A stretch of DNA of 64,000 nucleotides from Roseimaritima ulvae (lineage in GTDB: Bacteria > Planctomycetota > Planctomycetia > Pirellulales > Pirellulaceae). The DNA is taken from positions 2,108,001 to 2,172,000 of the forward strand of contig NZ_CP042914.1 in assembly GCF_008065135.1 (NCBI RefSeq), read 5' to 3'. Shown here piece after piece: positions 1-64,000 of the stretch (positions within the stretch are counted from its first letter, which is position 1; the number at the start of each line of letters is the position of its first letter). A model generated the notes under the pieces. It made no database searches, was not told the DNA's origin, and worked only from the letters and a program-made list of their open reading frames with translations. A program made the position numbers and the translations under genes.

Positions 1-767
1 CTGTCGAGCAACACCAAGGGCCGCAGGTCCGGCGGGATCACGGGGATCACGTCCAGTACCATCCACTCGGGACGGTTGTCGCTGTCACGGATCGACTCGA
101 CAATTTTCAAGCGGTTGATGTAGTCCTTCTTCTTCTGCTTGCTGCCGGTCTCGGTCAGGTCGACGCGAAGTTGTTCGGACAGCTTGACCAGGTCCAGCTT
201 GTTCAGCAATTTGCGAACGGCTTCGGCACCCATGTCGGCTTCGAAAGCGCCGTCGCCGTACTGCACGCGGGCAGCGCGGTACTCTTCTTCGGTCAGCAGC
301 TGCTGCGGTTCCAGATCGGTGGTGCCGGGATCGATAACCACGTAATCCTGGAAGTAGATGACTTTTTCCAGCGAGCTGGTTTTCATGGCCAACAGGTTAC
401 CCAGGCGGCTGGGCATGGCTTTGAAGAACCAGATGTGGACGACCGGCGCGGCCAGATCGATGTGCCCCATGCGCTTGCGACGGACGCGACTGTGGGTGAC
501 TTTAACGCCACAGCGATCGCAGATCATGCCCTTGTACTTCATCCCCCGGTACTTGCCGCAGGCGCACTCCCAGTCCTTTTCAGGTCCGAAAATCCGTTCG
601 CAAAACAGCCCGTCTTTTTCGGGGCGGTAGGTACGGTAATTGATCGTTTCAGGCTTTTTGACTTCGCCAAACGACCAGCTCTTTATGTCCTGAGGACGAG
701 CCAAACTGATGCGGACCGAAGCATAGTCATTGATACGTTCGTAAGTGCCGGATTCGCCATTGGACAT
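1..767 (-). CDS. rpoC: RNA polymerase subunit beta' (N-terminal part)
   Basis: Start of RpoC, the clamp and catalytic subunit of RNA polymerase; the rest lies beyond the left edge. The reading frame opens with [20 protein letters not shown] and carries the N-terminal zinc site at about residues 66-86 (a Cys-x-Cys pair followed by CDRCG), then the conserved [16 protein letters not shown] stretch. The ATG is preceded by AGGAG with 8 nt spacing. It follows rpoB on the same strand after a 135-nt gap that contains a perfect palindrome, so transcription is presumably shared with rpoB. Identification is certain; only about 255 residues are visible. Confidence 0.97.
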
Positions 768-852
768 ACAGGAGACTCCTATGGGGTGCGCCCGGGGGCG
801 CGATGGTGTTTTGGTCGGTGGAGTGTGTTTTGATTTCAAATCTGAAATCTGA

Positions 853-884
853 AATTTGAGATCTGAAATTTCAGATCTCAAATT
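853..884. repeat. Perfect 32-bp palindrome between rpoB and rpoC
   Basis: The left arm AATTTGAGATCTGAAA is followed directly by its exact reverse complement TTTCAGATCTCAAATT, with no spacer. The bases just before it (836-852) repeat the ATCTGAAAT motif. It begins 19 nt after the rpoB stop codon and ends 85 nt before the rpoC start. As RNA it could form an AT-rich hairpin; no U-tract follows on the minus strand, so it does not look like an intrinsic terminator. A processing site, a protein operator or a mobile repeat are all possible. Confidence 0.9.
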
Positions 885-902
885 CGATAAATTCGGCTGC
901 GA

Positions 903-3900
903 CTAGATCGGGCGTTTTTCCAGTTGCATATTCAGTGCCAGCCCACGAATTTCGTTGGTAAGCACGTCGAAGCTGGCCGGCGTACCGGCTTCCAAGGTGT
1001 TTTCGCCCTTGACCATCGACTCGTAAATCTTGGTGCGTCCTTCCACATCGTCACTCTTGACGGTGAGCAATTCCTGCAAAATGTAAGCCGCTCCATACGC
1101 TTCCAGAGCCCAAACTTCCATTTCTCCAAAACGCTGTCCGCCGAAGCGAGCTTTGCCGCCCAGCGGTTGCTGAGTGATCAGCGAATACGGGCCGGTGCTG
1201 CGTGCGTGCACCTTGTCGTCGACCAGGTGATGCAGTTTCAGCATGTAGATGTAGCCAACGGTGGTTTCCTGCTCCATCGGCTCGCCGGTGCGGCCGTCGA
1301 GCAAGCGGACTTTCCCGTGTCGCGGCAAACCGGCTTCTTCCAGACACTGGTTGATGTCTTCTTCGCTGGCTCCGTCGAACACCGGCGTGATGGCTTGGAA
1401 GCCCAACTTGGCTCCAGCCCAGCCCAGGTGCGTTTCCAAAATCTGACCGACGTTCATACGGCTGGGAACGCCCAGCGGATTCAACATGATCTGCAGCGGC
1501 GTACCGTCGGGTAGGAAGGGCATGTCCTCGGCCGGCAAGATCTTGCCGATGACCCCTTTGTTACCGTGACGGCCGGCCATCTTGTCCCCCACGCTGATCA
1601 CGCGGCGGTTGGCGATGTAGACCTTGACCATCTGCAGCACACCACTCCGCAGCTCATCGCCGCGTTTCATGCTGTTCAGCTTGCGGTCGCGAGCGTCGAT
1701 GGCGGCTTCGACGTTGCCCCATTGCTGCTTGTAAACCTTTTCGACTTCGTCGCGGACGTCGTCTTTCTTGATCTGGTCCAGGACGCGGTTGATCTGGAAG
1801 TTGATCGCTTGTTCGGCGATGAACTTGGGATCCTGGCCGTCGGACAGCGGGTTACCCTCGGCGTCTTTCAGCTTGGTGTTCCCAGCCGCTTCCAGTTCAT
1901 TGATCATGCTGGTGAAGGTGCTGGCGATTTCGGCATTGCCTTCGCTTTCCACATCCTTCAGTTCTTTCTCGAATTCCTTGCGTTCGTCTTCGGTCAGACT
2001 CATGCGGCGCGAGAACTTCTGGGTGTCGATCACGATTCCTTCGATGCCCGAGGGGACTTCCAGCGAATCGTTTTTGACGTCTTCACCGGCACGGCCAAAG
2101 ATGGCGTGCAGCAGTTTTTCTTCGGGCGTCAGTTCGGTCTTGCTCTTGGGGCTGACTTTGCCCACCAGCACGTCTCCGGGACGCACGTAGGTACCGACTT
2201 GCACGATCCCGGAATCGTCCAAGTTGCGAAGTGCTTTTTCGGAAACATTGGGGATGTCGCGGGTGAATTCTTCCCGACCCAATTTGGTTTCACGAATTTC
2301 GACATCAAAGTCCTCGATGTGGATCGAGGTGTAGGTGTCGTTCTTGACCAGTTCCTCGGACAGGATGATCGCGTCTTCGTAGTTATATCCGTCGAAGGAC
2401 ATGAACCCGACCAACACGTTGCGTCCCAACGCCAGTTCGCCACCACGGGTGGCGGCTCCGTCGGCGATGATCTGATTCTTTTCGACCTTGTCGCCAACTT
2501 GCACCAGAGGTTTCTGGTTCAAGCAGGTGCGTTCGTTCAGACCTTGGTATTTTTTCAAGTCGTAGTGGTCGCTGCCGATTTCGATTCGTTTGGCGTCGGC
2601 GTAGGTGACTTTGCCGGCGCGGCGGGCACGGACCACCATGGCGCTGTTCTGCGCGACCTGGCGTTCCATTCCGGTGCCCACGATGGGCGGTTCGGCGACC
2701 AACAGCGGCACGGCTTGCCGCTGCATGTTCGAACCCATCAATGCGCGGTTCGCATCGTCGTGCTCGAGGAACGGGATCAACCCGGCCGAGACGCCCACCA
2801 TTTGGGCCGGCGCCACGTCCATGTAGTGGACCTGTTCGGGCTGAACGATTTCAAAGTCGCTGCGGAAACGAGCGATCATGTTGGGGCCGGGCACCAAGGC
2901 GTCCCCATCGACATCGGAGTCGGCCGGGGCGACGTACGATTCGTTTTCTTCGTCGGCTCGCAACCAGACCACTTCATCGGTGACCCGACCGTCTTTGATT
3001 TTTCGGTAGGGCGTGACCAGGAAGCCGTAATCGTCCACGCCGGCGTAAATAGCCAGCGAGCTGATCAGACCGATGTTCGTACCTTCCGGCGTTTCAATCG
3101 GGCAGATTCGACCGTAGTGAGAAATGTGCACGTCACGGACTTCAAAGCCCGCACGTTTACGGTTCAGGCCGCCCGGGCCCAACGCCGAGAGACGACGTTC
3201 GTGGGTCAGTTGCGAGAGCGGGTTGGTTTGGTCAACGACCTGCGAAAGTTCGCCGCGGCCGAAGAAGAAGTCGATCGCTGCCGAAACGCTCTTGGGGTTG
3301 ATCAACGATCGAGGCGTCATGTCCTCGACGTCCTTCAGACTCATGCGTTCCTGCACGGTACGCCGCAGCTTCAAGAAGCCCTTGCGGAGTTCTTCGCTGG
3401 CCAGTTCGTCGATCGTTCGCAAACGGCGGTTGCCCAAGTGGTCGATGTCGTCGATCTCGGCACCGGAGTCGGGATCGAACAGATCCAGCAGGTACTTGAT
3501 CGCCGAAATCATGTCCTCGTGACGCAACGTCATCACGTCTTCGCTGACTTCGGTGCCCAGTTTGCGGTTCAGGCGGAAGCGTCCGACCTTGCCCAGGCGG
3601 TAGCGGTTTTCATCGTAGAACTTTTCGTTGAACAGCGTTTTCGCTTTTTCCAACTGCGGCGGGTTGCCCGGCCGCAAACGCTGGTAGATGCGAAGCAGAG
3701 CTTCTTCGTGGCTGCTGGTGTTGTCTTCGGCCAGGGTGTTGAAGATCAACGGCACCTTGGGACCCGACATGGTTTCCACCGACGTGACGCCGGAGGTGCA
3801 GATCGTTTCGGCGACATTTTTGGTGATCTTGTGGCCGGCTTCGATGATGATTTCACCCGCCCGGTCACTGCTGGACGGATAGATGATGTCGTCGACAGCG

Positions 3901-4625
3901 ACGTGGCCTTCGATCTTGGCGGCGCTGCGGCCGTCGGTGATTTCATGTTCGGCCGTTTCGTAGAAGGCGCGCAGCAGGTCGGCGTCGGTGGACAAGCTGG
4001 GGTCCATCGCTCGCAGCAAGGTCGTAGCGGCAAACTTACCGCTTTGGTCGATGCGGACCGTGAGCGCGTCTTTCTTGGTGACATTGACTTCGATCCAAGA
4101 ACCGCGCTCGGGGATCACGCGGCAGCTGGGCAGCTTGCGGTCGCTGGTGCCCTCTTGTTCGAGCACGAAGTCGACACCGGGGCTGCGGTGCAGCTGCGAA
4201 ACGACCACACGTTCGGCACCGTTGATGATGAATTCGCCGCCGCCCATCATGATCGGCAGGTCGCCCAGGTAGACTTCTTCGTCGACCGGTTCGTCACGCA
4301 ACAATCGCAGCCAAACCCGCAGCGGACGACCGTAGGTCAAACGCAGTTGACGGCATTCCTGCGGGGTGTAACGGGGTTTACCCAGTTCGTAGCGGAGATA
4401 TTCCAGGTTGATATTGCCGTCATAGCTGCTGATCGGGAAGATCTCCCGCAGCACGCCTTCCATGCCGAGGTCTTTACGCGTGGTCGAGGGGACCTCTTCT
4501 TGCAAGAAATGCGAATAGCTGACCGTCTGCAGGGCAGTCAAATCGGGAAGGTCAAAACCCCTGCGATCGGAACCAAAATGACGAACGGTGGTGGGTTCTA
4601 AACGACGTTGGGACGTAGTAGCCAT
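903..4625 (-). CDS. rpoB: RNA polymerase subunit beta
   Basis: RpoB, 1240 residues from the chosen ATG ([18 protein letters not shown]). AGGAG lies 11 nt upstream of this ATG; a frame open 41 codons further upstream is ignored because it has no family similarity. The rifampicin-pocket region is at about residues 455-485 ([20 protein letters not shown], then [11 protein letters not shown]), with the Asp, His and Ser positions that mutate to resistance in other bacteria all in the usual state. The C-terminal [14 protein letters not shown] and the [13 protein letters not shown] segment are present. It lies downstream of rplL but is separated from it by 418 nt holding a terminator-like hairpin. 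Confidence 0.97.
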
Positions 4626-5043
4626 TCGCGAGAACGCTCCTTGTAGGCCGGTTGCGGGAAGCCCCATCGAATGGGGAAACGCTGGAGGCTGCCAGCGCGC
4701 AGAACGCCCTCGAAAACCAGTCCGCTTGAAAACTGGAGCCAGGGCCACTCAAGTGCACGGGTACCGGGTGCATCAAGAGGAATTGTGGGAAAGAAGGACG
4801 ACGGATCGGAAGCTCAATATGGATTTATACCAAAAAACCCCGAGACCAGTAACCCCGGTCTCGGGTTTTTGGCGCGATTTGTGCTATGCCGCGAGTTCGA
4901 TTGCTCAACCGCCGTGCTGAGGCAAATCATTCGATCGTTAGACGCATCCTGCGGTTAACGATATTTTGGCATCCGCAGCCACCGCGGTGGGCGGTGGCCA
5001 CGTTCGCGTGCCGCTGTGGGCGAGCGGCACGAGAGCACGGTAA
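4626..5043. other. Intergenic region rplL-rpoB
   Basis: 418 nt without a gene. It holds the terminator-like hairpin at 4832-4872, the ribosome binding site of rpoB, and a second small inverted repeat just after the rplL stop codon (GTGCCGCT at 5008-5015 and AGCGGCAC at 5023-5030), which has no U-tract. A separate rpoBC promoter may be present but I cannot point to convincing -35 and -10 boxes. Confidence 0.6.
4832..4872 (-). terminator. Terminator or attenuator between rplL and rpoB
   Basis: A GGTCTCGGGTTTTT arm (4857-4870) pairs with AAAAAACCCCGAGACC (4832-4847), with one bulged base. Read on the minus strand it is a GC-rich hairpin followed by six U residues, the layout of an intrinsic terminator. 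It lies 207 nt upstream of the rpoB start. In E. coli a partial attenuator sits at the equivalent rplL-rpoB junction; a similar role here is inference. The stem also has A-rich flanks that could terminate plus-strand transcripts. Confidence 0.75.
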
Positions 5044-5457
5044 TTATTTCAGCTCGACGCTACCGCCAGCTTCTTCGATTTCGCCCTTAATCTTTTCGGC
5101 GTCTTCCTTCGAGACAGCTTCTTTCAGCGTCGCGGGAGCGGATTCGACCATTTTCTTGGCTTCCATCAGCGAAGCGCCGGTCAGGTTCTTGACGACCTTC
5201 ACGACGTTCAGCTTCTTGTCGCCAAATCCGGTCAGTACGACGTCGAATTCGGTTTGCTCTTCAGCAGCTTCGCCGCCACCGTCACCGCTGGCTGCAGCCA
5301 TCACGACTCCGCCGCCGGCGGCGGGTTCGATGCCGTAAGCGTCTTTGAGGTAGTCGCTCAGCTCTTTGGCTTGCTTCAGGGTCATTTCGGCGATCTTGTC
5401 GCCCATTTCTTTGGTTTCGGCGCTAACTTCCGCTACTGCGGTTGCTTCTTCAGACAT
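5044..5457 (-). CDS. rplL: Ribosomal protein L7/L12
   Basis: Stalk protein of the large subunit that recruits translation GTPases. 137 residues: N-terminal dimerisation domain ([19 protein letters not shown]), a flexible Ala/Gly linker at about residues 46-62, then the conserved globular domain ([20 protein letters not shown] and [14 protein letters not shown]). The Ala-Gly hinge is slightly longer than in E. coli. It sits 103 nt downstream of rplJ, as in most bacteria, and is followed by a terminator-like hairpin. Confidence 0.97.
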
Positions 5458-5560
5458 CTTCGTGTCCCTCTACAAAATACAGGTTAAAGCCACAGATCGC
5501 GGCAACGTTTTGGTTATCCACCCGAGAAAGCCCCGAGGCTGGCCGGTTGACTTGGTTCGA

Positions 5561-6097
5561 CTACTCTGCGCTGTCTTCTGCTTTTTCTTCGATTTGCTTG
5601 ACCTGGCTGGCAAGCATCTTAGCAGGACCAAGTAGAGCAGCGGAAAGGTTCGCTCCCGGCGCCAAAATCTGGCCGACCAGCAGTGAGATTTGTTCCTCGC
5701 GGCTAGGCCATTTGCTGACCGCCTTAAGGCCCTCGGCATCCAGTGCCTCTCCGTCCATGGCCCCGCCTTGGGCCTTGAACAGTTCGTATTTGTCCGAGTC
5801 TTTGTCCAGGGCCACAATGGTTTTGACCAGGGAAACAAAGTCGGTCGATCCCCAGCACACGGCGATGGGGCCACTGGCGCCTTCGAACGCGGGCGCCAGT
5901 TTGGTTCCTTCGGAAGCTCGCCGTGCCAGCGAGTTCTTGACGACCATCATCTGGACATCTTTTTCAGCCAATTCCGTCCGCAATTCCACGGTCGTATTGG
6001 CGTCCATTCCGACGGTGCTGACAACAACGGCATCCTCAACGCCTTCCAGGCGGTTGGAGATGTCGCGGGTCACTAGGTTTTTAACAAATTTGCTCAT
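5561..6097 (-). CDS. rplJ: Ribosomal protein L10
   Basis: L10 anchors the L7/L12 dimers to the ribosome. 178 residues, starting MSKFVKNLVTRDISNRLEGV and containing the family pattern NTTVELRTELAEKDVQMMVV and NSLARRA. The C-terminal helix that binds L12 is present and acidic. It lies 61 nt after rplA. In other bacteria L10-L12 represses its own operon through the leader; no structural element could be confirmed by eye here. Confidence 0.96.
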   Translation of the reverse strand: MSKFVKNLVTRDISNRLEGVEDAVVVSTVGMDANTTVELRTELAEKDVQMMVVKNSLARRASEGTKLAPAFEGASGPIAVCWGSTDFVSLVKTIVALDKDSDKYELFKAQGGAMDGEALDAEGLKAVSKWPSREEQISLLVGQILAPGANLSAALLGPAKMLASQVKQIEEKAEDSAE

Positions 6098-6158
6098 CGT
6101 ATTTCTCTGCTGGCCAAGTATTCACTTAAGCTCACAAGCCGCGGCGGTGGCCGACGTC

Positions 6159-6836
6159 TTAGATTGCCACTCGCACGCTGGGGCTCATGGTGCCACAGAT
6201 TGCCACGCCGCGAACGTAGGCGCCTTTGATCGTCTGGGGTTTCAGCCCCATCACGTAATCAACAAAGGCCTGGATGTTTTCTTCTAGCTTGTTGGCGTCG
6301 AAGCTCATTTTTCCGACCATGGCGTGCACGTTGCCGCCCTTGTCGTTGCGGAACTCGACTTTACCAGCCTTGTACTCCGAGACCACCTTGCCCACATCGG
6401 GGGTGACGGTGCCGGCACGGGGGCTGGGCATCAGGCCACGGGGGCCGAGCACACGACCGAGCGGACCCACTAAGCCCATCATATCGGGGGCGGCGATGCA
6501 GACGTCAAAGTCGGTCCAGCCGTCTTTGATCTTCTTCGCCAGGTCCTCTTGGCCGACTTCGTCCGCGCCCGCTTCTTCAGCGGCCGCGGCGGCGTCACCG
6601 CGAGCGAACACGACGATCCGCTGCGTCTTGCCGATGCCGTGAGGCAGGACGACGCTTCCGCGAATAATCTGGTCGGCTTGGTTGGGGTCAACCCCTAGCC
6701 GCATGTGGATCTCGACCGTCTGGTCGAATTTGGTTTTATCATACGACTTCAGTGATTCCACGGCCGCGTTCAGTGGCTGTGGTTCGCTGGGTTGCTTGGC
6801 CAGTGAGGCCCGCTGTCGCTTGGACGGCTTTCCCAT
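6159..6836 (-). CDS. rplA: Ribosomal protein L1
   Basis: L1 stalk protein, which also binds its own mRNA in many bacteria. 225 residues from the ATG giving [15 protein letters not shown]; a GGAA stretch lies upstream. A longer frame adds 22 residues without family similarity and is rejected. Diagnostic segments include [27 protein letters not shown] and [18 protein letters not shown]. It is 115 nt downstream of rplK in the standard rplK-rplA order. Confidence 0.96.
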
Positions 6837-6951
6837 AGCTTCGTTATTTCCTGCGTTGGGTGGTAAAGCGAAGGCGGTTCGCGCGGCGACCCCTTCTCCC
6901 ACGGCTTGCGGCCCGAAGACGGATCGAGCCGGACACTTGAACGTTTAAACG

Positions 6952-7377
6952 CTAACCTTCGACGTCGATTCCCATGCTGCGGGCGGTGCCTTCGATCATC
7001 CGTACGGCGTGATCGATGTCCCGAGCGTTCAGGTCTTTCATCTTCTTTTCAGCGATCTCCACGCACTGGGCGCGAGTCACTTTGGCGACCTTGTCTTTGT
7101 TGGGAACCCCGGAGCCTTTGGCGATGCCCGCGGACAGCTTCAGCATCGAAGCGGCGGGTGGGCTCTTGGTGATGAATTCGAACGAGCGGTCGTTGTAGAC
7201 CGTCACGATCACGGGAATTGGTGTCCCGTTGTATTCCTTGGTGGCGTCGTTGAACTGCTGGACGAACTGACCCAGGTTGACGCCGAATTTACCGAGCGAA
7301 GTACCGACGGGGGGCGCTGGAGTGGCTTGCCCGCCTGGCACCTGAAACTTGGCTTGTCCGGTTACTTGTTTTGCCAT
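6952..7377 (-). CDS. rplK: Ribosomal protein L11
   Basis: L11 binds the GTPase-associated region of 23S rRNA. 141 residues from MAKQVTGQAKFQVPGGQATP; the conserved PAPPVGTSLGKFGVNLGQFV and the C-terminal rRNA-binding domain are intact. An in-frame ATG six codons upstream sits directly on a GGAG, so the start is chosen by family alignment rather than by ribosome binding site. It is the first gene of this minus-strand block: nusG and secE, which normally precede it, are absent, and a divergent nfeD-like gene lies upstream. Confidence 0.95.
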   Translation of the reverse strand: MAKQVTGQAKFQVPGGQATPAPPVGTSLGKFGVNLGQFVQQFNDATKEYNGTPIPVIVTVYNDRSFEFITKSPPAASMLKLSAGIAKGSGVPNKDKVAKVTRAQCVEIAEKKMKDLNARDIDHAVRMIEGTARSMGIDVEG

Positions 7378-7588
7378 CGAAAAAAACTCATTCATCTCCG
7401 CTGCGGTGGGTAGCGATGGAATCGTCCGGGGTCACTCGACCAACCGTCTTTTCCACCTCCCGCACGCGAAAGGATTTTTGATAAGCGGCAGATTGTAGTG
7501 AGTTGCCTGAGGGATGGAAGGCGGGTTCGGGCACAAAATCATAATTTTATTGAGAAGCTAGGTTTCGGGCCGATCTCGCGTCGCCCCC

Positions 7589-7878
7589 GTAGCCGAACTC
7601 GCCAGAGTTTGGGGGTCTCGGACTCTTCGTAGCCAGCCGCTCGGGACGTGAAACGTATTACTGCAGCATTGGGCATTGGAGCCTCATTCTTCACCCTCCT
7701 TGCTAAGGAGGGTCGAGCCTTAGCGAGGGGAGGTTCTTTTGCGGTGGCGCGGTCGCCCTCTCCTCGCTGACGCTCGACTCTCCCAGAGGGAGAGTGAAGT
7801 AAATCCCTCATTAATACACTTCACGTCCCGAGGGAGGATGTCGGTTGCAGCCATCCAAAGTCTGGCGACTTCGGCTAC
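7589..7878. repeat. Family B inverted-repeat pair split by an inserted element
   Basis: GTAGCCGAACTCGCCAGAGT begins the left arm (7589-7612); the right arm (7855-7878) is the near reverse complement, ending GGCGACTTCGGCTAC. The same pair occurs at 28824-28887 with only about 15 nt between the arms. Here the arms are 242 nt apart and enclose the terminal-inverted-repeat element at 7643-7829, suggesting that element landed within a pre-existing pair. Confidence 0.75.
7643..7829. mobile_element. MITE-like element with terminal inverted repeats, copy 1
   Basis: 187 bp bounded by GGGACGTGAAACGTATTA at the left and the near reverse complement TTAATACACTTCACGTCCC at the right. It encodes no protein. 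The interior has two palindromic CCTCCTT/AAGGAGG and CCCTCTC/GAGAGGG blocks plus the words CGACGCT-type and CTTAGCGAGGGGAGG. A second copy lies at 35093-35285 with the same ends and interior. Non-autonomous transposition is inferred from the structure; no transposase is in the window. Confidence 0.7.
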
Positions 7879-7991
7879 GGGTGCTTTACGGCCTCGGTAA
7901 TCCTCCACGCCCTGGCCGAAACGGCTAAGATGCATTGGTTGGTCGGAATATTTGCTGAGTTGGTTTTGTTTGCTACGAAACGGTGGGTTGC

Positions 7992-9515
7992 ATGCGTGCA
8001 TTTGGCAAGAGCGTATTGAGGACGGCTTGCGGGCTGGTCCTGTGGGGCTTGTTGCTGCAGTCGGGGCCGGTCGCCGGTCAGGAGGGGGCCGGTAATGCGG
8101 AAGCTGGCCAAGCGGGGGGCCGCAAGGCGCTGATCATCGACATCGAAGGGGTGATTACGCCGCTCAGTGGGGCGATCTGGAAACGCAAGTACGAAGAAGC
8201 GAAATCGCAGGATCCCGACATTATTATCCTCCGCATCGACAGCCCCGGCGGTTACCTGAGCACGACGATGGAGCTGGTCGATATGCTGCAGCGGTCCAGC
8301 GATGTCGAAACGGTGGCCTACATCGAGCACGAAGCCATCAGTGGGGCGGCGCTGACAGCCCTGGCCGCCGACAAGATCGTGCTGTCTCCAACTGCTCGCT
8401 TCGGCGATGCCGGGTTGATCGTCGAGGGAGACGATTCGGCGTTTCGGTATGCGGACGCCAAGGCTCGCAGCGCTTTGGTGGCCCAGGTTCGGACCATCGC
8501 TGAAACCGCCGGTCGCCCGCCGGCGCTGGCCGAAGCCATGGTCGACAAGGATTCGGTCGTGTTCGAAGCCACTCACCGGGAGGACGACCGGCGTGCCTAT
8601 TTCACGGAGGATGAATGGAAGTCATTAAAAGACGTCGAGCAGTGGGAACGCGGCAAGCCGGTGTTCGAATCCAAGGAGAACCGCTTCCTAACGCTCAGCG
8701 GTCGCCGGGCCGTCGAGCTTGGGCTGGCTAATGGGAACGTCGACGACACCGAAGCGTTGGCACGCTTGCTGAACGCGGAGTATCCGATCACCGAGGTGCG
8801 GCCTGGCAAGTTGGATACGGCCGTGGTGATTTTGAACGATCCGATCGTTACCGGTTTGCTACTGATCGTGGGCCTGGGGGCGTTGGTGTTTGAGCTCAGC
8901 GCTCCGGGGTTGGGGATCGGTGGCATTCTGTCGACGCTGTGCTTTGGGACGTTTTTCTGGAGCCGCTTCCTGGGCGGGACGGCCGGTTGGCTGGAGGTGA
9001 TGCTGTTCCTGTTGGGCTTGGTGTTTATTGCCATGGAGTTCTTTGTGATCCCGGGCTTTGGGATCGCCGGTGTCAGTGGGATCGGCATGCTGTTGGTCTC
9101 GTTGGTGATGGCGTCGCGGCACGTGGTGATGCCCGAAAGCGCCCGCGACTTGCAGCAGTTGGGCGTCAGTGTGGGCACCGTGCTGGTGTCACTGTTGGCG
9201 TGCGTGGTGATCATCATGCTGTTCTTTACATTTTCCAAAACGTTGCCGGGCCCCTTGGGCCGGATGGCGCTGCAGCCGCCCACGGCCGAAGAGTTGAGTC
9301 TTGCGCCGGCGGCCAGCGTGCCCGAGGAACCGGGTTGGGCCGTGGTGCAAGCCGGCGACCTGGGCAGGACGCTGTCCGCGCTGCGGCCGTCCGGTAAAGC
9401 GATGTTCGGGGACGAGGCGGTCGATGTGGTGACCGAGGGCGACTTCGTCGATCCGGACCAGCCCGTCCGTGTGATCAAGAAAAGCGGCACGCGAGTCGTC
9501 GTCCGGCAGGCATGA
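7992..9515 (+). CDS. NfeD-like membrane serine protease (long form)
   Basis: 507 residues from ATG (a GTG three codons upstream is the alternative). Signal peptide at the N terminus, then a ClpP/SppA-class domain with RIDSPGG at about residue 84 and AISGAAL at about 118, whose Ser is the expected nucleophile. Several membrane segments follow at about residues 280-410 (VVILNDPIVTGLLLIVGLGA and later), then a soluble C-terminal OB-fold NfeD domain. Long NfeD proteins work with stomatin-like partners in membrane quality control; no stomatin gene is next to it. A family A repeat pair follows the stop codon immediately. Confidence 0.88.
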   Translation: MRAFGKSVLRTACGLVLWGLLLQSGPVAGQEGAGNAEAGQAGGRKALIIDIEGVITPLSGAIWKRKYEEAKSQDPDIIILRIDSPGGYLSTTMELVDMLQRSSDVETVAYIEHEAISGAALTALAADKIVLSPTARFGDAGLIVEGDDSAFRYADAKARSALVAQVRTIAETAGRPPALAEAMVDKDSVVFEATHREDDRRAYFTEDEWKSLKDVEQWERGKPVFESKENRFLTLSGRRAVELGLANGNVDDTEALARLLNAEYPITEVRPGKLDTAVVILNDPIVTGLLLIVGLGALVFELSAPGLGIGGILSTLCFGTFFWSRFLGGTAGWLEVMLFLLGLVFIAMEFFVIPGFGIAGVSGIGMLLVSLVMASRHVVMPESARDLQQLGVSVGTVLVSLLACVVIIMLFFTFSKTLPGPLGRMALQPPTAEELSLAPAASVPEEPGWAVVQAGDLGRTLSALRPSGKAMFGDEAVDVVTEGDFVDPDQPVRVIKKSGTRVVVRQA

Positions 9516-9521
9516 CCGTTC

Positions 9522-9583
9522 GTAGCTACGCTCGCCAGAGGGTGGGGGCCGTGCCGGAACCACCGTCTGGCGACGGTAGCTAC
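9522..9583. repeat. Family A inverted-repeat pair
   Basis: GTAGCTACGCTCGCCAGAG at the left and CTGGCGACGGTAGCTAC at the right form an imperfect hairpin that starts 6 nt after the stop codon of the NfeD-like gene. The same words recur at 16434-16498, 24323-24421 and 53902-54027. Confidence 0.85.
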
Positions 9584-9675
9584 GATTGAGACTCGCTACG
9601 ATTAAAACTCGCTACGATGAAACCTAACTAGGCTCGCCAGTGCGTGGACGAGCCGCTTTTCTCGAGGAAATCCTG

Positions 9676-10953
9676 ATGCACCGATTCCTACTTGCCACCT
9701 ATGCCTTATTTTTGCCCATCACCGCCGCCGCGGATTGGCCGGCGTTTCTTGGCGGCGTCCAACGAGACAACGCCGCTGCCGACGTTCCTCTGACATGGTC
9801 TGCCAAAGAGAACATTGTGTGGGAAGCTGCCCTGCCTGGACACGGTCAGTCGAGCCCCGTCGTGGTCGGCGATTTGGTTTACACCACCGCCATCGAAGGC
9901 CCCAACAAAGAACAGAACATCGTGGTTTGTTTGGACCTAAAAACCGGCCACGAAAATTGGCGTCACGCGTTCGACAACAGCTTGCAGGTCAAGAACGATG
10001 TCTACACCAGTCGTGCGGCTCCGACTCCGGTTGCTGACCAAGACGGCGTGTACGCTTTTTTTGAAAGCGGTGATCTGGTGGCGCTCGATACCGCTGGGGC
10101 CGTTCGTTGGCAGCGCGGGCTGCTGAAGGACTACGGCAAGTACGAGGGGCGGTTTGGTCTGGGAGGTTCGCTCGCACAGACCGATGATCGCATCTTTGTG
10201 TTGGCCGACAACGACGGTCCGGCTTACTTGCTGGCGATTGAAAAGTCATCCGGTAAAACGCTTTGGAAGACCGATCGCACCAGTCGCACCTCGTGGTCCT
10301 CGCCGATGATTTTGGCCGTCGAAGGCCAGCCGCAGGTGGTGGTCAGTTCGGCCGGCAGCGTCGATGGTTACGATCCCAGCAGCGGCGAACTGTTGTGGAG
10401 CATGGACGACGTGGGCGGAAACACGGTGGCATCGCCGGTACCGTTTGGCGATGGTCGGTTTCTGGTTGGGGCGTCGCCGGGACGCAATGGTGAAAACGCC
10501 GAAGGTGCGCGACGATCGAACATGGCGGTCAAGGTGGAGAAGGCCGGCGATGGGTTTGAGCCCAAGGTGTTGTGGCGAAACGAGAAAGCGTCCAGCTCGT
10601 TTGGTTCGCCGATCGTTTACGACGGCTACGCGTATTTCACCAACCGCGCCGGCGTGCTGTTTTGCTTGGATGCCGAAACCGGCGAGCAGGCTTATACGAC
10701 CAGGTTGGAAAGCAATTGGGCCACGCCGATTGGTATTGATGGACGTGTGTATGTGTTCGGCAAATCCGGGGAAACCGCCGTGTTGGCCAGCGGGGCTGAA
10801 GAGAAACGGTTGGCGACCAACAAGCTGTGGACACCCGCCGGGGATGGAGGGCCCGGCGGCTTTGCCGGCGAGATCCAATACGGCATCGCCCCAACGCCGG
10901 CTGGGGTGTTAGTGCGAACCGGATCGCGGATGTTTTTAATCGGCGAAAAGTAG
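9676..10953 (+). CDS. Secreted PQQ-like beta-propeller protein
   Basis: 425 residues. ATG with AGGAA 7 nt upstream; an upstream in-frame GTG is less likely. A signal peptide (MHRFLLATYALFLPITAAA) precedes DWPAFLGG, the hallmark beginning of planctomycete PQQ-propeller proteins. Repeated blades of the PQQ type follow, with recurring LDLKTGHENW, IEKSSGKTLW and YDPSSGELLW tryptophan-docking motifs. It resembles BamB-like propellers but lacks a lipobox, so it is probably periplasmic or exported. Function unknown; quinone binding is not implied. It stands alone between repeats. Confidence 0.85.
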   Translation: MHRFLLATYALFLPITAAADWPAFLGGVQRDNAAADVPLTWSAKENIVWEAALPGHGQSSPVVVGDLVYTTAIEGPNKEQNIVVCLDLKTGHENWRHAFDNSLQVKNDVYTSRAAPTPVADQDGVYAFFESGDLVALDTAGAVRWQRGLLKDYGKYEGRFGLGGSLAQTDDRIFVLADNDGPAYLLAIEKSSGKTLWKTDRTSRTSWSSPMILAVEGQPQVVVSSAGSVDGYDPSSGELLWSMDDVGGNTVASPVPFGDGRFLVGASPGRNGENAEGARRSNMAVKVEKAGDGFEPKVLWRNEKASSSFGSPIVYDGYAYFTNRAGVLFCLDAETGEQAYTTRLESNWATPIGIDGRVYVFGKSGETAVLASGAEEKRLATNKLWTPAGDGGPGGFAGEIQYGIAPTPAGVLVRTGSRMFLIGEK

Positions 10954-10966
10954 GGGTGCGGCTAGC

Positions 10967-11184
10967 TCGTTTAACCCGCAGCCGCAGGAGCCTCGCATGG
11001 CCTACCATCGTCATTGCGTCAGGTAGGCTCCGCAGGCGCAGGCGTTTGCGGAGACGTCTGGCTAAATAGCATTTCACCCTCCCCTCGCTGACGCTCGACT
11101 CTCCCGGGGGGAGGGTGAAGGGTGGCCGTATGGCAATTCAATGCTTCTAAGTCAGGCGGCGCCTGCGGCTACGGGTTAAACGAT
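10967..11184. mobile_element. TIR element related to the 57.5-kb array
   Basis: The left end TCGTTTAACCCGCAGCCGCA and the right end TGCGGCTACGGGTTAAACGA are near-perfect inverted repeats, and both match the ends of the tandem array at 57535-58420. The interior differs: it carries a family C palindrome (11073-11120) and CGCAGGCG-rich words. No ORF of note. It fills the gap between the PQQ gene and the helicase gene. Confidence 0.7.
11073..11120. repeat. Family C palindromic repeat
   Basis: A 48-bp unit beginning TTCACCCTCCCCTCGCTGAC and ending GGGGGGAGGGTGAAG. Related units lie inside both MITE-like elements (7643-7829, 35093-35285), in part at about 20598-20635, and within the coding sequence of ccoI at 51646-51694. 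Confidence 0.8.
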
Positions 11185-11191
11185 TAAATCC

Positions 11192-12612
<1,421 letters not shown>

Positions 12613-12644
12613 AGCAGTGAGTGTGGGGGCTGGGTTAGGGAAAC

Positions 12645-12682
12645 AAAAAACAGCGTCTCACCGAACGAGGGTGCGACGCTGT
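12645..12682 (-). terminator. Intrinsic terminator after the RRM gene
   Basis: Read on the minus strand, ACAGCGTC ... GACGCTGT with an inner CACC/GGTG pairing forms a strong hairpin (12650-12682) followed by six U residues (12645-12650). It begins 35 nt after the RRM stop codon and ends 33 nt before the helicase start, so the helicase would need readthrough or its own promoter. Confidence 0.85.
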
Positions 12683-12716
12683 GCCGTTGATTAATTTAAT
12701 CGAGCCGCAGGCTGAT

Positions 12717-13097
12717 TTAGTTGCGGTAGCCGCCGCCACCGCCACCGCCGTAGCCGCCTCCGCCGCCGCCACCACCGTAGCCGCCACGGCCACCGCCGCC
12801 ACCGCCACCGTAACCGCCGCGTCCGCCACCGCCACCGCCGCCGCTGCGACGATCTTCGCGAGGCCGTGCTTCGTTGACCGTCAGGGTACGGCCGCCGATT
12901 TCTTGGCCGTTCAATGCCTCGATGGCATCTTCCGCGCCGTCTTTCATCTCAACGAAAGCAAAGCCGCGGCTGCGACCCGTTTCGCGGTCGGAAACCACCG
13001 ATGCGCTTACCACTTCACCGTGTTCTCCAAAAACGTCGCGAAGTTCATCCGCGGTGGTGTTGAAGGAGAGGTTTCCAACATAAATTCGCTTACTCAT
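12717..13097 (-). CDS. Glycine-rich RRM RNA-binding protein
   Basis: 126 residues. ATG with GAGGA 7 nt upstream; a TTG one codon earlier is the alternative. One RRM fold at residues 1-80 with RNP2 (IYVGNL) and RNP1 (RGFAFVEM), then a tail of Gly with regular Arg-Gly-Gly-Tyr groups. The same architecture occurs in cyanobacterial Rbp and plant GRP cold-response RNA chaperones. The long untranslated stretch upstream and the helicase downstream suggest a cold or RNA-structure response; that is inference. The repetitive Gly codons read as GGC/GGT runs and may be prone to slippage. Confidence 0.93.
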   Translation of the reverse strand: MSKRIYVGNLSFNTTADELRDVFGEHGEVVSASVVSDRETGRSRGFAFVEMKDGAEDAIEALNGQEIGGRTLTVNEARPREDRRSGGGGGGGRGGYGGGGGGGRGGYGGGGGGGGYGGGGGGGYRN

Positions 13098-13576
13098 CAA
13101 ACTGTCCTCGGGCCGCTATCGACCCATTCAACGTGATCACGCGGAGCATGGGCAGGCCCACCGCCGCGCTGCCAAGGAATCTAAGCAACCGGGACGCTGT
13201 AAAGAAGGCTCTGGGGAGTATGCCAGCGGCAGCCCATAAGCGGCTGCGGAGTCACAGGTCCCTGACCTGGTGAGTTGGCTAAGAAGAGCGTCGCAATGAC
13301 GCGAAGAGCAAAACGGACCAGGAAAGAGCTTCAGTATCAGCGAATCAGTCGAATACCTTCCCCAGCATTAGAAACTCGCGGCCACAAACATTCGCCGCAC
13401 GCGTGAAGTGTACACGATCCACCTTCACTGCAACCCAGCAAATCGGAAAAAACGTCAGAAATAACGAATTCGATTTTTCCCCCGCGCCGCCCCCGCTGCG
13501 CTGCTTTCAGGGCCCGCCGAGGCGACTATCATGTCTGCTTCATGGACATCCTTCCGTAGGGCTTTTTCGACACGTT
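13098..13576. other. Divergent intergenic region upstream of the RRM gene
   Basis: 479 nt between divergent genes. A short hairpin-like string (AGGTCCCTGACCTGG, about 13256-13270) and a CAGCGGCAGCCCATAAGCGG segment are visible. It may include a long 5' leader of the RRM gene, as seen for cold-shock mRNAs, but no promoter could be fixed by eye. Confidence 0.4.
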
Positions 13577-14263
13577 ATGTGGCACACACGCACCGGGAAC
13601 CGAACCTTGTATGGCGCCGAAGCGCGGTTGTTGGCCGCTGCCATCGGTTCGGTGCTGGATGAGTTAAGCGGCCAACTCGATGCGGATCCTGACCACTTGG
13701 ACACTTCCCCGTGGCAGTTCGGGATCGCGGTGTTTGATGACTTGGAATCGCACCAGCGACTGGCCGTGCTGCATCGCGTGGCGACGTACCTGTTAACCGA
13801 AACCGCCGATACCCTGCCGCTCAATGCGATCAATGAAGGGGCCATCGGTGTGCTGTTTACCGAAGTCCGCGACCAGGTGCTGGCGGAAATCGAAACCCCG
13901 TCTGGCGAACAACCGGATACGACTTGGCGAGCCCTGGCCTGGGAGGCCTTTCAGGAATCACAGCCGCAGGGCGATGCGACCGAAGAGATCGCCGCGGGGA
14001 TCGCTCCGCTCGATCGCTTCGACGACGATGTCGAACGCTGGGAGACGCTTGTCGAGTGGCTGGCGGATAACATTCTGTGGGACCGCGATTACGAAATCGC
14101 CGACTGCTTCTTGGACGTGGCTCCCGACAAAGCTCAGCACCGCAAGCTGATGCTGGGGATCGACGACGAGTACTTCACGGCCATCGCTCCCGATCCCCTG
14201 CCTGCAGAAGTCCCCCGCCTGCTGAGCGAAACCCAGCGACTGGCTCGGCGATACCCCCGTTGA
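13577..14263 (+). CDS. Conserved-looking protein of unknown function
   Basis: 228 residues from the ATG giving MWHTRTGNRTLYGAEARLLA; the frame is open 58 codons further upstream but that part is Pro/Arg-rich and looks non-coding. No signal peptide or membrane segment. Acidic and mostly helical in appearance, with several Trp (PDTTWRALAWEAFQES, DNILWDRDYEIADCFLD). I do not recognise the family. It precedes the sugar isomerase gene by 87 nt on the same strand, so they may be co-transcribed. Confidence 0.7.
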   Translation: MWHTRTGNRTLYGAEARLLAAAIGSVLDELSGQLDADPDHLDTSPWQFGIAVFDDLESHQRLAVLHRVATYLLTETADTLPLNAINEGAIGVLFTEVRDQVLAEIETPSGEQPDTTWRALAWEAFQESQPQGDATEEIAAGIAPLDRFDDDVERWETLVEWLADNILWDRDYEIADCFLDVAPDKAQHRKLMLGIDDEYFTAIAPDPLPAEVPRLLSETQRLARRYPR

Positions 14264-14350
14264 ATTTCATCACCACGTGTTCAATAAAGTCCGACAAGTT
14301 CTAGCCAAATTGAACCACCCCCTTCAGATTGGGAAGCGAGTTAAGTACGT

Positions 14351-15199
14351 ATGTCGAATCAGGAAAAGTGGCCCATCGGTGTGTTTGCAAGTGTCGACGC
14401 TGGCCTTGGAGTGCAGTGGGATGTGATCCGCCAACTGCAGGTTCCCACCATCCAACTGCACGCCCCCGCGCCCCAATCCCGTAACCCCGAAACGGCGGCC
14501 AAGCTGCGGCAGCAGTTGGAAGAAATGCAGGTTACGCTGACGGCCGTGTTCGGGGGCTTTGACGGCGAATCCTACGCGGACATCCCCACCGTCGAACGCA
14601 CCATCGGTTTGGTCCCCGAAGAAACCCGCCAAGCTCGCCTCCAGGAAATGAAGGAGATCGCGGACTTTGCCGCCCTGCTGAATTGCCCCGTCGTGGCGTT
14701 GCACCTTGGCTTTGTGCCGCACGAAATCGATGACCCGCGGATGCCGGGCATCATCGACGTGACCCGCCAATTATGTGACCATTGCGCGGCGAACGGACAA
14801 AGCTTGCACCTGGAAACCGGTCAAGAAACCGCCGAGGGACTGCTGCAGTTCTTGGACGCCGTCGAGCGAGATAACCTGCACGTGAACTTTGATCCGGCTA
14901 ACATGATCTTGTACGGAACGGGCGAACCGATTCCCGCTCTCAAACAGCTCGGTCCCCATGTCCGCAGCGTGCACTGCAAGGACGGGACCTGGAGCGACCA
15001 GCCGGGCAAGACCTGGGGCTGCGAGGTTCCTTTGGGCCAAGGCGACGTCGATATGGCGGCCTACCTGAAAACGCTGGACGAAATCGGCTACACCGGACCG
15101 CTGACGATCGAACGTGAAATTCCTCAGGAACCCGAACGACAAATCGCCGAAATCGGTGCCGCGGTCAATCTGCTGGGTGAATTGAAAGCCAGCCTGTAA
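14351..15199 (+). CDS. TIM-barrel sugar phosphate isomerase/epimerase family protein
   Basis: 282 residues. Matches the xylose-isomerase-like TIM-barrel (AP endonuclease 2 superfamily): metal-ligand type segments LHLETGQET, HVNFDPANMILYG, VRSVHCKDG and LTIEREI appear in the usual order. Such enzymes use a divalent metal to isomerise or epimerise sugars, inositols or hydroxypyruvate; substrate cannot be read from sequence. No signal peptide, so cytoplasmic. It ends 11 nt before the CinA-like gene. Confidence 0.85.
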   Translation: MSNQEKWPIGVFASVDAGLGVQWDVIRQLQVPTIQLHAPAPQSRNPETAAKLRQQLEEMQVTLTAVFGGFDGESYADIPTVERTIGLVPEETRQARLQEMKEIADFAALLNCPVVALHLGFVPHEIDDPRMPGIIDVTRQLCDHCAANGQSLHLETGQETAEGLLQFLDAVERDNLHVNFDPANMILYGTGEPIPALKQLGPHVRSVHCKDGTWSDQPGKTWGCEVPLGQGDVDMAAYLKTLDEIGYTGPLTIEREIPQEPERQIAEIGAAVNLLGELKASL

Positions 15200-15210
15200 T
15201 CTGGAAAAAC

Positions 15211-16437
15211 ATGCTCACCGCCGAAGTCATCGCCATCGGTGACGAAATGACCACCGGGGCCCGCATCGATACCAACTCCGCTTGGCTCAGCCAGCAGTTG
15301 GCTTTGCTGGGCATCCGTACGTTGTTTCAAACCACGGTCGCCGATGACCATGCCGCCGGCGTGCAAGCTTTCCAAATCGCCGCCGGCCGGGCCAACGTGG
15401 TGGTCGCCACCGGTGGGCTGGGACCAACTCGCGACGATCTGACTCGCGAGGTTTTGGCCGACGTGATCGACCAGCCGCTGGAATTTCGCCAAGACGTGAT
15501 GGACACTATCGCGGCGATGTTCACGCGACGCTCGCGAACGATGCCCGAGCGGAATCGGGCCCAAGCGATGTTTCCCGTCGGCAGCCGCGTGATCCCCAAT
15601 CCCCAAGGCACCGCGCCGGGCCTGGACGTATCGGTCCCCCAACCCGAACGCGCGGCCACACGAGTATTCGCCCTGCCTGGTGTGCCGGCGGAAATGCGAC
15701 AGATGTTCGACGCAACGGTGCGGACGCGGTTGATCGATGAAGTCGGCGCCGGTCGCCGCACGATCCGCCAACACGTGGTCAAATGTTTTGGCGTCGGTGA
15801 AAGTGAAATGGAATCACGATTGGGCGACATGATCGCCCGCGATCGGCAACCCTCGGTCGGCATCACGGTCAGCCGTGCCACGATCAGCCTGCGGATCACC
15901 GCCGATGGGGAAAGCGAAGCCGACGCGCTGCGGCAGATCGAACAGACTCGCGATGAGATCTATCGGTTGGTGCCGGAGTTTATTTTTGGCGAAGGCGAAA
16001 CGTTTGAGTTGCAGCATGCCGTGGCCGCCGGGCTGACCAGACGCAACGAGCGTTTGCTGACGGTCGAGCTGGGCGCCGCCTGTCCGCTCAGCCAGTGGAT
16101 GGCCGAAGTGCCGAGTGCCCCTCAGGTGTATCGTGGCGGCTTGTTTGCTCCGGACTTGCCGGCCGTGCTGGGCGCTCCGGTCCGACCAGACACACTAGAC
16201 GCGGGCCTGCAGCAGTTGGCCGATCGCGCGGCCGCCGAATGGGTGCTGGTGGTGGATCGGTATCCCACGATTCCCCAAACGGACCAGCCGTTGCCGGCGT
16301 TTCCGGTGGCTTTAACGCTGTGGCAACGCGGCGGCGACGAGCTGCATCAGCGGTCGCTGGAACTGGGCGGTCATCCCGACATCATCCAAGCTCGTATTGC
16401 AAAGGCCGCCTTGGACTTTTGCCGCACGCTGCTGTAG
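15211..16437 (+). CDS. CinA-like protein with degenerate C-terminal domain
   Basis: 408 residues. The N-terminal half is the CinA molybdopterin-binding-like (COG1058) domain with VIAIGDEMTTGARIDTNSAW and ATGGLGPTRDDLTRE, followed by FALPGVPAEMRQMF. The C-terminal half should be the PncC nicotinamide-nucleotide amidase, but its ESCTGG catalytic motif is replaced by ELGAACPLSQW, so amidase activity is doubtful while ADP-ribose pyrophosphatase activity of the first half may remain. The TAG stop is part of a family A repeat starting at 16434, implying the 3' end was set by repeat insertion. Confidence 0.88.
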   Translation: MLTAEVIAIGDEMTTGARIDTNSAWLSQQLALLGIRTLFQTTVADDHAAGVQAFQIAAGRANVVVATGGLGPTRDDLTREVLADVIDQPLEFRQDVMDTIAAMFTRRSRTMPERNRAQAMFPVGSRVIPNPQGTAPGLDVSVPQPERAATRVFALPGVPAEMRQMFDATVRTRLIDEVGAGRRTIRQHVVKCFGVGESEMESRLGDMIARDRQPSVGITVSRATISLRITADGESEADALRQIEQTRDEIYRLVPEFIFGEGETFELQHAVAAGLTRRNERLLTVELGAACPLSQWMAEVPSAPQVYRGGLFAPDLPAVLGAPVRPDTLDAGLQQLADRAAAEWVLVVDRYPTIPQTDQPLPAFPVALTLWQRGGDELHQRSLELGGHPDIIQARIAKAALDFCRTLL

Positions 16438-16498
16438 CTACGCTCGCCAGAGCGTGGGCGCACCACGCGCCCCGTAGCTACGCTCGCCAGAGCGTGGG
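16434..16498. repeat. Two direct family A units at the cinA-like stop codon
   Basis: GTAGCTACGCTCGCCAGAGC occurs at 16434 and again at 16474. The TAG inside the first copy is the stop codon of the CinA-like gene. An unrelated hairpin (GCGCTTTA at 16519-16526 and TAAAGCGC at 16546-16553) follows and could end transcription from either side, though it has no U-tract. Confidence 0.85.
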
Positions 16499-16585
16499 TG
16501 TTGGACTCCATCGGTTCGGCGCTTTACGGATGCGCCTGATGCGGCTAAAGCGCTGGACTCCAGCGCAACTGCGCCGTCGCTTCGT

Positions 16586-16999
16586 TCAATTGGTGCTTTC
16601 CCGTCGCATCGTCGTGCTGCTGACGATTTGAGTGATTGGCAGGTCGATCGCATTGCCGACCCAGCTGACCGAGGCGGCGTCGACCGAGACGGTGATTGTC
16701 ACCATGTCGCCGGGGTCGGCCATTCCCAACTGGGACGGCTGGACGGTTACCTGAGGATCGGCGATCGAATACGAGGCCATCACCGACCGGACTTGTTCTA
16801 CGACGGCATCGCTGGTGGCTGAGGGAGTGACGGCCATCCGGGCGCCTTCGCGGCTGGCATGCGTAGCCGCATTTTTGACCATCATCACGCGGCCTACTTC
16901 GAACAGGCCGAGCACCAACAGGAGCATCACCGGTGCCACCACGGCAAACTCAACGGTTGCCGCTCCGGCACGTTGGGACATTCGTTTTTTCAATATCAT
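16586..16999 (-). CDS. TadE-like pseudopilin-type membrane protein
   Basis: 137 residues. Starts with a basic segment and GAATVEFAVVAPVMLLLVLG, the TadE family signature of one N-terminal membrane helix after a Glu, and continues with the ASREGARMA stretch and a periplasmic domain. TadE-like minor pilins belong to tight-adherence (Flp) pilus systems, but planctomycetes carry many isolated pairs. Two bases separate it from the TadG-like gene, so the two are certainly one transcript. No tadA, tadB or rcpA gene is in the window. Confidence 0.88.
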   Translation of the reverse strand: MILKKRMSQRAGAATVEFAVVAPVMLLLVLGLFEVGRVMMVKNAATHASREGARMAVTPSATSDAVVEQVRSVMASYSIADPQVTVQPSQLGMADPGDMVTITVSVDAASVSWVGNAIDLPITQIVSSTTMRRESTN

Positions 17000-17001
17000 G
17001 A

Positions 17002-18144
17002 TTAGTTCACCAGCATTACAGGAGTGTAAACATAGTCGCTGTGTGACTCGCCTTCGGTCGATATCCGGACATTGCGAACCAGCATTGGCGCTGGTTCGAT
17101 GATGACTTTCTTTCCGCTCATACGTCCTGTCAGTTTGACTTCTAAAATTCGCACTCCGGCGAATTTGACGATCGTGTAATAAGCGTTGTTACCATTGCCG
17201 TTAACTTCACGGAAAATCGGGATGACCCGCGTTTGCCCAATGATGGATGCCAGCTCGTCTTTGACTCCGGCGCTGATCCCGGTGTCGCCATTGAGCAGCA
17301 GTTCGCCGTGGGTATCCAACACCAAGGGTTTGCCCAGGTCTTCGAGGTCCTGCTTGGAGATGCCGTGTACGATCTGCCGTGAGAGGTCATTGGTGCTGTT
17401 GTTGGCGCCGCCGATATCCACGGTGCCGCGGTTGCCTGGCGATCCGGTTCCCTGCGGATAGAGGTTGCATTCGTGCAAGCCATTGGATGAGTTTCGCACG
17501 CTGCCTTGGTAGCTGAGGTTATCGCCGGTGGTGCCGGCCAAGACAGCCTCCCAAGTCTCCAGGTCCAAGGCAAAAGGCAGGATGTCCAGCGTGGTGGCAT
17601 CGTCCTGCGGTGAGTAGAAACCGCTGATCGAGTTCAGCATGGCGGCAGTAGAAGTGGCTTCCAGAGGTTGGCTTTCACGGCCCAGCACGCCGCTGAAAAA
17701 CAACGGCAGCTCCCCGTTGCTGGCGGATTGGCGGCGCAGGTGGACGCGGACCGCATTAAATGTTGTGGGGTCCAGCGTGTCGAACGTCTGGGTGGCGAAG
17801 TCATACCGGCCGATCGTATAGTCTTCGCCGTTTACATCGATGCCCGTCCCGCCGACGGTATTGGGGGTCGCAAAGCGTTGGGCTTCCGCCAAGCTGGCCG
17901 CAGGCCAAGTCGATGAATCGGCGCCACTTTGTTGGACGTCGAATAATTCCCAACAGCCTGCCAGCGCTGCGGCGTCGGAACAGCGTGTTAGTTCTTCTTG
18001 TCCGTTATGAATATGACGCAGGTCAACGGTCAAACCCAGGATTACCACCATGGCAAAGATCATGAAGATAGACAGGACCGCAACCGACCCTCTGCGGCGA
18101 TGTTTCCGGCGTCGGAGCGACGGTGGGGTGTGAGTTGAGAACAT
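17002..18144 (-). CDS. TadG-like membrane-anchored protein
   Basis: 380 residues. The N terminus RRRGSVAVLSIFMIFAMVVI is the basic-hydrophobic Tad domain, followed by DLRHIHNGQEELTRCSDAAA, the typical TadG continuation, then a large extracytoplasmic region with a Ser/Thr/Asn-rich composition and no von Willebrand motif that I can see. It lies between a secreted unknown (61 nt upstream) and the TadE-like gene (2 nt downstream). Likely exported and membrane-anchored; role in adhesion is inference. Confidence 0.85.
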   Translation of the reverse strand: MFSTHTPPSLRRRKHRRRGSVAVLSIFMIFAMVVILGLTVDLRHIHNGQEELTRCSDAAALAGCWELFDVQQSGADSSTWPAASLAEAQRFATPNTVGGTGIDVNGEDYTIGRYDFATQTFDTLDPTTFNAVRVHLRRQSASNGELPLFFSGVLGRESQPLEATSTAAMLNSISGFYSPQDDATTLDILPFALDLETWEAVLAGTTGDNLSYQGSVRNSSNGLHECNLYPQGTGSPGNRGTVDIGGANNSTNDLSRQIVHGISKQDLEDLGKPLVLDTHGELLLNGDTGISAGVKDELASIIGQTRVIPIFREVNGNGNNAYYTIVKFAGVRILEVKLTGRMSGKKVIIEPAPMLVRNVRISTEGESHSDYVYTPVMLVN

Positions 18145-18205
18145 GATCAGGAACCTTCAAGGAGTTAAGTCAAAAGCTGCACGGCAAACGACGGTGGAGT
18201 AAATC

Positions 18206-18835
18206 TTATTGGGAGGTGAGATTGATTTGGACTGTAACCAGGGAGCCGTCTTGGCGGTATGCTCGTACCCGATCCAAACGCAAATACTTGACCCGGTTTC
18301 GGCCAAAGCCGATGTCCACATCCGCGAGCGATTGACGCGGCGTGTAGTGCGACAAGTTTTGAATCCCGTTGGCAGGCATCCGTACTAGGTAGTCAGGGCC
18401 ACCAAACTCACCCCAAGATTCGGACCGCCCATTCTTGATGGCAAATAGAAGCTCATGATCATGCACGGCCACTACGGAAGTCCATGTGATTACGTCGTTG
18501 GTCACGTTTAACGCCGCACGGGTCAGGCTGGTCGCTTCATCGCTGGACTCGCTCTGCCGAATGGCATCGACGCGAAAACCACCTCCTGAAAATCCCGTGT
18601 CTGCCGCATGGTTCAACTGAAACTGAAAATAGGTTTCCTCCTGTTGAGCATGCGGTGTTAGATAGAGCGTGACCTGCGGGGAGTGCGTATCCGCATCGGG
18701 TTCGTTCAAAGCAAGTGACCAGTCCTCCTCGATTCGGACCCAAGGTTCGGCACCGCCCACCTGCGTCGATGTTAGCAATCCCAGGATCCCAAGCATCAGC
18801 ACGTGGCAATGTAGTGCATCGGTCGGAACTTTCAT
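18206..18835 (-). CDS. Secreted protein of unknown function
   Basis: 209 residues with an N-terminal signal peptide (hydrophobic VLMLGILGLLTSTQVGGA, cleavage likely after GGA). The mature part is rich in beta-type sequence with WVRIEEDWSLALNEP near the start and a C-terminal DGSLVTVQINLTSQ. Not recognised as a named family, but it begins the run with TadG- and TadE-like genes, which hints at a shared surface function. Upstream 325 nt separate it from a divergent lyase gene. Confidence 0.72.
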   Translation of the reverse strand: MKVPTDALHCHVLMLGILGLLTSTQVGGAEPWVRIEEDWSLALNEPDADTHSPQVTLYLTPHAQQEETYFQFQLNHAADTGFSGGGFRVDAIRQSESSDEATSLTRAALNVTNDVITWTSVVAVHDHELLFAIKNGRSESWGEFGGPDYLVRMPANGIQNLSHYTPRQSLADVDIGFGRNRVKYLRLDRVRAYRQDGSLVTVQINLTSQ

Positions 18836-19160
18836 GTCTCACACCTCTAGCGAAAAGAAAAGACCAAACCTTGTGGACTGTGCGACTCGTTTCTTTCGTT
18901 TACTGGGCGGACGCCATGGCGGGCGCCAAGTAAAAGGCAACAAGCGGTTGCGATGTTTGGTATCTAAACACTATGTCATGGACACTCAAAAGGTCGGATA
19001 AATTGTCAGAGAGTGCAGTGATTGGAGCTTGGCAGAGGATGTGGCCGTGTGGTGGTTGACGGTTTGTTCGGCAGATACAGCCCGTTCGGGGAGTTGGCCG
19101 GTGCAACTGTGGTACACTGACAAGCTTCCTATCCCTATTCACCCCCCGTGAAGGGTCGCC
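18836..19160. other. Divergent intergenic region
   Basis: 325 nt between the secreted unknown and the lyase gene. Nothing that I can identify apart from the AAGGG ribosome binding site before the lyase start. Promoters for both directions are expected here. Confidence 0.4.
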
Positions 19161-20585
19161 ATGAGATTGATTTTCGTCACCCTCGTCACCCTCGGGCCGC
19201 TTGGCATTCCCTCATCGGTGTCCGCTCAAGACGCCGCCGCGACTCGTCAGCAAGCTACCGTGGCGATGAAACGTGCAGCCACGTATTACCAACAACACGT
19301 GTCCACCCACGGCGGTTACGTGTACTTCTATTCGCTCGATCTCCAACAGCGCTGGGGCGAAGGCGAAGCGACGGCGGAGCAGATTTGGGTGCAGCCGCCC
19401 GGTACGCCCACCGTCGGCATGGCGTACTTGGAAGCTTATCGAGCGACCTCGGATCCGTTTTACCTGAACGCCGCCCGCCGAGCCGCCGAAGCTCTGGTGT
19501 ACGGACAGATGCGGTCCGGCGGTTGGACCAACTGCATCGATTTCGATCCCCGCGGCGAGCGTGTGGCCCTGTATCGCAACGGTCGAGGTCGTGGCCGCAA
19601 TATCTCTTCGCTCGACGACGGACAAACTCAGTCCGCCATCCGTTTTTTGATGCACACCGATCAGGCTTTGGAATTCCAGCACGCTGAGATCCATGCGGCC
19701 ACGCGGCTTGCGTTGGATGCCCTGCTGAACGCCCAGTTTCCCAACGGGGGTTTTCCTCAGGTTTGGGACGATGACGTCGTCCCCGATCCCCCGGTCATCC
19801 AGGCCAACTATCCGGATCACGATTGGCGCAGCGAAGGACGCGTCAAGAACTACTGGGATATGTACACGCTGAACGACAACGTCACCGGTTATGTGGCCGA
19901 AGTGCTGATCGATGCCCACAAAATCTACGACGACGCACGTTACCGCGAAGCGCTACGTCGACTTGGCGATTTTCTGATACTCGCCCAGATGCCCGAGCCC
20001 CAGCCGGCCTGGGCGCAGCAGTACAACTACCAAATGCAGCCGATCTGGGCACGCAGGTTCGAACCGCCGGGAATCTGCGGTGATGAATCGCAGGAAGTGA
20101 TCGAAACCCTATTGATGATTTATCGAGAGACCAAGGATCGCCGGTACTTGGAACCGATCCCCTCGGCGATCGCTTATCTAAACCGCTCACGTTTGCCCGA
20201 CGGACGGCTGGCAAGGTACTACGAACTTCAAACCAACAAGCCGCTCTACATGGTCCGCAGCGGCAATATTTACTCGCTGACCCACGACGATTCCAACCTG
20301 CCGGCACACTACGGGTGGAAATGGCCCTCGCGACTACAGGAACTGGAGCAGCAGTACCAGCAGGCAAAAGCCGGCACAGCGGTTACATCTCCGCCGCTGG
20401 ATTGGAATGACGTCCAAACCATCGTGTCGGAACTGGACGAACAGGGACGTTGGGTCAGCCGTTTCGACGGCCGGGGGTTGGTCGGGCAGGCCAAGATGCG
20501 AATCGGCGCAGAATATTTATCCAGCGAACGATTCAGCGAAAACCTGACGTTGTTAAGTCGCTTTGTCGCAGCGGACGGGCGGTAG
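19161..20585 (+). CDS. Secreted pectate lyase-like protein (PL10-type)
   Basis: 474 residues with signal peptide (cleavage near SVSA-QD). AAGGG lies 5 nt before the ATG. Helical (alpha/alpha) barrel sequence with family landmarks of polysaccharide lyase family 10: [22 protein letters not shown] and an Asp/Arg-rich segment around [18 protein letters not shown]. It would cleave polygalacturonate or a related uronan by beta-elimination in the periplasm or outside the cell; substrate is not certain. Planctomycetes are well known degraders of algal polysaccharides. No sulfatase or other polysaccharide gene is adjacent. Confidence 0.82.
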
Positions 20586-20710
20586 TTGTCGCTTCAACCT
20601 CTCCTCGCTAACGCGCGCCCGTCCCGAGGGAGTACCGTTTCCCGAGGTTGCTCGCTGGGATAGCATGGGGCGTTCTGTTCACCTTCCCCTGTTTATCCGA
20701 GAGACCAAAC

Positions 20711-21631
20711 ATGCATGTCCCCGATCACGTGATGGACCCGGCCACCTGTGTTGCAACCACCGCGATTTCGGTCGCCGCGGTGGGCTATGCCGGATATCGT
20801 GTGTACCGCGATTTGCCGCGCGAGAAACGCTCGCTGCTGGGCGTCGTGGCGGCCGGTGTGTTCGCGGCTCAGATGGTCAACTTCCCGATTTCCGGCAGCA
20901 CCTCGGGCCACGTGGTGGGGGCGGTGCTGGCGGCGATTCTGCTGGGGCCCTGGGCGGGACTGTTGGCGGTCACGGCTGTGCTGGCCGTGCAGTGCGTGCT
21001 GTTTCAAGACGGCGGTGTGACGGCGCTGGGCGCCAACGTCCTGAACATGGGCGTCGTCGGCTCGCTACTGGGCTATGCGATTTACGAACGTTTGCAAACC
21101 GCCATCGATGGCCGCCGCGGCAAATTGCTAGCCGCCGCGTTTGCCTCCTGGTTCTCGGTGCTGATCGGTGCGGCCTTGTGCAGCGTTGAATTGACGCTGG
21201 GGGGCGAGGCGAGTCTGGCGAATACCCTGGGCGCGATGTTGCCCAGCCACGCTTTGATCGGCATCGGTGAAGCGGCGATCGCAGCCGCGGCGGTAGCCAC
21301 CGCGCTGTGGTGGCGGCCGGTCTTCCAGCCGTCCCGAGCCGTCGCAGTAGGGGCCGTGCTGGCCGTCGCCGTCGTCCTGCTGGCCGCTCCGCTGGCGTCC
21401 ACGCTGCCCGATGGCCTGGAATCCAGTTTGTCCGCCCTCGGTTACGGCGAACCCGCCGCGCTGTGGAGCACCCCGCTTGCGGACTACAGCATTGCCGGCG
21501 TCCCATCGGCAGCCCTGCAGACGATGGTCGCCGGGATGATCGGCATCGCCGCGGTATTGGGGCTGAGCAGCAGCCTGGCCGGAGTCGCCATGCCGCGAAA
21601 GCAAGAGCCGCGGAGCGGCGGCGTCATGTAG
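20711..21631 (+). CDS. cbiM: CbiM-like cobalt/nickel ECF transporter component fused to PDGLE domain
   Basis: 306 residues from the ATG giving MHVPDHVMDPAT; the His at position 2 is the conserved metal-binding residue of CbiM/NikM, which supports this start over a frame 21 codons longer. About seven hydrophobic segments carry the CbiM core (QMVNFPISGSTSGHVVGAVL, LGANVLNMGVVG). A C-terminal CbiN-type PDGLE motif (PDGLESSL) precedes the last helix. The ATPase and T components (CbiO, CbiQ) are not adjacent. The final residues (EPRSGGVM) and the TAG stop are encoded by a family E repeat beginning near 21608. Confidence 0.88.
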   Translation: MHVPDHVMDPATCVATTAISVAAVGYAGYRVYRDLPREKRSLLGVVAAGVFAAQMVNFPISGSTSGHVVGAVLAAILLGPWAGLLAVTAVLAVQCVLFQDGGVTALGANVLNMGVVGSLLGYAIYERLQTAIDGRRGKLLAAAFASWFSVLIGAALCSVELTLGGEASLANTLGAMLPSHALIGIGEAAIAAAAVATALWWRPVFQPSRAVAVGAVLAVAVVLLAAPLASTLPDGLESSLSALGYGEPAALWSTPLADYSIAGVPSAALQTMVAGMIGIAAVLGLSSSLAGVAMPRKQEPRSGGVM

Positions 21632-21695
21632 CCATGGGCGCCAGCCCATGGTCGGGGCATGCCGTCGTCCCTTCGGGACTTGCACCTGCGTAGCT
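21608..21695. repeat. Family E repeat overlapping the end of cbiM
   Basis: Contains CGCGGAGCGGCGGCGTCATG, TAGCCATGGGCGCCAGCCCA and CGTCGTCCCTTCGGGACTTG, each palindromic. The ATGTAG word supplies the last codon and the stop of the transporter gene. Other copies are at 39447-39540 and 60755-60900. Confidence 0.85.
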
Positions 21696-21725
21696 CTTAG
21701 CTGCAACGCCGCTAAGAGTTGCCCG

Positions 21726-22175
21726 CTAATCCCGGATGGACTCAATCACCCGGAAGAAATCTTCGACGTTGGCGAAGTCGCGGTAGACGCTGGCAAACCG
21801 TACGTAGGCCACTTCGTCGACCGAGTACAGCCGTTTCAGGACCAGTTCGCCGATGGCCTGACATTCGATTTCGGTTTCGCCGTCGACGTACAGTTCCGTT
21901 TCGATCTCTTGCACCAGCAATTCGATCTGCTCGGAGCTGACCGGTCGTTTCCAACAAGCCCGTTCGATCCCGCGACGGATTTTTTCCGGTTCAAAGGGTT
22001 GCCGTGAGAGATCGCGTTTGATCACGCGGATATCGAACTCTTCCAGCCGCTCGTAGGTCGTAAACCGACGGCGGCAGGAACCGCAACTGCGGCGGCGGCG
22101 GATCAGGAAGCCATTTTCCATGGCGCGGGTATCGATCACGCGATCGTTGTCGTGTTTGCAGAACGGGCACCTCAT
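21726..22175 (-). CDS. nrdR: Transcriptional regulator NrdR
   Basis: 149 residues. N-terminal zinc ribbon MRCPFCKHDNDRVIDTR with the second pair CGSCRRRF, then an ATP-cone domain (VIKRDLSRQPFEPEKIRRGI). NrdR senses nucleotide levels and represses ribonucleotide reductase genes by binding NrdR boxes. No nrd gene is next to it. It lies 21 nt downstream of adk and is likely the last gene of the long ribosomal transcript, or a short transcript with adk. Confidence 0.96.
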   Translation of the reverse strand: MRCPFCKHDNDRVIDTRAMENGFLIRRRRSCGSCRRRFTTYERLEEFDIRVIKRDLSRQPFEPEKIRRGIERACWKRPVSSEQIELLVQEIETELYVDGETEIECQAIGELVLKRLYSVDEVAYVRFASVYRDFANVEDFFRVIESIRD

Positions 22176-22196
22176 GACGGTTTCTCTCGATGCTTC

Positions 22197-22781
22197 CTAC
22201 TCGGCCCGTTTGTGCTTCCGCACGGACACCATTTCCCGAATCTGCTCAAACACTTCGTCGGGCGTTTGCATCCCGTCCACGTCGCACAGCACGCCACGAT
22301 GCCGGTAGTACTCCAGCAGCGGTTCGGTCATGGTGCGGAACACCTTCAAACGCGAGGCGATCGTTTCGGCCGTATCATCGGCACGGAATTCGATCATGGC
22401 CCGTTTCAGCATGCGTTTGACCAGCTCTTCCTGCTGGCATTTTAAATTGATCACCAGATCCAACTGAGTTCCCAAGCTCTGCAGAAATTCATCCAGCAAT
22501 TGGGCTTGGGGAATCGTCCGCGGAAAGCCGTCGAACAGGCAGCCGTTCTTGCAATCCGATTCCAGCAACCGTTTCTTGGCGATTCGCATCACCAAGTAAT
22601 CCGGCGCTAGCATGCCGTGATTGATAAAAGAAGCGATCTGTCGCCCCAATGCCGATTGCTGCTCAAGGGTGGCTCGCAGCATGTCACCAGTGGACAGGTG
22701 CGGAATCGACAGTCGTTCCGTTAACCGCTTGCACTGGGTGCCTTTACCAGCACCCGGCGGTCCGATGAACACGATCCGCAT
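22197..22781 (-). CDS. adk: Adenylate kinase
   Basis: 194 residues; ATG chosen over a GTG one codon upstream. P-loop GPPGAGKGT, STGDMLRA, DGFPRT and the NMP-binding core are all intact. The LID is the short form without zinc-binding cysteines. It interconverts ATP + AMP and 2 ADP. Placing adk directly after secY is common in bacteria; nrdR after adk is less usual. Confidence 0.96.
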   Translation of the reverse strand: MRIVFIGPPGAGKGTQCKRLTERLSIPHLSTGDMLRATLEQQSALGRQIASFINHGMLAPDYLVMRIAKKRLLESDCKNGCLFDGFPRTIPQAQLLDEFLQSLGTQLDLVINLKCQQEELVKRMLKRAMIEFRADDTAETIASRLKVFRTMTEPLLEYYRHRGVLCDVDGMQTPDEVFEQIREMVSVRKHKRAE

Positions 22782-22826
22782 CACGCTCTCTTAAAACCTA
22801 AAGGTAAGCGACCGGATCGCCCAACT

Positions 22827-24173
22827 TTAGGCTTCCAGCATCCCGCGGTAGTTCCGCATCACCAAGTGACTGTCGATCTTTTGGATCAAGTCAAAGGCAA
22901 CGCTGACGGCGATCAGCAATCCCGTACCGCCGTAGAACCCGGCGATCGAGTAGGGAACTCCAAGCGAAGCATACACGATCGTGGGCACGATTGCGACAAT
23001 CGCCAAGAACGCGGCCCCCACATAGGTGATGCGAACCATCACTCGTTCCAGGTGGTCGGTGGTCCGTTTGCCGGGCCGGTAACCGGGGATGAACGTGCCG
23101 CTTTCCTTCAACTGGTCGGACATTTCCTTCGGATTGAAGGTGATCGCCGTCCAGAAGTAGCAGAAGAAGAAGATCAACAAGATGTACATCATGTTGTAGA
23201 TGTACGAAGTACCATCACCGAGGGTGGTGCTGGTGCGATTCAAAACTTCGCTGGTCTTGCCTTCAAAGCGACCCGCCAAGAAGCCCAACATCACGCCGGG
23301 GATCATCAGCAGACTGCTGGCGAAGATGATCGGCATCACGCCGGCTTGGTTGATTCGCAGCGGCAGGAACTGACGCGTCCCGCCGTAGACTCGGCGACCT
23401 CGCGTGAATTTCGCACTCTGTGTCGGAATCCGGCGTTGGCCCAAGGTGATGAACACGACGCCAAACACCACGCTGACAAACAGCACGACCAGAATGATCA
23501 ATGTCTCGACCCCGATGGTGCCGCTGCCGAGGCCCACCAAGTTGTATTCCATGTTGCCGATCAGCTCGTACAGAGCCTGCGGCATCTGAGCCAAAATACC
23601 GGCCATGATCAACAAACTGATCCCGTTGCCGATGCCGTATTCGTCGATCTGCTCACCCAACCACATCAGGAACACGGTCCCGCAGGTCATCACCAGCACC
23701 GCCGCAATCTGCCAACCGACGCCCAGCGACCCGTCGATTAGGAAGTCGGGATCGATGCGGTCGCCACCGACCAGCATCAGGCTAAGGTACAGATAGCTCT
23801 GAATCAAACAGATCAGAACGGTCAGGTAACGCGTATATTCGTTCAGCTTTTTGCGGCCCGCCTCGCCTTCTTTCTTCAGCTCTTCCAGCGGCTTCCAGAC
23901 GCTGCCGAGCAGCTGGAAGATAATCGATGCCGAGATATACGGCATGATCCCGAGGCCAAAGATGGTGGCGTTACGGAGGTCACTGGCGGCAAAGATACTG
24001 ACCTTCTCGAAGAAATCCGCGGCGCCACCTTGCGGGGCGTCGGCATCCGGCGCGGCGATCATCGGCAACGGAATATGAAATCCGATCCGGTAGATGGCCA
24101 GCAAACCCAGGGTCAGCAAAATCTTGCGACGCAGTTCGGGAATCGAGAAAATGATGCGAAGCTTTTCGATCAT
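22827..24173 (-). CDS. secY: Preprotein translocase subunit SecY
   Basis: 448 residues from ATG (MIEKLRIIFSIPELRRK); a longer frame of 15 codons is rejected. Ten membrane segments, with YRIGFHIPLP at the first helix, GIMPYISASII, and IDEYGIGNGISLLI. It forms the protein-conducting channel with SecE and SecG. A strong terminator-like hairpin (24244-24265) lies between it and rplO, and a repeat cluster occupies the gap, which suggests secY-adk-nrdR may be partly separate from the ribosomal genes. Confidence 0.97.
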   Translation of the reverse strand: MIEKLRIIFSIPELRRKILLTLGLLAIYRIGFHIPLPMIAAPDADAPQGGAADFFEKVSIFAASDLRNATIFGLGIMPYISASIIFQLLGSVWKPLEELKKEGEAGRKKLNEYTRYLTVLICLIQSYLYLSLMLVGGDRIDPDFLIDGSLGVGWQIAAVLVMTCGTVFLMWLGEQIDEYGIGNGISLLIMAGILAQMPQALYELIGNMEYNLVGLGSGTIGVETLIILVVLFVSVVFGVVFITLGQRRIPTQSAKFTRGRRVYGGTRQFLPLRINQAGVMPIIFASSLLMIPGVMLGFLAGRFEGKTSEVLNRTSTTLGDGTSYIYNMMYILLIFFFCYFWTAITFNPKEMSDQLKESGTFIPGYRPGKRTTDHLERVMVRITYVGAAFLAIVAIVPTIVYASLGVPYSIAGFYGGTGLLIAVSVAFDLIQKIDSHLVMRNYRGMLEA

Positions 24174-24235
24174 CGCAGGGTGTCCATTCGTCCGACGGAG
24201 GACTGTCGCAGCGACCAAGCCACGTTCGAAGTGAT

Positions 24236-24265
24236 AATAAAAAGGCGACCGCTGCTGCGGTCGCC
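24236..24265 (-). terminator. Terminator-like hairpin between rplO and secY
   Basis: GGCGACCGC (24244-24252) pairs with GCGGTCGCC (24257-24265), loop of 4 nt, perfect 9-bp stem. On the minus strand the stem is followed by UUUUUAUUAU. It stands 62 nt upstream of the secY start and within the otherwise continuous spc-type operon. Confidence 0.85.
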
Positions 24266-24322
24266 AACAATCTAGCGATTTCAGTCTGTCATGGCGAGAG
24301 AGGTTTCGTCGCCAGCTCTCTC

Positions 24323-24421
24323 GTAGCGACGCTCGCCAGAGCGTGGTCCCACTGTTCTCTGGAAGCTACGTTCGCCAGAGCGTGGAAAATCCGGATTCCA
24401 CCGTCTGGCGACGGTAGCTAC
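24323..24421. repeat. Family A repeats inside the spc operon
   Basis: Two direct units of GCTCGCCAGAGCGTGG type and one inverted unit ending GCGACGGTAGCTAC, located between rplO and secY. They can pair into an imperfect stem. Same words as at 9522, 16434 and 53902. Confidence 0.85.
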
Positions 24422-24442
24422 GGCTGTTCACCGTAGTAACGG

Positions 24443-24943
24443 CTAGGAGCTCTGTTCGTTCTTGAGCGCCGCAACGCGTTCCTTAGGCGTTCGCTTGGGA
24501 GCGATGCGGTTGACCGTGCCACCGGCTTTGGTGATCTTCTCTTCGGCTTGTTTGCTGAAGCGATGAGCCGTCACGGTCAGTTTCTTGGTCAGTTCGCCAT
24601 CGCCGAGGATCTTGACTTCGTCGAAGGTGCCTTTGGCGATGTGCTTTTCGGAGAGGATTTCCAGGGTGACTTCGTCACCGTCTTCGAAAGCCTTATCGAG
24701 CGTGGCGACGTTGACGGCGAAGACTTCGACGCCCCACTTGTTGTGGAAGCCGCGTTTAGGGATTCGGCGGATCATCGGCATCGCACCGCCCTGGAAGACG
24801 GGCTTGCGGGAGTAACCGCTACGGCTCTTGTGACCTTTGTGACCACGGCCGGAGGTTTTGCCGGTGCCCGAGCCGGGACCGCGTCCGATACGCTTGCGCG
24901 GTTTGTGCTTCGTTATGCCGCGATGGACGTCTTCGAGATTCAT
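24443..24943 (-). CDS. rplO: Ribosomal protein L15
   Basis: 166 residues. Gly/Lys-rich N terminus with [20 protein letters not shown], then [15 protein letters not shown] and the C-terminal domain [15 protein letters not shown]. It assembles early into the large subunit. It starts 36 nt after rpsE; the position where rpmD (L30) normally sits is absent. Confidence 0.96.
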
Positions 24944-24979
24944 GGCTTTGTCTTTGTCTTACAATACGGAGTGTAGGGT

Positions 24980-25519
24980 TTACTCAGCGGCGGCGGCGGT
25001 TTTCACCGGGGCCGGGGCGGTGGCTCCCATCAATTCGGCCGAATCCAGGCCTCGCAGCGCGGCGACCTGTTCGCGGGTCCGCAGCTTGCTGAGTGCGTCG
25101 ATCGTGGCTTTGACCAACGTCACCGGGTTATTGGTGCCGTAGCTCTTGGTCAGGATGTCATGCAGGCCGACAGCTTCGCAGACCGAACGGACGGCTTGGC
25201 CGGCGATGATACCGGTACCAGCACCGGCGGGAATCAACAGCACTTTGGCGGCGCCGAAGTGACCCCAGACCTGATGCGGGATGGTGCCGTCGACGACGGG
25301 CACATCGATCATGCTGCGGCTGGCTTGCTTCTGGCCTTTGTTGACGCTGGGCGGCACTTCGTTGGCTTTACCGTAGCCCCAGCCGACTCGGCCTTTCCCG
25401 TCGCCCACGACGACCATCGCGGCGAAACTGAAACGGCGACCGCCTTTGACCACGGCAGCACAGCGTTTGATTTTCACAACGCGATCGAGCAATTCGCCTG
25501 GTTGAGTAGATTGAGACAC
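24980..25519 (-). CDS. rpsE: Ribosomal protein S5
   Basis: 179 residues from GTG ([15 protein letters not shown]); a TTG two codons upstream is an alternative but sits too close to its GAG. Core motifs: [36 protein letters not shown] and [14 protein letters not shown]. The Ala-rich tail ([12 protein letters not shown]) is typical of the group. S5 lines the mRNA entry channel. Confidence 0.94.
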
Positions 25520-25605
25520 GTTCAACTCGAATGTTTGATTGGGTTCTGGGAGTGTGGGTTGCGGGGCCGCGTGCGGCGCGACCCGCCATTGTGGGCCATC
25601 AAGGG

Positions 25606-25974
25606 CTAGAACTGCAAGCCGGCTTCGCGAGCCGAATCGGCAAAGGCTTTGACGCGTCCGTGGTAGCGGTTGTGACCGCGGTCCAGACGAACCTTGCTGA
25701 TGCCGGCGGCGGCCGCCTTTTCGGCGATCGCTTTGCCCACCGCGGCGGCGGCGTCGCAGTTACCGCCATATTGGATGGCGTCGCGGGTGTCTTTGTCCCG
25801 CGTGCTGGCGCTGGCCAGGGTTTTGCCGGCCGTATCGTCGATCAACTGGCAAGCAAAGTGCTTGAGGCTCCGCTGCACACTCAGGCGAGGTGCTTCGGCG
25901 GTGCCCCGCAACTTGTTGCGCACATGTTGGCGGCGACGTAGCTTCTTGACGTTTAGTTTTTTGTTCTTGTCCAT
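25606..25974 (-). CDS. rplR: Ribosomal protein L18
   Basis: 122 residues from ATG (MDKNKKLNVKKLRRRQ); a TTG four codons upstream is the alternative. RNKLRGTAEAPRLSV, VQRSLKH and RGHNRYHGRVKAFADSAREA are diagnostic. It binds 5S rRNA together with L5. 37 nt separate it from rplF and 86 nt from rpsE. Confidence 0.95.
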   Translation of the reverse strand: MDKNKKLNVKKLRRRQHVRNKLRGTAEAPRLSVQRSLKHFACQLIDDTAGKTLASASTRDKDTRDAIQYGGNCDAAAAVGKAIAEKAAAAGISKVRLDRGHNRYHGRVKAFADSAREAGLQF

Positions 25975-26023
25975 CGTCTTACTCAATGCTGACCACCACA
26001 GTGGTCCGTGTTGCCAACTGGGA

Positions 26024-26569
26024 TTACTTACCGGCCGCCTTACCTGGTTTCAGCTTGACCTGTTCGCCTTGGTAACGCACGCCTTTGCCCTTATAGGGTT
26101 CCGGCTTACGCAACGAACGGACTTCCGCTGCAAACTGGCTGACCTTCTGTTTGTCACAGCCCTTAACCACCACGTGGGTTTGATCCGGGCAGGTAACATC
26201 CAGCTCTGCGGGAATTTTCTTGTGCAGTTCGTTGGCGTAGCCAACACGCAGCTGCAGGGTGTCGCCAGAGATAGCGGCCAGGTAACCGACACCAACCACC
26301 TCAAGACGCTTTTCGTAGCCCTCGGTAACGCCGACGACCATGTTTTGGATCAACGCACGGGTCAGCCCGTGGAACGCTCCGGCTTCGCGGGCTTCGGATT
26401 CGCGAGCGACGGTGACCTGGTTGGATTCACTGTCAACGCTGACCGAGACCTCGGGGCGATGGACGTATTCCAGTTTGCCCTTGGGCCCTTCCACGCTGAT
26501 CGTGCGACCATCGACCGAGACGGTCGCACCGCCGGGGATCGCGACCGGTTTCTTGCCTAGACGACTCAT
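26024..26569 (-). CDS. rplF: Ribosomal protein L6
   Basis: 181 residues beginning MSRLGKKPVAIPGGATV, with the family C-terminal motif RKPEPYKGKGVRYQGEQVKL. Two tandem L6 folds. It sits in standard order between rpsH and rplR; a short family H hairpin lies in the gap towards rpsH. Confidence 0.96.
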   Translation of the reverse strand: MSRLGKKPVAIPGGATVSVDGRTISVEGPKGKLEYVHRPEVSVSVDSESNQVTVARESEAREAGAFHGLTRALIQNMVVGVTEGYEKRLEVVGVGYLAAISGDTLQLRVGYANELHKKIPAELDVTCPDQTHVVVKGCDKQKVSQFAAEVRSLRKPEPYKGKGVRYQGEQVKLKPGKAAGK

Positions 26570-26644
26570 GACAACTGCAAAGGTTTAAAGGTTGATTGAT
26601 TTGGTTTGATAACTCGGCACGCGGCGGCCGGGCGTTTTTCGTTG

Positions 26645-26667
26645 GTCAGCCTGGAAAGGCTGACGTG
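26645..26667. repeat. Family H hairpin between rpsH and rplF
   Basis: GTCAGCCTGGAAAGGCTGAC is a compact hairpin (AGCCT/AGGCT stem). Identical words occur in pairs between rpsS and rplB at 31505-31560. Confidence 0.8.
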
Positions 26668-26675
26668 CGTGTCAC

Positions 26676-27071
26676 TTAGGCCACTTCCGCCAGAACTTCG
26701 CCACCGACGTTATCACGACGCGCTTCGCGGTCGCTGATCACGCCACGGCTGGTGCTGATGATGCGAATTCCCAGGCCGCCGAGGACGGGCTTCAATTCGC
26801 GGCTGCCGCTGTAACGGCGACGGCCGGGTTTACTGACGCGTTTAATGGTTTGGATCACACGTTCCCCGTTGGGGCCGTATTTCAGTTCGATCCGCAGAAG
26901 GCCGGTCGGTTCAGCTTCGACGTCCTTCCAGTCCCAGATGAAACCTTCACGTTTCAACACATCGGCCACGCCGCGTTTGACGCGGCTGGCGGGAATGTCC
27001 ACGAACCGTCGTTCGACGCGAACGGCGTTGCGGATGCGAGTCAACATATCTGCGATTGGGTCGGTCATCAT
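26676..27071 (-). CDS. rpsH: Ribosomal protein S8
   Basis: 131 residues. [16 protein letters not shown] at the N terminus and the C-terminal [14 protein letters not shown] signature are present. There are two adjacent ATG codons; the first is used because GGGGA lies 9 nt upstream. S8 also represses spc-type operons in E. coli by binding near rplE; whether it does here is unknown. Confidence 0.95.
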
Positions 27072-27083
27072 GGTATCAGTCCC

Positions 27084-27269
27084 CTACCAGCTGCTTTTAC
27101 GGACGCCAGGAATCAAGCCTTTATCCGCCATCTGGCGGAAACAAATTCGGCACAGGCCGAACTTGCGGTACACCGACCGCGGACGTCCACAGATGTTGCA
27201 ACGGTTTTCACGGCGAGTGGAAAACTTCGGTTCTCGTTTCGCCTTGGCGACTTTTGATTTGCTGGCCAC
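27084..27269 (-). CDS. rpsN: Ribosomal protein S14, zinc-binding type
   Basis: 61 residues, short form with CNICG and CRICF, the four zinc-ligand cysteines (type Z). GTG start with AGGT upstream. [22 protein letters not shown] is the family tail. Lies 12 nt before rpsH. Confidence 0.95.
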
Positions 27270-27319
27270 TGGGCGGCTACCTATCGGTTTCGATTCATTG
27301 TGATGCGGATAACGGAAAA

Positions 27320-27892
27320 CTACGCTGCGGAGCCTTTAGTCTTCATTTCACGGAACGGCATTCCCAACAGCCGCAACAACTCGCGGCCGTGATCGTTGGT
27401 GGTTGCCGACGTGACGACGGTAATGTTCATCCCTTGGGGACGAGTGTATTTGTCGGGATTGAGCTCGGGGAACACCAACTGCTCCACCAATCCCATGCTG
27501 TAATTCCCACGGCCATCAAAGGCCTTGGGACTGATCCCGCGAAAGTCGCGAACACGAGGCAGAACCACCGAAATCAGGCGATCCATGAACTCGTACATCC
27601 GAGCTCCACGCAGCGTGACCATGCAGCCAATCGGCATGCCTTCACGCAAACGGAAGTTCGAGATCGAGGTTCGAGCGAGCGTAAAGATCGGCTTCTGACC
27701 CGCGATCTCGGTCAACGCTTCGTAAGCGATGTCCAGATGTTTCTTATCGCCAACGGCCGAACCCACACCCATGTTGATGGTGACTTTCTCCATCTTGGGA
27801 ATCTGGTGCACGTTGCTGAAGTTGAACTTCTCTTGCAGTGCAGCTCGAACCTGCTCTTGATATTTCTGTTGTAACCGTGGTACAGATGCCAT
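27320..27892 (-). CDS. rplE: Ribosomal protein L5
   Basis: 190 residues. [10 protein letters not shown] near the start, [15 protein letters not shown] and [19 protein letters not shown] in the core, and a C-terminal [17 protein letters not shown]. It binds 5S rRNA and contacts the P-site tRNA. Standard order between rplX and rpsN. Confidence 0.96.
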
Positions 27893-27985
27893 GGTTGTTG
27901 GTTCTCGTTGTAGCGCTCGGCGAAAGTGGTCGAGCTGGATTGAAAACGTGTGGTTTGGTGGCTCGCGGGCGTGGCCCGAAGCGGT

Positions 27986-28333
27986 TTACTGCTTGGCGTA
28001 TTTGGCGTTGGCCGGGCTGATCTGGCCCAGGCCGGTGTTGGATTTCTTGGCGTACCGTTCTTTGCTGCCATCATCCAGGTAGCGGATGCCCAGGCGAGTG
28101 GGTTCGCCGGTCTGCGGATCGACCAACATCACGTTGGAAGCGCTGATCGGCATCTCTTTGCTCAAACGGCCGCCCTGCGGATTCTTCTGGCTGCGTTTGA
28201 CGTGTTTGTAAACACGCGCGGCGCCTTCGATGATCACCTTATTGTTTTGGCGATCGACCTTCAAGATCTTGCCTTTCAAGCCCTTGTCGGCTCCGGTAAT
28301 CACGACTACTTGGTCATCGACGCGAAACAACAT
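27986..28333 (-). CDS. rplX: Ribosomal protein L24
   Basis: 115 residues with a KOW motif (DQVVVITGADKGLKGKILKV) and VKRSQKNPQGG. It is an early assembly protein of the large subunit. Standard position between rplN and rplE. Confidence 0.95.
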   Translation of the reverse strand: MLFRVDDQVVVITGADKGLKGKILKVDRQNNKVIIEGAARVYKHVKRSQKNPQGGRLSKEMPISASNVMLVDPQTGEPTRLGIRYLDDGSKERYAKKSNTGLGQISPANAKYAKQ

Positions 28334-28391
28334 TGCAGTACTGCGGTAAAAAAGTGAATGGGTGTAGATGAAGCGTATGGCTTGGCGGTGC

Positions 28392-28760
28392 TTAGACGAC
28401 TTCGTTGGCCAGGCTGACGATCTTCATAAAGTTCTGTTCACGCAACTCACGAGCCACCGCACCAAAGATACGGGTGCCGCGAGGCGTTTTGTCTTTGTCA
28501 ATCAAGACCACGGCGTTGCTGTCGAAGCGGATGTAGCTGCCATCGGCTCGCCGCGTGGGCTGCTTGACGCGGACGATCACGGCGCGAACGATCGACTTCT
28601 TCTTGACTTCGCTGCCTGGGATCGTGCTTTTGACGCTGCAAACAATGACATCGCCGATGGTGGCGAAGCGGCGGCGGCTGCCACCGAGCACCTTGATGCA
28701 CATCACTTGGCGGGCACCGGTGTTGTCGGCAACGTCCAGTCGTGTTTCTTGCTGAATCAT
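28392..28760 (-). CDS. rplN: Ribosomal protein L14
   Basis: 122 residues starting [20 protein letters not shown], with GDVIVCSVK and the conserved C-terminal [11 protein letters not shown]. Upstream, 140 nt towards rpsQ contain a family B hairpin. Confidence 0.96.
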
Positions 28761-28823
28761 GAAACTAAGCCGAATCCGGCAGGTTCAAATGTGTGGTGAA
28801 TTTTAAAAATGGGGAGCCTAGCT

Positions 28824-28887
28824 GTAGCCGAACTCGCCAGAGTTTGGATGTCTAAGCCTGTCTCCAAAGTCTGGCGACTTCGGCTAC
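28824..28887. repeat. Family B hairpin between rpsQ and rplN
   Basis: A left arm beginning GTAGCCGAACTCGCCAGAG and a right arm ending GGCGACTTCGGCTAC, 25 bases each with two mismatches and a loop of about 14 nt. It would form a stable stem in the ribosomal mRNA. Same pair as at 7589-7878 and, as direct copies, at 36437-36540. Confidence 0.88.
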
Positions 28888-28900
28888 GATTTTGCCTGAA

Positions 28901-29257
28901 CTACTCTTGCGTTTCGCTTTCCGCGGCAGCTTCGTCGCCGATGTGTGCGGCTTCGATCGCTTCGGCCTCGGCGGCGCTCTTACGAGCGGCACGCAAGGCG
29001 GCGAGGTCGACCGCGGTGCTCTTTTCGATCACGCGAGTCAGCTGCCAACGCTTTAGTTTGCTCAACGGCGGTGATTCGATCAGCTCCACCAGGTCACCCA
29101 CGGCCGAGGCGTTCTCGTCGTCGTGTGCATAACACACCGTGCGTTTCTTGACGTATTTACCGTATTTGGGGTGCTTGACCCGACGGTCGATTTCGACACG
29201 CCGCGTCTTGCTCATTTTGTCGCTGGTGACGATCCCGGTTACAACGCGCTTTGGCAT
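28901..29257 (-). CDS. rpsQ: Ribosomal protein S17
   Basis: 118 residues, longer than E. coli S17 because of an acidic Ala/Glu-rich tail (EAAHIGDEAAAESETQE). Core: VVTGIVTSDKMSKTRRVEID, RRVKHPKYGKYVKK and a C-terminal IESPPLSKLKRWQLTRVIEK. Binds 16S rRNA. Confidence 0.95.
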   Translation of the reverse strand: MPKRVVTGIVTSDKMSKTRRVEIDRRVKHPKYGKYVKKRTVCYAHDDENASAVGDLVELIESPPLSKLKRWQLTRVIEKSTAVDLAALRAARKSAAEAEAIEAAHIGDEAAAESETQE

Positions 29258-29332
29258 AATGGATTGACTGAAACGAAAGGTCTTGAATGTTGGGCAGCGA
29301 GGTTTCGCTGGAAAATTTTAAACGGCGACGAG

Positions 29333-29527
29333 TTAGCCCTGAGCACGCTCGGTCTGAATCGTCTTGATGCGGGCGATCAAACGCCGATTCTTCTTCAGTT
29401 CGCTGGGCACATCCAGCCGTTCGGATTGGGACTGGAACCGTAGGCGAAACAGCTTTTCAGCCGTTTCTTTACAGGTAAGTTCCAACTGTTCATCGCTCAT
29501 TTCGCGAAGTTCAGCGGCTTTGGTCAT
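29333..29527 (-). CDS. rpmC: Ribosomal protein L29
   Basis: 64 residues from ATG (MTKAAELREMSDEQLELT) with GAGAT upstream; a longer frame of 18 codons is rejected. The helical hairpin with LFRLRFQSQSERLD and IARIKTIQTER is characteristic. L29 lies at the polypeptide exit. Confidence 0.94.
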   Translation of the reverse strand: MTKAAELREMSDEQLELTCKETAEKLFRLRFQSQSERLDVPSELKKNRRLIARIKTIQTERAQG

Positions 29528-29646
29528 CGGACATCTCGTCTGCGTCGGCAGCCCATAGGGGCGGCCGACATGGTTGGACAATGTTGGGTATTCACGCTGG
29601 CAAGCGACATCGCTTGCCGAGCGTCCATCGTAAAGCAGCTACCGGA

Positions 29647-30063
29647 TTAGGCGGGTCGTCGACTGACGAACCGGACCTTCACAGGCATCTTGCTGGCCAA
29701 ACGTGCAAAACACACTTTGGCTTGTTGTTCGGTCACACCGCTCAATTCGTACAGGATCGTGCCCGGTTTCACCGAGGCCGCCCAGAAATCGGGCTCACCT
29801 TTACCCTTACCCATCCGGGTTTCCAGCGGGGTGCTGGAAACGGATTTGTCAGGGAAGATGCGAATGTACAATTTGCCTTCACCACGAACGTATTGCTGGG
29901 CAGCGATACGACCCGCTTCAATCGTTGCGGCCTTGATCCAACCAGGTTCCAGGGACTGGATACCGTAGTCGCCAAAGACCACGCGATTACCACGCGTCGC
30001 GTTACCTTTTATACGTCCTCTTTGGCTTTTTCGATGCTTGACCCGTCGCGGCATCAGCGCCAT
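29647..30063 (-). CDS. rplP: Ribosomal protein L16
   Basis: 138 residues. The ATG giving MALMPRRVKHRKSQRGRIKG has GGAG 9 nt upstream; a second ATG is three codons in. GDYGIQSLEPGWIKAATIEA and the C-terminal KMPVKVRFV are diagnostic. It overlaps the end of rpsC by 62 nt in another frame, far more than the usual few bases, yet both readings are conserved family sequence or plausible tail. Confidence 0.95.
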   Translation of the reverse strand: MALMPRRVKHRKSQRGRIKGNATRGNRVVFGDYGIQSLEPGWIKAATIEAGRIAAQQYVRGEGKLYIRIFPDKSVSSTPLETRMGKGKGEPDFWAASVKPGTILYELSGVTEQQAKVCFARLASKMPVKVRFVSRRPA

Positions 30064-30712
30064 CGGCGTCGTCTCCGTAAGTACCTTGGTTGACCCACAC
30101 TTGAATACCGATGTGCCCCTGTGGCGTCATCGCTTCGGTGAATCCGTAATCAATTTTTGCGTTTAACGTGCTCAGCGGGATCGATCCGCTGCTCTGTTTC
30201 TCTCGGCGTGCCATTTCAGCACCACCCAATCGTCCGGCCAACTGGATCTTGATCCCTTTGGCACCGGCATCCATGGTCTGTTCCATCGACCGCTTCATCG
30301 TGCGACGAAAGCTGGAACGTTTGGCAAGCTGCTGGGCGATATCCTCGGCCACCAACTGTGCCATCAACTCGGGCCGCCCCACTTCTTCAACCTTTAGGTT
30401 GACGCGGCGGCCGATCAGGTTTTGTAGTTCACCCTGCAGGATTTCGACTTCCTGACCCTTTTTGCCGATGATCAGACCGGGGCGAGCGACGTACAGGATC
30501 ACGCGAACTTCGTCGCGGGTCCGTTCGATCTCGATGCGGTCGATACCGGCGTTGCGGTATTGGGTCTTCTTGGGGTGCTTCTTGATAAAGTCGCGAACCT
30601 TCTTGTCTTCTAACAGCAGCTCAGGAAAGTCTTTCTTGGACGCATACCAACGACTGGACCATCCACGAGTGACACCCGTGCGGAATGCGATTGGATTGAC
30701 TTTTTGTCCCAT
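30002..30712 (-). CDS. rpsC: Ribosomal protein S3
   Basis: 236 residues. MGQKVNPIAFRTGVTRGWSS, a KH domain with VARPGLIIGKKGQEVEILQ and the C-terminal QGHIGIQVWVNQGTYGD. The final 20 residues (after GADAATGQ) are a basic tail whose codons also encode the start of L16 in another frame. S3 forms the mRNA entry helicase site. Confidence 0.96.
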   Translation of the reverse strand: MGQKVNPIAFRTGVTRGWSSRWYASKKDFPELLLEDKKVRDFIKKHPKKTQYRNAGIDRIEIERTRDEVRVILYVARPGLIIGKKGQEVEILQGELQNLIGRRVNLKVEEVGRPELMAQLVAEDIAQQLAKRSSFRRTMKRSMEQTMDAGAKGIKIQLAGRLGGAEMARREKQSSGSIPLSTLNAKIDYGFTEAMTPQGHIGIQVWVNQGTYGDDADGADAATGQASKKPKRTYKR

Positions 30713-30773
30713 AACCTTGCTCGTTCGTTCTAGCCGCGAAGGGCCGGTTCAGTTGTTTCGTGATAGGGTTTGT

Positions 30774-31136
30774 TTATTCCAGCTCATCGATCGGCGTCAG
30801 GCCGACGGTGATGTGACTGGTTCGTTTTTTGATCATGAACGCCATCCCACGGGCACGGGGACGAATGCGTTTGAACATCGGCCCGCCGTCGATGCGGACG
30901 TCGGTCAGCACCAGTTCTTCGATGCGGAACGATTTGCCGTTGTTCTGATCCGGGTCGGCGGCGTTGCCCACCGCACTCTTGATGACCTTCTCCAGCATCC
31001 GAGCCCCACGCTGAGGCTGGTATTGCAGGATGTTGAGTGCATCGTCGGCGTATTTGCCGCGTACCATATCGGCAACCAAACGCACCTTGCGGGCGCTCAT
31101 GCGGGCGTTTTTGTGATGGGCGGTGATGGTCGTCAT
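30774..31136 (-). CDS. rplV: Ribosomal protein L22
   Basis: 120 residues. ARMSARKVRLVADMVRGK and the C-terminal RIRPRARGMAFMIKKRTSHI hairpin that lines the exit tunnel are intact. Lies between rpsS and rpsC as usual. Confidence 0.96.
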   Translation of the reverse strand: MTTITAHHKNARMSARKVRLVADMVRGKYADDALNILQYQPQRGARMLEKVIKSAVGNAADPDQNNGKSFRIEELVLTDVRIDGGPMFKRIRPRARGMAFMIKKRTSHITVGLTPIDELE

Positions 31137-31189
31137 AACATTGGCCGCGGAAGCGGAGGGTTTGTCTTAAATGTGCGTAAATGGGTTTC

Positions 31190-31462
31190 TTAACGCTTGT
31201 TGCCTTTGCCGCCGTGACCTTTAAAGGTCCGCGTCGGTGCAAACTCACCCAGCTTGTGACCCACCATGTCTTCGGTGACCAGCACTTTGACGTGCTTGCG
31301 GCCATCGTGAACCATGAAGGTTACGCTCACAAACTCAGGTACAATCGTGCAGGATCGAGCCCATGTTTTAATCGGTTCCGCTTTGCCGGTTTCGGCTTGC
31401 TTCTGAACCTTGTAATACAGCTTGGGGTCGACGTGCGGACCTTTTTTCGAGCTGCGACTCAT
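31190..31462 (-). CDS. rpsS: Ribosomal protein S19
   Basis: 90 residues from ATG ([20 protein letters not shown]); a longer frame of 14 codons is rejected. [20 protein letters not shown] and [18 protein letters not shown] are conserved. Family H hairpins lie between it and rplB. Confidence 0.96.
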
Positions 31463-31504
31463 AGCATTCGTGGGTACAGGTGGAGGATGTAAGTAAATTC
31501 TCAA

Positions 31505-31560
31505 GTACGTCAGGCGTTCTAGCCTGACGAATTTTGTCAGCCTGGAAAGGCTGACGTACG
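31505..31560. repeat. Two family H hairpins between rplB and rpsS
   Basis: GTCAGGCGTTCTAGCCTGAC at the left and GTCAGCCTGGAAAGGCTGAC at the right, with GTACG at both outer ends, so the two hairpins are also inverted copies of each other. They fill the entire 57-nt gap between the two genes. Confidence 0.85.
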
Positions 31561-31562
31561 GT

Positions 31563-32423
31563 TTATTTGTGCAGTTTCAGCTGACCGTAGCGACGGCTCT
31601 TACGCCGGCGAACGATCGAGGTGTTGCTCGGTTTACGCTTCTGTCGCGTGGCTCCACCCTTGGCGCTCTTGCCCTGCGGGCTGACCGGGTGACGACCGCC
31701 CTTGGTTCGACCTTCACCACCACCGTGCGGGTGGTCGATGGGGTTCATCGCGGTACCACGAACGTGAGGACGACGGCCCAACCAACGAGCTCGACCGGCT
31801 TTACCCAACCGCACCTTGCTGTGATCGGTGTTGCCGACCTGGCCAACCGTGGCTCGGCACACGGCCGGTACACGGCGAACTTCACCGCTGGGCAGCGACA
31901 ACTGAGCCCAATCGGCTTCGCGAGCCATCAATAACGCTTCGGTTCCAGCCGAGCGGCACATCGAAGCCCCGCCACCGGGACGCAGTTCGATGCAGCACAC
32001 GGTGGTGCCGACGGGAATGTTTTTCAGCGGCATGCAATCGCCCACCTTGGCCGGAGCCTCGGGGCCGTTCATCACCTGGTCGCCGGCCTTCAGGGTTGCC
32101 GGAGCGATCACGTAACGCTTATCGCCATCGGCATAGTGCAGCAGGGCGATGCGTGCGGATCGGTTGGGGTCGTACTGCACGGAGTCCACGCGAGCGGGGA
32201 CGCCGTCTTTGGTACGACGGAAATCGATGATTCGGTATTTTTGCTTGTGGCCACCACCGCGATGGCGTGCGGTGATCTTGCCTTGGTTGTTCCGGCCACC
32301 GGTCTTCTTCTTGGGGACCAGCAGACTACGCTCGGGTTTCGCACCCGGCGTCAGGTCGGCGAAGTCGCTGACCGACGCGTTGCGTCGTCCGTTGGTGGTC
32401 GGTTTGTAGATTCGAATGCCCAT
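31563..32423 (-). CDS. rplB: Ribosomal protein L2
   Basis: 286 residues. [20 protein letters not shown] at the N terminus and [20 protein letters not shown] near the peptidyl-transferase-proximal loop, with the essential His in that loop. Standard position between rplW and rpsS. Confidence 0.97.
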
Positions 32424-32482
32424 GGCTCTCTGCCTGATATGCTCTCGTGTGCGGTTTCGGTACTGACGTTATCAATAAACGC

Positions 32483-32806
32483 CTAGAAGAAATCGATACG
32501 ATGCTCTCCATCGAGGGTCACAATCGCTTTCTTCCAATCGCCGGTGCGTCCGATGCGGAATTTAAACCGCCGCGCCTTGCCCTTGCGGGTTTGGGTGCGA
32601 ACTTTGGCAACTTTGACGTCGAACAGGGTCTCGACCGCTTGCTTGACGTCGATCTTGGTCGCTTGACGGTGGATTTCGAAAGCGTACTGGTTGTTGCGAG
32701 CGGCGCGATGCACGCCCTTTTCGGTAACCAGCGGACGCAACAGAACCTGATGCGGTTCCAGCTTCAATCCACCTTCCGGTGCTGCAGGGGGTTGAATGCG
32801 GCTCAT
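32483..32806 (-). CDS. rplW: Ribosomal protein L23
   Basis: 107 residues. LRPLVTEKGVHRAARNNQY and DVKQAVETLFDVKVAKVRT are the L23 signature. Docking site for trigger factor and SRP at the exit tunnel. Its ATG overlaps the rplD stop codon by four bases (ATGA). Confidence 0.95.
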   Translation of the reverse strand: MSRIQPPAAPEGGLKLEPHQVLLRPLVTEKGVHRAARNNQYAFEIHRQATKIDVKQAVETLFDVKVAKVRTQTRKGKARRFKFRIGRTGDWKKAIVTLDGEHRIDFF

Positions 32807-33471
32807 GATTCAGCTCCTTGACCTTCGTCGGCAGGGGCTGCCGAGGCGAACGTACCGTCTTTGATTTTGTCTAGTGCATCGCGGGTCACCAGCAACCGAC
32901 GCGGCTTCAGTACCGACAGAGCGTTCAGCTCGCGGACCGGTGCGACGCTGACGCCGCTGATGTTGCGAGCGCTCTTGTAGACGCCGCCATCGAGGTCGGC
33001 CGTCGCGACCAGTGTGGTGGTGTTATCCAGCCCCAGTGCTTTCAGCACCGAAGCCATTTGTTTGGTTTTGGGTTCGCTAAATTCCAGCTTGTCGATCACG
33101 ACCACCTGGCCGTCGCTGATCTTGCTGGCGATCGCCATCCGAGTGGCCAAGCGGATGGCCTTCTTGGGCAGGCGGTAGCTGTAGTCGCGAGGCTTGATCG
33201 TACGAGCCACACCGCCACCGCGGCGAACGTTGGTTCGCTTGCTGCCGGCACGAGCGTTGCCCGTACCTTTTTGGCGATACATCTTCTTGGTACTTCCGCT
33301 GACTTCGCCGCGGGTTCGCGTGTTGTGCGAGCCTTGGCGAAGGTTGGCTTGGTACATCACCACAACGTCGTGCAGCAACTGCTTGCTGATTTTCGGCGCG
33401 ATAGCAGCGGGGTCGATGTCGTACGAGCCGACATTTTCGCCGCTGGCGTCGTAAATCGTGAGGGTGGTCAT
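32803..33471 (-). CDS. rplD: Ribosomal protein L4
   Basis: 222 residues. ATG with GGAG 9 nt upstream. The extended loop with KKMYRQKGTGNARAGSKRT and the FEF/L-type core follow family order. In E. coli L4 represses the S10 operon through the leader; here rpsJ and rplC are separated by 270 nt, unlike E. coli. Confidence 0.95.
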   Translation of the reverse strand: MTTLTIYDASGENVGSYDIDPAAIAPKISKQLLHDVVVMYQANLRQGSHNTRTRGEVSGSTKKMYRQKGTGNARAGSKRTNVRRGGGVARTIKPRDYSYRLPKKAIRLATRMAIASKISDGQVVVIDKLEFSEPKTKQMASVLKALGLDNTTTLVATADLDGGVYKSARNISGVSVAPVRELNALSVLKPRRLLVTRDALDKIKDGTFASAAPADEGQGAES

Positions 33472-33531
33472 GCTTGGAAACTCCAGTATTTCAGTTCTCT
33501 AGCGGGGTCGACGGTTCAGAGCCGAAAACGA

Positions 33532-34209
33532 CTACAGGCGGTTGGTTTCCCGGACGGAGACATAACCACCATTGGGGCCTGGAACCGCTCCACGCACTAG
33601 CAACAAATTGTTTTCTTCGTCAATTCGCACGACCTTCAGGTTACGCGTGGTGACCTGAGTGTTGCCGTATTGTCCGGCCATCTTGCGGCCTTTGAACACA
33701 CGACTGGGCGATGCACTGCAGCCAGTACCCCCAGCGTGACGGTGCACTTTCTTGACACCGTGCGAGGCACGTTGCCCTTGGAAATTGTGTCGTTTCATGA
33801 CCCCGGCGAATCCGCGACCTTTGCTGGTGGCCGTGACGTCGACCGCGGCGATGCCGTCGAACGTTTTGACGGTTACTTGAGCACCAACTTCTTCGGTCAC
33901 GTCGCCGCGGAATTCGCGGACAAAGCGTTGCGGCTCGCAGTCGGCTTTGGCAACCGCTTCGACGCCGGCACGGGCTTTCTGGCGCTTGCTGTCTAACTTG
34001 GCGACATGACCGCGTTCGCTGCGGCTGGCCAAGCGGCGTGGTTTGTCTTCAAAGCCCAATTGGACTGCGGTGTAACCGTCTCGCTCCTGGGTACGCACCT
34101 GCAGCACATGGCAGGGGCCCGCCTGAATGACCGTCACCGGTACAACCGTACCGTCTTCCAAATAGACCTGTGTCATCCCGACTTTACGGCCGAGGATTCC
34201 CCGTGGCAT
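33532..34209 (-). CDS. rplC: Ribosomal protein L3
   Basis: 225 residues. [20 protein letters not shown], then [20 protein letters not shown] and the C-terminal [18 protein letters not shown]. Starts an otherwise compact block; its 5' gap to rpsJ is 270 nt, long for these genes. Confidence 0.96.
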
Positions 34210-34479
34210 ATCACGTGCCTTCAGTAAACAAAGTTAGTGGAGCGAGTCGCCTCCCGAACCTTACCGATCACTTTACGTGTCTGGGGGTTATCGGGCCGGC
34301 TTCCGTTTCAAGTGGAACACCGTATTCGCGAGCTAACAGTCCGTTATGTCAAACAAACCTAATCCAAGGATCTTTACGTGAATCCAAGGCACCCGCCGGT
34401 CAACAAGACAGCGGGTGGGGTCGAAATCTTAGCGATCAAGCTGGTGGGGAAAAGCCCTAACAGCCGTTTTACGCAATTT
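34210..34479 (-). other. Long rpsJ-rplC gap
   Basis: 270 nt between two genes that are normally almost adjacent. The strand is taken from the flanking genes. A pair CACCCGC/GCGGGTG (about 34389-34416) could form a 7-bp stem. No ORF with a ribosome binding site and no clear U-tract. It may hold an internal promoter or a regulatory leader for rplC onwards. Confidence 0.5.
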
Positions 34480-34806
34480 TTATCTGGCCGAGGCTTTGAT
34501 TTTGATATCAACGCCGGCGGGCAGGCTTAATTTATTCAGGGCTTCAATGGTCTTGGCGGTCGCCGCGACAATATCGATCAGGCGCTTGTGCGTCCGGATC
34601 TCAAACTGCTGGCGAGCCTTCTTGTCAACGAAGGGACCTGACAGCACCGTGTACTTTTCGACTCGCGTAGGTAGCGGGATGGGGCCATGAACCTCGCTAT
34701 GGGTTCGCTTGACCGTTTCCACAATATCCTGCGCACTCTGATCTAAGATCGAGTGGTCGTACGCTTCCATGCGGATGCGAATGACTTCGTGCGACCCTGC
34801 CGCCAC
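34480..34806 (-). CDS. rpsJ: Ribosomal protein S10
   Basis: 108 residues from GTG with TAGGT about 9 nt upstream. [18 protein letters not shown] and [20 protein letters not shown] are diagnostic. First gene of the S10-spc block; fusA, tuf, rpsL and rpsG, often just upstream, are not here. S10 also acts in transcription antitermination with NusB. Confidence 0.96.
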
Positions 34807-35557
34807 GGCAAATTACCTAAGTTACAAGTATTGAAGTGATCGAAAAAGCGAAAGCAAAATGCCGCTCAACCTGCTCTGGAACGACCTGAGAAACCCTGGT
34901 CGACAAGAAACCGACTTGGGGTCGGTGTTTGCGTAGATTTCGCACTCACTGTTTCATTAAGAAGGTGAGAATCTATCGTCGTCCATAAAGATGGTCAACG
35001 GCTGTTGGGGTATTTTTCGGCGCTTTTTTGCAGCCCCCGCGGCAGAGCGGCTCGCGCGGCCGGCCGCAAGGCGCCCGCGACCTGTTCGGCGGGGGACGTG
35101 AAAGGTATTGCTGCAGCATTGGACCTTGGGGCCGCTTGCTTCACCCTCCTTTTAAGGAGGGTCGAGCCTTAGCGAGGGGAGGTTCTTTTGGTGCTTGCGG
35201 CGGCGCGGTCGCCCTCTCCTCGCTGACGCTCGACTCTCCCAGAGGGAGAGTGAAGTGAATCCGTCATTAATACACTTCACGTCCCGCGGCGAACCCAATG
35301 TCTTTGAACCCAGCAGGGTGGTGTTATGTGCGAACGCTGCTGGGCCTTCGGCCCGTCCGGAATTATTTCCCCGAAATGTGGCGTCAAAGTAGGTGGCGCT
35401 ATCGCCGGATCCCGCTCGCCAGCGGTTGCTATCACTCGCATATTCCGGGTTCATCGGCGGTTTTCCTGGGGCAACCGGGGACAAATAGCCGAATAATCGC
35501 TACGAGCGTCCTGGTCGCGTAACCCGGACCCATCGGTGCCTTCAGCCCCCGATCCGC
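34807..35557. other. Divergent intergenic region upstream of rpsJ
   Basis: 751 nt without a gene. It should contain the S10-operon promoter (nearest 150 nt to rpsJ, AT-rich around 34950-34990) and that of the gene at 35558. It also holds the second MITE-like element (35093-35285). I cannot fix promoter boxes by eye. Confidence 0.6.
35093..35285. mobile_element. MITE-like element with terminal inverted repeats, copy 2
   Basis: 193 bp with the same ends as 7643-7829: GGGACGTGAAAGGTATTGCT at the left and TTAATACACTTCACGTCCC at the right, and the same internal palindromes (GGAGGGTCGAGCCTTAGCGA and CGCTGACGCTCGACTCTCCC). It encodes no protein. It lies upstream of the S10 operon just as copy 1 lies upstream of rplK. 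Confidence 0.72.
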
Positions 35558-36442
35558 ATGCCACGTCGTACCGTCTTGTCGATACTGGCGTTGGCCAGTG
35601 CGAGCCTGTTGATCGGCTGCAGCGCTGCCTGGGCGCAAAGCCCCTCGCCGCCGCGATTCTCCTTTGGAGCGGCTCGGGAAACCTCGGCTCACGACACTAG
35701 TCGTGCAGCCCGCGGTGACGCGATCCAACAAATTCCCCTGGATCGCCTGACGCCTCAAGCTCAGGCTCGGATCCGCCGGATTGTGGATTCGCCCACGCTG
35801 TTTCGCCGCTTGCCGACGCAACGGATCGAATGCGACCCGGAAATGTTTGTGTTCCTGGTCCGGCACCCCGAGGTGATGGTGGGGATCTGGGAAGAGATGG
35901 GGATCACGAAGGTTAAGACCGAGCGGATCGGGCCGTTTCAGCTGCAGGCGAACGATCATGCCGGCACCGAGTGCAATATCGACTTGGTCTACGGTGACCA
36001 GCACACTCATCTTTATTACGCGACGGGCCATTACGACGGTCCGATGTCCGCCGTGCCGGTGTCGGGCAAAGGCGTGTTCTTGCTCCGCAGCGAGACTCGC
36101 AAGTCGTCCGACGGCCGAGACGTGGTGGTGGGGACGCTGGACTGCTTTATCCAGCTGGACAGCTTGGGAGCGGATCTGCTGGCACGCACGTTAAGCGGTT
36201 TGATCGGCCGCACGGCCGACAACAATTTCGAAGAGAGCGCCCGGTTTATGGCCCAGATCTCGCGGGCCTCGGCACAAAATCCTCGGGGCATGGAAGATCT
36301 GGCTCGGCGACTGCCTCAAGTGATGCCGGCGATCCGTCAGCGGTTTGCCGAAAAGGCCATCGCGGTGTACGAAAACCAGCACCGCACCGCCGCCCTGCCC
36401 AGCGAAAACCGTAGCCAAAGTCGCCAGGCGTTGAGCCCGTAG
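35558..36442 (+). CDS. Exported protein of unknown function
   Basis: 294 residues. The N terminus is a signal peptide with a possible lipobox (LLIGC at about 17-21), although an AWA-Q site for ordinary cleavage also exists. The body contains FLVRHPEVMVGIWEEMGITK and GKGVFLLRSETRKSSDGRDV, a pattern I associate with planctomycete proteins of no known role. Its last residues (NRSQSRQALSP) are encoded by family B repeat sequence, and its TAG stop is inside the repeat unit at 36437. Confidence 0.75.
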   Translation: MPRRTVLSILALASASLLIGCSAAWAQSPSPPRFSFGAARETSAHDTSRAARGDAIQQIPLDRLTPQAQARIRRIVDSPTLFRRLPTQRIECDPEMFVFLVRHPEVMVGIWEEMGITKVKTERIGPFQLQANDHAGTECNIDLVYGDQHTHLYYATGHYDGPMSAVPVSGKGVFLLRSETRKSSDGRDVVVGTLDCFIQLDSLGADLLARTLSGLIGRTADNNFEESARFMAQISRASAQNPRGMEDLARRLPQVMPAIRQRFAEKAIAVYENQHRTAALPSENRSQSRQALSP

Positions 36443-36540
36443 CCGAAGTCGCCAGACTTTGGACCCAGGCCCGTAGCCGAAGTCGCCAGACTTTGGACGG
36501 CTCGTCGCCAAAATCCAAGCTCGGGCGAGTTCGGCTGCGA
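36408..36540. repeat. Cluster of family B units at a gene end
   Basis: Two direct copies of CCGTAGCCGAAGTCGCCAGA at 36438 and 36471, a degenerate one at 36408-36430 inside the coding sequence, and an inverted partial copy ending GGCGAGTTCGGCTGCG near 36540. The first clear unit supplies the stop codon of the preceding gene. Confidence 0.82.
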
Positions 36541-36692
36541 ATTCAGCGTTGCCGCAGGCTCCTGGTTCGGGCTCCGCGAGGCTCGACCGTCCTTGCAAGA
36601 ACGCCCGGCACAACAAACAATGCGGCAGCCTTTGCCGTTCGCTCGGGGGCGTTTCGGTCCGTTTGGATGATGCCCCGCTGGGTTGTGCGTAA

Positions 36693-37616
36693 ATGTTTTC
36701 TGAGTCCGGCCTGCCAATTGTTGTTCTGGTGGTCTATTGCATCGCCGTCGTCGTCGCCTCCCTAGCCGGTGGCGGGATCACGCAGCGCCTGCAGATCACT
36801 CACAACGGGATGCAGCACATCATCAGCCTGGTGGGCGGCGTGATGCTGGGCACCGCCGTGTTTCATCTGCTGCCCCACGCCCTGCACGATATCGGCCGAA
36901 CGGTTCAGCTGGACAACGTGATGCTGGCCGTGATGGCCGGGATCGTCGTCATGTTCGCCATGCTGCGGCTGTTCCATCATCACCACCACGGCGAAGAGCA
37001 GGTGTTCCAGCAGCCCGCCGAGGACGGGAGCAAGCACGAGCACGGGCATGATCACGCGCACAGTCACGTACATGAACATGGGCACGCGCATGAACATGAT
37101 CACACGCACGGACGTGAACACGGCCGCCGAGCCGGCAGGTACAGTTGGTTAGGCGTGTTGGCGGGGCTGACCATTCACACCCTGATCGATGGGGTGACGT
37201 TGGCGGCAGCCGTGCGGATGGATGCCGGGCACCCGGGCCGTACCAGTCTGCTGTTTGGCTTTGGCGCTTTCCTGGCGGTGTTTTTGCATAAGCCCTTGGA
37301 TGCGATTTCGGTGACTTCGATGATGGCCGCCGGCGGCAAATCGGTGCGAGCTCGGCGGGTGGCCAATCTGGTGTTTGCCCTGGCCTGCCCGCTGGGCGCC
37401 GGATTGTGTTACGCCGGGTTGAGCGTCGGCGGCGGGGCCACGGTGGCGTATCTGCTGGCTTTTTCGGCAGGTGTGTTTTTGTGCATCGCGCTCAGTGACC
37501 TGCTGCCAGAAATGGAATTCCACTCGCACGACCGCTTCTCGCTGTCCGCGATGCTGATGTTGGGACTGCTAGCCGCTTGGATGCTGCGTTTCCTCGAAGG
37601 TGATCTGCACCCCTGA
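36693..37616 (+). CDS. ZIP-family metal transporter with His-rich loop
   Basis: 307 residues, about eight membrane helices. The cytoplasmic loop after helix 3 (about residues 95-150) is extremely His-rich (HHHHH, then HEHGHDHAHSHVHEHGHAHE and onwards), as in ZIP zinc transporters. TIHTLIDGVTLAA and FLHKPLDAISVTS carry the family metal-binding His/Asp/Glu positions in helices 4 and 5. Zinc is the usual substrate; import or efflux cannot be told from sequence. The next gene starts 33 nt downstream. Confidence 0.88.
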   Translation: MFSESGLPIVVLVVYCIAVVVASLAGGGITQRLQITHNGMQHIISLVGGVMLGTAVFHLLPHALHDIGRTVQLDNVMLAVMAGIVVMFAMLRLFHHHHHGEEQVFQQPAEDGSKHEHGHDHAHSHVHEHGHAHEHDHTHGREHGRRAGRYSWLGVLAGLTIHTLIDGVTLAAAVRMDAGHPGRTSLLFGFGAFLAVFLHKPLDAISVTSMMAAGGKSVRARRVANLVFALACPLGAGLCYAGLSVGGGATVAYLLAFSAGVFLCIALSDLLPEMEFHSHDRFSLSAMLMLGLLAAWMLRFLEGDLHP

Positions 37617-37649
37617 TTCTTTGCTGATTTTGATTTAAAGGTACGCCTG

Positions 37650-38156
37650 ATGTTTATCTCTCGGTCGTTCTGGTTTGGTGCCTGCTTACTAAGTCTGTTT
37701 GCAATCGCATCGAGCGGGTTCGCGGAAACCCCCGTCGAGGATGCTGTAGAAAGCCCTTCCGCCGCTGACCAAATCAAGGGCGATTGGGTGCAGTACCGCG
37801 ACACCGCGAACGGGCGCTACATGATGATCAAGCAACATCTTGGGGACCGGACAATCCTGACCACGTATGACCCTAACAAGGTCGCCATCTACTCGCATCA
37901 ATCGGACTATGTGGTCGACGATGCGGGGGATATCCCCGTCTTCCGCTACAAAAATAAAGTGGTGCGTATCGGCCCCAATGCCGGAGCAGAAGATGCCCGT
38001 GAGCACGCATACCATTTCCGGGTCGTCGACGACAAATTCTACGAACTCCATGGCATGCTGCCGGATGCGGAGCATCCTCCCCGAATGACCGTTTGGGAGC
38101 GGCTGAAAGTCCATCCGATCGAGAACCCTGCGGAATCGTTGCAGCGGGGTAAGTAG
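37650..38156 (+). CDS. Small secreted protein of unknown function
   Basis: 168 residues with signal peptide (MFISRSFWFGACLLSLFAIA, cleavage near GFA-ET). The mature part has IKGDWVQYRDTANGRYMMIK and MTVWERLKVHPIENP, a compact beta-rich domain of about 110 residues that resembles the small DUF families of ligand-binding lipocalin-like folds, but I cannot assign it. It lies 33 nt after the ZIP gene, so it may be co-transcribed. Confidence 0.7.
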   Translation: MFISRSFWFGACLLSLFAIASSGFAETPVEDAVESPSAADQIKGDWVQYRDTANGRYMMIKQHLGDRTILTTYDPNKVAIYSHQSDYVVDDAGDIPVFRYKNKVVRIGPNAGAEDAREHAYHFRVVDDKFYELHGMLPDAEHPPRMTVWERLKVHPIENPAESLQRGK

Positions 38157-38249
38157 CCCCGTATCCGCCGCTCATTCGTGGTTACAATGGTGGGGCCTAA
38201 TCGTTTCTGCTCGCCTTCTTCGTTTCCCCTCGGACTGGATTCGCTCCTC

Positions 38250-39416
38250 ATGAAAATCATTGCTTCGCTTGCACCTGCTCTGTTGTTGGTTGGCTGGCTG
38301 TTTTCTAGCCCAACGCCGTTGGCTGCCGCCGATGCCGAGCCTTACACGCCGCTGGTCTATGAGGGCGGCGAAGGCATCGGCAAGGGCAAACATATCGTGC
38401 TGATCGCCAACGATCACGAATACCGCTCGGAGCAAACCTGTCCGCTGTTGGCCAAGGTTCTGGCCAAACGCTACGGCTTTCGCTGTACCGTCTTGTTTGG
38501 GCTCGACGACGACGGAGCCATCAAGCCGGGCGCGAAAAACACCCCTGGCATGAAAGCTCTCCGCGACGCAGACCTGCTGTTCTTCTTCACGCGGTTTATG
38601 AATCTGCCCGACCAACAAGCCGATGCGTTGGTGGACTATTTCGAACGCGGCGGCCCGGTCGTCGGCGTCCGCACCTCCACCCACTGCTTCAACGGCCAAC
38701 AAGGCAAATGGGCCAAGCTGAACTACAACTACAGTGGCGATGATTATCGCGGCGGCTTGGGCGAGCAGGTGTTTGGCAACACTTGGCACAAGCAGCGCGG
38801 GCAGAGCCACTACGGGCAGAACCATGTGATGGGCAGTCGCATCACGCCGGTCAGCTCGGCCACCGATCACCCCATCCTCCGCGGCATCGATTCGATCCAC
38901 GCCTACTCGGGTGCCTACAAATCTCAGCCGCCCGCCGACGCCACCCCGCTGCTGGAAGTGCAGGTGCTCAATACGCTGGCTCCCAGCGATGATATTCGCA
39001 GCGAGTCGCCGGTCGTCAATGCCGGCTGGACCCGCGACAGCTACGTGGCTCCCTCGGGCGACAAGAAGCAAGCTCGCGTGGTTTACACCTCCTTTGGTGC
39101 TTCGGAAGACCTGCAGGACGAAGCCGCGCGGCGGTTCCTGGTCAACGCTTGCCTGTGGGCCGCGGGCATGGAAGACCAAATCACGCCTGACCTGGACGTT
39201 CGCATCGTCGGTGACTACGCCCCCACACCGTACACCAATGGAGCGTTTTTCTATGAAGGAGTCAAACCGTCGCAGCTGAGCGGATGGGACAGCCGGATCA
39301 TGCCCGCCGATGCGCCGGTGGCCGGCATGGATGACCCCAAGTCCGCCGCCAAACGCAAACGCATCCTGGCCAACCGCCCCGAGATGCGAGCCCGCTTGGA
39401 ATCGCCCGCACCGTAA
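38250..39416 (+). CDS. Secreted ThuA-like domain protein
   Basis: 388 residues from ATG (MKIIASLAPALLLVGW); an upstream frame of 24 codons is rejected. Signal peptide to about residue 28. The ThuA/glutamine-amidotransferase-like fold follows: HIVLIANDHEYRSEQTCPLL, DLLFFFTRFMNLPDQQADAL, YFERGGPVVGVRTSTHCF, then VYTSFGASEDLQDEAARRFL. ThuA-like proteins are frequent in planctomycetes beside sugar oxidoreductases; the role is probably in carbohydrate use. A family E repeat follows the stop codon. Confidence 0.82.
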   Translation: MKIIASLAPALLLVGWLFSSPTPLAAADAEPYTPLVYEGGEGIGKGKHIVLIANDHEYRSEQTCPLLAKVLAKRYGFRCTVLFGLDDDGAIKPGAKNTPGMKALRDADLLFFFTRFMNLPDQQADALVDYFERGGPVVGVRTSTHCFNGQQGKWAKLNYNYSGDDYRGGLGEQVFGNTWHKQRGQSHYGQNHVMGSRITPVSSATDHPILRGIDSIHAYSGAYKSQPPADATPLLEVQVLNTLAPSDDIRSESPVVNAGWTRDSYVAPSGDKKQARVVYTSFGASEDLQDEAARRFLVNACLWAAGMEDQITPDLDVRIVGDYAPTPYTNGAFFYEGVKPSQLSGWDSRIMPADAPVAGMDDPKSAAKRKRILANRPEMRARLESPAP

Positions 39417-39446
39417 GCAGGCACGCCGTCGTCCCACTGCAGCTTT

Positions 39447-39540
39447 CAGCCGCGAAGCGGCGGCGTCATGTAGCCATGGGCGCGAGCCCATGGACCCGGT
39501 GACACAAGACGGCGCAAAGTCCCAACGGGACGACATCGCC
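39447..39540. repeat. Family E repeat
   Basis: Contains GCCGCGAAGCGGCGGCGTCA, CATGGGCGCGAGCCCATGG and GTCCCAACGGGACGACAT, each palindromic. It matches 60755-60845 almost throughout and 21608-21650 in its first half. Confidence 0.88.
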
Positions 39541-39681
39541 CTCCGGGACTCAAGACGCGTCGCTCAAAAGGGTTGCATGCCCTCGTAGATCCAATGCAAA
39601 CGGCACGGGACGCCAGCCCCCGGTTCCCGCCGCGGACGATGCGCGCGGTAACCGGTCGCTAGTGCGATGCGGCTGATATCT

Positions 39682-41346
39682 CTAATTCGACAACGGCGAC
39701 GGATCAAAATCGGCGTAGGCGGCTTTTAACGCTTCGGTGTCGGCCGCCGACCAGGCTTGCGGGGCCGTCACGTCGATCCAGGCGTCGATGTATTCGGCCG
39801 GCGAATAGTTGTGGGCGTAGCCGATCGGGGCGCTGGTGGCCATCGGCACGTCAAAGCCGACCTGTAGGAACGTCACCAGCGGGAACCAACGAAAGTGCGG
39901 CGACACATCGGGCGCTTTTTCTCCGACCAGCCAGTCCGGTTTGTGCCAGGCCAGCGACGGCGAAAACCAGGCCATCGGATCACTGCCGTGTTGCAGGTAC
40001 ATGATCCGCATCGCGCCCCATGGCGTGCCTGTCGGCGTCGAACTTCCCTCGTGGTTCATGAACCGCACCAGATCACTCTGGCGGAATTCCGGCAGCCACG
40101 CCGGCGTGCCCGGCTTGCGGTTGCGGACCAGTTCCGGCCACATCGTGCTGGGGAACGGCGGCCCGGACAGTACCGCGCCGTCGATCGGGTCGCTGATCAA
40201 ATCATAAAAGTCGAGTGCTGCTTCGCTGCCCAACGATCCCAGGCTCAGCCCAAACAGGTACAGCCGCGGCCGGGTCTCCGCCGGTAACGCGGTCCAGTGC
40301 GCATAGACCTCGTTGAACAAGGCTTCGGCGGAATGGCGCGAACGATCCGGATCCACCATGATCGTCAACCAGCTGGGCAGATAAGAGTACTGCATCGATA
40401 CCGTCGCGATGTCGCCGTCGTGGAGGTATTCCAAGGGATCAACGGCCGAAGGGTCCAGCCAGCCGGTACCGGTGGGGGTGGCAACGATCAAGACTTTGCG
40501 TTCAAAGCCGCCCACGCGGATCAATTCTTCAACCGCCACCTCGGCCCGCTCCTGCAGTGAATCGCGAGTGTTGTAACCGGCGTAAACGCGTAGCGGCGGC
40601 TTGGCGGGGCGGCCGGTCAGTTGCGAAATATCGGCCGCGGTGGGGCCGGCCGCGACGAAGCGTTTGCCGTTCTTGCCGATCTCGCTCCAATTGATCAACG
40701 ATTCGGAACTTCCCGAAGCCGTCGCCGCGGTCGGCTCGGCAAGCTCGGTGTCGACCGCATGGTCGATCGCCGCAAAGGTTTCGTCCAGGGCCCGCAAAGC
40801 CGTGCGGACGATCAAGCCGTTGACCAAGTTGAAGCCGACGATGCTCAGTACCAGCACCGACACGACAAACGCTACGCGAGGTGGCATCACATGGGTCAGC
40901 CAATGCGAGAACACACGGACCAAAAAACCGATCCCGCGGCCGGCAAGCAACAGCACAATGGCGACCAGCACCGCGATCAAGAAGACTCGCATCGGATACG
41001 ACGAGTCCACGTCCGGCATCTGCATGCGAACGCGAATCGAATTCTGCCAAACGGTCATCTGAGTCAGCGTGATGAGGGCCACCACCCCCGGCACGGCCAA
41101 AAATCCGATACGGATGCGGTGGGCGTTCTTCGGCACCAACTCGCGGAGCTGCATGAACCGCCAAAGTGCGATCAGGGCGACGCCAATAGCGTAGCCCACG
41201 AACAGCGATATCCCCCCCAGCAAGCCCTGCATCAGCGGCGGCCGCGGCAGCAGGGAAGGCGTCAGCGAAGCACTGAAAAACAGCAGCCCCACAGCGGTTG
41301 CCGCCGGCGAAAACGAAGCCGGCAGTCGCCTGAGCCAGTGAACCAT
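39682..41346 (-). CDS. Membrane alpha/beta hydrolase (Abhydrolase_9 type)
   Basis: 554 residues from ATG (MVHWLRRLPASFSPAA); a frame open 28 codons further upstream is less likely. Five or so membrane helices in the first 210 residues, then a soluble hydrolase half with nucleophile elbow GLSLGS at about residue 367. Fits the two-domain family PF15420/PF10081, whose members are uncharacterised membrane esterases or lipases. Catalytic Asp/His candidates lie in QHGSDPMAWF and AHNYSP near the C terminus. It stands alone. Confidence 0.85.
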   Translation of the reverse strand: MVHWLRRLPASFSPAATAVGLLFFSASLTPSLLPRPPLMQGLLGGISLFVGYAIGVALIALWRFMQLRELVPKNAHRIRIGFLAVPGVVALITLTQMTVWQNSIRVRMQMPDVDSSYPMRVFLIAVLVAIVLLLAGRGIGFLVRVFSHWLTHVMPPRVAFVVSVLVLSIVGFNLVNGLIVRTALRALDETFAAIDHAVDTELAEPTAATASGSSESLINWSEIGKNGKRFVAAGPTAADISQLTGRPAKPPLRVYAGYNTRDSLQERAEVAVEELIRVGGFERKVLIVATPTGTGWLDPSAVDPLEYLHDGDIATVSMQYSYLPSWLTIMVDPDRSRHSAEALFNEVYAHWTALPAETRPRLYLFGLSLGSLGSEAALDFYDLISDPIDGAVLSGPPFPSTMWPELVRNRKPGTPAWLPEFRQSDLVRFMNHEGSSTPTGTPWGAMRIMYLQHGSDPMAWFSPSLAWHKPDWLVGEKAPDVSPHFRWFPLVTFLQVGFDVPMATSAPIGYAHNYSPAEYIDAWIDVTAPQAWSAADTEALKAAYADFDPSPLSN

Positions 41347-41575
41347 TGCGCGTCGAACGTTTTGATGTTTCAAGGTTTGGCCACCATTGGCTTTGCACTG
41401 CCGTCGACTCGAACACGCGAGCGGTATCAATTTGATGACGGTGCGAGAGTCACGAAATGAGCGAAATCGAATGGAAACGCTGGTTTTTAAAGATGTGTCC
41501 GGTTTGGCATGTCAGCTGCGTTACTTCAGTACTGTTACTATTCCTCCCAGTTACCTCCCTAAGAGGATCCAAGCT

Positions 41576-41890
41576 ATGAAACGCTTTTTAATGATTGCCC
41601 TTGCCGGTGCCGCCTTGACCTTCTTCATGCCCGCCAAGGAATCGAAGGCTGCGGACATCTATATTGGCGGCGGCCACGGTTACGGGCATGGCGGCGGTTA
41701 CTATAGCAGGCGGTCCTTCGGCCATCATCGCGGCCCTTACAGCGGCTACCACCACTCCCACCACGATTTCCGTCTGCGAGTGGCCCCGCCGTACCGCGGA
41801 CCGTATCGATCGTATCGTCCCTACCGCGGCCACCGAGGCCTGCATCTGGACGTCGGCCCGCTGCACCTGGGCATCGGTCGTCATCGCTAA
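41576..41890 (+). CDS. Small secreted His/Gly/Tyr/Arg-rich protein
   Basis: 104 residues. ATG with AGAGGA 8 nt upstream. A signal peptide (MKRFLMIALAGAALTFF ... SKA-AD) precedes a mature part dominated by His, Gly, Tyr and Arg (GGGHGYGHGGGYYSRRSFGH, then YRGPYRSYRPYRGHRG). Composition suggests metal binding or a structural cell-envelope role; nothing more specific can be said. The same kind of small His-rich exported protein is common in planctomycetes. Confidence 0.75.
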   Translation: MKRFLMIALAGAALTFFMPAKESKAADIYIGGGHGYGHGGGYYSRRSFGHHRGPYSGYHHSHHDFRLRVAPPYRGPYRSYRPYRGHRGLHLDVGPLHLGIGRHR

Positions 41891-43065
41891 GCGACCCGAA
41901 ACGCTCGGCAAGTAGCCGCGGGCAAGACCGTGCCGTGTGGTTCGCCGTTTCCCGCGGCTTCTTTCCTCAATCTTCCTGCCCTCTAAACCACGCGCCGCCA
42001 CTGCTGCGGCGCCAATCTTCCTACCTGCCGCGACAAGAGCCGAGTACGACCGTCGCGGCTAGCCCCGGCAGAGAATAGGTAGGAATATAGAGGTAGGAAG
42101 ATGATGCGCGGGTCTTGCGCCAGCCTCGTTCTTCTTGCCCAACCTTTCAGCAGAAGAATCAACTATCCTCGCTCGTCCCCGCGTGCCGCGCTTCAACCGT
42201 CCGCCCCGCCCCCAAGTTGCGGACGAATCAGAAGCAACGACCGCGCACTATCATTCTGTTGGTCATCCTTCAGTTTCTTGCTGCCTTCGCATCTTCCTGT
42301 CAAACCTGCGGGCATCTTGAAACATAGCGCGCCGGGGACAGTCTACGCGAGCCATTCTGCCAGCACCCAGCAGCAGCATTCACTGTCCCCGACCGCCCGA
42401 AGAATGACAGGAAGATGGGTGACAGGAAGATGGATGCGCGCACCTTTGTTCTTGCCCTGAATCTTCTTGCCCAATTCTTCAGCGGCGGAATCAGCCCTTA
42501 ACGTGCCGCGTTTCATCTGCCTGCTCCGTCCCCAGATTGCCGAGCGCACCAAAAGCAACGACCGCGCACTATCATTCTGTTAGTCATCCTTCAGTTTCTT
42601 GCTGCCTTCGCATCTTCCTGTCAAACCTGCGGGCATCTTGAAGCGAGCTTGCCAGACGCGCGCCGGGGACAGTCTACGCGAGCCATTCTGCCAGCACCCA
42701 GCAGCAGCATTCACTGTCCCCGACCGCCCAAAGAATGACAGGAAGATGGGTGACAGGAAGATGGATGCGCGCACCTTTGTTCTTGCCCTGAATCTTCTTG
42801 CCCAATTCTTCAGCGGCGGAATCAGCCCTTAACGTGCCGCGTTTCATCTGCCTGCTCCGTCCCCAAATTGCCGGGCGCACCAAAAGCAACGACCGCGCAC
42901 TATCATTCTGTTGGTCATCCTTCAGTTCCTTGCTGCCTTCGCATCTTCCTGTCCCCCATCTTCCTGTCAAACCTGCGGGCATCTTGAAACGAGCTTGCAG
43001 TCCCAGAGACGCACTTCAATCAACAGGCGTGGAGGCCCATGCGGCGGTTTGGCACCCAAGTGTGG
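41891..43065. other. Large intergenic region with direct repeats
   Basis: 1175 nt without a supportable gene. It holds the 331-bp direct-repeat array (42110-43000) and, before it, short AGGTAGGAA-type repeats (about 42070-42100). Several short ORFs cross the array but change frame between copies and are not supported. Confidence 0.7.
42110..43000. repeat. Direct-repeat array, period about 331 bp
   Basis: The word CTTCTTGCCCAA recurs at 42131, 42463 and about 42794, giving a period of 331-332 bp and about 2.7 copies. Each unit contains a GACAGGAAGATG pair and its inverse CATCTTCCTGTC, a CCGCGCACTATCATTCTGTT block and CCAGCACCCAGCAGCAGCAT. Copies 2 and 3 are nearly identical; copy 1 is more diverged at its left end and lacks the CAGACGCG insert. 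No ORF is conserved across units. Confidence 0.88.
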
Positions 43066-43401
43066 TTAGGCTTTTTCTGGCAGCAGGATCGTGACCAAGA
43101 CCGATGAGTCCTCGAGGGCTTCGAGGGCATGCGGCGCCGCGGCGGTTAAAAACAGCAGATCGCCGGCGACGAGTTCTTGGGGGTTGCCTCCGGACGTGAA
43201 CTGGATTCGCCCTTCCAGGCACTGAACGGTGATGTCGCTCGGAGCCTGGTGCTCGGCGATCTTTTTGCCGGCCGGCAGGACCAGCCGCAGCACCTTCATG
43301 TGGTCGGTCTGCAACAGCGTGCTGGTCTTTGTGTCCGCGACCTGCTCTTTCAGCGGTCGAATGCTGATGACTTCGCCCGGGCTTGCGTGGTGAATCGCCA
43401 T
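43066..43401 (-). CDS. Cupin-domain protein
   Basis: 111 residues from ATG (MAIHHASPGEVISIRPL) with AAGGA 9 nt upstream; a longer frame of 19 codons is rejected. A single cupin with LVLPAGKKIAEHQAPSDITV and VAGDLLFLTAAAPHALEALE, which provide the two His-containing metal motifs. Such small cupins bind a divalent metal or a small ligand. The divergent cbb3 oxidase locus starts 490 nt away. A stress role is plausible but unproven. Confidence 0.83.
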   Translation of the reverse strand: MAIHHASPGEVISIRPLKEQVADTKTSTLLQTDHMKVLRLVLPAGKKIAEHQAPSDITVQCLEGRIQFTSGGNPQELVAGDLLFLTAAAPHALEALEDSSVLVTILLPEKA

Positions 43402-43890
43402 TTGTCTGTTCCTTGCCGTAAAGCCGTTCGGGTTATGTGGATGGTGTCTTTCTGTCACGGCTCTGCTGCTCCGCGGTTGCTGGGCTGGGGCAGGCGGTGA
43501 ATAAAACTGTACTGCAGTGTGCAGAATTGGTTCTGTACGTCAAGGTGTAGGATGGCCGTGGAGGTTCTGCTCCGCCGTTCGCTGAGCGGCAGGGCGAGGG
43601 AGCGTCGGGGCAGGAGACGAGGGATTGCCGGCCGCCCCCCCCCGGCACGGCGAACGCTTACAATGTGCGTCGTCGTCACGGTGCGGCGGGGCATAGTCGT
43701 GCGGTCTGGCGCGCCTGTTGGGCGTAGCTGCGACACGGTGCCACAGTGGGCGAGCCGGCGCAGCGTCGAAGTGCCGCGATTGGTTTTCGTTTGCGGAGCT
43801 TTGCGGTTTCCTCGCCTGCTGGTACTGTATTTGAACTGGTCCGTGACCAACGAGTTCTGTTCGTTGAATTTTGAGACTTCGAGTTTAAGC
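43402..43890. other. Divergent region upstream of the cbb3 oxidase locus
   Basis: 489 nt. An open frame joins ccoNO from 43519 but reads as Arg/Pro-rich nonsense, so it is treated as non-coding. It contains a run of nine C (43635-43643). The oxidase promoter is expected here; no TTGAT-N4-ATCAA Fnr/Anr box was found by eye. Confidence 0.5.
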
Positions 43891-46254
43891 ATGACAACCG
43901 ATATGGCGCAAGACGCACCGTCTGAGAAAGGTCCATCGTCGTCCCTGGCTGAGGAACGCATGGAGTCGTATTCGTACGACGACACGATTGTGCGTTTGTT
44001 TGTGACCGCCACGATATTTTGGGGTGCCGTCGCCACGTTGATGGGCTTGATTGTGGCCTTGTTGTTGGTGTTGCCGACGCTGGGGGGGGGCACGCCCTGG
44101 ATCTCGTTTGGCCGGTTGCGGCCGTTGCATACCAACGCAGCGATTTTTGCGTTTGCGGGCAACGGCATCTTTGCGGCCATCTATTACAGCACGCAGCGGT
44201 TGTGTAAGGCGCGGATGTGGAGTGACACCCTGAGTCAGCTGCACTTCTGGGGCTGGCAGGGGATCATCTTGGCGGCGGCAATCACTTTGCCGATGGGGAT
44301 TACGCAAGGCCGCGAGTACGCCGAGTTGGAATGGCCCATCGACATCGCCATCGCGGTGGTCTGGTTGCTGATTTTCGGCGGCAACTTTTTGATGACATTG
44401 ATCCATCGCCGCGAGCGTCACATGTACGTGGCTTTGTGGTTTTATATCGCCACGATCGTGACGGTGGCTTTGCTGCACGTGTTTAACAATTTGGTGGTGC
44501 CGGCCGGGTTGTTCAAAGGTTACAGCATCTACGCCGGGGTTCAGGACGCCTTCATGCAGTGGTGGTATGGGCACAACGCGGTGGCGTTTTTCTTGACCAC
44601 CCCCTTTTTAGGCTTGATGTACTACTTCCTGCCCAAAGCGGCCGAGCGTCCGGTGTTCAGTTATCGGTTGAGCATCATTCACTTCTGGTCGTTGGTGTTC
44701 ATCTATATCTGGGCCGGTCCGCACCACCTGCACTACACGGCCTTGCCGCAGTGGGCCTGCACGCTGGGGATGCTGTTCAGTGTGATGCTGTGGATGCCCA
44801 GCTGGGGCGGGATGTTAAACGGCTTGCTGACCCTGCGAGGCGCATGGCACAAGGTGGCGACGGATCCGGTGTTGAAGTTTTTTGTGGTCGGCGTGACGTT
44901 TTACGGGATGGCGACCTTTGAAGGGCCGATGCTGTCGATTCGCAGCGTCAACGCGCTCAGCCACTACACCGACTGGACGATCGCCCACGTGCACTCCGGC
45001 GCCTTGGGGTGGAACGGGTTCATGGTGTTTGGGATGATCTATTGGTTGCTGCCGCGGTTGTATCAGACCAAGATTTGGAGCGACCGATTGGTGGGGATCC
45101 ATTTTTGGACCGGCACGGTCGGGATTCTGTTGTACATCGTGCCGATCTATGCCGCTGGCTTGACGCAAGGCTTGATGTGGCGAGCCATGGACGACACCGG
45201 GCATCTGACCTATCCGCAATTCATTCTCACGCTCGAGCCGATTCTGCCGATGTGGTGGCTGCGTGTTCTTGGCGGAGCGTTGTACTTTGGCGGCGTGGTG
45301 ATGCTGGTCATTAATACTCTGATGACCTGGATGTCGCGTCCGGGAACTTATGAAGTGCCGGTGTACACCGCGCCCAAATTGACCAAGGAATACGCCGGCG
45401 ACGAGCAGCATCAGTCCAGCCGTTTGGACGACGCACCGGTGCTGGATTTGGCCAAGAAAGCGGACATCTGGGGCCGCATGGGCTGGCACCGGAAATGGGA
45501 ACGGCTGCCGGTCAAATTCACCGTGTTGACGACGCTCGCGGTGGTCATCGCCACGCTGTTTGAAGTCATTCCCACGTTCTTGATTAACAGCAACGTGCCC
45601 ACGATCGCCACGGTCAAACCTTACACGCCGCTGGAACTGGCCGGGCGACATCTGTATGTTTCCGAGGGCTGTTACAACTGCCATTCACAGATGATCCGGC
45701 CGATCGTGGCTGAGACTAAGCGATATGGCGATTACAGCAAACCAGGTGAGTTCATCTATGACCGTCCCTTCCAGTGGGGCAGTCGACGGATCGGCCCGGA
45801 CTTGGCGCGTGAAGGCGGCAAGCAGAGCAGTTTCTGGCACTGGACGCACTTCGAGAATCCCGAAAACGTCTCACCCGGTTCGGTGATGCCGGACTACCGT
45901 CACCTATTGCAAGAAGACCTGAACTACGACGCCATCGCGCCGCACGTGCAAGCCGCCGCGTACCTGGGGGCCCCGTACAGCGACGCCGACTTGAATGACA
46001 CCGCTGCGGTGGCCATGAAGCAAGCGGAATCGATCGCCGCCGACATCGTCCAGCAGGGCGGCCCGCCACTGACCTATGAGAAACAGGCGATCGCCCTGAT
46101 CGCTTACCTGCAACGCCTCGGTACGGATCTGTACCGCACCGAGGAACCCGACGTGGACGAAGCAGGGGAAGCGGCTGGAACCAGTGAAACAGCCGAGACC
46201 ACCGACCCCGCGGACGCTGACCAAACAGACGAACCCGAGGAGCCCCAGTCATGA
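43891..46254 (+). CDS. ccoNO: Fused cbb3 oxidase subunits I and II (CcoN-CcoO)
   Basis: 787 residues from ATG (MTTDMAQDAPSEKGPS) with GAG 9 nt upstream. Residues 1-480 are CcoN: twelve or so membrane helices with RLRPLHTNAAIFAFAGNGIF, VQDAFMQWWYGHNAVAFFLT, WAGPHHLHYTALPQW and DWTIAHVHSGALGWNGFMVF, which hold the haem and CuB ligands. From about 545 the CcoO part has a membrane anchor and the haem c site CYNCHSQMIRP at about 593. An acidic tail follows. Separate ccoN and ccoO genes are the rule in Proteobacteria, so this is a natural fusion. Its stop overlaps ccoQ by four bases. Confidence 0.96.
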   Translation: MTTDMAQDAPSEKGPSSSLAEERMESYSYDDTIVRLFVTATIFWGAVATLMGLIVALLLVLPTLGGGTPWISFGRLRPLHTNAAIFAFAGNGIFAAIYYSTQRLCKARMWSDTLSQLHFWGWQGIILAAAITLPMGITQGREYAELEWPIDIAIAVVWLLIFGGNFLMTLIHRRERHMYVALWFYIATIVTVALLHVFNNLVVPAGLFKGYSIYAGVQDAFMQWWYGHNAVAFFLTTPFLGLMYYFLPKAAERPVFSYRLSIIHFWSLVFIYIWAGPHHLHYTALPQWACTLGMLFSVMLWMPSWGGMLNGLLTLRGAWHKVATDPVLKFFVVGVTFYGMATFEGPMLSIRSVNALSHYTDWTIAHVHSGALGWNGFMVFGMIYWLLPRLYQTKIWSDRLVGIHFWTGTVGILLYIVPIYAAGLTQGLMWRAMDDTGHLTYPQFILTLEPILPMWWLRVLGGALYFGGVVMLVINTLMTWMSRPGTYEVPVYTAPKLTKEYAGDEQHQSSRLDDAPVLDLAKKADIWGRMGWHRKWERLPVKFTVLTTLAVVIATLFEVIPTFLINSNVPTIATVKPYTPLELAGRHLYVSEGCYNCHSQMIRPIVAETKRYGDYSKPGEFIYDRPFQWGSRRIGPDLAREGGKQSSFWHWTHFENPENVSPGSVMPDYRHLLQEDLNYDAIAPHVQAAAYLGAPYSDADLNDTAAVAMKQAESIAADIVQQGGPPLTYEKQAIALIAYLQRLGTDLYRTEEPDVDEAGEAAGTSETAETTDPADADQTDEPEEPQS

Positions 46255-46430
46255 TCAGAGACCTAGTGAGTTATTTGGACTATTCCATCTGTGCGGAATG
46301 GGCTCTGGGGCTGTTCTTCGCGGCCTTTACGGGAATTGTGTTTAGTGCCTTTCGACTAAGCCGCGACGCGTCGGAGCGTTTCGCGGCGATTGCGATCAGC
46401 GACCAAGTGGAGGACCCACGCGATGAGTGA
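46251..46430 (+). CDS. ccoQ: CcoQ-like small membrane subunit
   Basis: 59 residues, starting MIRDLVSYLDYSICAEWALG, with one membrane helix (ALGLFFAAFTGIVFSAF) and a short charged tail. Start overlaps the ccoNO stop (ATGA); the end overlaps ccoP by 8 nt. CcoQ stabilises the cbb3 complex in other bacteria. Identity rests on position, size and topology, because CcoQ sequences diverge strongly. Confidence 0.78.
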   Translation: MIRDLVSYLDYSICAEWALGLFFAAFTGIVFSAFRLSRDASERFAAIAISDQVEDPRDE

Positions 46431-47043
46431 TGCACCCCGTACCGGACATAATTACGACGGCATCGAAGAGTACGACAATCCACTGCCCGGTTGGTGGAAG
46501 TGGCTGTTCATCGGCACGATCGCGTTTTCGCCCTTCTATTGGGTCTATTACCACTCGGGCGTCGCAGGCCGCAGCGTGGAGGATCAATACGGGGTGGCAT
46601 TGGCGGCCGCCACGCGGTTGCAGTTTGCCGAAATCGGGGACCTGCAACCCGATACCGAAACGATTGCCCGATACATGCACAAAGACAACTGGGTGCGAGT
46701 CGGTCACTCGGTGTTTCAAGCCAACTGCATCTCCTGCCACGGGCGCGAAGGGGAAGGCCAAATCGGGCCCAACCTAACCGACGAGCATTTTAAGAACATC
46801 ACCACGCTGGCGGACATCGCTACGGTGATCAACAAGGGCGCTGGCAACGGTGCCATGCCGGCTTGGGCCAACCGCCTGCATCCCAACGAAATCGTGTTGG
46901 TGTCGGCTTACGTGGCCTCGCTGCGAGGCAAAGATCTTTCCGGTCCCCGGGGCCCTGAGGGACGCAACATCGCCCCCTGGCCCGAACCACCTCCGGAACC
47001 GGAAGAAGATGCCGACCAGGACGCAGCGGAACAGGATTCCTAA
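46423..47043 (+). CDS. ccoP: cbb3 oxidase subunit III, monoheme CcoP
   Basis: 206 residues from ATG (MSDAPRTGHNYDGIEEYDNP) with GGAGGA about 8 nt upstream. The start and DNPLPGWWKWLFIGTIAFSP membrane anchor are classic CcoP. Only one haem c motif is present (CISCH at about 105), with a Met ligand likely in AMPAWANRL, whereas proteobacterial CcoP has two. The Pro/Glu/Asp tail is low complexity. It passes electrons from a soluble donor to CcoO/CcoN. Confidence 0.93.
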   Translation: MSDAPRTGHNYDGIEEYDNPLPGWWKWLFIGTIAFSPFYWVYYHSGVAGRSVEDQYGVALAAATRLQFAEIGDLQPDTETIARYMHKDNWVRVGHSVFQANCISCHGREGEGQIGPNLTDEHFKNITTLADIATVINKGAGNGAMPAWANRLHPNEIVLVSAYVASLRGKDLSGPRGPEGRNIAPWPEPPPEPEEDADQDAAEQDS

Positions 47044-47076
47044 CTCCTAACCACCCCACCACCGCGGAGTCCTCTG

Positions 47077-48501
47077 ATGACGGCCACCGAGAACCAGCTG
47101 AATGGTTCATCGCAGTCCGAATCCCACGTGTTACCAACCGACGAGCACGTGTTGAGCACCTTGGAGCGAGATGGGGGCCGTCGTTGGTTGTCTCCGCTGC
47201 TGTCGACCGGATACTGGTGGCACCGGCGGCGGATGGTGGCGTATGTGTTGATGGTGGTGTTTGTCGCCATTCCTCATCTAAGATTGGGCGGCAAGCCGCT
47301 GATCCTGCTGGACATCGCGGCCCGTGAATTCACCATCCTGGGCAAAACCTTTCTGCCCACCGACACGGTGTTGTTGGCTCTGCTGATCCTCAGCGTGTTC
47401 ATCAGCATCGTCCTGATCACGGCCTTGGCCGGGCGGGCTTGGTGCGGTTGGGCGTGCCCGCAGACCGTGTATATGGAATATTTATTTCGGCCCATCGACC
47501 GCTTCTTCGACGGTGTTACTGGCAAAGGCGGACGTGCCAAAGCCGGACGGTCGCCGCTGTGGCAGGTAGCGCGAATCGCCGTGTATGTGTTGCTGAGCAT
47601 GTTTTTGGCGCACACATTTCTGGCTTACTTTGTCGGCACCGAACGGCTGGCGCTGTGGGTGCGTTCCTCGCCAGTAGAGCACCCCACGGCGTTTATCGTG
47701 ATGGCGGTGACCACCGGGGCCATGCTGTTCGACTTCCTGTATTTCCGCGAACAGATGTGCACGTTGGCCTGCCCCTACGGACGGTTTCAGTCGGTAATGT
47801 TGGATGAGCAATCGCTGATCGTTGCATACGATCCGGTCCGCGGCGAACCTCGGAAGAAAGGCAAGCATCGTCCCGGCGACGCGGCGGGCGACTGTGTGGA
47901 CTGCAACCGCTGTGTGGTGGTTTGTCCGACCGGCATCGACATCCGCCAAGGTTTGCAGATGGAATGCATTAACTGCACGCAGTGCATCGACGCCTGTGAC
48001 GACGTGATGCGCCGCGTGGGCACTCCGACGGGCTTGATTCGCTACAGTTCGCAAAACGCCATCGATCGCAAGCCGCAACGTTTCCTGCGAGCTCGCACGA
48101 TCATTTATCCGATCATCCTGGTGTTGGTATTCAGCGGTTTCGGGTATGCCTTGACCACCAAACGCGGTTTTGATGCGCGACTGATGCGTGGTAAGGGAGC
48201 GCCGTTTTCGATGTCCACCGTGGGCAACGTTTCCAATTCCTTCCAGATTCGGCTGGTCAACCGCACCGACCAAGACCAATCGTATCAGTTTACGATTTCG
48301 GGAATCGAGGGGGCCGAGTTATCGATCGTCGACGAGCAGTTATTGACGATCGAACCGGGAGGCAGCCGCGTCGTGCCCGTGACCGTCTCCTTTCCTGTCG
48401 GTTTAACGGCCGGGGATGGCAATCACTTGGGTGAGCTGGAAATTCGCGACGACAATGATCACCAACGCATCCTTTCCCTGCGTGTGCTAGGGCCCCGTTA
48501 G
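47077..48501 (+). CDS. ccoG: Cytochrome oxidase accessory protein CcoG/FixG
   Basis: 474 residues. GGAG 8 nt before the ATG. Membrane helices, CGWACPQTVYMEYLFRPID, CTLACPYGRFQSVMLDEQS and two 4Fe-4S clusters (CVDCNRCVVVCPTGIDIRQG and CINCTQCIDACDDVM). The C-terminal Ig-like IG-FixG domain is present. CcoG is a cupric reductase that helps copper reach the oxidase. It follows ccoP by 33 nt. Confidence 0.96.
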   Translation: MTATENQLNGSSQSESHVLPTDEHVLSTLERDGGRRWLSPLLSTGYWWHRRRMVAYVLMVVFVAIPHLRLGGKPLILLDIAAREFTILGKTFLPTDTVLLALLILSVFISIVLITALAGRAWCGWACPQTVYMEYLFRPIDRFFDGVTGKGGRAKAGRSPLWQVARIAVYVLLSMFLAHTFLAYFVGTERLALWVRSSPVEHPTAFIVMAVTTGAMLFDFLYFREQMCTLACPYGRFQSVMLDEQSLIVAYDPVRGEPRKKGKHRPGDAAGDCVDCNRCVVVCPTGIDIRQGLQMECINCTQCIDACDDVMRRVGTPTGLIRYSSQNAIDRKPQRFLRARTIIYPIILVLVFSGFGYALTTKRGFDARLMRGKGAPFSMSTVGNVSNSFQIRLVNRTDQDQSYQFTISGIEGAELSIVDEQLLTIEPGGSRVVPVTVSFPVGLTAGDGNHLGELEIRDDNDHQRILSLRVLGPR

Positions 48502-48522
48502 GGGAAAAGTGGAGTCCATCCA

Positions 48523-49041
48523 ATGAATTTAAATGCATCGCCCAATGCCTACGAAGCGGTCGCTGAACGCAAAGCCAAACGGTTTTGGGTCTCGCTCGTG
48601 GTGGGCTTGTTGAGCCTGCAGTTGGTGATCGGATACGTCGCCGTTCGGTTAGCCCTCGGCGACCCCACGGTGGCCATCGTGCCGGACTATCATCAAGCCG
48701 CACTGAACTGGGACAAACAACAAGCCGCGCTGACGGCGGCGGATCGGTTGGGTTTGGTGACCGACTTGGAAGTTTCTAAAGTGGCCGACTCTCAGGGAGT
48801 ACGTGCGATTTTATTCTCCATTAAGGACGACGACGGGCACTCCGTATCCGACCTGCAGGTAACCGCCACCGTGTACCGGCACGCTCGAGCGGGACAGCCA
48901 CAGACGGTGCCGCTGACCGACGTGGGCGACGGCAAATTCATGGCAACCACCTCGATGGCCGAGGCCGGATTGTGGCAGGTTGATCTGGAGGTACAAGGAG
49001 CGGCCGAGCCGATCCGAGTGTCTCGAGAATTTTCTCTCTAA
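48523..49041 (+). CDS. ccoH: FixH/CcoH-like assembly protein
   Basis: 172 residues with one N-terminal membrane helix (FWVSLVVGLLSLQLVIGYVA) and a periplasmic domain holding DYHQAALNWDKQQAALTAAD, the FixH signature, and a C-terminal LWQVDLEVQGAAEPIRVSRE. Needed for assembly of cbb3 oxidases in Rhizobia. It follows ccoG by 21 nt. Confidence 0.9.
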   Translation: MNLNASPNAYEAVAERKAKRFWVSLVVGLLSLQLVIGYVAVRLALGDPTVAIVPDYHQAALNWDKQQAALTAADRLGLVTDLEVSKVADSQGVRAILFSIKDDDGHSVSDLQVTATVYRHARAGQPQTVPLTDVGDGKFMATTSMAEAGLWQVDLEVQGAAEPIRVSREFSL

Positions 49042-49057
49042 CGACGGTTTCCGACGT

Positions 49058-49927
49058 ATGTGGTATTTGTTGTTCGCCATCGTCTCGGCCAGTCTGCTGG
49101 GCAGCCTGCACTGCGTCGGCATGTGTGGTCCGCTGGCGATTCTGGCCAGCGGCGCCGGCGCCGGTGTGCCGCGCCGGCGAGTGGCGTTGTCGACCGGGTT
49201 GTATCATCTGGGCCGCCTAAACACGTATTTGTTGGCAGGTTCGCTGGGAGGTTATCTTGGCAGCTTGGTCGACATCGGCGGTGAAATGATCGGTTGGCAA
49301 GTGACCGCGGCGCGGCTGGTGGGGCTGGCGATGGTGGTGATTGGAGCGGCCAAGCTGTGGTCGCGATGGTACGTAAAACCGGCGGTCGGACAGCCCAAAC
49401 CCTCGCTGGTCGCCGGAGCCTTGGTGCGACTGCGGCCGCTGCTGGCCAAACGTTCGCCGACGGTACGAGCTTACGGCATCGGCTTCTTGACGACCTTCCT
49501 GCCCTGCGGCTGGTTGTACTTGTTCGCGTTGGTCGCGGCGGCCACCGGCAGTGCGGCGATGGGCGCTTTGGTGATGTTTGCCTTCTGGATCGGCACGCTG
49601 CCGGCGCTGACCAGCTTGATCGCCGGAGCGGGCTGGCTGTCGAAGCGGTCGGCTGGATTTGTGCCGATCACCACGGCGGTGTTGCTGATGTTGACCGGCT
49701 GTTTCACCTTCACCGGACGCGGATTCGCCGCCATGGATTCGCTGGAAAGCCTCCGCGGCGCGGCCCTAACTGCGCCGCTCGATGCGGCCACTCAGCAACT
49801 CGCTCCGGCCGCCGACCCAGCGGCGTTGCTCGAACACGTGCACGGCGTCGGCGAAGTGGAACTGCCCTGTTGCCGAGCGGCGCGGGAAGCGGCCGAGGCG
49901 CTCGCCGCCGAGGAAGCCAACGAATGA
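49058..49927 (+). CDS. SafE/DsbD-like membrane protein of the oxidase locus
   Basis: 289 residues from ATG (MWYLLFAIVSASLLGSLHCV), 16 nt after ccoH. Six or so membrane helices with SLHCVGMCGPLAIL and LTTFLPCGWLYLFALVAAAT, the two Cys-bearing motifs of the sulfite exporter TauE/SafE group (COG2836), many of which sit beside ccoGHIS and are thought to aid copper or thiol transfer. The C-terminal tail HVHGVGEVELPCC contains His and a Cys pair, a possible metal site. Its stop overlaps the ccoI start. Confidence 0.88.
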   Translation: MWYLLFAIVSASLLGSLHCVGMCGPLAILASGAGAGVPRRRVALSTGLYHLGRLNTYLLAGSLGGYLGSLVDIGGEMIGWQVTAARLVGLAMVVIGAAKLWSRWYVKPAVGQPKPSLVAGALVRLRPLLAKRSPTVRAYGIGFLTTFLPCGWLYLFALVAAATGSAAMGALVMFAFWIGTLPALTSLIAGAGWLSKRSAGFVPITTAVLLMLTGCFTFTGRGFAAMDSLESLRGAALTAPLDAATQQLAPAADPAALLEHVHGVGEVELPCCRAAREAAEALAAEEANE

Positions 49928-52476
49928 TCGAACAGCTCGGCTCGCACCCTTCGGATGCCGACGCGCCGGAGCCGGACGCGGATGCCGGCTGCAGCGCCGC
50001 TCGCTTGCCCTGTCGGCACTGCGGTTTATCCACGCCCTGTGCGGTCGGTGTTGATCCGGAAACCGTGTTCTGTTGCAACGGTTGCCGCGGTGCGTACCAA
50101 CTGATTCAAGGTTGGGGACTGGGATCGTTTTATGCGCTGCGGGATAGCAATACCACTTCGGCGACCCCTACGGCCGGTTCCAGCGAGGCGGCGTTGGAGG
50201 TGTTTGACAACGATGAGTTCCTGGGGGATTCGAAACCGCGTCCGCAGAGCGACGGGTTGTACCAAACCGATCTGGCCTTGCTGGGGCTGCACTGTGCGGC
50301 CTGCGCTTGGTTGATCGAAAACGTAGCCTCCCAAACGGCGGGCTGGCACGCGGCGAGGGTCAAGTTGAGCGACCACACGATCCGCATCGTGTTTGACCCG
50401 CAGAAGCTGAAGCTGAGCGAGATCGCGCGGCTGTTGCGGCGTGTGGGGTATGAACTCACGCCTTTGTCTAACGATCGCAACGACGCGTACCAGCAACAGA
50501 ATCGCAAGCTGTTGATGAACATCGCCGTGGCCGGGTTTTGTGCCGCCAACGCGATGTGGATCGCGATCGGGCTGTACGCGGGCGAGGCGACTTGGGTGGC
50601 CGGTGAACATCGCACGTTCTTTCGCTTGATCGGCACCGGACTGGGGATCGCCGCCGTGCTGTTGCCGGGTCGGACGTTCCTGGTAGGGGCTCTGGCGGCC
50701 TTGCGGACCCGCACGCCGCACATGGATTTGCCCGTAGCGTTGGGTTTGACGGTCGGTTCGCTGGCGGGGCTGATCAACGTCTTACAGGATCGCGGGGAAG
50801 TTTATTTCGACTCGCTGGCCGTGTTGGTGTTTTTGTTGTTGATCGGACGCTGGTTGCAGTTTCATCAGCAGCACCGAGCGGCTCGATCGGTCGACCTATT
50901 GCTGCGAATCACCCCACGACACGCTCATCGCCTGGCCGCCGATGGAACCGTCGCGGTGGTGTTGGCTGATCGCTTGCGAGCCGGTGACACGGTGCGGATC
51001 GCGGCGGGAGATAGTTTGCCCGCCGATGGCCGGATCACCCGCGGTCAGTCGCTGGTCGATCGTTCTTTGCTGACCGGAGAAAGCCATCCGGTGCGAGTGG
51101 TCGAGGGCGACGAGGTGGAAGCGGGAATTGTGAACCTGCAAAGCGAATTGGACGTGGAGGTCACGGCCAGCGGGCAGGACAGCCGCATCGGCCAAGTCAT
51201 GCAGAGCGTTGCCGAAGCGGCCGGTGAGCGGACGCCGATCGTCCAACTGGCCGATCGGATTGGAGGCGTGTTTGTGGTTGTGGTTTCGACCCTGGCCCTG
51301 CTGACCTTCGCGGCTTGGCTGACGGTCGATTGGCAAACCGCGGCGTCGGCGGCCACCTCTCTGTTGATCGTGGCTTGCCCATGTGCCCTGGCTCTGGCGA
51401 CTCCCTTGGCCGTGGCAGTCGCCATCGGCAAATCGGCACGGCAAAAGATTTTTATTCGCGACGGCAGTACTTTCGGGCAACTGGCCAAGCCCGGCACGAT
51501 CTGGTTCGACAAAACGGGTACGTTGACCGAAGGCAGGTTGTCGGCTCGGCTGTTGCAAGGTGACCGGCAAACGCTGGCGCTGGCCGCGGCGGTCGAACGC
51601 GGTTGCCAACACCCGATCGCCGCTGCAATCATCCGCGAAGCAGAACTTCACCCTCCCTCTGGGAGGGTCGAGCGTCAGCGAGGGGAGGGCGAAGTACTGC
51701 CCCCACCTCCTCCCACGGCTCAATCCGTCACGGTCGAAGTCGGCGGCGTGCGGGGGCGTTATCAGGGACACTCGCTGGCGGTCGGAAACCTGGATTTTTT
51801 AACGCGTCAGAACGTGGTGATCGGCGCAGCCACAGAGGATGCGATCGAGCGTTGTTTGGCTGACGGCAGCAGTCCGATTCTGATCGCCGTCGATGGGGTG
51901 GCTGCGGCTACATTGGCCGTTTCGGACGAACTAAAAACCGACGCTCGAGCGATGATCGAACGTTGGACGCAAGCGGGCTGGGAAGTGGGAATTTTGTCGG
52001 GCGACCATCCGGACATCGTCGATCGGATCGGGCACCGCTTAGGGTTGCCGGCGGCAGCTTGCCGCGGTGGGTTATCGCCCGAAGACAAACTGAGCATCGT
52101 CCGCGACAGCACGGCGGCAACGACCGTGATGGTCGGGGATGGGGCCAACGATGCAGCGGCCTTGGCGGCGGCGGACGTGGGCATCGCCGTGCGTGGCGGC
52201 GCGGAGGTCAGCTTGCGAGCCGCGCCGGTGTTTGTCGCTTCAGGGGGCCTGTCCGCGTTGGGCCGACTGGTGCACGCCGCCCGCAACACCACGGCTTTGA
52301 TCTATACCGCTTTTGCGGTCTCGTTGACGTATAATCTGATCGCCGTCGGATTGGCGATGGCCGGACTAATCAGCCCACTGGTGGCCGCCGTGCTGATGCC
52401 CATCAGTTCGGTCAGCGTGTTGTCGTTGTGTTTTCTGTGGCCGATCTATTCCTCTTCGCAAAGGACCGCATCGTGA
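49924..52476 (+). CDS. ccoI: Copper-exporting P1B-type ATPase CcoI
   Basis: 850 residues from the ATG that overlaps the upstream stop (ATGA); a frame open to 49294 is rejected. N-terminal Cys cluster (CRHCG, then CCNGCRGAYQLI), an HMA-like segment with LHCAACAWLI near residue 125, membrane helices with the ion-binding VACPCALALATPLA at about 482, DKTGTLTEG at about 530, the HP motif and MVGDGANDAAAL at about 736. It loads copper for cbb3. Between the HP motif and the next conserved block lies a 49-bp family C repeat (51646-51694) that is translated as an extra loop. Confidence 0.94.
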   Translation: MIEQLGSHPSDADAPEPDADAGCSAARLPCRHCGLSTPCAVGVDPETVFCCNGCRGAYQLIQGWGLGSFYALRDSNTTSATPTAGSSEAALEVFDNDEFLGDSKPRPQSDGLYQTDLALLGLHCAACAWLIENVASQTAGWHAARVKLSDHTIRIVFDPQKLKLSEIARLLRRVGYELTPLSNDRNDAYQQQNRKLLMNIAVAGFCAANAMWIAIGLYAGEATWVAGEHRTFFRLIGTGLGIAAVLLPGRTFLVGALAALRTRTPHMDLPVALGLTVGSLAGLINVLQDRGEVYFDSLAVLVFLLLIGRWLQFHQQHRAARSVDLLLRITPRHAHRLAADGTVAVVLADRLRAGDTVRIAAGDSLPADGRITRGQSLVDRSLLTGESHPVRVVEGDEVEAGIVNLQSELDVEVTASGQDSRIGQVMQSVAEAAGERTPIVQLADRIGGVFVVVVSTLALLTFAAWLTVDWQTAASAATSLLIVACPCALALATPLAVAVAIGKSARQKIFIRDGSTFGQLAKPGTIWFDKTGTLTEGRLSARLLQGDRQTLALAAAVERGCQHPIAAAIIREAELHPPSGRVERQRGEGEVLPPPPPTAQSVTVEVGGVRGRYQGHSLAVGNLDFLTRQNVVIGAATEDAIERCLADGSSPILIAVDGVAAATLAVSDELKTDARAMIERWTQAGWEVGILSGDHPDIVDRIGHRLGLPAAACRGGLSPEDKLSIVRDSTAATTVMVGDGANDAAALAAADVGIAVRGGAEVSLRAAPVFVASGGLSALGRLVHAARNTTALIYTAFAVSLTYNLIAVGLAMAGLISPLVAAVLMPISSVSVLSLCFLWPIYSSSQRTAS
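51646..51694. repeat. Family C repeat within the ccoI coding sequence
   Basis: CTTCACCCTCCCTCTGGGAG begins and AGCGAGGGGAGGGCGAAG ends this 49-bp unit, matching intergenic copies at 11073-11120 (inverse orientation) and in both MITE-like elements. It is translated as HPPSGRVERQRGEGE between EAEL and VLPPPPPTAQ, and the frame of the ATPase is kept, with the Pro-rich stretch that follows also lacking family similarity. Confidence 0.9.
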
Positions 52477-52658
52477 GTGTGTTGTATATCGCGTTGCCGC
52501 TGGCTCTGCTGCTCGGCGGTGGCGGCATGCTGGCCTGTGTGTACTGCATTCGCAACGGGCAGTACGAAGATTTGGATACGCCGGCCATCCGCATCCTGGT
52601 GGACGAAAGACCAACCGAGGACGCGAACGACGCCGAGGACGCGGCGGAGACGGCTTAG
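52473..52658 (+). CDS. ccoS: CcoS-like small membrane protein
   Basis: 61 residues. GTG start overlapping the ccoI stop (GTGA), with AAGGA about 7 nt upstream; a frame open further upstream within ccoI is rejected. Single membrane helix (YIALPLALLLGGGGMLACVY) then GQYEDLDTPAIRIL, the CcoS signature. Required for inserting cofactors into cbb3 oxidase. An acidic tail ends the protein. Confidence 0.92.
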   Translation: MSVLYIALPLALLLGGGGMLACVYCIRNGQYEDLDTPAIRILVDERPTEDANDAEDAAETA

Positions 52659-53106
52659 CTGCGGGGCCGCTGTCGCGAATTAATCAGCTGTTTAGCAGCG
52701 ACAAGCTGTCGTTGCATTCGGCCAAGATCATCGCCGATGCAGGTCGGTTTCGCCATCGACCAACGCCTCTCGTACCATGGGCCCCCGGCCCGTGGAAAAG
52801 CGCACAAGTAGCATGGGCCCCCGGCCCGTGTAAAAACGCACAAGTAGCATGGGCCCCCGGCCCGTGGGAAAGCGCACACGGGCCGGGGACCCATGCTACA
52901 TCGAAGGACCGCACACGGGCCGGGGGCCCATGCTACATCGAAGGACCGCACGCGGGCCGAGCGTCGTACTCACCCTGAAATTCGTGCTCCAACCATTTTT
53001 CTGTGTAACAGGCTGTGGACGATTTCGCTTCCTCTGTTGACTGCGTTCGTGCAACGCGGTTTCGAAAATTAGGTCCATCTCGTACGAATTATCGGGGGAA
53101 GAAGCG
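52659..53106. other. Intergenic region with GC-rich palindromic repeats
   Basis: 448 nt. It contains the family F array (52773-52970), and before it the string GCGACAAGCTGTCG as a possible small stem. No gene. A good ribosome binding site (GGGGGAAG) lies at its right end, before 53107. Confidence 0.7.
52773..52970. repeat. Family F array, three direct and two inverted units
   Basis: CATGGGCCCCCGGCCCGTG starts at about 52776, 52813 and 52848 (direct). Their inverse CACGGGCCGGGGACCCATG and its neighbour CACGGGCCGGGGGCCCATG follow at about 52877 and 52914. Each is almost palindromic. Direct and inverted units can pair into one large stem, which may act as a transcription barrier after ccoS. Confidence 0.85.
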
Positions 53107-53570
53107 ATGAATTACCAAGGTAATCAAAGACTTACCGGCAGCGTATTGGGGCCCGCCAAACTGTTGCTAATGTTGTTGGCCAAGCCCTGGCGAACAGCGG
53201 CTACGGGATCTCCAACTATCACAACCCATCTGACGGCGATTCGCAGGGCGGAGGCTTGAGTCCGAGTTCAATCCAATTCAAGCACCCTCTCGAAGACGCT
53301 CTGATCATCGGGGGACGCGGCAGCCTGAGCGGCTTCGAATTCGACGGGACTGGGGGATCATTGTCGGAACAATTGAAGAAGGGCGGCAAGAAGCAGGGGA
53401 CGAGCGACGATGATGACGATGATGGCCGCTCGCCACAAGGTTCGCCCGTGTTTGATGATTTTATGGTCGGCCCACCAGAGCTGATCAATCCCAACCCAAC
53501 TCATGAGCTCAGCGAATTCGAAGTTGTGCTGTTCGTGTTGGAGCTGCTGGAGGGTCAAGAACGACTATAA
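53107..53570 (+). pseudogene. Hypothetical gene with probable frameshift
   Basis: A strong ribosome binding site (GGGGGAAG) precedes the ATG at 53107, giving MNYQGNQRLTGSVLG. At GGGGCCC (53148-53154) the sensible reading jumps one frame to ARQTVANVVGQALANSGYGI and then runs to a stop at 53570, with an Asp run and PTHELSEFEVVLFVLELLEG near the end. One missing base would join both parts into a protein of about 155 residues. I do not recognise the family. An open frame from TTG 53256 exists alone, but has no ribosome binding site of note. Confidence 0.5.
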
Positions 53571-53809
53571 TGTCAGCAGTGGGAGATCTTTACGCGTTCA
53601 TTCTCGAAGAGACCCGCAATCAAGCACGCGGTCAAGATACATGTTCAACGGTCGCGACGTTCGACGCGTTGCGTCGGAGCCTTACATTCCACATCGACGG
53701 CGGACGTTCGTTACGTCCGCCGTCCGATGTTGCCGCAATGCTTCCGCGACACTGTCCGAACGATACGACTCATGGAACCCAACCGACATCTGGAAGGTTC
53801 TGCAGTTGA
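53570..53809 (+). CDS. Small ORF coupled to the preceding gene
   Basis: 79 residues. Its ATG overlaps the previous stop (TAATG), a typical coupling. The first 50 residues (MSAVGDLYAFILEETRNQAR and onwards) look like normal protein; the end becomes Pro/His-rich, and the frame probably breaks around 53700-53780, where another frame takes over with acyl-carrier-protein-like sequence. A decayed gene is likely. Confidence 0.35.
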   Translation: MSAVGDLYAFILEETRNQARGQDTCSTVATFDALRRSLTFHIDGGRSLRPPSDVAAMLPRHCPNDTTHGTQPTSGRFCS

Positions 53810-53889
53810 TTATCGTTGAACAGCTCGGCGTCCCGAAGGACGATGGCACGCCCAATACCAGCTTTGTCTATGACCTGGGCTGCGACTGA
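53782..53889 (+). pseudogene. Acyl carrier protein-like fragment
   Basis: In the frame ending at 53889, the residues DIWKVLQLIIVEQLGVPKDD and then SFVYDLGCD match the N-terminal half of acyl carrier proteins (I-x-E-Q-L-G-V ... S-F-x-x-D-L-G-x-D). The stop codon falls exactly where the phosphopantetheine Ser should be, so no functional carrier can be made. A family A repeat starts 12 nt later (53902). It is probably the remnant of a gene broken by repeat insertion. Confidence 0.5.
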
Positions 53890-53901
53890 CACGAGGCGAC
53901 G

Positions 53902-54027
53902 GTAGCTACGCTCGCCAGAGCGTGGGCAACGTAGCCTAGGCTTCCAGCCTGGGATGCAGCGCAGTCCCCACCGTCTGGCGACGGTAGCTACGGGAAGCCG
54001 GTCCCACCGTCTGGCGACGGTAGCTAC
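53902..54027. repeat. Family A repeats next to the ACP-like fragment
   Basis: One direct unit (GGTAGCTACGCTCGCCAGAG) and two inverted units (CCACCGTCTGGCGACGGTAG at about 53969 and again at about 54004). Between them is a GGCTTCCAGCCTGGG hairpin. The cluster ends 12 nt before the stop codon of the DUF1552 gene. Confidence 0.85.
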
Positions 54028-54038
54028 GGTTCAGCTTG

Positions 54039-55439
54039 CTACGCGGATAGGTTGGGCAATTCGGCATTGCTGTCGCCGAAGGATTCTAGGTCGATGCCGT
54101 TGCGTCGCAGCATGGCTAAGTACAAATTGCACAGCGGCACTTGGCCTTCGGCCGCTAAGTGTCGGCCGGGGCTAAGCGTCCCGCCGCCACGGCCGGCCAA
54201 GAGGATCGGCAAGTTGTCCGGGTCGTGGCGATTGCCGTCCGAAAAACTCGATCCGAACATCAGCATGCTGTTGTCGAGCAAGCTGCCGTCGCCTTCTTTA
54301 ATCGCTTGCATCTTTTTCAGCATGCGGGCGAATTGTTCGACGTGCCAATGATTAATGCGTTGGTACTGCTCGATCTTCTTCTGGTTGTTTTCATGATGTG
54401 ACAGTTCATGATGCCCGCCTTTGACGCCGTCCAAGAAGGAAAAGTTGCGGCCCGACACGTCGTTGGCAAACATAAACGAAGCCACTCGCGTGGAATCGGT
54501 TTGGAAAGCCAACACCATCAGGTCTAACATCACGTCGATATGTTCGCGGAAGTCGCTGGGCGTACCCGGTTTGTGCCCGGCGACTTCGGCAGCGTCGACG
54601 GGCGGCTGCCAGGATTTGGAGCGATCGCGAGCCGCGAACTCAAGGCGTTTTTCCACCGCTCGCACGGCATCCAGGTACTCATCCATTTTGAATTGGTCGT
54701 CGCGTCCCAGTTGCCCTCGCACGCGACGCGCGTCTTCCAGCACATAGTCCAACAGATGCTGATCCGACTGCAGTGAATCGCTTCCGCCGGCTTGCGACTT
54801 GCCAAACAGGCGTTCGTAAACCACTCGCGGATTGATCTCTTTGGCCACCGGCCGTGTGGGCGTCTGCCAAGAGATATGCGAACCGTACAGACGCGTGTAG
54901 CCGACGTTGCTGTCGACGCCACTGATCACCGCTTCGGTGCCCAGTTCCAGCGAAGGCAACGGAGTTTGGTCGCCCACGTGTTGAGCCAACAGCTGGTCGA
55001 CGGAAATCCCTCCGCTGCTGATGTCTTTGCCCGTGGTTTTGGCAACCGGCATTCCGGTCAGGAAGTTGGCCGTCTTGGCGTAGTGGCCGTCGCCGCCGTG
55101 GCTGTGTTTTTTATCCAGGCCGGACAGCACTAGGACTTCGCTGCGGATGTCTTGCAGGGGCTGCAGCGAAGCGGGCAGTTCGAATTCGGCGCCGGTCTTT
55201 TCCGGCACCCAGGCTTTCTCCCAAACGCCGTTGGGAAAATACAAAAACGCCGAGCGAATCGGTGGTTTGATGGTTGCGCTGGTTCCCGTCGCCCGTGCAA
55301 GCGATGGCAACCAGGGCAGGCCCAGCAGCAGTCCCCCGCCACCGCGGAGCAAACGGCGTCGTGAGAGCAGGTGGCGGCGCACGCGCGAGGTCCGTCGTGG
55401 AGTGGTTGCATCGGAGGCAGGGTTGTGGAATGAGCTCAT
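54039..55439 (-). CDS. DUF1552 family protein with Tat signal
   Basis: 466 residues. Twin-arginine leader (SRRRLLRGGGGLLLGLPW) for export of a folded protein. The DUF1552 body includes SAFLYFPNGVWEKAWVP, VLSGLDKKHSHGGDGHYAKT and the HHELSHH signature (HXXSHH) at about residue 338. Its ATG overlaps the stop of the DUF1592-type gene by four bases, the usual planctomycete gene pair. Biochemical role unknown; possibly metal-binding. Confidence 0.93.
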   Translation of the reverse strand: MSSFHNPASDATTPRRTSRVRRHLLSRRRLLRGGGGLLLGLPWLPSLARATGTSATIKPPIRSAFLYFPNGVWEKAWVPEKTGAEFELPASLQPLQDIRSEVLVLSGLDKKHSHGGDGHYAKTANFLTGMPVAKTTGKDISSGGISVDQLLAQHVGDQTPLPSLELGTEAVISGVDSNVGYTRLYGSHISWQTPTRPVAKEINPRVVYERLFGKSQAGGSDSLQSDQHLLDYVLEDARRVRGQLGRDDQFKMDEYLDAVRAVEKRLEFAARDRSKSWQPPVDAAEVAGHKPGTPSDFREHIDVMLDLMVLAFQTDSTRVASFMFANDVSGRNFSFLDGVKGGHHELSHHENNQKKIEQYQRINHWHVEQFARMLKKMQAIKEGDGSLLDNSMLMFGSSFSDGNRHDPDNLPILLAGRGGGTLSPGRHLAAEGQVPLCNLYLAMLRRNGIDLESFGDSNAELPNLSA

Positions 55440-57406
55440 TTCGCCGCTTTAAAATATCGATGCTGAAACGGGTAACTGATGACGATGGTTTCGATGATGG
55501 CCGCGGCGCGTTGATCTTGACTGTCCAGAGCTTCCAGACAGTCGTCGATCACACAGCGATCGAACTGATTGAGTCCACGGCCGAGCGCGAAACCGAGCAT
55601 TTTTTTCGAAACGTGTTTTTTGAATTCGCCGGCTCGCTTTTGCAGAGTCTGTTTCAGTTCTGCGGGGCCATGAAAAACTTCTCCCGAAGGCAGTTTACCG
55701 GCGGCGTCGATGGCGTGCCCCTGGTCTTCGGTTCGCCAGCGACCCAGAGCGTCGAAATTTTCCAAGCCGAATCCCAGCGGGTCCATGCGATTGTGGCAAC
55801 TGGCGCAGCTGGGGTTTTGCCGATGGATTTCCAAACGTTCACGCAGAGTCGCCGCCTCCGACGCTTCGGCGGCTTCCAAGGCGGGCACGCCCGGCGGGGG
55901 CGGCGGTACTTTTCCGCCCAGTACTTCTTCGAGGATCCAGCGGCCTCGCAGCACGGGACTGGTTCGTCGAGGGTAGGACGTGTTCATCAACACCGCACCC
56001 AACGTGATGACTCCACCGCGGCGACGGTCATCGGTCGTCAGTCGTTGCCAGGGAGCGTCGGCGGGCAGGTCGAAACCGTAATGCGCCGCCAGACGTCCGT
56101 TGACGTACACATAATCGGCGTCCATCAATTCCATGATCGAACGATCTTCGCGAAACACGCCCGCCACGGTACGGATGGCTTCTTCGTACAGATCTTCGGC
56201 CAGCGGTTCCGCGAATTCTGGAAAGACTTCTCGGTCGGGCCGCGTGCTGGAGAGAAAGTGAGTCATGCCCAGCCACTGCATCCCAAAATTCTCTCCCAAC
56301 GCTCGCGCTTTGGGATCGGCCAGCATGCGACGGGTTTCGGCCAACACTTGTTCGTCGGTCTGCAGCAAGCCGTCATCGGCCCGTTTCAGCAGACGTTCAT
56401 CGGGGACCGACGACCACAGGAACAAGGCCAGGCGGGTGGCCAGCTGGTGCTGAGTTAATTTTTGCACGCCGCCTTCCGCCGATTCGGACTCGACGACAAA
56501 CAGAAAGTTGGGGGACACCAGGATGGCCTTTAACGGTTGGTGAACCGCGGCCACGAAGGACGCACCGTGGGAGCGGGCGGCGTCGTACAGTTCCAGCAAG
56601 CGAGCGACTTCGGAATCGCTGACCGGGCGACGCCAGGCGCGGCGAGCAAAGTTGCGAATGATCTCGGTGGCCGCGTCCGATTCGGAGTGTTGATCGTCCG
56701 GCGTCACGACAAGCAAACGCTCCCGCGCCTTTAGGGCGGCGGCCGAGGCGCCGCTGGGGAGTGCTTCGGGCAGCGCGGTATCGAGGACGCCGCTGGCCGC
56801 GGCCAGGTAGCGTTCGACATGGATCGGCGATGTGAACAGGGCATCACCCGCCGTATCAAAACCTTCTCCTCCCGCACCGTCGGAAGGGATTTGGATGGTA
56901 TCGGCGTCGACGGCGATCCCCACCAGGTCACGGATGGCGTTGAGGTACTCGGTGCGGGTCAACCGCCGGCTCATCACGTAGCCGCGATACCAAGCCTGCG
57001 TTTCATCGGTCGCCAACGAGCTGCAATCGTCTCGCGGTGGTCGGCTGTCCAGCCAGCGGTGAAACAAAGACTTTTGGTGATCGTTCAGTTGCGGGCTGCC
57101 CTCCGGCGGCATTTCTCTTAACCGAACTCGTTTACCGACCTCGTCCCAGACGTCCATTTTCTCTGAGACGGCTTTGCCGGAGTTAAACGGGCTGATATCG
57201 AATCCGCCGTCGGGATCCTCGCCGCGATGGCATTCGATGCACTTGGCTTGCACGATCGGCAGCACGTCGCGTTCGAACGCCGCTTCCCATTGCTGCTGTT
57301 TGTCCTGATCGTCGGCGAACGCGACGGGGGCGGGTTGCCAGCTGAGCAGGCACAGGCAAGTACAAAATACCCAACGACAGGGGGCAGCAAGCAAGGTGTC
57401 AGGCAC
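55436..57406 (-). CDS. Planctomycete cytochrome c with DUF1587/1592/1588/1585
   Basis: 656 residues. GTG start; signal peptide to about residue 31. Haem c motif CIECH at residues 56-60, then SRRLTRTEYLNAIRDLVGI (DUF1587), the DUF1595/DUF1592 middle with FLFVVESESAEGG and LFLWSSVPDERLLK, a second Cys pair with His in SCASCHNRMDPLGFGLENFD (DUF1588) and a C-terminal DUF1585. These multidomain cytochromes are almost confined to planctomycetes and relatives. No ribosome binding site of note at the start. Confidence 0.92.
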   Translation of the reverse strand: MPDTLLAAPCRWVFCTCLCLLSWQPAPVAFADDQDKQQQWEAAFERDVLPIVQAKCIECHRGEDPDGGFDISPFNSGKAVSEKMDVWDEVGKRVRLREMPPEGSPQLNDHQKSLFHRWLDSRPPRDDCSSLATDETQAWYRGYVMSRRLTRTEYLNAIRDLVGIAVDADTIQIPSDGAGGEGFDTAGDALFTSPIHVERYLAAASGVLDTALPEALPSGASAAALKARERLLVVTPDDQHSESDAATEIIRNFARRAWRRPVSDSEVARLLELYDAARSHGASFVAAVHQPLKAILVSPNFLFVVESESAEGGVQKLTQHQLATRLALFLWSSVPDERLLKRADDGLLQTDEQVLAETRRMLADPKARALGENFGMQWLGMTHFLSSTRPDREVFPEFAEPLAEDLYEEAIRTVAGVFREDRSIMELMDADYVYVNGRLAAHYGFDLPADAPWQRLTTDDRRRGGVITLGAVLMNTSYPRRTSPVLRGRWILEEVLGGKVPPPPPGVPALEAAEASEAATLRERLEIHRQNPSCASCHNRMDPLGFGLENFDALGRWRTEDQGHAIDAAGKLPSGEVFHGPAELKQTLQKRAGEFKKHVSKKMLGFALGRGLNQFDRCVIDDCLEALDSQDQRAAAIIETIVISYPFQHRYFKAAK

Positions 57407-58525
57407 GGGAGGGATGGGGTAAATGAAGGCGGGGGAGTGGCCACAAGCAGGCCAAGGTGGGAAGCTCCATGATAAGCAACCGCCGGCGGAGCGTCCACGA
57501 CAACCTTCGCCGGGAGGTGGGAGGCTGCGGCTACATCGTTTAACCCGTAGCCGCAGGCGCCGGCGCGGGGCTGCCGCGGACGTTTGCGTACCAACCGATG
57601 CACGCTACCTGTTCGCTTCGACTACAACGCCCCGGCGGAACACGCCTGCGCCTGCGGAGCCTGTCCGATCCAGCGGTGCGGGCAGGACGTTTTGAGGCTC
57701 CTGCGGCTACATCGTTTAACCCGTAGCCGCAGGCGCCGGCGCGGGGCTGCCGCGGACGTTTGCGTGCCAACCGATGCACGCTACCTGTTCGCTTCGACTA
57801 CAACGCCCCGGCGGAACACGCCTGCGCCTGCGGAGCCTGTCCGATCCAGCGGTGCGGGCAGGACGTTTTGAGGCTCCTGCGGCTACATCGTTTAACCCGT
57901 AGCCGCAGGCGCCGGCGCGGGGCTGCCGCGGACGTTTGCGTGCCAACCGATGCACGCTACCTGTTCGCTTCGACTACAACGCCCCGGCGGAACACGCCTG
58001 CGCCTGCGGAGCCTGTCCGATCCAGCGGTGCGGGCAGGACGTTTTGAGGCTCCTGCGGCTACGGGTTAAACGATGCAGGCGCCGGCGCGGGGCTGCCGCG
58101 GACGTTTGCGTGCCAACCGATGCACGCTACCGATTCGCTTCGATTACAACGCCCCGGCGGACCACGCCTGCGCCTGCGGAGCCTGTCCGATCCAGCGGTG
58201 CGGGCAGGACGTTTTGAGGCTCCTGCGGCTACATCGTTTAACCCGTAGCCGCAGGCGCCGGCGCGGGGCTGCCGCGGACGTTTGCGTGCCAACCGATGCA
58301 CGCTACCTGTTCGCTTCGACTACAACGCCCCGGCGGACCACGCCTGCGCCTGCGGAGCCTGTCCGATCCAGCGGTGCGGGCAGGACGTTTTGAGGCTCCT
58401 GCGGCTACGGGTTAAACGATGCGCTGACTCAATTCTGGAAAATCAGCCAAAACAGGTGAGGTTTTCGGTGCGGTCCCCCTGGTGTCGGGGTATCCTCGGA
58501 CTCAGAGCCTCCTTATCTGTCGAGC
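57407..58525. other. Intergenic region with a tandem repeat array
   Basis: 1119 nt without a supportable gene. It includes the promoter region of the cytochrome gene (nearest 100 nt), the tandem array (57535-58420) and a 105-nt leader before the chemotaxis gene. ORFs across the array repeat in three frames because the period is not divisible by three, and are not genes. Confidence 0.75.
57535..58420. mobile_element. Tandem array of a 176-bp element with inverted ends
   Basis: Five copies of a GC-rich unit (period 176 bp, one junction shortened by a few bases). The array starts with ATCGTTTAACCCGTAGCCGC and ends with GCGGCTACGGGTTAAACGAT, its exact reverse complement, extended to 23 bp. Each internal junction is a hairpin with arms CTGCGGCTAC and GTAGCCGCAG and a 12-nt loop. 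At the third junction (about 58060-58076) the loop is inverted (GGGTTAAACGAT). The shared ends link it with 10967-11184. Confidence 0.85.
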
Positions 58526-60682
58526 GTGATCGTGCGAATCGTTTACAAATTGCTGCTTGCCACGGTGTTGCCTTCGGCCCTGATTTGGCTGGTCGGTATC
58601 TACGCGACCAGTGTTAGCCAACGCAGTTTGCGGAACGCCATCGAAGCGACTTCCGCGCGGCGGGCTCGCGAAGTGATGGATGAGATCGACTGGATCATCC
58701 AGACGCGTACGACCAACTGGCAAGCTTATCTGCGCAGCGAGTTGGTTCGCCAAACCCTCCGCGATTCGAACCAGCAGATCCTTCAGTTGGGCGACCCGGC
58801 GGCAATCATCGAAACACGTGACCAGCAGTGGCAAGCCACGCCCGAAGGTAGCGAAACCGAGTGGATGCGGGAGTTGACCAGCAATGCACTGGCACGCGAC
58901 CTGCAAACCCGTCTGGTCGAACTGGACCAGCGGGCGGGGTACCCGGTGTTTGGCGAAGTCTTTTTGACGAATCGCTTTGGCGGCAACGTGGCGCAAACCA
59001 GTCGCACCTCGGACTACCGTCAGGACGACGAACGGTGGTGGCAGTTAGCCGTTCAAGAAGGTGTGTATATCGGCGACGTAGACTTCGACGATAGTGCTGG
59101 GCTGTATTCCATCGACATCTGTTTGCGGGTCGCCGAAGATGACGGCAGCTTGCTGGGCGTCGTCAAAGCGGTAATGAATATCCGCGAGGTGCTGGACATA
59201 ATCGATGACGCGGACAACGGTCAGCAACCCGACAGCCAGCTGCTCTTATTTAACCGCCAACACGAAATCATCCGTAAGACCAACGTCGAGTCGGCGCCGT
59301 TAACCGATGGCAATGCCTACTTTGCCGATGTCAAGTTTGCCGCCGGCGCCAACGAAGCCACAGTCAACCTGCGTGATCCCGACAGCGGTGAGGAACTGTT
59401 GGGTGCGTTTGCGGTGTCGCGAGGTCACGGCGAATACTCGGGGATGGGCTGGGTGCTCTTGGACGCTCGTAAAGACTCCGACGTTTTTGCTCCCGTCAAT
59501 CAGCTTCGCAACCGCATCATCTTTATTTCGCTGTTGGCCACCATCACCGTGGGTTTGGTCGGCTGGTTTCTGGCTCGTTCGATCACGCGGCCGATCGGAG
59601 AGGTTTTGGATGGTACGGAGCGTATTGGTAAAGGCGATTTGGATTACCGGATCTCGGTTCGCAGTGGAGACGAAATCGGCAAATTGGCGGGCGCGTTTAA
59701 CGATATGGCTGGCAACCTGCAGGAGATGGTCGAACACCTGAAGCTGAAAGAGGATGAGCTGAAGGAGCAAAACGAAACGCTGCAGGCTCAGAGCCAAACG
59801 CTGGCTACTCAGGATGAGATGCTGGTGGCCCAGGCCGAACGCAGCAAATTGTTCGAGGCAATCCGTGATGCGGTGCGACGACTGAACGATGCCAGCGACG
59901 ACATTTTGGCCACCACCACCGCGCAGGCTCGCGGTTCGTTGGATCAAGCCAGCGCGGTTTCGCAAACGGCCAGCACGGTTCACGAAGTCGCCCAGATCGC
60001 CGACCAAACGGCCAGTCGAGCCAATCAGTTGGTCGGGGATGCAAGGCAAGCCCAAGCGGCCGCGGAAACGGGCCGGGAAGCGATGGCCAAGTCGATCGAC
60101 GCCATTCGCTCGGTGCAGTCTCAGGTGGAATCGACTGCTCAAACCATCGTGCTATTGGCCGAACGAGCCGCCGCGATCGGCGAAATTACAGCAACCGTCA
60201 ATGACATCGCCGAACAAACCAACGTGTTGGCCCTGAACGCCGCGGTGGAAGCTTCGCGGGCTGGCGAGCATGGACAAGGGTTTGCGGTGGTTGCCAGCGA
60301 AGTCAAAATGCTGGCCGGACAATCCAAAGAAGCCACCGCTCAGGTGCGAAAAATTCTCAGCCAAATCCTGGACGCCACTCACGACGCGGTAAAGTCCAGT
60401 GAGAAAGGCACCCAGCTGGTGCAAACGGCCGAGAAAGTATCCGCGGAAACGGGCGATCTGGTGAACCGCTTGCTGGCCACGATCAGCAGTTCCGCCCACA
60501 CCGCCACCCAGATCTCCGGGTCGGCCAGCCAACAAGCCACCGGGACGTTGCAGTGGCGGGAAGCCATGCAGAGCATCGAATCGGTCGCGGCCGATAACGT
60601 CGAAGCCCTCAAACACATCGAACAGTCGGCGGCCGACCTCAGTCGATTGAGCAGCGAACTGGCCAAGCTGACCGCCGAGTAG
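58526..60682 (+). CDS. Methyl-accepting chemotaxis protein
   Basis: 718 residues from GTG (VIVRIVYKLLLATVLP). Membrane helix at about 7-27, a periplasmic sensor of about 300 residues with Cache-like features (DSAGLYSIDICLRVAEDDGS and AVSRGHGEYSGMGWVLLDAR), a second helix at about 330-352, HAMP to about 405, a coiled coil, and the signalling tip IAEQTNVLALNAAVEASRAG at about 565, followed by EHGQGFAVVASEVKMLAG. Ligand unknown. No che genes are nearby. It runs opposite to both flanking DUF operons. Confidence 0.95.
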   Translation: MIVRIVYKLLLATVLPSALIWLVGIYATSVSQRSLRNAIEATSARRAREVMDEIDWIIQTRTTNWQAYLRSELVRQTLRDSNQQILQLGDPAAIIETRDQQWQATPEGSETEWMRELTSNALARDLQTRLVELDQRAGYPVFGEVFLTNRFGGNVAQTSRTSDYRQDDERWWQLAVQEGVYIGDVDFDDSAGLYSIDICLRVAEDDGSLLGVVKAVMNIREVLDIIDDADNGQQPDSQLLLFNRQHEIIRKTNVESAPLTDGNAYFADVKFAAGANEATVNLRDPDSGEELLGAFAVSRGHGEYSGMGWVLLDARKDSDVFAPVNQLRNRIIFISLLATITVGLVGWFLARSITRPIGEVLDGTERIGKGDLDYRISVRSGDEIGKLAGAFNDMAGNLQEMVEHLKLKEDELKEQNETLQAQSQTLATQDEMLVAQAERSKLFEAIRDAVRRLNDASDDILATTTAQARGSLDQASAVSQTASTVHEVAQIADQTASRANQLVGDARQAQAAAETGREAMAKSIDAIRSVQSQVESTAQTIVLLAERAAAIGEITATVNDIAEQTNVLALNAAVEASRAGEHGQGFAVVASEVKMLAGQSKEATAQVRKILSQILDATHDAVKSSEKGTQLVQTAEKVSAETGDLVNRLLATISSSAHTATQISGSASQQATGTLQWREAMQSIESVAADNVEALKHIEQSAADLSRLSSELAKLTAE

Positions 60683-60993
60683 ATTGCCGTCCGTTGAATT
60701 GCGATTTATAAATGGTGATCCTGGCACGCATCGGTCGCTGACGGCACATCCGCATCAGCCGCGGAGCGGCGGCGTGATGTAGCCATGGGCGCGAGCCCAT
60801 GGACCCGGTGATACAAGGGGACGCAAAGTCCCAACGGGACGACATGAATTGGGGGCCGTCGCGGACTCCTGTCGCCGTCCCTTCGGGACTGAAACCGTTG
60901 CGCGCGGTTCGCCCTTCTGGCCTTGCATGGGATCGCTAAAATCACCACTTACAAACCGCATGTCCCTCTGGGCGGGGACAGACGCTGCCGTAC
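60683..60993. other. Convergent region with a family E repeat
   Basis: 311 nt between the stop codons of the chemotaxis gene and the DUF1501 gene. It contains the family E repeat at 60755-60900. A convergent terminator would be expected; the CATGGGC...GCCCATG stem of the repeat could serve, but it has no U-tract. Confidence 0.6.
60755..60900. repeat. Family E repeat, long form
   Basis: Contains CAGCCGCGGAGCGGCGGCGT, CATGGGCGCGAGCCCATGG, GTCCCAACGGGACGACAT and then GTCGCCGTCCCTTCGGGACT. The last two blocks are inverted copies. It matches 39447-39540 and 21608-21695. Confidence 0.88.
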
Positions 60994-62439
60994 TCAGCCC
61001 AGGATTTCGTGGACCACGCGGCCCTTACCCTGCAGCAACGAGCGCTGTTGGTTGTTTTGCGTAAACACCAGTTGCTCGGGATCCAATCCGAACAGGTGCA
61101 GCAAGGTAGCGTGGTAGTCGAAGTGGTTCACCGGATTTTCGATTGCCTTGTGGCCGAATTCGTCAGTGCTGCCAAACGTCATGCCGCCTCGTACGCCACC
61201 ACCGGCCAGCCACATACTAAAGCCGTGGGTGTTGTGATCGCGACCGACCTTGGCCGCGCCGGCGTCATTTTGAATTACCGGCAGGCGTCCCATTTCACCA
61301 CCCCAGTGCACCAGAGTGGTGTCCAGCAAGCCGCGTTGTTTGAGGTCGGCGACGAGGGCGGCCGAAGGTTGATCGACGCGTTTGCAAGCCTTTGGCAGCC
61401 CGCTGCGGATACTGTTGTGATTGTCCCAGCGTTGATTGTCGGTGAACACCTGCACGCAGCGGACGCCGCGTTCGACCAGGCGGCGAGCGATCAGACAACG
61501 TTCGGCAAAATCTTTGGACTCCGGGTTGTCGCAGCCGTACATGCGTTTGGTCGCCGCTGATTCCTGGCTGAGGTCGAGCGCTTCTTTGGCGGAAGTTTGC
61601 ATCTTGGCAGCCAATTCATAACTGGCGATGCGGGCTTCCAAATCCAGTTCACCGGGATGGTTTTGCAGATGTTCTTGGTTCAACTGTTCCAGGTACCGCA
61701 GGTACCTTGCTTGGGCATCGCCTTTGAGCCTGGCCGGCGGCGTGAGGTTCATGATTCGCGGTTCGGTAGGCCGAACCACGGTGCCTTGATACAGCGAAGG
61801 TAGGTAGCCGTTGGTCCAATTCTCCACCCCCATCACCGGCAACTGGCCGGGATCGATCAGCGCGACAAATGCGGGCAGGTCTTGCGTTTCACAGCCCAGC
61901 CCATAGGTCAACCAGCTGCCCAGCACGGGCCGGCCGGTCAAGATCTGTCCGGTGTTCATAGCTTGGATGGATTGGCCGTGATTGTTGACCCCGGTTTGCA
62001 TCGAACGGATCAAGCAAATGTCGTCGACGACGTTGGCCAAATGCGGTACCAGTTCGGACAGTTCGGTTCCGCATTGCCCGCGCGGCTGGAACTTCCAGGG
62101 GCTGGCCAGCACCTTGGAACTGGCTTGGGCGGCGTTGTCGTATTTAATCTGTCCCGGAAAGGTTTTCCCGTCGTACTTATCCAGCGTCGGTTTGGGGTCG
62201 AACATGTCGATGTGGCTGGGACCGCCCTGCATCCACAACGAGATCATAGCGTTGGCCCGCGGCGGGTGCTGCGGTGGTTTGGGCTCCAGCGTATAGCTGT
62301 GCGCTAATGGTTTCAGTTTCTCCGAACTGGCAACCGCATTGTCCTGTTTCAGCAGACAAGCGAGCGCGACGCTGCCCAGACTCATCGCGTTGGTCGCCAA
62401 AAAGTGGCGACGCGAAGTGGCATCATTGCGAGCAAACAT
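60994..62439 (-). CDS. DUF1501 family protein with Tat signal
   Basis: 481 residues from ATG (MFARNDATSRRHFLATNA); a longer frame of 71 codons is rejected. SRRHFL is the twin-arginine motif. The DUF1501 body includes NAMISLWMQGGPSHIDMFDP, NNHGQSIQAMNTGQILTGRP, HWGGEMGR and GRDHNTHGFSMWLAGGGVRG, like the sulfatase/alkaline-phosphatase superfamily in layout, though catalytic residues are not proven. It follows the DUF1553 gene by 11 nt, the usual planctomycete pair. Confidence 0.93.
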   Translation of the reverse strand: MFARNDATSRRHFLATNAMSLGSVALACLLKQDNAVASSEKLKPLAHSYTLEPKPPQHPPRANAMISLWMQGGPSHIDMFDPKPTLDKYDGKTFPGQIKYDNAAQASSKVLASPWKFQPRGQCGTELSELVPHLANVVDDICLIRSMQTGVNNHGQSIQAMNTGQILTGRPVLGSWLTYGLGCETQDLPAFVALIDPGQLPVMGVENWTNGYLPSLYQGTVVRPTEPRIMNLTPPARLKGDAQARYLRYLEQLNQEHLQNHPGELDLEARIASYELAAKMQTSAKEALDLSQESAATKRMYGCDNPESKDFAERCLIARRLVERGVRCVQVFTDNQRWDNHNSIRSGLPKACKRVDQPSAALVADLKQRGLLDTTLVHWGGEMGRLPVIQNDAGAAKVGRDHNTHGFSMWLAGGGVRGGMTFGSTDEFGHKAIENPVNHFDYHATLLHLFGLDPEQLVFTQNNQQRSLLQGKGRVVHEILG

Positions 62440-62450
62440 CCAAGGGCCCT

Positions 62451-64000
62451 CTAGTCGACGTATAAAAAATGATTCGAACTGAACAACGCCTGACAGAAGC
62501 TGGTCATGGCTTCGACGGCGGGTTCCATGGCGGCCTGACCTTTGGGAGCGACCAGCGGGTCGGCAGCAAAATGAACGGTTTGAGCTTCGACGAAGGCCAC
62601 TGCCTGCGTGACTTGTTCGTCCGACGGTGTGGTGGAAAACGCCAATTGCCAAGCCAGCGTGATCTGATCCGCTAACGAGTCACCTGCTTCCCGCTGCAAC
62701 CGACGGGCGAAGCGTTGTGACGCGTCCAGCACAAAGGGGCTGTTCATCAGCATCAGGGATTGCGGCGACACGGTGGAGGAACTGCGGGAGGTGCAGTTCG
62801 GTTCCATCCGCGGCAGATCAAACGGTGCCATCACGCTTAAAGGACGGCTGCGGCGAACCTGCACGAACACGCTCCGGCGCAAGTCTTCGTTATGCATCGG
62901 CAGCACCGCGCCGGGACGTCCGGCGTTCAGATTTTCTTTGCCGATCACAAACTGGCCGACTTTATTAGCCATCACCGGTACCGCGGGGCCGCCGGCTTTG
63001 AGGTTCAAATCGCCCGCCACCGCCAACACGGTATCTCGCAAGGACTCGGCGTCCAACCGACGCACCGGCATCCGCCAATACAACTGATTGTCGGCATCGA
63101 TGCGATCGCCTTCGGCATGACGCTGCGACGACTGACGATAGGTATTGGACAGCACAATCAGGCGATGCAGATGTTTGACGCTCCAGCCATTGGCGGCAAA
63201 TTCGTCGGCCAACCAGTCCAGCAACTGCGGGTGTGTGGGGGCCACGCCCAGGGCGCCAAAGTCGGCGGGCGTAGGAACCAAGCCGCGGCCGAAATGCTGC
63301 ATCCAAATGCGATTCACGATCACCCGGGCAAACAACGGATGCTGGCCGCTGGTCAGCCACCGCGCGTAGGCCAGTCGGCGTCCGCTGGTCGGCCGCTGGG
63401 CATCGTCCACAGGCACGTCCGGCGAATCGCTGGCCGCCAGCACGGTCAGCTCGCGAGGCGGCACGACCGTGGTGGGCTGTTCGTGATCGCCACGAAAGAA
63501 CACAAACGTCTCGGCAGGCGGTTGATCTTGGGGTTCCCAGACGGCACGGACGAAACCTTCGGTCGGTTTTTTGGCACGCACTGCCGCCGCTTGATCAGCC
63601 ATCTTCTTCAGGGCGTCGGCGGCCTTGCGGTCATACAGATACAACGATCCGGCCGTGACGTTCACACTGGGATGTTCTTTCAGCAATTGTTTTTGTTCCG
63701 CCGTGCGGTCTTTGGCGGGCGTCTTGCGAGCTTCTGCCAGGGGGCCGCGTAAGGCTTCATCCAGCTTGGCCAGTTCTCGCTGCACGGTGGCTTCGATGAA
63801 TTCGTTTTGTTTGACCGTGCGTTGGGCCAAAATCTTTTTGGCTTCGACTTCCAGTTCCGCCGCCTTCGCTCGATCCGCGTCGGTGTACAGCGAGATTTTT
63901 CGTTTGGCGGGCGGCGACCATTTTTTAGGATTCAGGGCGGGTTCAAAGATTGCCCGGAAAGCGTAGTAGTCTTCTTGAGTGATGGGGTCGTAACGATGGT
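62451..64000 (-). CDS. DUF1549/DUF1553 protein (3' part)
   Basis: Partial gene whose 5' end is beyond the right edge. The frame enters with HRYDPITQEDYYAFRAIFEP, normally just after the haem-like CARCHDHK of DUF1549, and continues through a charged linker to DUF1553 (FARVIVNRIWMQHFGRGLVP, PTPADFGALGVAPTHPQLLD and LHRLIVLSNTYRQSSQRH). The visible part is about 516 residues. The open frame also contains an ATG at 63830, but that is internal. Function of the DUF1553-DUF1501 pair is unknown. Confidence 0.93.
   Translation of the reverse strand, partial: HRYDPITQEDYYAFRAIFEPALNPKKWSPPAKRKISLYTDADRAKAAELEVEAKKILAQRTVKQNEFIEATVQRELAKLDEALRGPLAEARKTPAKDRTAEQKQLLKEHPSVNVTAGSLYLYDRKAADALKKMADQAAAVRAKKPTEGFVRAVWEPQDQPPAETFVFFRGDHEQPTTVVPPRELTVLAASDSPDVPVDDAQRPTSGRRLAYARWLTSGQHPLFARVIVNRIWMQHFGRGLVPTPADFGALGVAPTHPQLLDWLADEFAANGWSVKHLHRLIVLSNTYRQSSQRHAEGDRIDADNQLYWRMPVRRLDAESLRDTVLAVAGDLNLKAGGPAVPVMANKVGQFVIGKENLNAGRPGAVLPMHNEDLRRSVFVQVRRSRPLSVMAPFDLPRMEPNCTSRSSSTVSPQSLMLMNSPFVLDASQRFARRLQREAGDSLADQITLAWQLAFSTTPSDEQVTQAVAFVEAQTVHFAADPLVAPKGQAAMEPAVEAMTSFCQALFSSNHFLYVD

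Follow-up and report, generated by a model that had tools for sequence, protein, structure and literature searches.

A REP-like palindromic repeat is read in frame inside the copper ATPase CcoI and other proteins of Roseimaritima ulvae

The ccoI locus of Roseimaritima ulvae raises the question of how an interspersed repeat that otherwise lies between genes comes to be read as protein in the nucleotide-binding domain of a copper pump, and whether the peptide that it encodes is a tolerated insertion or has been recruited for a function. We analyzed a window of 64,000 nucleotides from the R. ulvae genome (8,212,515 bases in one contig; G+C content reported as 59.1% for strain UC8, PMC7716947). 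In this window ccoI (or fixI; 49924..52476, + strand, with the start taken from our own script) is an open frame of 850 aa with a coding score of 129.5 in our gene caller, and its predicted product carries ATPase-cat_bd, HMA, E1-E2_ATPase and hydrolase (HAD-type) domains together with the catalytic motifs CPC, DKTGT, TGE, HP and GDG, all present in the alignment. Upstream on the same strand lies a set of cco genes (43801..49927) identified by Pfam and given Cco names by us, namely a COX1-FixO fusion that we read as CcoN-CcoO (43801-46254), CcoP (FixP-type; 46423-47043), CcoG (FixG-type; 47077-48501), CcoH (FixH; 48523-49041) and a DsbD_2-family membrane protein (49058-49927). The four domains and these adjoining genes of a cbb3 operon identify the product as a CcoI/FixI P1B-type copper ATPase.

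Within this frame, a 49-bp palindromic repeat (CTTCACCCTCCCTCTGGGAGGGTCGAGCGTCAGCGAGGGGAGGGCGAAG; 51646-51694, + strand) begins 11 residues past the HP motif of the nucleotide-binding domain (H563-P564; 51610..51615, + strand). It is translated as LHPPSGRVERQRGEGE, residues 575-590, with its last base beginning codon 591, and is followed by the rest of the loop, the Pro-rich residues 591-599 (51694..51720, + strand). The initial annotation had described a repeat translated without a break in the frame between the HP motif and the next conserved block, and both the reading and, by alignment, the position are borne out. It had also related the unit to intergenic copies in the window, a relation that we could reproduce, as a 29-bp stretch of the ccoI repeat matches intergenic positions 7756-7784, 11077-11105 and 35212-35240 (all on the - strand, 1-2 mismatches) and the largest number in 100 shuffles was 0. 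A profile search of the window revealed six copies in all: inverted pairs within longer composites at 7690-7735 (+) with 7754-7799 (-) and at 35140-35183 (+) with 35210-35255 (-), a single copy at 11071-11120 (-), and the copy inside ccoI (profile bounds 51646-51693, + strand). All but the last are intergenic, and the three on the - strand are those that hold the 29-bp matches.

Evaluating the whole genome, we found 369 matches to a 27-bp core of the family at ≤3 mismatches, 43 of them exact, across 8.21 Mb, where the reversed control pattern gave 0. The ccoI copy matches this core exactly, and with both the shuffles and the reversed control at 0 we rejected a chance resemblance of the ccoI stretch to the repeat. 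We then located copies relative to genes in a sample made up of the window and 100 stretches of 20 kb taken at one per 80 kb (2.064 Mb in total, 83% of it coding by the gene calls of our own hexamer script). This sample held 118 copies, which extrapolates to ~470 in the whole genome. Of the 118, 115 were intergenic, 1 was partial and 2 lay inside genes; leaving out the window, which had been chosen for this very finding, 110 of 112 were intergenic, 1 was partial and 1 lay inside a gene, so that the repeat does normally live between genes, as had been supposed. Such scarcity inside genes presumably reflects purging, and a bias toward intergenic targets would give an identical picture.

The units are 43-50 bp long and the 118 copies fall into 78 clusters, namely 40 singles, 2 triples and 36 pairs, every pair being inverted in the order + then -. 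Of the 112 copies to which a called gene could be assigned on either side, pair members not being independent, 39 lay in convergent, 53 in one-direction and 20 in divergent gaps, for which the sample holds 62.1, 173.3 and 86.7 kb of gap DNA, respectively. For a consensus-like form the fold is a 13-bp terminal stem with z -3.2, and z values of -3.2 and -4.0 were obtained for two intergenic stretches in the window; the ccoI copy, taken as a single DNA strand, does not outdo its shuffles (z -0.6). Because an identical inner unit recurs in 21 of the 118 sampled copies, the sequences suggest that the spread was recent. Only some of the clusters have larger outer inverted arms of the GGAGACGCCTGACTTA and GGGACGTGAA types, 28 of the 78 lacking any, and in the window, composite intergenic elements of ~190 bp (7643-7829 and 35093-35285) have GGGACGTGAA-type ends around the inverted repeat pair.

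Comparison with orthologues showed the segment from HP to GN to be 58 aa in this CcoI, which is 15 above the mode of 43 among 33 orthologue rows (43 aa in 17 rows, 47-80 aa in the other 16; 50, 43 and 43 aa in three congeners, R. sediminicola having the 50). The repeat itself was found at none of 34 other ccoI orthologue loci, the three congeners included. In 8 of the 33 rows the segment is as long as here or longer without the repeat, and the site therefore tolerates changes in length. The initial annotation had asked whether relatives lack the loop, and it had named as a refuting case repeat-free orthologues with the same loop in unrelated codons. Of that case one part is seen, since these eight rows have equally long or longer segments of unrelated sequence, and one is not, the repeat-coded loop being absent elsewhere; a long loop at this site is thus not special, whereas the repeat-coded one is.

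A scan in which 15 residues were excised and the remainder scored against 13 orthologues of 43 residues placed the best window four residues downstream of the repeat-coded one, with 11 residues out of 15 in common with the repeat; for the top eight windows this overlap ranges from 7 to 15 residues, conservation in the loop being too low to define borders. Counting against an insertion, the gain over the modal segment amounts to 45 bp and so falls short of the 49-bp unit, the segment of R. sediminicola is of intermediate length, and among the relatives, the nearest orthologue found being that of R. sediminicola at 68% protein identity, no empty ccoI site was seen at the DNA level. A stop suspected in the G038 orthologue turned out to be the natural end of the gene. 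The Pro-rich stretch after the repeat had been thought foreign as well, a suggestion that did not hold up: loops with Pro residues are found near this position in several repeat-free orthologues (TPPDDAEL, LPQDAR, VPTNAQL, LPISARL), and the stretch is therefore probably native.

A segment that ranges from 43 to 80 aa across 33 orthologue rows, at loci without the repeat, would be in keeping with a loop that had grown in place, through slippage or another expansion, and had come to resemble the repeat by chance. We consider this exceedingly improbable, as the 27-bp core recurs exactly at 42 further positions in the genome with the reversed control and the shuffles both at 0, and the exactness of the match speaks strongly against it. 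The repeat in ccoI more plausibly came by insertion.

To this we add the structure of the protein as predicted by AlphaFold2 from a 36-sequence alignment (mean pLDDT 84). In the model, residues 576-599 are without secondary structure, between a helix (564-575) and a strand (600-605), and the ten-residue mean pLDDT falls from 84 (571-580) to 51 (581-590) and 65 (591-600) before rising to 86 (601-610). The model matches P1B ATPases at Z 26-28, with 3rfu and 4bbj at Z 26 over ~630 aligned residues and an rmsd of 6-7; with other P-type ATPases at Z 25-26, the fold match by itself is not specific for the P1B type. Sequence alignments with 3rfu and 3j09 have gaps within the repeat.

An insert in the nucleotide-binding domain only 11 residues after the HP motif could be taken as a sign that ccoI is decaying or that its product is inactive. 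The intact 850-aa frame, the five catalytic motifs, the coding score, the cco genes upstream and the match of the model to P1B ATPases all argue otherwise, and we regard such loss of function as very improbable. Only slightly less improbable, in our judgment, is exaptation, in which the repeat-coded loop would have been recruited, for example for regulation of the nucleotide-binding domain or for a protein contact. An exact family core in a gene that follows a set of cco genes would suit such a role, but an exact core is equally expected from a young insertion, no other orthologue locus has the repeat, the segment varies in length within the family, and the modelled loop is of low confidence and without structure. 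Of the two possibilities first offered for this locus, tolerated insertion or exaptation, the evidence thus favors the former, through the 15 aa over the mode and the stretch modelled without secondary structure, and counts against the latter, through the absence of the repeat from the 34 other loci.

We therefore hold with considerable confidence that ccoI carries a REP-like repeat as a tolerated in-frame insertion that lengthens a flexible loop, and that the pump most likely works. Under this explanation, a lineage-restricted REP-like palindrome of ~43-50 bp, single or in inverted pairs, has multiplied to several hundred copies in R. ulvae, presumably moved by a mobilizing enzyme. Nearly all surviving copies are intergenic, and the few genic ones are in frame and use the most hydrophilic peptide frame for their orientation. 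The copy in ccoI would add ~15 aa to the flexible loop of the nucleotide-binding domain that joins the HP helix to the following strand, and the protein would most likely still be made and active.

The reading of the repeat as protein sequence is not unique to ccoI, something the initial annotation could not have seen from its stretch of DNA. We used the peptides encoded by the open frames as queries against the genome and read the listed matches, up to 150 per query, in frames of at least 300 aa and some shorter ones, which revealed, among the matches so listed and read, at least nine in-frame copies in at least seven genes, ccoI included. The six others, named by Pfam where a match existed, are a Ser/Thr kinase-TPR protein (locus L344), a 456-aa protein with no Pfam match (L342), a 3-hydroxyacyl-CoA dehydrogenase (L361), a V-ATPase subunit I-like protein carrying three consecutive copies (L330), a PD-(D/E)XK nuclease that we read as AddB/RecB-like (L224) and a squalene-hopene-cyclase-like protein (L029). 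In the V-ATPase subunit I-like gene the three copies alternate in a long in-frame, insert-like stretch (L330:4133-4322) in which one unit is a variant (LHPPSGRVARNERGGF).

Several of these proteins are shorter in congeners, in lengths derived by arithmetic on alignment coordinates where the joined query runs slightly past its seams. At the insert, 30 and 31 aa are missing from the cyclase-like protein in two congeners and 33 aa from the 456-aa protein in one. For the aligned segment of the dehydrogenase two congeners are shorter by 15 and 11 aa, and for the nuclease two are shorter by 32 and 23 aa, although R. sediminicola, against an insertion there, shows no length difference. The segments of the kinase-TPR and V-ATPase-like proteins gave no congener match.

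The frames in use follow a simple pattern. The ccoI copy is open in five of its six frames. All five sense copies are read as LHPPSGRVERQRGEGE and all four antisense copies as (S/N)PPLAxARPSQGE. On hydropathy and disorder scales, these two frames rank highest of the five in hydrophilicity and in propensity for disorder. If the five frames were equally likely, all seven genes would fall in these two with a chance of (2/5)^7 = 0.0016, in a test that was post hoc. For the three other open frames, the only matches read within called genes were those at L339 and at the start of the prepilin-like gene at L338. One could extend this pattern to propose that the repeat has been kept translatable, its hydrophilic linker frames being a genome-wide supply of ready-made loop peptides and the element itself selected for harmless translation, an idea that we consider unlikely. 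The seven genes with one frame per orientation make a more interesting result than the ccoI copy alone, if still one of a known kind. They offer a set for testing the neutrality of such inserts, and the pattern is a simple, testable sign of inserts that selection lets through.

Some further matches were not counted as genic: the copies at L262 and L338, which are partial overlaps; two at L339, where the open reading frame scores low (5) and one copy is in the LHPPSGRVERQRGEG frame; and the match at L342:1032-1050, which we took as chance (E 0.005). A decayed copy of 44 bp in a HisA-like protein (L329:567-610) was also left uncounted; it appears to be read as LYPSARKDERQRGED, and congeners are 3-11 aa shorter. 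Several copies fall outside the called genes but within long open frames, as at L331, 93 bp before a called start, and N-terminal extensions may therefore have been missed.

The distribution of the repeat, searched for close forms of the core (≤2 mismatches in the family, ≤3 in the phylum), is narrow. At ≤2 mismatches it was found in 3 of 60 family genomes, with 244 matches in R. ulvae itself, 20 in G014, 5 in G038 and 0 in the congener G001; at ≤3 mismatches it was found in 1 of 294 phylum genomes, that of R. ulvae, in a sample that had no row for G014 and G038. By this search, close forms of the repeat are confined to the R. ulvae lineage and a few more within its family.

Among known repeats, the family agrees with REPs in the broad sense, being a short, imperfect, high-copy palindrome that is mainly intergenic and occurs as singles and inverted dimers, with a length of 43-50 bp slightly over the 20-40 bp given in one definition (PMC3733652). 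The GTAG/CGTC REPs described in that source are likewise short high-copy palindromes, mostly intergenic, in singles and dimers and mainly between unidirectional and convergent genes, with a minority inside ORFs of unrelated proteins. Intragenic members are known in several bacteria, the verrucomicrobium O. terrae having the most intragenic GTAG REPs, and recBCD genes are among their targets (PMC3733652), which may be set beside the AddB/RecB-like nuclease here. Unlike these REPs, the R. ulvae repeat has no GTAG/CGTC at a fixed end of the 49-bp unit: GTAG reaches at best 7 of 118 copies at one fixed position, and CGTC lies within the unit in 59 of 118. GACG, the complement of CGTC, occurs at fixed flanking positions in ≤21 of 118, the commonest positions including some at least 10 bases outside the profile.

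Palindromic elements of Rickettsia are also translated inside proteins (PMC10969869), in frame within unrelated genes to which they add a peptide, as the R. ulvae repeat does. We set the two apart by description, as the Rickettsia elements are ~150 bp with nearly half in ORFs (PMC10969869), in contrast to 43-50 bp and 1 of 112 sampled copies inside a gene in R. ulvae. The repeat thus acts like the Rickettsia elements and the intragenic REPs while being itself new, untagged and lineage-restricted; no earlier report of it, or of such repeats in Roseimaritima, was found in the mostly open-access literature. A free-living, large-genome planctomycete would with this join the bacteria in which interspersed palindromes are translated inside ordinary proteins.

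REPINs are inverted pairs of a short hairpin unit and are associated with RAYT transposases. The inverted pairs in R. ulvae have this arrangement, but whereas 13 Y1-transposase matches exist in the genome (RAYTs not being distinguished among them), no repeat copy lies within 1.5 kb of the 12 Y1 loci examined, and these neighborhoods did not yield the mobilizing enzyme.

Two observations lie beside the main argument. At L338:9416-9463 (genome near 3487415-3487462), a copy stands right where a gene with a prepilin N-methylation motif begins, and because the repeat has at its end a GTG from which this frame can be opened (VKVRHGFTLIEL), the repeat may supply the start codon and leader of the prepilin-like gene. 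Just downstream of ccoI, at 52770-52960 of the window, another repeat consists of near-identical direct and inverted units around GCATGGGCCCCCGGCCCGTG.
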